A stretch of 26,728 nt of DNA from Streptomyces violaceorubidus (GTDB lineage: Bacteria > Actinomycetota > Actinomycetes > Streptomycetales > Streptomycetaceae): contig NZ_JODM01000050.1 of assembly GCF_000717995.1 (NCBI RefSeq), positions 1 through 26,728 of the forward strand, given 5' to 3'. The number at the start of each line of letters is the position of its first letter. The first letter of the stretch is position 1. A program made the translations under genes and the position numbers. Positions 1 to 26,728 of the stretch are shown here, piece after piece. Below the pieces are notes generated by a model. The model saw nothing but the letters and a program-made list of their open reading frames with translations, was not told the DNA's origin and searched no databases.

Positions 1-306
1 CGGACACCCCCCGGCGCGGCCCCGACCCCCCACCGAACCCACCGCGCCACCCGCACCCCCACCGGAGCCGCACAGGCGCGACCCGCACCCCCACCCACCC
101 CGCACAGGCGCCGCAGGCACCCGCAGGCACCCGCAGAGGCACCACCCTCCAGTGGCACCCCGCTATCCCACACGTCATGTCCCCGTAACCATCGATTCAG
201 ACAGCCTTGCGAGGCTCACCGAATGAAGCCGACCGAGCCGCACCCTTCCGGGCCCTGGGGCCCCTCCGACGCGCCTGACACGCGCGCGGCGCGGAAGAAT
301 GGGTTC
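1..306. other. Non-coding leader region upstream of ppk
   Basis: No convincing gene is seen here. The first 160 bases are very C-rich, with short iterations such as the repeated CGCAGGCACC near 110-135. Bases 173-205 carry a PHO-box-like array listed separately. An in-frame ATG at 223 would lengthen ppk by 28 residues of proline-rich sequence, but the ATG at 307 is the better start. The left edge may hold the end of an upstream intergenic region; nothing coding can be supported. Confidence 0.6.
173..205 (+). promoter_or_regulatory. Candidate PHO box (PhoP site) upstream of ppk
   Basis: Three consecutive 11-base units, CGTCATGTCCC, CGTAACCATCG and ATTCAGACAGC, share the phased core (G/T)T(C/A)A at the same place in each unit. 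This fits the direct-repeat layout of Streptomyces PhoP sites (consensus near GTTCACC). The fit is poorer than at pstS. ppk is a known PhoP target in Streptomyces, so the position about 100 bases before the chosen start is sensible. The call is an inference from spacing and partial consensus. Confidence 0.45.
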
Positions 307-2547
307 ATGAGGCAGCCGAACACCCAGGCAGAGGTCCAGCACACGCAGCCCTCCGTGGGCTCCATCGCGGCGCACCGCCCCGACACCGTGGCCGCCACCG
401 TCTCCGGCCTGGAGCCGGACATCGACGCCGACCTCGACGCGTACGAGGAGTCCGAGGAGTCCCAGGACGGCGGCGCCCGCCTCCCGCAGGGCCGTTTCCT
501 GGACCGCGAGCGCAGCTGGCTCGCGTTCAACGAACGTGTGCTCGAACTCGCCGAGGATCCGAGCACCCCCCTCCTGGAGCGGGCCAACTTCCTCGCGATC
601 TTCGCCAGCAACCTGGACGAGTTCTTCATGGTCCGCGTCGCCGGCCTCAAGCGCCGCATCGCGACCGGCGTCGCCACCCGCTCCGCCTCCGGCCTCCAGC
701 CCCGCGAGGTGCTGGACATGATCTGGGCCCGCTCCCGCGAGCTGATGGCCCGGCACGCCGCCTGCTTCCACGAGGACGTCGCCCCGGCCCTCGCCGAGGA
801 GGGCATCCACCTGGTCCGCTGGAGCGAGCTCGCCGAGAAGGAGCAGGCCCGCCTGTTCACCCTCTTCCGGCACCGGATCTTCCCGGTCCTCACCCCCCTC
901 GCGGTCGACCCGGCGCACCCCTTCCCGTACATCTCGGGCCTCTCCCTCAACCTCGCGGTCGTCGTCCGCAACCCCGTCACGGGCCACCGCCACTTCGCCC
1001 GCGTCAAGGTCCCCCCGCTGCTCTCCCGCTTCCTGGAGGCCTCTCCGGGCCGCTACGTCCCCGTCGAGGACGTCATCGCCGCCCACCTGGAGGAGCTGTT
1101 CCCGGGCATGGAAGTCCTGGAGCACCACACCTTCCGCCTCACCCGCAACGAGGACCTGGAGGTGGAGGAGGACGACGCGGAGAACCTCCTCCAGGCCCTG
1201 GAGAAGGAGCTGATGCGGCGGCGCCTGGGCCCGCCCGTCCGCCTGGAGGTCGAGGAATCCGTCGACCGCGAGGTCCTGGACCTCCTCGTGCGCGAGCTCA
1301 AGATCGGCGAGGCGGAGGTCTACCCCCTCCCCGGCCCCCTGGACCTCACCGGCCTCTTCCGCATCCACAGCATCGACCGGCCCGAGCTGAAGTACCCGAA
1401 GTTCGTCGCCGGCACCCACCGCGACCTGGCCGAGGTCGAGTCCGCGTCCGCGCCGGACATCTTCGCCGCTCTGCGCACCAAGGACGTCCTGCTCCACCAC
1501 CCGTACGACTCCTTCTCCACCTCCGTGCAGGCGTTCCTGGAGCAGGCCGCCACCGACCCCGACGTCCTCGCGATCAAGCAGACGCTGTACCGGACGTCCG
1601 GCGACTCCCCCATAGTCGACGCCCTCATCGAGGCGGCCGAGTCCGGCAAGCAGGTCCTCGTCCTGGTGGAGATCAAGGCCCGCTTCGACGAGTCCGCCAA
1701 CATCAAGTGGGCCCGCAAGCTGGAGGAGGCCGGCTGCCACGTCGTCTACGGCCTGGTGGGCCTGAAGACCCACTGCAAGCTCTCCCTGGTCGTACGGCAG
1801 GAGGGCGAGACGCTGCGCCGCTACAGCCACGTAGGCACCGGCAACTACCACCCGAAGACCGCCCGCCTCTACGAGGACCTGGGCCTGCTCACCTCGGACC
1901 CGCAGGTCGGCGCGGACCTCTCCGACCTGTTCAACCGCCTCTCCGGCTACTCCCGGCGCGAGACCTACCGCCGGCTGCTCGTCGCACCCAAGTCGCTGCG
2001 CGACGGCCTCGTCTCCCGCATCCACAAGGAGATCCAGCACCACCGCGCCGGGCGTCCCGCCCACGTCCGCATCAAGGTCAACTCGATGGTCGACGAGGCC
2101 GTGGTCGACGCCTGCTACCGGGCGTCCCAGGCCGGAGTGCCGGTCGACGTGTGGGTGCGCGGCATCTGCGCGCTGCGCCCCGGGGTGCCGGGCCTGTCGG
2201 AGAACATCCGGGTCCGCTCCGTCCTCGGCCGCTTCCTGGAGCACTCGCGGGTCTTCGCCTTCGGCAACGGCGGGGAGCCCGAGGTGTGGCTCGGCAGCGC
2301 CGACATGATGCACCGCAACCTCGACCGCCGGATAGAGGCCCTGGTCCGGGTCACCGACCCGGCCCACCGGGCGGCCCTGAACCGGCTCCTCGAGAACGGC
2401 ATGTCCGACGGCACCGCCTCCTGGCACCTCGGCCCGGACGGTGAGTGGACCCGGCACGCGACCGACGCGGACGGCCAGCCCCTGCGCAACATCCAGGAGA
2501 TGCTCATAGACGCCCGGAGGCGCCGGCGTGGCACAGCGACACCTTGA
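307..2547 (+). CDS. ppk: Polyphosphate kinase (PPK1)
   Basis: PPK1 reversibly transfers the terminal ATP phosphate to polyphosphate, and at low phosphate can regenerate ATP from the polymer. The 746-residue product has the family's full length. The N-terminal domain begins near residue 62 ([17 protein letters not shown]), followed by the [14 protein letters not shown] segment. The two phospholipase-D-like C-terminal domains carry the expected catalytic histidines: His489 in LKTHCKL, the autophosphorylated residue, and His669 in [12 protein letters not shown]. The [15 protein letters not shown] stretch is also typical. The ATG at 307 is preferred: GGAAG lies about 10 bases upstream, and the product starts where Streptomyces homologues usually do. 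The ATG at 223 remains possible. The 3' end overlaps the CHAD gene by 20 bases, so the two are co-transcribed. The family call is certain; only the start is open. Confidence 0.97.
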
Positions 2548-3868
2548 CCCGACGGACCCCGCGGCGACCGCGACCGCCGGACCGCCGCAACCCGCGACCC
2601 CGCGCGCGACCACGACCACGACCGCCACCGCGCGCGAGGACGCCGGTACGAGCGGTCCGCGTGCCGACACGGGCACCGACGCGGGCACCGACGCACTGGT
2701 CGGCTACCTGCGCGCCCAGGCCACGGAGTTCCTGCGCGCGCTGCGCCGGCACCGGGAGTCGGGAACAGGATCCGGCACCGGGACGGGAGCGGCAGCCCGA
2801 ACGGAGGCGCCGGGCGCGAACGGCGCGTACGCCGGCCCGGACCGCGCGGCCCCGCCCGCGGACGACGTGGACGCGGCCCGCGCCCTGCGCCGCGCCGCCC
2901 GCCGCATCAGCGCCACCCTGCACACCTTCCAGCCGCTGCTGGACGCCGACTGGGCGGAGGAGATGCGCCCCGAGTTGGCCTGGCTGTCCGGCACGCTGGC
3001 GATGGAGCACGCCTACGCGTCCCGTCTGGAACGCCTGCTCCAGGCCCTGCACCGGCTCTCCGGTTCCACGGCGTTCCCGGCCCCGCGGCCGGTGGGCCGG
3101 GCCGCCGTCACCGCGACCGTGCCCTCCGCCGCGTCCCCCGTACCCGCCAGCGGCCACCCGGCGTCCGCGAACCGCGGCAACCTCACGGTGGGCGCGGCCA
3201 AGGCGGGCGCGCTGCTCGACCGGCAGCTGACCCTGGCCCGCACCCGGGCGCACTCCGCCGCCCTCCAGTGCCTGGGCAGCAGCCGCTTCCACGCCGTCGC
3301 CGACAAGGTCGCCTTACTGGCCAGCGAAGTCCCGCTGAGCCCCGCCGGCCGCAGGTCCGCGTCCGCCTCTCCCCACCCCGCCTCCCACCCCGCCTCCGAC
3401 GCCGCGCCCGTCGACCTGCGCCCGCTGGCCACCGCCGCGCAGGAGCGCCTCACCGACGCCGTGGCCGCCCTCCCGCTGGTCACCGCGGGCAGTCCGTACA
3501 ACGCCGAGGCCCTGATCCACGGGCTCTCCCCGGACCCCGCCCCCCACCCCCAGGACGCCCCGTGGCACCAGGTCCGCCTGCTGCTGCGCCTGCACCGCTA
3601 CGCCCTGGAGGCGCTGTCCGGGGCGGCGGCCGGGGCCGACGAGGACACCGTGGACGTGCGCCTCCTGGCCGCCGGCGAGGCCCTGAACCGCCACCGCGAC
3701 GCCGCGGAGGCCGCCGCGGCCGCCGCCCAGGCCGCCCGTACCCCGCGCATCGCCCCGGCCACGGCGTACGCGCTCGGCGTGCTCCACGCCGACCAGCGGC
3801 ATGAGGTGGAGGCGGCGCGGTACGCGTTCCAGCACAGCTGGCGCAAGGAACCGATCAGGCTGCCGTAG
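2528..3868 (+). CDS. CHAD-domain protein, polyphosphate-associated
   Basis: This 446-residue protein begins at a GTG with GGAGG seven bases upstream, inside the end of ppk. Residues 1-110 are low-complexity, rich in Thr, Ala, Gly and Pro. From about 115 there is an alpha-helical CHAD-like domain with [18 protein letters not shown], the counterpart of the usual VHxMRVxxRRLRSxLxxFxPLL helix, then [24 protein letters not shown] domains bind polyphosphate and often sit beside polyphosphate enzymes, so the overlap with ppk suggests a role in granule binding or PPK control. The histidine normally opening the first CHAD helix is Asp here (VDAARALRR), and the C-terminal half is divergent, so polyphosphate binding is inferred, not shown. 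No transmembrane segment or signal peptide is seen. Confidence 0.85.
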
Positions 3869-3988
3869 GACGGCTTACGCACTGAGTGGGCCCTGCACGG
3901 GCCCTGCTTGGGAACCGCACAGGAACCGCGCGACCACTCCGTAGGCATGCGCGGAGCCCGCCGCAAGAGCAACGGGAGGAACACGGCC

Positions 3989-4423
3989 GTGAGCCTCGCA
4001 CACGACGACCCCACGGTCCGCGCGGCCGGCTGCGTCCTGTGGCGCCCCCGCCCCGCGACCTCGGCCGCGTCCCCCGGCCTGGAGCTGTGCCTCGTGCACC
4101 GCCCGAAGTACGACGACTGGTCGCACCCGAAGGGCAAGCTCAAGCCCGGTGAGGACCCGCTCGCCGGCGCCCTGCGCGAGGTCGCGGAGGAGACGGGGTA
4201 CGCCGCCGAGCCGGGCCCCGAGCTGCCCACCGTGCGCTACCTCGCGAACGGCCGCCCCAAGGAGGTCCGCTACTGGGCCGCGGCGGCGGGCGCCGGTGCC
4301 TTCACCCCCTCCGACGAGGTCGACCGCATCCTGTGGCTGACCCCGGACGCGGCCCGTACCCGCCTCACCGAACCCCGGGACCGCGACCTCGTCGACGCGC
4401 TGCTGGCGACGCTCCCCACGTAG
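3989..4423 (+). CDS. Nudix hydrolase, MutT-like
   Basis: This 144-residue Nudix hydrolase cleaves nucleoside diphosphates linked to another moiety. The Nudix box spans residues 49-71 with the full GX5EX7REVAEETGY pattern, so the Mg2+-binding glutamates (Glu64, Glu67, Glu68) are present. The preceding HRPKYDDWSHPKGKLKPGE resembles the MutT1/diadenosine-polyphosphate hydrolase group. Mycobacterial MutT1 carries an extra histidine-phosphatase domain; this protein does not. The GTG at 3989 is chosen because GGGAGGA ends 8 bases before it; upstream in-frame starts (TTG 3908, ATG 3947) lack a comparable site. It lies 120 bases after the CHAD gene. Its place between polyphosphate and phosphate-uptake genes suggests a substrate such as Ap4A, an inositol pyrophosphate or an oxidised nucleotide, but this cannot be decided here. 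Confidence 0.93.
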   Translation: MSLAHDDPTVRAAGCVLWRPRPATSAASPGLELCLVHRPKYDDWSHPKGKLKPGEDPLAGALREVAEETGYAAEPGPELPTVRYLANGRPKEVRYWAAAAGAGAFTPSDEVDRILWLTPDAARTRLTEPRDRDLVDALLATLPT

Positions 4424-4759
4424 CCGACCACTGAACCGAGTACGGAACCGCCCACCCGACCGTCCACCGATCCGCCCACCGGACAGATCCCCGGACCGTC
4501 GGCGGACCACCCCCCGATCCGGCCCCCCGACCGGCCCCGGACCTTCCACCGATCCGCCCCCGGACAGATCCCCGGACCGTCGGCGGACCGCCCCCCGATC
4601 CGGCCCCCCGAACCGACCCCGAACCGACCCCGGACCGTCCACCGATCCGCCCCCGATCCGGCCCCCCGGACCGACCCCGGACGGGCCCCCGACCACCTCC
4701 GGAACCCACCCGTGTCCTCGACGTAAGCGTTCCGTGACCTCACCGCACCGTCCACAGGG
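4424..4759. repeat. C-rich tandem repeat between the Nudix gene and pstS
   Basis: No gene is seen. Three imperfect copies of a C-rich unit start at about 4461, 4543 and 4636 (spacings 82 and 93 bases) and end near 4700. Each copy opens with (G/T)TCCACCGATCCGCCC. Copies 1 and 2 share ACAGATCCCCGGACCGTCGG and the following CGATCCGGCCCCCC. Copy 2 has an extra 11-base GAACCGACCCC duplication; copy 3 lacks the middle. The minus strand has repeated runs of four to six G. The array stops about 60 bases before the pstS PHO boxes. The top strand is too C-biased to form a convincing terminator hairpin. Confidence 0.8.
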
Positions 4760-4803
4760 GTTCACCCCGCGTTCATTTACGCCCTTCGGCGCCTTCATCT
4801 GAT
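4760..4803 (+). promoter_or_regulatory. PHO box array (PhoP operator) of pstS
   Basis: Four contiguous 11-base units are seen: GTTCACCCCGC, GTTCATTTACG, CCCTTCGGCGC and CTTCATCTGAT. Units 1 and 2 match the Streptomyces PHO consensus closely, unit 4 keeps the TTCAT core, and unit 3 is poor. This is the layout expected for PhoP binding overlapping the -35 region. TAATTT at 4809-4814 is a plausible -10. Transcription would rise on phosphate starvation through PhoR-PhoP. Confidence 0.85.
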
Positions 4804-4835
4804 CTGCCTAATTTCGGCCTTACCACTCCTCGCAC

Positions 4836-4858
4836 GCCGCCGAATTCAGGACGGCGGC
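4836..4858 (+). promoter_or_regulatory. Hairpin in the pstS 5' leader
   Basis: GCCGCCG (4836-4842) can pair with CGGCGGC (4852-4858) across a 9-base loop. It ends four bases before the GGAAGGA ribosome-binding site at 4863-4869. It could stabilise the leader or affect translation initiation; no known riboswitch is recognised. Confidence 0.4.
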
Positions 4859-4879
4859 TCCTGGAAGGAACTCCCTCAA

Positions 4880-6007
4880 GTGAAGCTTCAGCGCATGAAC
4901 CGGCGGGCCCTCGCTCTCGGTGCTCTCGCCGTCTCCGGCGCCCTGGCCCTCACGGCGTGCGGCTCGGACGACACCGGCGGCAGCAGCAACGGCAGCGACG
5001 CCAGCGCCTCCGCCAACAGCAACATCAAGTGCGACGACGCCAAGGGCCAGCTCCAGGCGTCCGGCTCCTCCGCGCAGAAGAACGCCATCGACGCGTGGGT
5101 CAAGCAGTACGTCGCGGCCTGCAACGGCGTGCAGATCAACTACAACCCGACCGGCTCGGGCGCGGGCATCACCGCCTTCACGCAGGGCCAGACCGCGTTC
5201 GCCGGTTCGGACTCCGCGCTGAAGCCGGAGGAGATCGAGGCCTCGAAGAAGGTCTGCAAGGACGGCCAGGCCATCGACCTGCCGATGGTCGGCGGCCCGA
5301 TCGCGGTCGGCTTCAACGTCCCGGGTGTCGACACCCTGGTCCTGGACGCCCCGACGATGGCCAAGATCTTCGACAGCAAGATCACCAACTGGAACGACGA
5401 GGCGATCAAGAAGCTCAACCCCGAGGCCAAGCTGCCCGACCTCAAGATCCAGGCCTTCCACCGCTCGGACGAGTCCGGCACCACGGACAACTTCACCAAG
5501 TACCTCAAGGCCGCCGCGCCCGACGACTGGAAGTACGAGGGCGGCAAGTCCTGGGAGGCCAAGGGCGGCCAGTCCGCTCAGGGCTCCTCCGGTCTGGCCG
5601 GCCAGGTGAAGCAGACCTCCGGCGCCATCTCGTACTTCGAGCTGTCCTACGCCAAGGACGGCATCAAGACCGTCGACGTCAAGACCGCGGCCGCCGAGCC
5701 GGTCAAGGCCAGCGTCGAGAACGCCACCGCCGCCATCGGCGGGGCCAAGGTCGTCGGCACCGGCAAGGACCTCGCCCTGGAGCTGGACTACACCCCGGAC
5801 GCCGCGGGCGCCTACCCGCTGGTCCTGGTGACGTACGAGATCGCCTGCGACAAGGGCAACAAGGCGGACACCCTGCCCGCCACCAAGTCCTTCCTGAACT
5901 ACATGGCCTCGGAGGACGGCCAGGGCCTGCTGGCGGACGCCGGCTACGCCCCGATGCCCACCGAGATCATCACCAAGGTCCGCGAGACCATCTCGGGCCT
6001 GAGCTGA
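4880..6007 (+). CDS. pstS: Phosphate-binding lipoprotein PstS
   Basis: PstS is the extracytoplasmic receptor that captures phosphate and delivers it to PstCAB. The 375-residue precursor has a lipoprotein signal peptide: MNRR positive region, hydrophobic residues 10-24, lipobox LTAC with Cys27 as the lipidated residue. A Gly/Ser/Asn-rich linker follows, then the phosphate-binding fold with NPTGSGAGITAF near residue 93 and the FAGSD and DESGTTDNF motifs that contact phosphate. The GTG start has GGAAGGA ten bases upstream. A PHO box array lies upstream and a long hairpin immediately downstream, which fits strong, partly independent expression relative to pstCAB. Family and role are secure. Confidence 0.97.
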   Translation: MKLQRMNRRALALGALAVSGALALTACGSDDTGGSSNGSDASASANSNIKCDDAKGQLQASGSSAQKNAIDAWVKQYVAACNGVQINYNPTGSGAGITAFTQGQTAFAGSDSALKPEEIEASKKVCKDGQAIDLPMVGGPIAVGFNVPGVDTLVLDAPTMAKIFDSKITNWNDEAIKKLNPEAKLPDLKIQAFHRSDESGTTDNFTKYLKAAAPDDWKYEGGKSWEAKGGQSAQGSSGLAGQVKQTSGAISYFELSYAKDGIKTVDVKTAAAEPVKASVENATAAIGGAKVVGTGKDLALELDYTPDAAGAYPLVLVTYEIACDKGNKADTLPATKSFLNYMASEDGQGLLADAGYAPMPTEIITKVRETISGLS

Positions 6008-6012
6008 CCCGA

Positions 6013-6046
6013 GTGCGGTCCGGTCCCCGCGGGGGCCGGACCGCAC
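6013..6046 (+). terminator. Long hairpin between pstS and pstC
   Basis: GTGCGGTCCGG (6013-6023) pairs perfectly with CCGGACCGCAC (6036-6046), and the TCCCCGCGGGGG between them can extend the stem. It starts six bases after the pstS stop and has no T tract. It is most likely a partial terminator or a 3' mRNA stabiliser that lets pstS exceed pstCAB. This reading is inferred from structure and position. Confidence 0.75.
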
Positions 6047-6130
6047 CGTCCGGTGCACCGCCGCCAGGAGCCCCCGACCGGGGCTCCGCCCGAGCCGCCG
6101 ACCACGCGGCTCCGCAGACCGGAGAACCCG

Positions 6131-7141
6131 ATGGACATAACAACGGACACCCAGAAGCCAGCCCCCTCACCCACGCCCCAGCAGCCCGCCGCCGGGAACA
6201 CGAGCGCCGCCCGCGGCGTCACCCGCCCCGGCGACCGGATCTTCGTCGGGCTCTCCCGCGGGTCCGGCATCCTCGTGCTGGTCATCATGGCCGCCATCGC
6301 GGCCTTCCTCACCTACCGCGCCGTCCTCGCCATCGGCGACGACGAGGCGAACTTCTTCACCAGCTTCGAATGGAACCCGACCGGCACCCCGCCGGAGTTC
6401 GGCATCGCGGTCCTGGCCTACGGCACCATCGTGTCGTCGATCATCGCCATGGCCATCGCCGTCCCGATCTCGGTCGGCATCGCGCTGTTCATCACGCACT
6501 ACGCGCCGCGCAAGCTGGGCGGTCTGATCGGCTACGTGATCGACCTGCTCGCCGCGGTGCCCTCGATCGTCTACGGCCTGTGGGGCGCGCTCGTCCTGGT
6601 GCCGCACCTGGACGGCCTCTACGGCTGGCTGGACCAGTACCTCGGCTGGACCGGGATCCTCGAGTGGAACGGCGGCGCGGGGCGCTCGCTGTTCACCGTG
6701 GGCATCCTGCTCGCGATCATGATCCTGCCGATCATCACCAACGTCAGCCGCGAGGTCTTCCGGCAGGTCCCGCGCATGCACGAGGAGGCCGCCCTGGCCC
6801 TCGGCGCCACGCGCTGGGAGGTCATCCGGATGTCGGTGCTCCCCTTCGGCCGCTCCGGCGTCATCTCCGCCTCGATGCTCGGCCTCGGGCGCGCGCTCGG
6901 CGAGACGATGGCCGTGGCCATGGTGCTCTCCCCGACCTTCGACATCGCCCCGAGCCTGCTCGACCCGGGCGGCGGCACCTTCGCCCAGAACATCGCCAGC
7001 AAGTTCAACGAGGCGACCCAGATGGGCCGTGACGCGCTGATCGCCTCCGGCCTCGTCCTGTTCGTCATCACCCTGCTGGTCAACGGCGGCGCCCGCCTGA
7101 TCATCGCCCGCCGCAAGGAGTACTCGGGGGCCAACGCATGA
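6131..7141 (+). CDS. pstC: Phosphate ABC transporter permease PstC
   Basis: PstC is one of the two membrane permeases of the Pst importer. The 336-residue product has a short Pro/Thr-rich cytoplasmic N-terminus, then about six hydrophobic helices (first near residues 45-65, ILVLVIMAAIAAFLTYRAVL). The EAA-type loop that docks on PstB is present as EEAALALGATRWEVIRMSVLP, followed by LGRALGETMAVAMV. The ATG at 6131 is preferred, with GGAGA five bases upstream; the reading frame is open further upstream but has no good site there. The gene ends in an ATGA overlap with pstA, showing translational coupling. Confidence 0.96.
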   Translation: MDITTDTQKPAPSPTPQQPAAGNTSAARGVTRPGDRIFVGLSRGSGILVLVIMAAIAAFLTYRAVLAIGDDEANFFTSFEWNPTGTPPEFGIAVLAYGTIVSSIIAMAIAVPISVGIALFITHYAPRKLGGLIGYVIDLLAAVPSIVYGLWGALVLVPHLDGLYGWLDQYLGWTGILEWNGGAGRSLFTVGILLAIMILPIITNVSREVFRQVPRMHEEAALALGATRWEVIRMSVLPFGRSGVISASMLGLGRALGETMAVAMVLSPTFDIAPSLLDPGGGTFAQNIASKFNEATQMGRDALIASGLVLFVITLLVNGGARLIIARRKEYSGANA

Positions 7142-8187
7142 GCAACGCAACCCTGACCCCCAAGAACCGCAGCTCCCTGCGCGCCGCCACCCTGCCCCAG
7201 TGGTTCCCCTGGGCGGTCGCGGCCGGCTCGGTCCTCCTCGGCTTCGGCATCAGCGCCGCCGCCGGGCTGGACAGCAGCATCCAGTGGGCCCTGATCGCGG
7301 CGGTCCTCTTCGTCGCCGGCTCGTACGGCATCTCGGCCCGCGTCGAGGGCGGCCGGCAGGCCAAGGACCGGGTCGCGACCAGCATGGTGTGGGTCGCCTT
7401 CCTGATGGCGCTGATCCCGCTGGTCTCCCTGATCTGGGAGACCGTGAAGCAGGGCGTGAAGGTCCTCGACGGCTACTTCCTGACCCACTCGATGGGCGTG
7501 GTCGCCGACAGCGAGCCCGGCGGCGGCATCTACCACGCCATCCTCGGCACCCTGGAGCAGGTCGGCCTCGCCACGCTGTTCTCCGTGCCCATCGGCGTGC
7601 TCACCGCGATCTACCTGGTCGAGTACGGACGCGGCCGGCTCGCCAAGGCCGTCACCTTCTTCGTGGACGTCATGACGGGCATCCCGTCGATCGTCGCGGG
7701 CCTGTTCGTGCTCAGCCTGTGGGTCCTGATCCTGGACATGGGCCCGTCCGGCGTGGCCGGCTCGTTCGCCCTGTGCATCCTGATGATCCCCGTGGTCGTC
7801 CGCTCCACCGAGGAGATGCTCAAGCTCGTCCCGAACGAGCTGCGCGAGGCCTCCCTCGCCCTGGGCGTGCCGAAGTGGCGCACGATCCTGAAGGTGGTCC
7901 TGCCGACGTCGATCGGCGGCATCGTCACCGGCGTCATGCTGGCCGTCGCCCGCATCACCGGCGAGACGGCCCCCGTGCTGCTGCTGGTCTGGGGCACCGA
8001 CTTCATCAACGCGAATCCCTTCAAGGACCCGCAGGAGTCGCTGCCGATGTACATCTACCTGCAGTACGGCGCGGGCTCGGACGCGGCGTACGACCGTGCC
8101 TGGGCGGCGGCCCTGACGCTGATCGCCTTCATCATGATCCTCAACCTCGCGGCCCGCGGCATCGCCCGCTGGAAGGCCCCGCGATGA
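7138..8187 (+). CDS. pstA: Phosphate ABC transporter permease PstA
   Basis: PstA is the second permease of the Pst importer. The 349-residue product has several hydrophobic helices (near residues 22-40, 48-64, 78-97, 138-165, 180-205 and 330-348). The EAA loop reads LREASLALGVPKWRTILKVVLP, then GETAPVLLLVWG, both typical of PstA. The ATG overlaps the pstC stop by four bases, with GGGGG seven bases upstream. The N-terminus carries two extra hydrophobic segments before the core, as in other actinobacterial PstA proteins. It is followed by an 88-base spacer and then pstB. Confidence 0.96.
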   Translation: MSNATLTPKNRSSLRAATLPQWFPWAVAAGSVLLGFGISAAAGLDSSIQWALIAAVLFVAGSYGISARVEGGRQAKDRVATSMVWVAFLMALIPLVSLIWETVKQGVKVLDGYFLTHSMGVVADSEPGGGIYHAILGTLEQVGLATLFSVPIGVLTAIYLVEYGRGRLAKAVTFFVDVMTGIPSIVAGLFVLSLWVLILDMGPSGVAGSFALCILMIPVVVRSTEEMLKLVPNELREASLALGVPKWRTILKVVLPTSIGGIVTGVMLAVARITGETAPVLLLVWGTDFINANPFKDPQESLPMYIYLQYGAGSDAAYDRAWAAALTLIAFIMILNLAARGIARWKAPR

Positions 8188-8275
8188 CATTGTGCGGCTT
8201 CGCCGCGCGGCGGGTCGCTGACGCGACCGACGCACGAGCAGTCAGCGACTCGGACCGAAAGAAGCAGTGATACCC
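8188..8275 (+). promoter_or_regulatory. pstA-pstB spacer with inverted repeat
   Basis: GTCGCTGAC (8214-8222) and GTCAGCGAC (8241-8249) form a perfect 9-bp inverted repeat with an 18-base loop. A smaller GCGGC-TTC-GCCGC hairpin precedes it. The elements could tune pstB expression, act as a processing site, or mark a secondary promoter. No T tract follows, and pstB must be expressed with pstCA, so a full terminator is unlikely. Confidence 0.45.
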
Positions 8276-9052
8276 ATGGCCAAGCGCATAGATGTCAGCG
8301 GCCTCAACGCCTACTACGGCTCCTTCCTGGCCATCGAGGACATCTCGATGACCGTCGAGCCCCGCTCCGTGACGGCCTTCATCGGCCCCTCCGGCTGCGG
8401 CAAGTCCACCTTCCTGCGCACGCTCAACCGCATGCACGAGGTCACCCCGGGCGGCCGCGTCGACGGCAAGGTGATGCTCGACGACGAGAACCTCTACGGT
8501 GCCGGCATCGACCCGGTGGCCGTGCGCCGCGAGGTCGGCATGGTCTTCCAGCGCCCGAACCCGTTCCCGACGATGTCGGTCTACGACAACGTCGCGGCGG
8601 GCCTGCGCCTGAACGGCAAGTACAAGAAGTCCCAGCTGGACGACATCGTGGAGAAGTCGCTGCGGGGCGCCAATCTCTGGAACGAGGTCAAGGACCGCCT
8701 GAACAAGCCGGGCTCCGGCCTCTCCGGCGGCCAGCAGCAGCGCCTGTGCATCGCGCGGGCGATCGCGGTCGAGCCGAACGTCCTGCTCATGGACGAGCCC
8801 TGCTCGGCCCTGGACCCGATCTCCACCCTGGCGATCGAGGACCTGATCGGCGAGCTGAAGGAGCGCTTCACGATCGTCATCGTGACGCACAACATGCAGC
8901 AGGCGGCGCGGGTCTCGGACCGTACGGCTTTCTTCAACCTGGCGGCGGTCGGGCAGCCCGGCAAGCTGATCGAGATCGACGAGACGGAGCGCATCTTCTC
9001 CAACCCGTCGGTCCAGGCCACGGAGGACTACATCTCCGGCCGCTTCGGCTAG
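8276..9052 (+). CDS. pstB: Phosphate ABC transporter ATPase PstB
   Basis: PstB hydrolyses ATP to drive phosphate import and takes part in phosphate sensing with PhoU and PhoR. The 258-residue product has the usual length. It shows Walker A GPSGCGKS (residues 37-44), the Q-loop in FQRPNPFP, the ABC signature LSGGQQQR from residue 149, Walker B VLLMDEP from 169, and the switch histidine in IVTHNMQQA. The ATG at 8276 is preferred over the GTG at 8267, because GAAAGAAG lies about 11 bases before the ATG and only two before the GTG. It is the last gene of the pst operon and faces pit. Confidence 0.97.
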
Positions 9053-9067
9053 ACCGCCCCTCCAACC

Positions 9068-9139
9068 CCTCGCGGTGCTGCATGGCGGTGCCACCGCGAG
9101 GAGCACAAGGGCCCGCCCCCGGATTCCGGGGGCGGGCCC
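9068..9139. terminator. Double bidirectional terminator between pstB and pit
   Basis: Two strong hairpins lie between the convergent pstB and pit genes. The first pairs CCTCGCGGTG (9068-9077) with CACCGCGAGG (9092-9101). The second is a perfect 14-bp GC stem at 9109-9122/9126-9139 with an ATT loop. Neither strand has a long T tract, which is usual for Streptomyces terminators. Both operons probably end here. Confidence 0.85.
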
Positions 9140-9158
9140 ATCGCCGTACGGGGTGCCG

Positions 9159-10157
9159 CTACAGGACCGCCAGGTTCACGATCCAGAACGACACCGCGGC
9201 CACCACCGCCGCGGCCGGCATCGTGATGAACCACCCCATGATGATGTTCTTCGCGACCCCCCACCGCACGGCGTTGACCCGCTTCGTCGCTCCCACACCC
9301 ATGATCGCCGAGGTGATCACATGGGTCGTGGAGATCGGCGCGTGGAACAGGAACGCCGACCCGAACATGATCGACGCCCCCGTCGTCTCCGCGGCGAACC
9401 CCTGGGGCGGATCCAGCTCGATGATCTTCCGACCCAGCGTCCGCATGATCCGCCAGCCACCGGCGTACGTCCCCGCGGACAGCATCAGGGCGCAGGCGAG
9501 CTTGACCCACACCGGGATCGGGTCGCCGTAGTCCTCGACGTCGGCGATGACCAGTGCCATCACCACGATGCCCATCGTCTTCTGCGCGTCCTGGAGACCG
9601 TGCCCCAGTGCCATGCCCGCCGCCGAGACCGTCTGCGCGATACGGAAGCCGCGCTTCGCCTTGTGCGGATTGGCCCGCCGGAAGACCCACATGATCGCGG
9701 TCATCACCAGGTAACCGGCGACCAGGCCGATCACCGGCGACAGGAACATCGGAATCACGACCTTGTCGACGACTCCGCTCCAGTACACGGTCGTGCCCCC
9801 GGCCAGTGCCGCCCCGACCAGGCCTCCGAACAGGGCGTGCGAGGAGGAGGACGGCAGGCCGAAGTACCAGGTGATGAGGTTCCAGACGATCGCGCCCACG
9901 AGTGCCGCGAAGAGGATCCCCATCCCCTTGGAGCCCTCGGGTGTCTCGATCAGCCCCTCGCTGACCGTCTTGGCGATCCCGGAACCGAGGAACGCCCCGG
10001 CCAGGTTCATCACGGCGGCCATCGCGAGCGCGGCGCGGGGCGTGAGCGCACGCGTCGACACGGAGGTGGCGATCGCGTTGGCCGAATCGTGGAAACCGTT
10101 GGTGTACGTGAAGAAGAGCGCGACCGCGATGGTCACGACCAGAGCGAAGGTGTCCAT
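9159..10157 (-). CDS. pit: Low-affinity inorganic phosphate transporter, Pit family
   Basis: Pit proteins import metal-phosphate complexes with cations at high external phosphate. The 332-residue product is almost entirely hydrophobic helices. It has the two family signatures: NGFHDSANAIA at residues 20-30 and the inverted-repeat counterpart LGHGLQDAQKTMG in the second half. SSSHALFGGL and TTHVITSAIMG are further Pit motifs. It starts at ATG seven bases after the DUF47 gene, a typical pair in which the PhoU-like protein modulates Pit. It converges on the pst operon, so high- and low-affinity uptake systems are neighbours. Confidence 0.96.
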   Translation of the reverse strand: MDTFALVVTIAVALFFTYTNGFHDSANAIATSVSTRALTPRAALAMAAVMNLAGAFLGSGIAKTVSEGLIETPEGSKGMGILFAALVGAIVWNLITWYFGLPSSSSHALFGGLVGAALAGGTTVYWSGVVDKVVIPMFLSPVIGLVAGYLVMTAIMWVFRRANPHKAKRGFRIAQTVSAAGMALGHGLQDAQKTMGIVVMALVIADVEDYGDPIPVWVKLACALMLSAGTYAGGWRIMRTLGRKIIELDPPQGFAAETTGASIMFGSAFLFHAPISTTHVITSAIMGVGATKRVNAVRWGVAKNIIMGWFITMPAAAVVAAVSFWIVNLAVL

Positions 10158-10164
10158 GAACGGC

Positions 10165-10785
10165 TCAGGACTCCTTGACGGCGATGGTCTCCACCGTGTT
10201 CGCCACGTGCTCGAACGCGTCGGCCGCTTCCTCCAGCACGTCCACGATCTGCTTCAGCTTCAGCACCTCGATGGCCTCGTACTTGCCGTTGAAGAGGTGG
10301 GCGAGCAGCTTGCGGTGGATCTGGTCGGCCTGGTTCTCCAGCCGGTTGACCTCGATCCAGTACTCGGTGAGGTTGTCCATGGTGCGCAGGTTCGGCATGG
10401 CCTCGGCGGTCAGCTCGGCGGCCCGCGCCAGCACCTCGATCTGCTGCTCGACCCCCTTGGGGAGTTCCTCCACGTTGTAGAGGACGACCAGGTCGACGGC
10501 CTCCTCCATGAAGTCCATGATGTCGTCGAGGGAGGAGGCGAGGTTGTAGATGTCCTCGCGGTCGAAGGGCGTGATGAACGAGGAGTTCAGCTGGTGGAAG
10601 ATCGCGTGCGTGGCGTCGTCACCCGCGTGTTCGGCGGCCCGCATACGCTCTGCGATCTCGGCCCGGGCGGATGCGTCCGCCCCGAGCAGTTCCATCAGGA
10701 GCTTGGAGCCCGTGACGATGTTGTCCGCGGAGGCGGCGAACATGTCGTAGAAGCTCGTCTCCCTGGGGGTCAGACGAAAGCGCAC
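10165..10785 (-). CDS. DUF47/PhoU-like Pit accessory protein
   Basis: This 206-residue protein of the DUF47 (PhoU-like, YkaA/TIGR00153) family is mainly helical. It shows TPRETSFYDMFAASADNI at the start and the acidic FDREDIYNLASSLDDIMDFMEE region, which in PhoU folds holds metal ligands. A second such segment comes near the C-terminus (VLEEAADAFEHVANTVE). The GTG start has GAGGA (10792-10796) six bases upstream. It is the first gene of a two-gene operon with pit; partners of this type gate or regulate Pit transport. It is not the PhoU of the PhoR-PhoP system. Confidence 0.92.
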   Translation of the reverse strand: MRFRLTPRETSFYDMFAASADNIVTGSKLLMELLGADASARAEIAERMRAAEHAGDDATHAIFHQLNSSFITPFDREDIYNLASSLDDIMDFMEEAVDLVVLYNVEELPKGVEQQIEVLARAAELTAEAMPNLRTMDNLTEYWIEVNRLENQADQIHRKLLAHLFNGKYEAIEVLKLKQIVDVLEEAADAFEHVANTVETIAVKES

Positions 10786-10949
10786 GTGGGGTCCTCGGGG
10801 TGCATCGGTTTCGGTCAGGCTGATGCTAGGCGCATCATCCGGCCACTGCTAACGGGCCGTCCCCCAGTGTCGCCCATCAGGCAGAGTGATGAGCAGGGGG
10901 GCGACGTCGGCGCTCCGGCAAGGGGCCCCTACCCGGGAAAGTTCGTTAC

Positions 10950-10972
10950 CATATACCCACCAGGGGTATATG
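10950..10972. promoter_or_regulatory. CsoR operator
   Basis: CATATACCC (10950-10958) and GGGTATATG (10964-10972) form a perfect 9-bp inverted repeat around ACCAG, 19 bases before the csoR start. TACCC...GGGTA palindromes are the known CsoR operator type in Streptomyces, so the repressor probably controls its own promoter; derepression follows Cu(I) binding. A -10 element probably overlaps the palindrome. Confidence 0.85.
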
Positions 10973-10991
10973 TCCGTTTCAGGAGGACGCG

Positions 10992-11381
10992 ATGACGACC
11001 ACCGAGGCCGGCGCGGGTGCGCCCTCCTCCGCCGTGGACCAGGCGGTGGACCAGGTGGAGACGGACGGCACGGACATCGTGACCGACCACGACCGCGGCG
11101 TGCACGGCTACCACAAGCAGAAGGACGAGCACCTCAAGCGCCTGCGCCGGATCGAGGGCCAGATCCGCGGCCTTCAGCGGATGGTCGACGAGGACGTCTA
11201 CTGCATCGACATACTGACCCAGGTCTCCGCCTCCACCAAGGCCCTGCAGTCCTTCGCGCTGCAACTGCTGGAGGAGCACCTGCGGCACTGCGTCGCCGAC
11301 GCGGCCCTCAAGGGCGGCACCGAGATCGACGCCAAGGTGGAAGAGGCGACGAAGGCCATCGGCCGCCTACTGCGCACGTGA
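10992..11381 (+). CDS. csoR: Copper-sensing transcriptional repressor CsoR
   Basis: CsoR is an all-helical tetrameric repressor that releases DNA when it binds Cu(I). The 129-residue product has a 38-residue disordered acidic tail and then the core with HLKRLRRIEGQIRGLQRMV. The ligand set is Cys71, His96 and Cys100. Its spacing (25, then 4) equals that of the M. tuberculosis copper sensor (Cys36, His61, Cys65), so copper is favoured over nickel, formaldehyde or persulfide. The ATG has AGGAGG five bases upstream. No copper ATPase or chaperone is nearby, so the other targets must lie elsewhere. Its 3' end overlaps a convergent small gene by 15 bases. Confidence 0.93.
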   Translation: MTTTEAGAGAPSSAVDQAVDQVETDGTDIVTDHDRGVHGYHKQKDEHLKRLRRIEGQIRGLQRMVDEDVYCIDILTQVSASTKALQSFALQLLEEHLRHCVADAALKGGTEIDAKVEEATKAIGRLLRT

Positions 11382-11540
11382 GCGCTCCTCGGCCACGCGC
11401 AGCACCTCGTCGATGCTCTCCAGGCTGAGCCGCTCCCGGGCGGCCGACGCCGCGATGATCAGCTCGCCGCACAGCTCGATCTCGGCGAGGGCCACGTTGT
11501 CCTGAACCGCCGTACCGCCGACCGGAGCCACACGCGTCAC
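11367..11540 (-). CDS. Small conserved-type protein, 57 residues, function unknown
   Basis: A 58-codon frame runs from GTG (complement of 11538-11540) to TAG. It gives a product beginning MTRVAPVGGTAVQDN and continuing with VALAEIELCGELIIAASAA and a helical charged end. Codon use is strongly GC3-biased, and an in-frame stop lies 10 codons upstream. Composition suggests one or two amphipathic helices with a single Cys24, and no membrane segment. Its last 15 bases overlap the csoR 3' end on the other strand. The ribosome-binding site is weak (AGAG five bases before the start). Gene order suggests it accompanies csoR in Streptomyces, but the function is unknown. Confidence 0.7.
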   Translation of the reverse strand: MTRVAPVGGTAVQDNVALAEIELCGELIIAASAARERLSLESIDEVLRVAEERSRAQ

Positions 11541-11608
11541 CTCGTCTCTGCCGTCACCGACTTCCTAGAGTAGGGAGCGGCATACACACCGCGCATGGCA
11601 CGGAAGGG

Positions 11609-11642
11609 CTAGTTCTTGCCGTCGACTAGTTCTTGCCGTCGA
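11609..11642. repeat. 17-bp tandem duplication at the lipoprotein stop
   Basis: CTAGTTCTTGCCGTCGA occurs twice in direct succession (11609-11625 and 11626-11642). On the minus strand each copy encodes the end Asp-Gly-Lys-Asn followed by TAG. The gene now stops in the inner copy; the outer copy is untranslated. Confidence 0.9.
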
Positions 11643-12549
11643 CCGCCGCCCCGGCCCCCTCGCCCGCCGCCCCGGCCCCCTCGCCCGGCTCCTCGGCGAT
11701 CCGGCCGGCGTAGATGTCCTGGTCCTCCGGCAGCCGTACGCGGACGGCGGCGCCGAAATCGTAGAGCAGCGTCGTCGAGGCGACGTCCACGGTGCCGGTG
11801 CCGTCCTGGCGCCCGTTGGCGAAACTGAAGCGGTGGCGGACCTTGCGGATCCGGCCCTCGTCGTCGAGGTAGGCGTCGAACGGCACCTCGGCGGTGGCGA
11901 ATCCCTCGGCCGCCGCGGCCAGCGCCTTCCTGTTGCCCTCCGAGGCGCCGCGCGCCGCCCGCCCGAGATCGGCGGTCCCCCGGTAGTGCCGCACCTTTGT
12001 CCCGGCCAGCTCCGTGCGCCCCACGAACCTCGCCGTCCGCGTCCCCCGCAGCACCTCGGCGGCGGCGAACGGATCCGTCGCCCCGCCGGTCACCAGGTTC
12101 CCGTCGGACAGGGAGTCGGTCTCCACCCGCACCCACTTGTCGTCGGGGACACCGGCGCCCCGGTTCTTCATGAACAGGGCCCCGGGCGCGAGCAGTTCCG
12201 TGATCGGCCGGTGCTCGCTCGATCCCGCCGGGTCCTGGGGCAGCCGCACCTTCAACCGCCCGAGCCGCTCCTCGAAGTCGTACACACCCTCGCCCCGGAT
12301 GGTCACCCGCGTCCCGCCGCTGGCCATCTGCATCGCGGTACGCGCCTTCGCGCTCCCGGCGGCCACCAGCCGGTCGGCGGCCCGGTGCAGCACGGCGACC
12401 GGATCCCCGCCGTCCGCTCCCTGCACCGAGGCGCCCTCCCCGGCTCCGGAGCACCCGGCGGCGGCCAGACAGACGCAGACCACACCGCCGGCGAGGGCGA
12501 GACCGCCGCCCGGCCTCCCACTCCGCAGCTCCCGCTCCCGCCCGACCAT
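11626..12549 (-). CDS. LolA/LppX-like lipoprotein
   Basis: This 307-residue secreted lipoprotein has a basic start (GRERELRSGR), a hydrophobic stretch at residues 17-30 and the lipobox AAAGC, with Cys33 as the lipidation site. The mature part resembles the LolA/LppX/LprG fold: an early helix (VAVLHRAADRLVAAGSAKART), then strands with ALFMKNRG, KWVRVETDSL and AYLDDEGRIRKVRHRF. Such proteins carry lipids or act as envelope sensors in actinobacteria; the ligand is unknown. The C-terminus has a repeated Gly-Glu-Gly-Ala-Gly-Ala-Ala tail. ATG at 12549 is preferred (AGG five bases upstream) over the GTG two codons earlier. The stop lies in a duplicated 17-bp segment. Confidence 0.85.
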   Translation of the reverse strand: MVGRERELRSGRPGGGLALAGGVVCVCLAAAGCSGAGEGASVQGADGGDPVAVLHRAADRLVAAGSAKARTAMQMASGGTRVTIRGEGVYDFEERLGRLKVRLPQDPAGSSEHRPITELLAPGALFMKNRGAGVPDDKWVRVETDSLSDGNLVTGGATDPFAAAEVLRGTRTARFVGRTELAGTKVRHYRGTADLGRAARGASEGNRKALAAAAEGFATAEVPFDAYLDDEGRIRKVRHRFSFANGRQDGTGTVDVASTTLLYDFGAAVRVRLPEDQDIYAGRIAEEPGEGAGAAGEGAGAAVDGKN

Positions 12550-12603
12550 CGCCACCTGCTATCCCAAGCCGTCACGCCCGTTCCGGACCCCCTGCCGTCC
12601 CGC

Positions 12604-12633
12604 TTAACGAGGGGCAGGCGACCCCGGTAACGT
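12604..12633 (+). promoter_or_regulatory. Candidate promoter for a leaderless small gene
   Basis: TTAACG (12604-12609) and TAACGT (12628-12633) are separated by 18 bases. The GTG of the 56-residue gene lies 8 bases after the -10 hexamer, where transcription would begin. No Shine-Dalgarno sequence is present. Both points suggest a leaderless transcript. Confidence 0.45.
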
Positions 12634-12640
12634 TGTGGGC

Positions 12641-12811
12641 GTGGCGCAGCAGGACGGTCTCGAAGCTCCCGGGGACGCCCCGGAACACCTCACGACAACG
12701 GTCGAACAGGGCCCCTTCTGCCTGGCCCGCTGCACCTGCGGCTGGCGCGGCCCGGCCCGCAGGGCCAGAAGCCAGGCCCGCACGGACGCGAAGTCCCACA
12801 CCCCGGCATGA
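12641..12811 (+). CDS. Small Cys-x-Cys-GWRG protein, 56 residues
   Basis: A 57-codon frame from GTG to TGA encodes a product starting MAQQDGLEAPGDAPEH. Its second half has Cys27, Cys31 and Cys33 in the motif LARCTCGWRGPARRARSQAR, followed by a helix ending TDAKSH. Cysteines close to a Trp-Arg-Gly turn and a basic helix suggest a metal-binding or nucleic-acid-binding mini-protein. From memory, similar short CxCGWRG proteins are widespread in Streptomyces. An in-frame GTG at 12635 is an alternative start. The gene has its own promoter candidate and diverges from the lipoprotein gene. Function unknown. Confidence 0.65.
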   Translation: MAQQDGLEAPGDAPEHLTTTVEQGPFCLARCTCGWRGPARRARSQARTDAKSHTPA

Positions 12812-12898
12812 AGCCCCGGCGCAGCCGGTCGCAGCCGACCGGACCGCGGACGGCCACCCGCCCCCCGAGTCGAGCGACGTCGCCCCCCGTCCGGTTCC

Positions 12899-12936
12899 GT
12901 ACACCTGTGCACCCCGCACGCCGTACACCGGTGAAC
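12899..12936. promoter_or_regulatory. Two tandem operator-like palindromes upstream of the FAD oxidase
   Basis: Bases 12899-12912 and 12923-12936 both fit GTnCACnnGTGnAC (GTACACCTGTGCAC and GTACACCGGTGAAC), 24 bases centre to centre. They lie within a 17-base direct repeat with 15 identical positions. Two phased copies of one palindrome suggest a dimeric regulator binding side by side. They sit 56-93 bases before the oxidase start. The regulator is not identified. Confidence 0.55.
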
Positions 12937-12991
12937 CGGGGACCCCCGCATCCTCGTCTTCATAAAAACCCCCAAAAGACGCGGAGGCGAC

Positions 12992-14563
12992 ATGCGACGG
13001 CGAACGTTCCTGAGTATCAGCGGGGCCGCGGCCCTCACGGCAACCACCGCCGCCTGCACGGTCGAGGACCGGGCCTCTGGCACTGATCCCAAAAGGCCCA
13101 CGCCCACGACCACGGCGCGCACCTCGCCGCACCCCGGCAGGAGCACCACCCCCGCACCCGCCACCTGGACCGCCCTGGCCGGCTCCCTGGACGGTCGGCT
13201 GATCCGCCCCGGCGACCCCGCCTGGGAAACGGCCCACCAGCTCTACAACACCCGCTTCGACACCCTCAGACCCACCGCCGTCGCCTACGTCGCCCACCCC
13301 GACGACATCCGCACCGCCCTCTCCTACGCCCGCGCCCACCACATCCCCGTGGCGATCCGCAACGGCGGGCACTCCTACGCCGGCTGGTCCTCCGGCGACG
13401 GCCGCCTCATCATCGACGTCTCGAAGCTGAACCGCGTCCGGGCCTCCTCCGGCGAGGCGGTCGTCGGCGCCGGCGCCAAGCTGATCGACGTCTACCGCGC
13501 CCTCGCCGCGAAGGGCGTGACCGTCCCGGCCGGATCCTGCCCCACCGTCGGGATCTCCGGCCTCACCCTCGGCGGCGGCCACGGAGTCGTCTCCCGCGCC
13601 TACGGCCTGACCTGCGACAGCCTCACCCAGGCCACCCTGATCACCGCCGACGGCAGGGAACTCACCGCCAACGCCACCGACAACAGCGACCTGTTCTGGG
13701 CGCTGCGCGGCGCGGGCAACGGCAACTTCGGGATCGTCACGGAGTTCCGCTTCCGCTCCCACCCCGCCCCGCGTGCCGTGTCCGCCTATCTGACCTGGCC
13801 CTGGGGAAGGGCCGCCGCGGTCCTCCGCGCCTGGCAGGAGTGGGGTCCGGACCAGCCCGACGAGATCTGGTCCTCCCTCCACCTGGCCGCTGCTCCCGGC
13901 GCCGCCCCGACGGTCTCGGTCGCCGCCTTCTCCCTCGGCACCTACGGCGAGCTCCAGAACGCCGTCGACCGCCTCGCCGACCGCGTCGGCGCCCCCGCGA
14001 GCTCCGTCTCCCTGAAGAAGCACACCTACGAGGGGGCGATGGAGGCGTACGCGGGGTGCTCGTCCCTCCCGACCGACGCCCGCTGCCACCTTCCGGGCTC
14101 CACCCCCGGTCACTCGCCGGAGGGTTCGCTCGGCCGCGAGACGTACGCCGCCCGGTCGGACTTCTTCGACCGGTCGATCCCGTCCGCCGGCGTCACCGCC
14201 CTGCTCTCCCAGCTGGGCAGGGTCCGGGGCGGCGCCGGCAGTGTCGCCCTCACCGCGCTCGGCGGAGCGGTGAACCGCGTCTCCCCGACGGCGACCGCGT
14301 TCGTGCACCGGCGCTCCCGCATGCTGGCGCAGTACCTCGTGTCGTGGAGCCCGGGAACGCGCGGAGGAACGGCCCGGTCGTGGCTGGATTCCACCCACGG
14401 TGCCATGCGCCCGTACGCCTCCGGCGCCGCCTACCAGAACTACACGGACCCGGCCCTGAAGGACTGGCGGAAGGCCTACTACGCGGACGCGGCCCCGCGT
14501 CTGGCGCGCCTCAAGCACCAGTACGACCCGGACCGCGTCTTCACCTACCCACAGGCACTGTGA
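12992..14563 (+). CDS. Exported FAD-linked oxidase (berberine-bridge-enzyme type)
   Basis: This 523-residue flavoprotein has a Tat signal (MRRRTFLSISGAAAL) ending in TAAC, with Cys22 as a likely lipidation site, so it is probably a Tat-exported lipoprotein. A Thr/Pro-rich linker leads to the FAD-binding domain from about residue 92. His127 in NGGHSYAGW and Cys183 in GSCPTVGISG match the two residues that link FAD covalently in bicovalent enzymes. LGGGHGVVSRAYGLTCD and GAGNGNFGIVTEF are also family motifs. The C-terminal BBE segment is present as YQNYTDP and YDPDRVF. Such enzymes oxidise alcohols, sugars or secondary metabolites with O2; the substrate is unknown. The ATG has GGAGG four bases upstream. 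It ends three bases from the convergent PAP2 gene. Confidence 0.93.
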   Translation: MRRRTFLSISGAAALTATTAACTVEDRASGTDPKRPTPTTTARTSPHPGRSTTPAPATWTALAGSLDGRLIRPGDPAWETAHQLYNTRFDTLRPTAVAYVAHPDDIRTALSYARAHHIPVAIRNGGHSYAGWSSGDGRLIIDVSKLNRVRASSGEAVVGAGAKLIDVYRALAAKGVTVPAGSCPTVGISGLTLGGGHGVVSRAYGLTCDSLTQATLITADGRELTANATDNSDLFWALRGAGNGNFGIVTEFRFRSHPAPRAVSAYLTWPWGRAAAVLRAWQEWGPDQPDEIWSSLHLAAAPGAAPTVSVAAFSLGTYGELQNAVDRLADRVGAPASSVSLKKHTYEGAMEAYAGCSSLPTDARCHLPGSTPGHSPEGSLGRETYAARSDFFDRSIPSAGVTALLSQLGRVRGGAGSVALTALGGAVNRVSPTATAFVHRRSRMLAQYLVSWSPGTRGGTARSWLDSTHGAMRPYASGAAYQNYTDPALKDWRKAYYADAAPRLARLKHQYDPDRVFTYPQAL

Positions 14564-14566
14564 GCG

Positions 14567-15283
14567 TCAGGCGGCGAGATCCCGCTCGCCGGACGCCTCG
14601 GAGGCACTCTCCGTGCGCGCGCCGGGAATCACGGCGCCGCGCCCGGCGGCACCCGCCCGGCCTCGTGCGCTGACCAGCCACCCCACCCGGGGCGAGCGCT
14701 CGACGGCCCGGGTCAGCGGCGTCAACAGGGCCATGGCGACCGGCGACAGCAGCAGCGCGACCGCCGTACCGAGCGCGAAGCCGCCCACGACGTCCGTCGG
14801 GTAGTGCACGCCCATGTAGACCCGGGCGAAGCCGCCGAACAGGGCCAGCACGATCGCGGCGATCCCGAACTTCCGGTTGGCGACGAACAGTCCGACCGCC
14901 AGGGCCATGCAGAGCGTGGCGTGGTCGCTCACGAAGGAGAAGTCGTTCTTCCCCTCCACGAGGACTTCGAGCCCGTCATGGGACTTGAAGGGCCGGGGCC
15001 GCTCCACGAACCCCCGTATCGGCACGTTGACGAGCACCGCGACCCCGGCCGCGAGCGGCGCCCACAGCAGAGCGGCCACGTTCGAGGCCGCGTCCTCACC
15101 GCCCCGCCGCCGCACACCCCACCAGCACCACAGCACCAGCAGCACGATCGCGAACAGCAGTCCGTACTCGCCGACGAACTCCATGACCCGGTCGAACCAG
15201 TGCGGAGCGTCCTTGGCCAGGCCGTTGATGTCGTAGAGCAGCTCGACGTCGGGGTTCGACCCGGATTCGGCGAGTCCAGCCAT
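14567..15283 (-). CDS. PAP2-family membrane phosphatase
   Basis: This 238-residue membrane phosphatase of the PAP2 superfamily probably removes phosphate from a lipid such as undecaprenyl pyrophosphate or phosphatidate. About five helices are visible (near residues 41-56, 69-88, 122-135, 140-152, 164-185). The three active-site motifs are R90...ERPRP (C1), SDH at 119-121 in place of the more common SGH (C2) and R154-VYMGVH-YPTD with His160 and Asp164 (C3). Active residues are therefore intact. The ATG has a GAAGGGG sequence about nine bases upstream. It lies at the tail of the FAD oxidase gene, convergent with a three-base gap and no visible terminator. Confidence 0.93.
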   Translation of the reverse strand: MAGLAESGSNPDVELLYDINGLAKDAPHWFDRVMEFVGEYGLLFAIVLLVLWCWWGVRRRGGEDAASNVAALLWAPLAAGVAVLVNVPIRGFVERPRPFKSHDGLEVLVEGKNDFSFVSDHATLCMALAVGLFVANRKFGIAAIVLALFGGFARVYMGVHYPTDVVGGFALGTAVALLLSPVAMALLTPLTRAVERSPRVGWLVSARGRAGAAGRGAVIPGARTESASEASGERDLAA

Positions 15284-15492
15284 GGTGCTGCGGCCCCTTC
15301 GTCATGTCCTGATGAGGCGCACCGGACGCGCGCCTCTTCTGCCACCCCCGTGGTCAGCCGTACGTCAACAGGAACGCACGTCCCCCGTCGATACGTTCCA
15401 CACTCCACTGAATGATCACGCAGACGTTATCGAAGAGAGACACGTCGCCGCAGCTCAGGGCAGGGTTTCACGCTGGGTTCACACACTTCCAT

Positions 15493-16494
15493 TCACACCG
15501 TGGTGGGCAGCGCTTTCGCGCCATCCTCGGTCACCCGAGTGGCCCCGAAATAGTCGGGGGTGTCGATCGGGTCGAACCGGATCACGGCACCCGTCCGCGG
15601 CGCGTCGATCATGTACCCGCCGCCCACGTAGATCCCCACGTGCCGGATGGCCCGCGAGTTGGTGAGGTCGTCGGAGAAGAACACCAGGTCCCCCGGCAGC
15701 AGTTCGTCCCGCGCGGGATGCGCCCCCGCGTTGTACTGGTCGTTGGCCACCCGCGGCAGCTTGATCCCGACACTCTCGTACGCCGCCTTGGTCAGCCCCG
15801 AGCAGTCGAACCGCCCGCCCTGCTCGGGCGTCCCGTTCCCACCCCACAGATACAGGGTTCCGAGCTTCTTCTGCGCGTAGGCGATGGCACCGGCGGCCTG
15901 CTCGGACGGATCGACCCGGCCGGTGGGCGCGGCGAAGCTCCTCTCCAGGGTCGTGATCACCTTGACGTAGTTCCGCGTCTCCGTGTACGGCGGCACGCCC
16001 TGGTACTTGATGACCGCGTAGGCCCCCGCGTTGTAGGAGGCCAGCATGTTCTCGGTGGGGTCGCCGGGCACGTCCTTCACGTACGAGGCGAGGGAGCAGT
16101 CGTACGACGCCGCCGACGGGATCGCGTCCGCCGGGTCCCACACGTCCCGGTCCCCGTCCCCGTCCCCGTCGATGCCGTGGGTGGCCCACGTCCCGGGAAT
16201 GAACTGCGCGATCCCCTGCGCCGCCGCCGCGCTCCGCGCCCTCGGGTTGAAGCCGCTCTCCTGGTACAACTGGGCGGCCAGCAGCGCGGGGTTGATGGCG
16301 GGACAGAGATTGCCCCACTTCTGCACGATCGGCTGGTACGCCGCGGGCACGCTCCCCTTGGCGAGCTTCTTGGCCCCGCCGCCCGCGCCGCCGGCCAGGT
16401 CCCCGGCGACGAGGTAGACACCGACGACGAGCAGCATCACGAAGCCCATCCCCAGGGCAACCGCGACACCGGCTCCGACCCACATCTTGCGCAT
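15493..16494 (-). CDS. Bifunctional SLT/NlpC-P60 peptidoglycan hydrolase
   Basis: This 333-residue wall hydrolase begins with a membrane anchor or signal segment (residues 4-30). A lytic-transglycosylase domain follows (about 58-190): QESGFNP with catalytic Glu79, then AAQGIAQFIPGTW and ENMLASYNAG. The C-terminal NlpC/P60 endopeptidase (about 202-325) has catalytic Cys231 in FDCSGLTK and His285 in RHVGIYVG. An acidic DGDGDGDRD loop at 110-117 may bind calcium. This architecture matches the VirB1-type hydrolases of Gram-positive conjugation systems. It is divergent from the type IV secretion-like genes, so it probably opens the wall for that machine. ATG 16494 is preferred, with GGGGGA ten bases upstream; ATG 16512 is an alternative without a ribosome-binding site. 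Confidence 0.93.
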   Translation of the reverse strand: MRKMWVGAGVAVALGMGFVMLLVVGVYLVAGDLAGGAGGGAKKLAKGSVPAAYQPIVQKWGNLCPAINPALLAAQLYQESGFNPRARSAAAAQGIAQFIPGTWATHGIDGDGDGDRDVWDPADAIPSAASYDCSLASYVKDVPGDPTENMLASYNAGAYAVIKYQGVPPYTETRNYVKVITTLERSFAAPTGRVDPSEQAAGAIAYAQKKLGTLYLWGGNGTPEQGGRFDCSGLTKAAYESVGIKLPRVANDQYNAGAHPARDELLPGDLVFFSDDLTNSRAIRHVGIYVGGGYMIDAPRTGAVIRFDPIDTPDYFGATRVTEDGAKALPTTV

Positions 16495-16624
16495 GGTCCA
16501 ACCATCCCCCATGAGCGCGCGGTTCAGTGACGTTTCCCGGCCATGTCCGACCACCTGAAGGCCAGTCACACACCGTGATGCCGGGCCCATTCGATCACGT
16601 CGCAGAAGGGCCCAACGACGGAAC

Positions 16625-16673
16625 CACGTGACAGGTTGCGCCCCCGCATCATTGCCCGGCGTAACCTCACGTG
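16625..16673. promoter_or_regulatory. Large inverted repeat with CACGTG ends
   Basis: CACGTG-AC-AGGTTGCGCC (16625-16642) is matched on the opposite strand by GGCGTAACCT-CACGTG (16658-16673). The arms pair over 16 positions with one mismatch and a two-base bulge, around a 15-base centre. It lies midway between divergent genes, so it may be an operator for both or a cruciform-forming element. The binding protein is unknown. Confidence 0.55.
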
Positions 16674-16804
16674 ATACACAGAGTGACCATACGACTCTTT
16701 GGACACCGGTCCGCACCACCCGGCCAGGGCCCGGCGCGGACCGGTGGCAAGCTATTCGCACGAAACCCGCCAATCAATGACGCCAAGTCGACATGCGACG
16801 GTGC

Positions 16805-16821
16805 CATTGTCAGCGACAATG
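16805..16821. promoter_or_regulatory. Palindrome CATTGTC-AGC-GACAATG
   Basis: Perfect 7-bp arms flank AGC, just before a TTGACC hexamer (16826-16831) that could be the -35 of the rightward operon. This is a typical size and place for a dimeric regulator site. The regulator is unknown. Confidence 0.5.
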
Positions 16822-16882
16822 AGGCTTGACCTCTGCATGCCCGCAGGGGATGCGGAACTACCCAACAGGGGCGGTGACTTAC

Positions 16883-17191
16883 ATGCTCTTTGCGGCCGAC
16901 GAGGGAGACATCAACACCATCATCGGGGGGATCGCTCCGGACTGGGGCCCCTTCGGTGCGCTGGGGACCGAGGCCAAGACGATGGTCCAGGTCGTCATGG
17001 CCGTCGCCATCCTGCTCTGCCTCGGCATCGCCATCTGGGGCGCCGCCAAGCAGCGCATCGGCGCCACCGCGCTCCGGGACACCTTCAGCGCGGAGCAGGG
17101 CAAGGGCCTGATCATCGCGGGACTGACGGGCGTGTTCATCATCGGCTCGCTCGGCACACTCTTCACCATCGTGTACGGGATGGCCGTGTAG
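16883..17191 (+). CDS. Small two-TM membrane protein, VirB2/TrbC-like position
   Basis: This 102-residue protein has two hydrophobic helices (about residues 33-52, VQVVMAVAILLCLGIAIWGA, and 75-98). A short polar loop (AAKQRIGATALRDTFSAEQGK) joins them, and the Ala/Asp/Gly N-terminus probably faces outward. Size and topology match VirB2/TrbC pilin-like subunits and the small membrane protein that opens many actinobacterial type IV secretion-like clusters (DUF6112 from memory, unverified). No homology to pilins can be shown by eye. The ATG at 16883 is preferred, with AGGGGCGG about eight bases upstream; GTG 16874 is an in-frame alternative. A 166-base gap follows before the next gene. Confidence 0.85.
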   Translation: MLFAADEGDINTIIGGIAPDWGPFGALGTEAKTMVQVVMAVAILLCLGIAIWGAAKQRIGATALRDTFSAEQGKGLIIAGLTGVFIIGSLGTLFTIVYGMAV

Positions 17192-17357
17192 CCCGGCACG
17201 CAACCGTTCCTCCCCCTTCATCCCACCCGCCCGTCGTGCCAACCGGCTGAGGTTGCGTTTCCCTGATGTCGAGTCATAACACCGCGCCCGAGCGGGAACC
17301 AGCACGGCTACCGTCGTACGTACACGGCCGACCCGACGTCGAGGGGGCGTACGCGGC

Positions 17358-18161
17358 ATGAGTCTCGGAGACGATCACCACTCGTCCGGCGATTACGGCG
17401 GCACCGGCCAGACCCGGCTCCGGCTGCCGGAGGAGGAGGGCGGGCCCCGACGCGGCGGCCGCTCCTCCTCGCGGAGCCTGGTCACCGTGGTCGGCGTCGT
17501 CGTCCTCCTCATCGCGGCGATCGCCTTCGCGAACCGTGGAGGAGACGATTCCGCATCCGTGGAGGGCGGCGACGGGAACAAGCCGAAGACGTCCTCGACG
17601 GCACCGTCGGGGACCCGCCCCGTACAGTCGGGCTTCGCCCATGACGAGCAGGGGGCGCAGAGCGCGGCGGCGAACTACGCGGTCGCGCTGGGTTCTGACG
17701 GGATGTTCGACAAGACCAGACGGCACGAGATCGTGAGCACCGTCTATGCGCCCGACATCGCCGCAGCCCGACAGACGGATCTGGACGGTGCGTACTCCAG
17801 CGCGAAGTTCCTGGCCAACATCGGCCTGGACAAGGACGGCAAGGCGCCGACCGGTCAGACCTTCGTCTCCCGAGTGATCCCAGTGGGCACCAAGGTCACG
17901 GCGTCCAGCGCCGAGAAGGCGACCGTCGAGGTCTGGTACACCTCGCTCTTCGGGCTCTCGGGTGGCAGCTCGACCAACCCCGTGACCGAAAGTTGGTACA
18001 CCACCACGTACCAGCTGACGTGGACCAATGACGACTGGAAGGTCACCGACTTCCAGCAGAAGGACGGACCTGTGCCGGTCGGGCGCGATCAGCGGGCTTC
18101 CACGGCCGACGACATGACGAAGGCCGTCGAGGAATACGGAGGGTTCACGTATGCGCGCTAA
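17358..18161 (+). CDS. VirB8/TcpC-like single-pass membrane protein
   Basis: This 267-residue protein has a polar cytoplasmic tail (residues 1-40), one transmembrane helix (about 41-59, LVTVVGVVVLLIAAIAFA), a Ser/Thr-rich linker and an extracytoplasmic domain from about 85. The domain pattern (QSAAANYAVALGSDGMF, later TTTYQLTWTNDDWKVTDFQ) fits the NTF2-like fold of VirB8 and TcpC proteins. These proteins form the inner-membrane scaffold of type IV secretion channels. It starts at ATG 17358 after a GGGGG sequence and overlaps the next gene by 11 bases. A possible promoter (TTGCGT, 16-base spacer, CATAAC) lies about 80 bases upstream. The family call rests on topology and operon context more than on motifs. 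Confidence 0.78.
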   Translation: MSLGDDHHSSGDYGGTGQTRLRLPEEEGGPRRGGRSSSRSLVTVVGVVVLLIAAIAFANRGGDDSASVEGGDGNKPKTSSTAPSGTRPVQSGFAHDEQGAQSAAANYAVALGSDGMFDKTRRHEIVSTVYAPDIAAARQTDLDGAYSSAKFLANIGLDKDGKAPTGQTFVSRVIPVGTKVTASSAEKATVEVWYTSLFGLSGGSSTNPVTESWYTTTYQLTWTNDDWKVTDFQQKDGPVPVGRDQRASTADDMTKAVEEYGGFTYAR

Positions 18162-19479
18162 CCACCGCGTCCTCAAGGTCTCGGCCGCTGTCGCGGCAGT
18201 ACAGGCTTCTACGATCCTGCTGGCCAGCCGGGCGTTCGCCGCGCCCACACCGGCTCCCACGGACACCGACGATCCCTGCGATCTCATCCGCGGCCCCGCC
18301 AAGGACTACTGCGAACGAGGCAGCCGCAGCGGCTCCGGTGGCGGGGGAAGCACCCCCGACACCCTCCCCTCCACCCTCGACCCCCTCTCCTCCCTCGCCA
18401 AGGGCTGCGCCGACGCCGCCGCCTGGACCGTCGACACGCTCAGTGACGCCGTCAAGAACACCGCCGACGTCGACTTCACGAACGACACGTTCCTCAAGCA
18501 GTACGCCGTCGTCTTCGCGGCGTCCGCGTTCCTGACCCTGGTCCTGTGGCTGCTCGCGGTCGCCAAGCGTGCCGTGCGCGGCGTCCCGCTCACCACCGCG
18601 CTCTCCGAGGCCGTCGGGTTCCTCTGGCTCACCGTCCTGGCCTCGGCCTTCACGCCGCTGATCCTGTACACGGTCGTGTCGGCCACCGACGCCGTGACCG
18701 ACGTCCTGGCCAAGGGCACCGGCGACCAGACCGACACGTTCTTCGGCACCTTCTCCCAGGCCCTGAAGCAGGGCGACGACATCGGCGGCGGCCCGATCAT
18801 GCTGATCCTGGTGTCCTTCGTGTCGATCGTCGCGGCCGGCGTCCTCTACCTGGAGCTGTACCTGCGCGCCGTCCTGCTCTACGTCGGCGCCCTGCTCGGT
18901 GTCGTCGTCTACGCGGGCCTGGTCGACAAGAACCTGTGGGGCCACGTTCGCCGCTGGGCCGGCATCATGATCGCGGTGATCATGGTCAAGCCCGTGATCG
19001 TCATCGTGCTGGGCCTCGCGGGCGCCCTGACCACGGAGGACGGGCCCGACTCCGTGGCCGCCATCGTGTCCGGCCTCGCCATCATCCTGCTCGCGATCTT
19101 CGCCTCCGCGATGATCTACCGCTTCGTCCCCGGCTTCGGCGACGAGATCGCCAACGGCCGCAACAACCGCATCATGCAGGGTGCCGAGGGCAAGGCCGCC
19201 GCCGTGATCAGCTCCCCGGCGAACCTGGTCGCCCAGGGCATCAGAACGCACAGCAGCCGCAACAACGGCGACGCCGGCGGCGGACAGTCCTCGTCCGCCG
19301 CGGCCCGCCCCTCGAACCCCGCCTCCGGCGGAGTCGCCGCGCACAGCACGCGCCCCTCGAACGGCGGCGGCGGAAATGTCCCCTCCGCCGCACCCGCACC
19401 GCGTTCCGGCAGCCCGGTGAACACACCGCACGCAAGCAACACCCGCAACAGCAAGAGCACAGGAGGTGACGGGCGTTGA
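18151..19479 (+). CDS. VirB6/TrbL-like polytopic membrane protein
   Basis: This 442-residue protein has a cleavable signal peptide (SRAFA|AP near residue 30). A short extracytoplasmic part with two Cys (DPCDLIRG, KDYCERG) and a Gly/Ser linker leads to about six helices between 115 and 330. The C-terminal tail of about 100 residues is disordered, rich in Ser, Asn, Gly and Pro. Signal peptide, six helices and a long polar tail are typical of the TrbL/VirB6 channel proteins of Gram-positive systems. ATG 18151 overlaps the preceding stop, with GGAGGG seven bases upstream. Its own stop overlaps the next start (TTGA), so the operon is tightly coupled. Confidence 0.82.
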   Translation: MRANHRVLKVSAAVAAVQASTILLASRAFAAPTPAPTDTDDPCDLIRGPAKDYCERGSRSGSGGGGSTPDTLPSTLDPLSSLAKGCADAAAWTVDTLSDAVKNTADVDFTNDTFLKQYAVVFAASAFLTLVLWLLAVAKRAVRGVPLTTALSEAVGFLWLTVLASAFTPLILYTVVSATDAVTDVLAKGTGDQTDTFFGTFSQALKQGDDIGGGPIMLILVSFVSIVAAGVLYLELYLRAVLLYVGALLGVVVYAGLVDKNLWGHVRRWAGIMIAVIMVKPVIVIVLGLAGALTTEDGPDSVAAIVSGLAIILLAIFASAMIYRFVPGFGDEIANGRNNRIMQGAEGKAAAVISSPANLVAQGIRTHSSRNNGDAGGGQSSSAAARPSNPASGGVAAHSTRPSNGGGGNVPSAAPAPRSGSPVNTPHASNTRNSKSTGGDGR

Positions 19480-21035
19480 CGACCGAGTCCCACGTGTCCC
19501 ACACGGTCACGCCCCGCCGTACGTATCTGATCGGCCGCGCCCGGCCGAACGCGATCGTCGGCCGCAACCGCGAGACCGGAGAGATCGCGCTGATCGTCGT
19601 GGGCGCGTTCCTCGGCATGATGTGCGGGCTCCTCGTCCCCGTCCTGAGCCTGCGCATCGTGCTGCTCGCCGGCTTCCCGATGCTCGCGCTGGCGGCGGTC
19701 TACGTGCCGTACAACCACCGGACGTTCTACCGGTGGTTCGAGATCAACCGCAGCTACAAGCGCACCCTCCGCACGGGCACCACCTACCGCTCCGGCGCCA
19801 TCGAGGCCGGGACGAGGATCGACGGCCGCGAGGTCGAGGTCGGGCCGCCGCCCGGCATCGGCCGCATCTCCTGGCTGGCGGCACCCTTCGGGCCGGACGA
19901 GATCGCCGTACTGCTGCACGCCGACCGCAAGACCGTCACCGCCGCGATCGAAATCGAGGGGCCCGGCGTCGGCCTGCGCGACTCCGAGGACCAGGAAGCC
20001 CTCGTCGACCGCTTCGGCACCCTGCTCAAGCACGTGGCCAACGGCGACGGCTTCGTCACCCGCATCCAGATGCTCGCCCGTACCCTCCCGGCCGACCCGG
20101 ACGCGCACGCCAAGGACGTCGCCCAGCGCGGTGACGAGAAGGCGCCGCCGTGGCTGCGGCAGTCGTACGACCAGCTCCAGTCGATGGTGTCCACCAGCAG
20201 CGAGCAGCACCGCGCGTACCTGATCGCCTGCATGCACTACAACCGCGAGCTGGCCGCCGAGGCGCACACCATGGCCCGCGCCGCCCGGCCGCACAGCGGA
20301 CGCAGGCTGGACCGGGACGCCGGCCTCGCGGTCGTGATGGCGCGGGAGCTGACCGACATCTGCTCCCGCCTCCAGGAGGCCGACATCCGCGTCCGCCAGC
20401 CGCTGGGCCAGGGCCGGCTCGCCTCCCTGATCCACGCCATGTACGACCCGGACCACCCGATCGACCACATCCAGGCGATGACCAAGCGCAACGCCTGGCC
20501 GGCCGAGCTGGACGCCATGGAGCCCACCTACCTCCAGGCCAAGACCCGCGAGTCCGCCACCCGCGCCCCCTGGTGCCACGCCACCGCCTGGATCAAGGAG
20601 TGGCCGATGACCCCGGTGGGCGTCAACTTCCTGGCGCCGCTCCTGGTCCACACCCCGGACGTGATCCGCACCGTCGCCGTCACCATGGACCTCGAACCCA
20701 CCGAGGTCGCCATCGAGCGCATGCTGACCGAGAAGACGAACGACGACGCCGAGGCCTCCCGGGCGGCCAAGATGAACCGCACCGTGGACCCCCGCGACAT
20801 CGCCGCCCACGGCCGCCTCGACCAGCGCGGCGAGGACCTCGCCAGCGGCGCGGCCGGCGTCAACCTGGTCGGCTACATCACCGTCTCCTCCCGGAACCCC
20901 GAGGCGCTGGCCCGCGACAAGCGGACGATAAGGGCCTCGGCCGGAAAGTCGTACCTGAAACTGGAGTGGTGCGACCGTGAGCACCATCGCGCCTTCGTGA
21001 ACACTCTTCCGTTCGCCACCGGCATCCGAAGGTAG
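19476..21035 (+). CDS. SCO6880-type protein: PrgI membrane part plus VirB4 N-terminal part
   Basis: This 519-residue protein starts at TTG, overlapping the previous stop, with an ideal AGGAGGTGA site nine bases upstream. Two helices at about residues 37-78 resemble the PrgI membrane module. The rest (RISWLAAPFGPDEIAVL, AYLIACMHYNRELAAEA, LTDICSRLQEADIRV) resembles the N-terminal, non-ATPase half of VirB4/TrbE proteins. It has no Walker motifs. The matching ATPase half is the next gene, 12 bases on, so the pair together looks like one VirB4 divided into membrane and motor subunits. This family is annotated as SCO6880-like in actinobacteria (from memory). Confidence 0.82.
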   Translation: MTTESHVSHTVTPRRTYLIGRARPNAIVGRNRETGEIALIVVGAFLGMMCGLLVPVLSLRIVLLAGFPMLALAAVYVPYNHRTFYRWFEINRSYKRTLRTGTTYRSGAIEAGTRIDGREVEVGPPPGIGRISWLAAPFGPDEIAVLLHADRKTVTAAIEIEGPGVGLRDSEDQEALVDRFGTLLKHVANGDGFVTRIQMLARTLPADPDAHAKDVAQRGDEKAPPWLRQSYDQLQSMVSTSSEQHRAYLIACMHYNRELAAEAHTMARAARPHSGRRLDRDAGLAVVMARELTDICSRLQEADIRVRQPLGQGRLASLIHAMYDPDHPIDHIQAMTKRNAWPAELDAMEPTYLQAKTRESATRAPWCHATAWIKEWPMTPVGVNFLAPLLVHTPDVIRTVAVTMDLEPTEVAIERMLTEKTNDDAEASRAAKMNRTVDPRDIAAHGRLDQRGEDLASGAAGVNLVGYITVSSRNPEALARDKRTIRASAGKSYLKLEWCDREHHRAFVNTLPFATGIRR

Positions 21036-21047
21036 GGGCTGAGCCTG

Positions 21048-22460
21048 ATGCGGGACCCGCTGACCGTCCTCACCGACGCCTTCACGTCCTTCCTCTTCGG
21101 GAAGGTGGAGACGACCCGCCTCCCCGTCCGCACGTCCACCGGCCAGGCCCAGGCGGTCTACCTGCCGACGGCCGCGCCCGGCCTCGGCGACTCCGGCGTG
21201 ATCATCGGCCGCGAGGTCTACTCCGGCAAGGGCTACATCTACGACCCCTTCCAGCTCTACGGCCAGCAGCTCCCCGCCCCGCACTGGCTGGTCCTGGGCG
21301 AGTCCGGCAACGGCAAGTCGGCGCTGGAGAAGACGTACGTCCTGCGCCAGCTCCGCTTCCGCGACCGCCAGGTCGTCGTCCTGGACGCCCAGGGCGAGGA
21401 CGGCGTCGGCGAGTGGAACCTCATCGCCGAGGAGCTGGGCATAACTCCCATCCGCCTCGACCCGATGGCCGCCCTGGACCACGGCATCCGGCTGAACCCG
21501 CTGGACCCGGCGATCACGACGACGGGCCAGCTGGCGCTGCTCCGGACCATCATCGAGGTCGCCATGGGCCACGGCCTGGACGAGCGCTCCGGCTTCGCCC
21601 TCAAGGTCGCGCACGCCTACGTCAACGAGACCATCGTCGAACGCCAGCCGGTCCTCACCGACATCGTCGAGCGGCTCCGCCACCCCGAGCCGGAGTCCGC
21701 CGAGGCGATGAACGTCGCCATAGACGACGTACGGGCCTGGGGCCTGGACGTCGCGCTCGTCCTGGACCGCCTCGTCGACGGCGACCTGCGCGGCATGTTC
21801 GACGGCCCGACGACGGTCGGCATCGACCTCGACGCCCCGCTCATCGTCTTCGACCTCTCCCACATCGACCGCAACTCCATCGCGATGCCGATCCTGATGG
21901 CCATCGTGGGCGTGTGGCTGGAGCACACCTGGATCCGCCCCGACCGGAAGAAGCGCATCTTCCTGGTCGAGGAGGCCTGGCACATCATCAACAGCCCGTT
22001 CGTGGCGCAGCTGTTCCAGCGGCTGCTGAAGTTCGGGCGCCGGCTGGGTCTGTCGTTCGTGGCGGTGGTGCACCACCTGTCGGACGTCGTCGACGGGGCG
22101 GCCGCCAGAGAAGCCGCGGCCATCCTCAAGATGGCCTCCACCCGCACGATCTACGCCCAGAAGGCCGACGAGGCCCGGGCCACCGGCCGCGTCCTCGGCC
22201 TGCCCCGCTGGGCGGTGGAGATCATCCCCTCCCTCACGCCCGGCATCGCGGTGTGGGACGTCAACGGCAACGTCCAGGTCGTCAAACACCTGATCACCGA
22301 GACCGAACGCCCCCTGGTCTTCACCGACCGCGCGATGACCGAGTCCTCGTCCGACGTGACCGACGACGCGCTGCGTGCCGCGGAGCTGGAGGCGGAGGAG
22401 CGGGCGGCGGCGTTCATGGAGCAGCACATCGGCGACTCGTCGGAATCGACGGTGGCGTAG
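21048..22460 (+). CDS. VirB4-like secretion ATPase
   Basis: This 470-residue ATPase belongs to the VirB4/TraC/FtsK-HerA group. Walker A is GESGNGKS (residues 84-91) in HWLVLGESGNGKS. DAQGEDGVGEWN and DPMAALDHGIRLNPLDP follow, as in VirB4 proteins. Walker B is KRIFLVEEAWHII (Glu308/Glu309), and the later RRLGLSFVAVVHHLSDV is the usual sensor-like segment. It lacks the roughly 300-residue N-terminal domain of full VirB4; that part is in the preceding gene. There is no transmembrane helix. The C-terminus is acidic. It should energise the secretion-like apparatus encoded around it. The ATG has AGGGG nine bases upstream. Confidence 0.92.
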   Translation: MRDPLTVLTDAFTSFLFGKVETTRLPVRTSTGQAQAVYLPTAAPGLGDSGVIIGREVYSGKGYIYDPFQLYGQQLPAPHWLVLGESGNGKSALEKTYVLRQLRFRDRQVVVLDAQGEDGVGEWNLIAEELGITPIRLDPMAALDHGIRLNPLDPAITTTGQLALLRTIIEVAMGHGLDERSGFALKVAHAYVNETIVERQPVLTDIVERLRHPEPESAEAMNVAIDDVRAWGLDVALVLDRLVDGDLRGMFDGPTTVGIDLDAPLIVFDLSHIDRNSIAMPILMAIVGVWLEHTWIRPDRKKRIFLVEEAWHIINSPFVAQLFQRLLKFGRRLGLSFVAVVHHLSDVVDGAAAREAAAILKMASTRTIYAQKADEARATGRVLGLPRWAVEIIPSLTPGIAVWDVNGNVQVVKHLITETERPLVFTDRAMTESSSDVTDDALRAAELEAEERAAAFMEQHIGDSSESTVA

Positions 22461-22487
22461 GACGAGAAACGGAGAGGCACCGGACGC

Positions 22488-23987
22488 ATGAGACCGGACG
22501 ACCGCCGCGACCAGCGGCCGGCCCAGGGCGGCATCCCCGACGGCCTGCTGATCGGCATGCTGGCCTTCCTCCTCGGCATGACCCTGCTGGTGTGGACGGC
22601 GACCGGCCTGTCGGCCCTGTTCGCCCAGGGCGCCTGGCCCGACGGCGTCAGCTTCACCGGCACCCCGCAGGCCATGCGCCAGCTGATCGCCGAGCCCCAC
22701 GACCTCCCCGGCGCCTGGCCGCAGGCTCCGCGCACGGCGCTCTCCGGGTACGGGCTGTTCTGGGGCCTGTTCATCGGCCAGCTGATGGTGCTGGTGGTGC
22801 TGACGGTGTTCGTGATGGGCAAGGTGGCGCGATGGCGAGCGGTACGACAGCGCCGGCGTGAGGCGCCGACGCCGGTGCACGAGGTGCCGGTGCACGAGGC
22901 GCCGGTGCACGAGACGCCGGTGACACCGACCCAGGCAGCCCCGCCGCACGAAGTCCCCATCCCCAGGACGCCGCGACAGGCCCCGGCTCCGGAGCCCGAG
23001 CCCGAGCCCTCAGTCTCCGCGACCAACGGCAAACGTGTAGGCGGATGGGAGACCCACCGCGCCGAGGGCACGGTGCACTACGGCTCCCGGGCCAGCCGCC
23101 ACGAGACCGCGACCGCCGCCCTGCGGGACGCGGAGGCCGCCGCCCTCGTCATCACCTCCAACCCCACCCTCTGGTCGGAGACCAAGGACGCCCGCGCCAA
23201 GCTCGGCCCCACCCACCTCTACGACCCGAACCACCTCTGCGACACCCCCGCCCGCTTCCACTGGTCCCCCACCGCGGGCTGCGAGGACAGGGGTACGGCC
23301 ACCGCCCGAGCCGCCGCCCTGCTCGCACCGGTCCGCCCCACCGCCCGGCTCGACCAGGCGGTCGGCGACACGGCCGAACTGCTGCTGCGCAGCTACCTCC
23401 ACGCCGCCGCCATCGACGGCCGCACCATCCGCCACGTCCACCGCTGGTCCCAGGGCCTCCAGGTCCAGGACGCCGTGCGCGTCCTGCGCACCCACCCCAA
23501 GGCCGCCCCAGGCTCCGCGGGAGAACTCGAAGGGTCCCTCACCGCCCACCCCGAGCGCCGGGACATGGCCCAGCAGTTGACCGCCCGCGCCCTCGCCGCG
23601 CTGTCCACCGTCAATATCCGCGAGGCCTGCACTCCCAACCGAAATGATGCCCTCGCCTTGGATTCCTTCGTCCACGAACAGGGCACCCTTTACGTGGTGG
23701 GTGAATCCATTGAGGATCCCCGTACGAGCCCGGGCGCGATGCCGCTGCTGACGGCGCTCGTCTCCAGCGTGGTCGAGCGCGGCCGGCGCATGGCCGAACG
23801 GTCATCCTCCGGTCGCCTCGACCCACCAATGACCCTCGTCCTGGACGACGTCGCGGCCGTGGCACCGCTCCCCCAGCTCCCGGAGCTGCTGGCCACCGGC
23901 ACGGACATCGGCATGCCGACCCTGGCCCTGCTCCGCTCCCGCGAACAGGGCCGCGCCCGCTGGCCGCACGACGAACTCCCCGTCTGA
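22488..23987 (+). CDS. VirD4/TraG-like protein without a P-loop
   Basis: This 499-residue protein has two N-terminal transmembrane helices (about 19-46 and 86-108) and a Pro/Glu/His-rich linker with three 5-residue repeats (PVHEx). From about 185 a domain follows VirD4/TraG coupling proteins: EAAALVITSNPTLWSETKDAR, HLYDPNHL and FHWSPTAGCED correspond to their post-P-loop region. No GxxxxGK(S/T) is present; SRASRHETATAAL lies where Walker A belongs. Walker B is MTLVLDD (Asp453, Asp454), with Asp for the usual catalytic Glu. The chain ends about 45 residues later, short of the normal C-terminus. It is therefore probably an inactive, structural coupling-protein relative. The frame is intact and GC3-biased, so it is not an obvious pseudogene. 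ATG has GGAGAGG about ten bases upstream. Confidence 0.8.
   Translation: MRPDDRRDQRPAQGGIPDGLLIGMLAFLLGMTLLVWTATGLSALFAQGAWPDGVSFTGTPQAMRQLIAEPHDLPGAWPQAPRTALSGYGLFWGLFIGQLMVLVVLTVFVMGKVARWRAVRQRRREAPTPVHEVPVHEAPVHETPVTPTQAAPPHEVPIPRTPRQAPAPEPEPEPSVSATNGKRVGGWETHRAEGTVHYGSRASRHETATAALRDAEAAALVITSNPTLWSETKDARAKLGPTHLYDPNHLCDTPARFHWSPTAGCEDRGTATARAAALLAPVRPTARLDQAVGDTAELLLRSYLHAAAIDGRTIRHVHRWSQGLQVQDAVRVLRTHPKAAPGSAGELEGSLTAHPERRDMAQQLTARALAALSTVNIREACTPNRNDALALDSFVHEQGTLYVVGESIEDPRTSPGAMPLLTALVSSVVERGRRMAERSSSGRLDPPMTLVLDDVAAVAPLPQLPELLATGTDIGMPTLALLRSREQGRARWPHDELPV
22875..22919 (+). repeat. Three 15-bp tandem repeats in the VirD4-like gene
   Basis: Three near-identical units of GTGCACGAGGTGCCG type (22875-22889, 22890-22904, 22905-22919) differ only at the fourth codon (Val, Ala, Thr). 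They encode Val-His-Glu-x-Pro in the linker after the second membrane helix. Such repeats may vary in copy number between strains. Confidence 0.9.
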
Positions 23988-24018
23988 CCCAAGCGCCGGA
24001 CGGGTCGCCACGGGTCAG
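23984..24018. terminator. Weak inverted repeat between convergent genes
   Basis: CTGACCC (23984-23990) and GGGTCAG (24012-24018) pair over 7 bp with a 21-base loop and contain both stop codons of the convergent genes. It is the only terminator-like structure in the 27-base gap and is weak. Confidence 0.35.
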
Positions 24019-24575
24019 CGCTCGATCACGTACTCCAACTCGTGGTCACCGGGCCCGCCCTCCAGCGGCACCGTCCGCCCGCTCGGCACGAAGCCCACCT
24101 TGCGATAGGCACCCTGCGCCCGCCCGTTGTCCGGATGCACGATGAGCCGCACCCGCTCCAAGCCGTTCGCCCACGCCCACTCGAGACCGGCGTCGAACAG
24201 CGCCTTGGTCAGTCCGCTCCCCCGCCACTCGGTCCGGACGAACACCCCGACGACGTGCCCTTGCCGGCGCTCCACCGGGAAGGCGGCCCAGTCCTTCGTC
24301 CCGGCCTCCTCCACGAGCACGGTCAGTGTGCCGAGCCACAGCCCGGCGGGCCCCACGGCGACGAACTGCCGCGCCCCCGACGCCCCTTCGGCACCCCAGG
24401 CCGCCCGCTCCCGCCAGTAGGACTCCGGGCGCGCCGCCGCGTCCTCGTACGTCTCCAGGTACGCGAGGTCCGCGACCGGATCCCGCAGCGCCCGCAGCCG
24501 AAGCTCCTTCACCGCGGGCCACTCGTCGGCGCGTATGGAGCGGATCACGTAGTCACCGGGGACCGAGACACTCAT
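24015..24575 (-). CDS. GNAT-family N-acetyltransferase
   Basis: This 186-residue acetyltransferase uses acetyl-CoA to acylate an amine; the substrate is unknown. The GNAT core is clear: strand and Q/RxxGxG/A-type loop in VVGVFVRTEWRGSGLTKAL, then RVRLIVHPDNGRAQGAYRKVGF. That last stretch is the typical motif B with Asn and the Tyr near the CoA thiol. The N-terminal part (IRADEWPAVKELRLRALRDPV) matches the usual first helix. ATG 24575 is preferred, with GGTGG five bases upstream; GTG 24584 is an alternative. It is divergent from the two-component operon and shares a palindrome in the 94-base gap. Confidence 0.92.
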   Translation of the reverse strand: MSVSVPGDYVIRSIRADEWPAVKELRLRALRDPVADLAYLETYEDAAARPESYWRERAAWGAEGASGARQFVAVGPAGLWLGTLTVLVEEAGTKDWAAFPVERRQGHVVGVFVRTEWRGSGLTKALFDAGLEWAWANGLERVRLIVHPDNGRAQGAYRKVGFVPSGRTVPLEGGPGDHELEYVIER

Positions 24576-24585
24576 GCCGGCCACC

Positions 24586-24603
24586 GTAATACCCGGGTAC
24601 TAC
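24586..24603. promoter_or_regulatory. 18-bp palindrome between GNAT and histidine kinase genes
   Basis: GTAATACCC (24586-24594) faces GGGTACTAC (24595-24603), an 18-bp palindrome with one mismatch per arm pair. CATATA at 24615-24620 is a possible -10 for the kinase gene, which would put the palindrome over its -35 region. It may be the site of the NarL-type regulator encoded downstream. The regulator assignment is inferred. Confidence 0.5.
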
Positions 24604-24669
24604 CCCCCTCACCTCATATACGGCCCCCAGGCGGACGCCCGCCGCGCTCCCACCCCCGACCATGGTCGG

Positions 24670-25905
24670 ATGGAGCCCGTGAAGCCGGGGCCGGAACACC
24701 GAGCCGCCGAACCCCTCACCGAGTACGTCCAGCGCGTCAACCGGCGGATCCGTGCCTTCGACCACCGCCATCCCCTCGTGTGGGACCTCCTCCTCACCGG
24801 CTTCTGGGTACTTGCCGCCCTGATCGACGCCACCGGCGGCGGCTGGCGCAACGTCGCCCACGACCCCGGCGTCCCCGAGGGCCTCGTCCTCGTGCTCAGC
24901 CTCGCCCTCTCCGTCCCCGTCCTCTGGCGCCGCAGCCGTCCCCGGGCAGCCCTCCTCGCCACCCTGCCGGCGGCACTGGTGAGCGCCTGGTCCGGCGCCG
25001 CCCTCCAGTCCGCCCTGCTCCAGCTCCTCCTCGTCCACCACATCGCCCTGCGTCTGCCGCTGCGCAACCTCTGGTGGGCGGTGGCCCTGGCAATCGCGCC
25101 GAGCTGCGTCACGGTCGCCCGCTACGGGGACAGCGCGGGCTCCTGGAACCAGCAGGTCGGCTCGCAGCTCGTCTCCATCGGCGTGGCCGCCCTGATCGGC
25201 ATCACCGTCCGTGCCCGACGCGACCACACCTCGGTCCTCGAGGACCGCGCCCGCCGCCTGGAGACCGAACGCGACCAGCAGATCAGACTCGCCGCCGCGG
25301 CCGAACGCGCGCGCATAGCCCGGGAGATGCACGACATCATCGGTCACAACCTGTCCGTCATCACCGGACTGGCCGACGGCGGCCGGTACGCCGCCGCCAA
25401 ATCCCCCGACCGCGCCGCCCAGGCACTCGACGCCATCGGCACCACCAGCCGCCAGGCCCTCGGCGAACTCCGCCGCCTCCTGGACGTCCTGCGCGACGAC
25501 GACGAGAACGGCACCGTCCCAGCACCCGAACTGGCCCCGCAGCCCGCCCTCGCCGACCTGGACCACCTCCTCGACGGCGTCCGCCGGGCCGGTCTCCCCG
25601 TCCGCACCACCATCAAGGGGGAGCCCGCACTCCCCGAGGGCCGCCAGCTCACGGCCTACCGCGTCATCCAGGAGGCCCTCACCAACACCCTCAAGCACGC
25701 CGGCCCGGACGCCACCGCCCACATCGACCTCTCCTACGAGGCCGGCGGCGCCGTCACCCTCACCCTCACCGACACCGGACGAGCGACCGCCCTCCCCTCC
25801 CCCGCCCTCTCCGACGGCCGCGGCCTGCCCGGGATGCGCGAGCGAACCTCCCTGTACGGGGGCACACTTGAGGCCGGCCCACGCCCAGCCCCCGAGCAGG
25901 GCTGA
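24670..25905 (+). pseudogene. NarL-type sensor histidine kinase, truncated by a late in-frame stop
   Basis: This 411-residue kinase has about five membrane helices (residues 35-190), then a HisKA_3 dimerisation domain with phospho-acceptor His221 in REMHDIIGHNLSVI. The ATPase domain has its N-box (IQEALTNTLKHA, Asn339) and GRGLPGMRERTSLYGG. It stops at GPRPAPEQG-TGA (25903-25905). Reading on in the same frame gives RVHPRLPEEAPQ and a second TGA at 25942-25944, which overlaps the regulator start as GTGA. Relatives read GWRVHAxLP, so the TGA stands exactly at the conserved Trp (TGG to TGA). The ancestral gene was therefore 13 codons longer. The kinase may be weakened or still active. The ATG at 24670 has only a weak ribosome-binding site; GTG 24679 with GGAG is an alternative. 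Confidence 0.82.
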
Positions 25906-25940
25906 CGCGTCCATCCGCGCCTACCGGAGGAAGCCCCCCA

Positions 25941-26608
25941 GTGACCACCGTCCTCGTCGCCGACGACCAGCCCCTCCAGCGCTTCGGCTTCCGCATGCTC
26001 CTGGAGAGCCAGGACGACTTGACGGTCGTGGGCGAGGCGGCCAACGGCGCCGAAGCGACCCGGATGACGGCCGAACTCCACCCCGACGTCGTCCTCATGG
26101 ACGTCCGCATTCCCGGCCTGGACGGCATCGAGGCGACCCGCCGCATCGTCGCGAGCGGCGGCCGCACCCGCGTCCTCATCCTCACCACCTTCGACCTGGA
26201 CGAGTACGCCTACTCCGGCCTGCGCGCCGGCGCCTCCGGCTTCCTCGTCAAGGACGCCCAGCCGGAGGAACTCCTCTCCGGCATCCGCGCGGTGGCCACG
26301 GGCGACGCGGTGGTCGCCCCGAGCCTGACCCGCCGCCTGCTCGACGCGTACGTCCACCATCTCCCGGCGCCACCCAGCCAGGCCCGAGCAGCGGCGCCCC
26401 CGACCCGCGCCTGACCACACTCACCGACCGGGAGACCGAGATCCTGCGCGTCATGGGCCAGGGCTGGACCAACACGGAGATAGCCGAGCGCCTCCATCTC
26501 GCCGAGCCGACGGTGAAGACCCACGTCGGCCGCATCCTGGCCAAGACAGGCTCAAGGAACCGCGTCCAAGCCGTCATCCTGGCCTACGAGACAAAACTGG
26601 TCGGCTAG
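25941..26608 (+). pseudogene. NarL/LuxR-type response regulator, frameshifted
   Basis: The frame from GTG 25941 (GGAGGAAG about eight bases upstream) encodes a complete receiver: Asp8, Asp9, phospho-acceptor Asp54 in VLMDVRIPG, Thr82/Thr83 and Lys104 in FLVKDA. It then runs out of frame at about residue 140 and stops at 26414. A different frame resumes with DPRLTTLTDRETEILRVM and a full LuxR-type helix-turn-helix (NTEIAERLHLAEPTVKTHVGRIL), ending at TAG 26606-26608. The two halves would join after a one-base deletion (or two-base insertion) between about 26,360 and 26,425. As written the gene gives a receiver with no DNA-binding domain. A sequencing error is possible. No slippery heptamer for programmed frameshifting is seen. 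Confidence 0.85.
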
Positions 26609-26638
26609 AGGACGGAGAGTAAAGGCGGGTAAACGCAG

Positions 26639-26666
26639 AAAACCCCGCACCGTTCCCGGTGCGGGG
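26639..26666 (-). terminator. Intrinsic terminator of the rRNA operon
   Basis: CCCCGCACCG (26643-26652) pairs with CGGTGCGGGG (26657-26666) around TTCC. On the minus strand the stem is followed at once by TTTTCTG (AAAA at 26639-26642 on the plus strand), so it terminates the leftward rRNA operon. It can also serve the convergent regulator gene. Confidence 0.9.
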
Positions 26667-26681
26667 TCTCCTCGCAATAAT

Positions 26682-26728
26682 TGTTCGGCGGCGTCCTACT
26701 CTCCCACAGGGTCCCCCCTGCAGTACCA
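26682..26728 (-). rRNA. rrf: 5S ribosomal RNA, 3' part only
   Basis: The complement ends with GGTACTGCAGGGGGGACC, then CTGTGGGAGAGTAGGACGCC and GCCGAAC, the conserved 3' third of actinobacterial 5S rRNA including the closing stem. The gene continues beyond the right edge. The rest of the rRNA operon must lie further right, transcribed leftward. The 3' end is placed within one or two bases. Confidence 0.95.

Follow-up and report, generated by a model that had tools for sequence, protein, structure and literature searches.

What does a type IV secretion-like gene cluster do in a Streptomyces chromosome when no relaxase accompanies it? The question is raised by a stretch of 26,728 nucleotides from Streptomyces violaceorubidus (contig NZ_JODM01000050.1; hereafter, the window), in which a first-pass annotation recognized VirB1-, VirB2-, VirB8-, VirB6-, VirB4- and VirD4-like products, and proposed a domesticated apparatus with a cellular job.

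Identity and chromosomal setting of the locus

Matching to SCO4126-4132 through PMC2782261 and PMC6585502 identifies the locus as the cmdABCDEF operon of Streptomyces (SCO4126-4131) together with tgdA (SCO4132); the second of these papers is the source of the name tgdA/SCO4132. Six co-oriented genes lie in the order F-E-D-C-B-A, with tgdA divergent. All seven open reading frames are present, and their GC content by codon position is that of real genes. The features are as follows:

10992..11381, plus strand: csoR, flanking gene (PF02583, 4.9e-30)
15493..16512, minus strand: tgdA, ortholog of SCO4132, VirB1-like wall hydrolase with SLT and NlpC/P60 domains (Pfam NLPC_P60 1.7e-23, SLT 9.1e-15)
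16883..17191, plus strand: cmdF, 102 amino acids, two hydrophobic segments, VirB2-like (hydropathy; VirB2 assignment weak)
17358..18161, plus strand: cmdE, one transmembrane segment and an extracellular NTF2-like domain, VirB8 (predicted fold)
18151..19479, plus strand: cmdD, polytopic membrane protein, VirB6/TrbL-like (weak family matches, hydrophobic segments)
19476..21035, plus strand: cmdC, two-transmembrane hairpin and large soluble domain, SCO6880 family (NCBIfam SCO6880_fam 2e-55)
21048..22460, plus strand: cmdB, ATPase of the VirB4 type corresponding to its C-terminal half, K90 lying in the P-loop GESGNGKS (AAA_10 1.7e-13, P-loop_TraG 2.3e-7)
22488..23987, plus strand: cmdA, VirD4/TraG-like coupling protein lacking Walker A (sub-threshold match of the tail to TraG-D_C, 0.0017)

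The tight operon initially described holds in all its coordinates: cmdE and cmdD overlap at 18151-18161 and cmdD and cmdC at 19476-19479, while gaps of 12 and 27 bases separate cmdC from cmdB (21035/21048) and cmdB from cmdA (22460/22488). The neighbors had also been named correctly. On one side, csoR is separated from tgdA by three genes. On the other, the window end truncates the rRNA operon; an Rfam scan gave no match there, and 5S and 23S genes were found at the corresponding place in the four related loci scanned (4/4). No tRNA was detected within the window.

The operon is already known to be needed in development. Deletion of the six cmd genes, reported in 2009 by Xie, Zeng and Qin, causes sporulation and chromosome-segregation defects; without the operon, aerial hyphae, septation and the segregation of chromosomes are not normal. 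Deletion phenotypes are known in three species (PMC2782261). The same paper already proposed a type IV-like channel. What we add is the assignment of the parts to type IV secretion components, including a VirB8 fold for CmdE, the absence of Walker A from CmdA, and a swapped cassette. No description of the cassette polymorphism or of CmdA without Walker A was found in the open-licence PMC literature.

Correspondence with type IV secretion components

Both domains of the proposed VirB1-like hydrolase were confirmed by Pfam, in a scan that began at the inner start 16467; the start codon of tgdA is likely the ATG at 16512, read from the sequence. Within the fetched stretch, up to 3.6 kb from cmdF, tgdA was found in 10 of 20 Streptomyces loci and in 16 of the 18 from other genera.

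The two hydrophobic segments of CmdF are as first described; its identity as VirB2 is weak, with a T4SS_pilin match in 2 of 18 CmdF members (best E 0.0064) and none for the protein of the window. The corresponding position in two type IV secretion loci with intact VirD4 is occupied by a gene whose product shares 45 and 43% identity with CmdF.

CmdE is predicted to adopt the VirB8 fold, with an NTF2-like domain behind a single transmembrane segment. This structural comparison agrees with the VirB8-like label of the first-pass annotation; since profile searches found no VirB8 sequence match, the assignment is that of the predicted fold. The S. coelicolor ortholog, SCO4130, is one of the 38 proteins in a glycoprotein table, with one predicted transmembrane helix (PMC6593405).

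CmdD has several hydrophobic segments, and its topology fits a VirB6-like polytopic protein. Its match to SCO6881_fam (2.1e-4, 20.5 bits) is far under the curated cut-off of 325, and TrbL_4 was matched by 3 of 19 CmdD members (best 3.4e-4) and not by the window's own protein.

The VirB4-like protein initially reported is CmdB, an ATPase with Walker A; the adjoining CmdC is read as the other half, so that VirB4 is apparently split over two genes. A hairpin at approximately residues 32-79 of CmdC is supported by hydropathy and by an AF2 model, which is poor beyond the hairpin (mean pLDDT 34), and we infer that CmdC is VirB3 fused to the N-terminal half of VirB4. The P-loop of CmdB is kept in 81/81 Streptomyces copies, and K90 has been reported as required (PMC2782261). 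The dN/dS of cmdB is 0.01-0.07 in five pairs.

Probable loss of DNA-recruiting functions

CmdA is, as judged from its sequence, a degenerate coupling protein that appears to have lost the nucleotide-binding loop. The match of its tail to TraG-D_C is below the cut-off, and Walker A is absent from every cmd-locus copy examined. A P-loop motif was detected in none of 121 close homologs, that of the window included. Walker A was found at the proper place in 0/34 cmd-locus copies, while the two outgroup copies carry APPREGKT (2/2). P-loop matches in the CmdA proteins of two loci, L035 and L038, fall at the wrong position in a variable linker, and were counted as chance. Of 18 loci from other genera, 4 lack CmdA and 2 encode a truncated form.

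The lack of a relaxase, first noticed in the window, extends to the whole genome of origin (282 contigs, rated 100% complete), with no match to either of the two families searched, PF03432 and PF08751. No match to another VirD4 was found in that genome. The lack of relaxase matches and the degeneration or loss of the coupling ATPase weaken the suggestion that the apparatus exports DNA or protein, or transfers DNA between hyphae. As for plasmid transfer, the deletion that had been proposed as a check was already published in 2009: sporulation was affected, and transfer of an SLP2-derived plasmid did not change significantly (PMC2782261; data not shown there).

Distribution and conservation

A CmdB ortholog was found in 149/151 Streptomyces genomes (88-100% identity); in one of the two exceptions, G120, cmdC lies at base 50 of its contig. 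CmdC is present in 297/297 genomes of the family and 119/119 of the order, the family, genus and order labels being inferred from kinship to the Streptomyces window. Its orthologs are at least 71% identical, and other copies among the matches listed do not exceed 43%. The order E-D-C-B-A is kept in the 20 Streptomyces loci compared (20/20). This presence throughout the genomes searched, with no patchiness, rules out a mobile element that is still moving, and supports the core location initially proposed. Together with the published knockouts (PMC2782261), it also upholds a domesticated apparatus with a developmental role, which is not a new conclusion.

One might still envisage a decaying integrative element with no present function, a reading that the absence of relaxase matches and the degenerate VirD4 would suit. 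An ICE survey classes elements without such genes as defective, and describes one near the chromosome center in 11/11 strains (PMC9513070), whose identity with cmd would be a guess. Such decay is scarcely credible, however, in the face of a locus found in every genome of the order searched, the low dN/dS of cmdB, the conservation of its P-loop and the deletion phenotypes in three species (PMC2782261).

A polymorphic cassette

Comparison of cmd loci delimits one additional feature:

17690..18375 (edges approximate), plus strand: swapped cassette, comprising the extracellular domain of CmdE and roughly 75 codons at the start of CmdD (tests of classes and of trees, with sliding windows)

The cassette measures about 0.7 kb and its edges are sharp in sliding windows. 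Five allelic classes (at least five versions) were distinguished at one of several thresholds used, with which the class count varies; the window carries class I. Nucleotide divergence in the cassette reaches 30-40% in pairs of different class, compared with 2.5-7% in the backbone (45 closest pairs). Same/different ratios within the cassette are circular, since the classes were themselves drawn from it; this circularity does not affect the tree tests or the absolute edges. The cassette is visible only through comparison and was absent from the first-pass annotation.

The set examined included 81 loci, all with cmdB, cmdC, cmdD and cmdE (cmdA was complete in 74, cmdF in 79). On the backbone tree of the 81 species the classes require 44 changes, where 5 would be the fewest possible and shuffling gives 47.4 on average; a singleton class (L049) is kept in this count, and its omission gives 43. 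On the cassette tree, 5 changes suffice. AU tests on the cassette tree rejected the four backbone groups tried (4/4), which were picked after the classes were seen, with p values from 0.002 to below 1e-26.

A replicate began with 80 named loci, of which 76 had complete cmdB, cmdC and cmdE, and 67 were non-identical in cmdB+cmdC to the first set and to one another. The 67 new loci all fell into the five classes, with 34 changes and 0 ambiguous cases. Some clustering on the tree was observed: 4 of 200 shuffles were as low, and the nearest relative belonged to another class in 42/67 loci (53.2 expected). Each of the five classes is represented in both sets, widely separated species come back to the same class and have residues in common there, and some classes are shared between genera. 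In S. tendae, two classes are represented among the records. The CmdD part is weakly linked to the CmdE class. These deep classes run against the species tree and point to exchange of the cassette between species by recombination.

Could a surface domain under little constraint, diverging rapidly and independently, have produced the classes without any swapping? cmdE does evolve faster than its neighbors, also within a class, and the count of groups shifts with the threshold chosen. Independent divergence is nonetheless highly improbable given the return of distant species to shared residues, the contrast between 5 and 44 changes, the unambiguous placement of the replicate loci and the AU tests.

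An alignment of 168 kb from two sister species contains three other islands with less than 75% identity, and the flanks of one of these likewise show 91-97% identity. Allele replacement is thus not unique to cmd.

A proposed explanation

We favor, with a probability of about 0.6 for the explanation as a whole, a core developmental machine derived from a type IV secretion system, with a dead coupling protein and a swapped head under external selection. The sequences show the inner machine of a conjugation-type type IV secretion system that became part of the chromosome before the order to which Streptomyces belongs diversified. Equivalents of VirB1, VirB8 and VirB4 are retained under purifying selection, as VirB6 likely is and VirB2 and VirB3 possibly are; the coupling protein has lost its nucleotide-binding loop and, in some lineages, its whole ATPase part. 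ATPase cycles of CmdB/CmdC may power a trans-envelope assembly whose work concerns the cell wall, or positioning during septation, and not DNA recruited through the coupling protein.

An alternative, proposed in 2009, is that CmdB/CmdC actively pump or tether chromosomes through septa at sporulation; the VirD4 remnant would then be dispensable because VirB4 itself would move DNA. VirB4 groups with the FtsK/HerA ATPases (PMC12857230), and anucleate spores amount to 8% upon cmdB deletion and 6% upon cmdA-F deletion, compared with 0.1% in the wild type (PMC2782261). However, aerial growth itself is delayed and its branching abnormal, which may make faulty segregation a secondary effect. Furthermore, no DNA-processing gene is seen in the operon, and the swapped extracellular cassette is left unexplained. 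We consider such a translocator quite unlikely.

In the developmental machine that we favor, the outward face (the VirB8 domain of CmdE and the adjoining start of CmdD) is replaced by homologous recombination between species, which leaves at least five old classes shuffled over the tree. Something variable outside the cell would bind this head: most likely phages or competitor toxins, for which CmdE would be an exposed, glycosylated and universal protein, or alternatively neighboring hyphae. Negative frequency-dependent selection would then maintain the classes in circulation. Against this explanation, the dN/dS of cmdE in five pairs is 0.24-0.59 and does not exceed 1. That the head is a recognition site, with an arms race (as a phage or toxin receptor) or kin recognition between hyphae maintaining its five classes, is a tentative proposal, to which we give somewhat less than even odds.

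Phage phiC31, whose infection depends on protein O-mannosylation, is a candidate. Since CmdE is a listed glycoprotein, one can test whether it serves as a receptor or as a face for self-recognition; by the same criterion, however, the 37 other listed glycoproteins are equally candidates. Regarding published receptors, a 2018 paper describes the phage receptor as "still unknown", and a 2025 review names "PTS", presumably PstS (PMC12757957). A link between umbrella toxins and cmd was considered and set aside; the umbrella-toxin paper leaves the receptor as an open question.

A narrower possibility is that touching hyphae compare their CmdE/CmdD heads, as in conjugation exclusion, and that contact or wall remodelling proceeds only between like (or unlike) classes. 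The variation covers VirB8 and the beginning of a VirB6-like protein, some exclusion systems recognize the VirB6 homolog of the partner, exclusion groups exist (PMC11493245), and the recurrence of all five classes fits. The VirB6 contacts in that study are, however, cytoplasmic, while the cassette is extracellular. Moreover, every hypha of a clonal colony has the same class, so the effect on sporulation needs no polymorphism. Comparison of self and non-self is unlikely in our view.

Comparison with known systems

The same genes are found in the same order and chromosomal setting in S. coelicolor (cmdABCDEF and tgdA, SCO4126-4132), an orthologous locus. In the excerpts considered, the 2009 paper notes that CmdB resembles VirB4 and that three genes resemble transfer genes of SLP2, and contains no VirB8 or VirB6 assignment, loss of Walker A in CmdA or polymorphic cassette; it also names the SCO6871-6884 cluster, a putative relative of cmd (PMC2782261).

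The comparison system is that of Gram-positive conjugation (the SLP2 transfer genes, and the FA/FATA type of ICEBs1, pCF10 and Tn916). cmd resembles it in the clustering of genes for a VirB1-like hydrolase, VirB8, VirB6-like, VirB4 and VirD4-like proteins, and departs from it in the absence of a relaxase match, the degenerate coupling ATPase, a VirB4 apparently made by two genes, and a core rather than mobile location. Two type IV secretion loci, L097 and L098, show the same gene series, with 38-49% identity in CmdB/CmdC; unlike cmd, they are patchy and have an intact VirD4 (APPREGKT; TraG-D_C 8e-24 and 3e-23).

Polymorphic surface receptors under frequency-dependent selection include phage receptors and TraA of myxobacteria. 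The cmd cassette shares with them old allelic classes of an extracellular domain, a conserved remainder and a spread regardless of the species tree. It differs in that the variable domain is the VirB8 head of a developmental complex derived from a type IV secretion system, and its ligand is only putative. An operon of "membrane proteins for differentiation" thus becomes a defined derivative of a type IV secretion system without a working coupling motor, and a polymorphic cassette of approximately 700 bases is indicated as the part that faces the outside world. If a ligand is found, it could establish which exposed protein is the target of phages or of competing streptomycetes or, alternatively, show how hyphae recognize each other.

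The locus and its neighbourhood

The stretch 15493-23987 is occupied by seven genes, and the overlaps and gaps that the first-pass annotation had described between them match those found:

tgdA: within 15493-23987, minus strand
cmdF, cmdE, cmdD, cmdC, cmdB and cmdA, in that order: within 15493-23987, plus strand

By sequence, gene order and matches to the NCBI-type families SCO6880_fam and SCO6881_fam agree with Streptomyces coelicolor SCO4126-4131, designated cmdABCDEF in the excerpt of PMC2782261, and SCO4132, designated tgdA in that of PMC6585502. The left flank carries csoR, a gene without a Pfam match, an FAD-linked oxidase and a PAP2 protein; a GNAT acetyltransferase, a histidine kinase and (by eye) a response regulator follow on the right. 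An rRNA operon lies on the right side in the four related loci scanned (4/4), and no Rfam match was obtained at the window's own cut right edge.

A swapped cassette in cmdE and cmdD

Comparison of 81 Streptomyces loci (the window, L032-L051 and L099-L158) sorted the CmdE extracellular domain, at the threshold chosen, into five classes (n = 20, 16, 23, 6 and 15) plus a singleton, with a mean identity of 67% inside classes and 51% across them. Among the 45 closest pairs, ranked by cmdB, cmdC and cmdD, the divergence of this domain is 5-15% when both loci share a class, and 30-40%, versus 2.5-7% in the backbone, when they do not. In the seven different-class pairs shown, divergence rises to about 25-60% near cmdE codon 100-120 (one of them already rises around codon 60, inside the linker), then returns to background near cmdD codon 40-80; cmdF, the remainder of cmdD, cmdC and cmdB stay near background. 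Positions 17690-18375 (edges approximate), which encode the CmdE extracellular domain and the start of CmdD, are a recombining allelic cassette with five classes.

The trees speak in the same sense. Class changes number 44 on the backbone tree (minimum 5; shuffled mean 47.4; 17/200 shuffles as low) and 5 on the cassette tree, and AU tests on the latter rejected the backbone group in 4/4 cases, with p from 0.002 to below 1e-26. The nearest relative by cmdB and cmdC belongs to another class in 63 of the 81 species, compared with a random expectation of 63.9. In a replicate set of new loci (67 usable out of 80 named), all five classes were present and none of the loci was ambiguous. Class changes were 34 (minimum 4; shuffled mean 39.8; 4/200 as low), and the nearest relative was of another class in 42/67 loci versus 53.2 expected; some clustering therefore exists, yet swapping is massive. 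Protein records named S. tendae comprise two of class I and one of class V. Five loci of other genera (L079, L080, L082, L084 and L085) fit one class at 65-68% identity, with the next class at 58% or less, which indicates that some classes are older than genera; the remaining loci tested from other genera gave no clear fit.

As a control, two sister species of different class were aligned over 168 kb (mean identity 96.5%). Windows of 300 bases below 80% identity were 36 out of 3294, grouped in five islands, so cassette-like replacement is rare and not unique to cmd. Long islands with at least 91% identity on both sides throughout were two, one being cmd. The other, L241:12914-14031 (64-78% identity, flanks 91-97%), is perhaps another swapped locus. 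Judged by eye, this island covers what seems to be a gene for a helix-turn-helix regulator, together with a small gene beside it. A third low-identity island was seen at L247:14700-15350, where no clear gene was found.

An old machine with a degenerate coupling protein

A CmdB ortholog with 88-100% identity was detected in 149 of 151 Streptomyces genomes. In one exception (G120), cmdC lies at base 50 of its contig, and cmdB therefore falls beyond the assembly edge; the other (G132), an assembly of 1010 contigs, gave a weak match only. CmdC was present in all genomes of the family (297/297, 16 genera) and of the order (119/119). In the order search, 13 genomes of two other families carry a copy with 71-74% identity, and other copies among the matches listed reach 43% at most. 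Of 396 genomes in a phylum sample, 88 had a CmdB match of some kind. Beyond the genus, identity did not exceed 40% for matches over most of the protein and 48% for short pieces. Judged from these distributions and identities, the cmd machine was fixed before the split of the order. Gene order E-D-C-B-A is kept in 20/20 Streptomyces loci; cmdF is present in 18/20 of them and in 16/18 loci of other genera, and tgdA lies inside the fetched stretch in 10/20 and 16/18, respectively.

Streptomyces genomes harbor two loci with the same gene series as cmd and an intact VirD4:

T4SS locus L097: 3808-13426, intact VirD4, APPREGKT
T4SS locus L098: 5483-14616, intact VirD4, APPREGKT

Their VirD4 proteins match TraG-D_C (8.2e-24 and 2.6e-23) with APPREGKT as Walker A, and the loci are living relatives of the cmd ancestor. 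In CmdA, the segment aligned to that Walker A is replaced by other sequence. None of 121 close homologs, the window's copy included, shows a P-loop motif, and none of the 34 cmd-locus copies listed (two short) has a Walker A at the proper place. Two of the 34 match a P-loop in the linker, which we counted as chance; the same two matches are those of the 81-locus set, where 74 copies are complete. CmdA of L094 (other family) retains GPARSGKA. Outside Streptomyces, CmdA is retained in 12 of the 18 loci; two (L092, L093) have it reduced to a membrane piece of 141-158 residues, and four (L089, L090, L095, L096) lack cmdA. A profile search found no ATPase part at the cmd locus of these last six genomes; three have a match elsewhere. 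PF02534, PF03432 and PF08751 had no match in the S. violaceorubidus genome. Nevertheless, the dN/dS of cmdA (0.24-0.37, five pairs) indicates that some constraint remains.

Between its membrane part and what remains of the ATPase domain, CmdA has a linker (22850-23150) that is hypervariable and contains indels. The linker's variation is also seen between loci sharing one CmdE class.

A possible recognition face

By gene order, CmdE is SCO4130, which figures among the 38 proteins of a glycoprotein table (PMC6593405, in part). The S/T/P-rich linker at residues 59-95 is a plausible predicted glycosylation site. According to the portions cited, phiC31 infection requires Pmt and Ppm1, with a glycoprotein proposed as receptor (PMC5882110); the receptor was "still unknown" in 2018 (PMC5982138), and a 2025 review names another protein as phage receptor (PMC12757957). 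With its circulating classes, a universal, exposed, glycosylated CmdE head would fit the expected picture of a receptor for phages or toxins, or of a surface used for recognition.

PstS is encoded at 4880-6007, 11-13 kb from cmdE. It is also listed as an S. coelicolor glycoprotein (PMC6593405, in part), and it is perhaps the protein that the excerpt of PMC12757957 calls a phage receptor.

Relation to published work

In the available portion of Xie et al. 2009 (PMC2782261), deletion of cmd genes made aerial growth and sporulation late, with branched hyphae, over-production of actinorhodin and anucleate spores at 8% (cmdB) or 6% (whole operon) versus 0.1%. CmdB K90 was reported necessary, and ortholog deletions had an effect in two further species. 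Deletion of cmdA alone caused no apparent change in sporulation. An SLP2-derived plasmid was transferred without significant change. The excerpt of a 2019 mutagenesis study (PMC6585502) counts cmdBCDEF and tgdA among actinorhodin down-modulators and does not name cmdA.

The type IV-like machine noted at first pass is confirmed, with no relaxase match for PF03432 or PF08751. Its interpretation as a domesticated apparatus with a cellular job is partly supported and largely already in print (PMC2782261, in part): because in 2009 the genes had been deleted, the likeness of CmdB to VirB4 noted and a type IV-like channel proposed, neither that interpretation nor its key experiment is new. The cassette lies within the same locus and is visible solely through comparison of loci. 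What is new, and most interesting, is a swapped CmdE/CmdD cassette on a type IV secretion derivative without its coupling motor.
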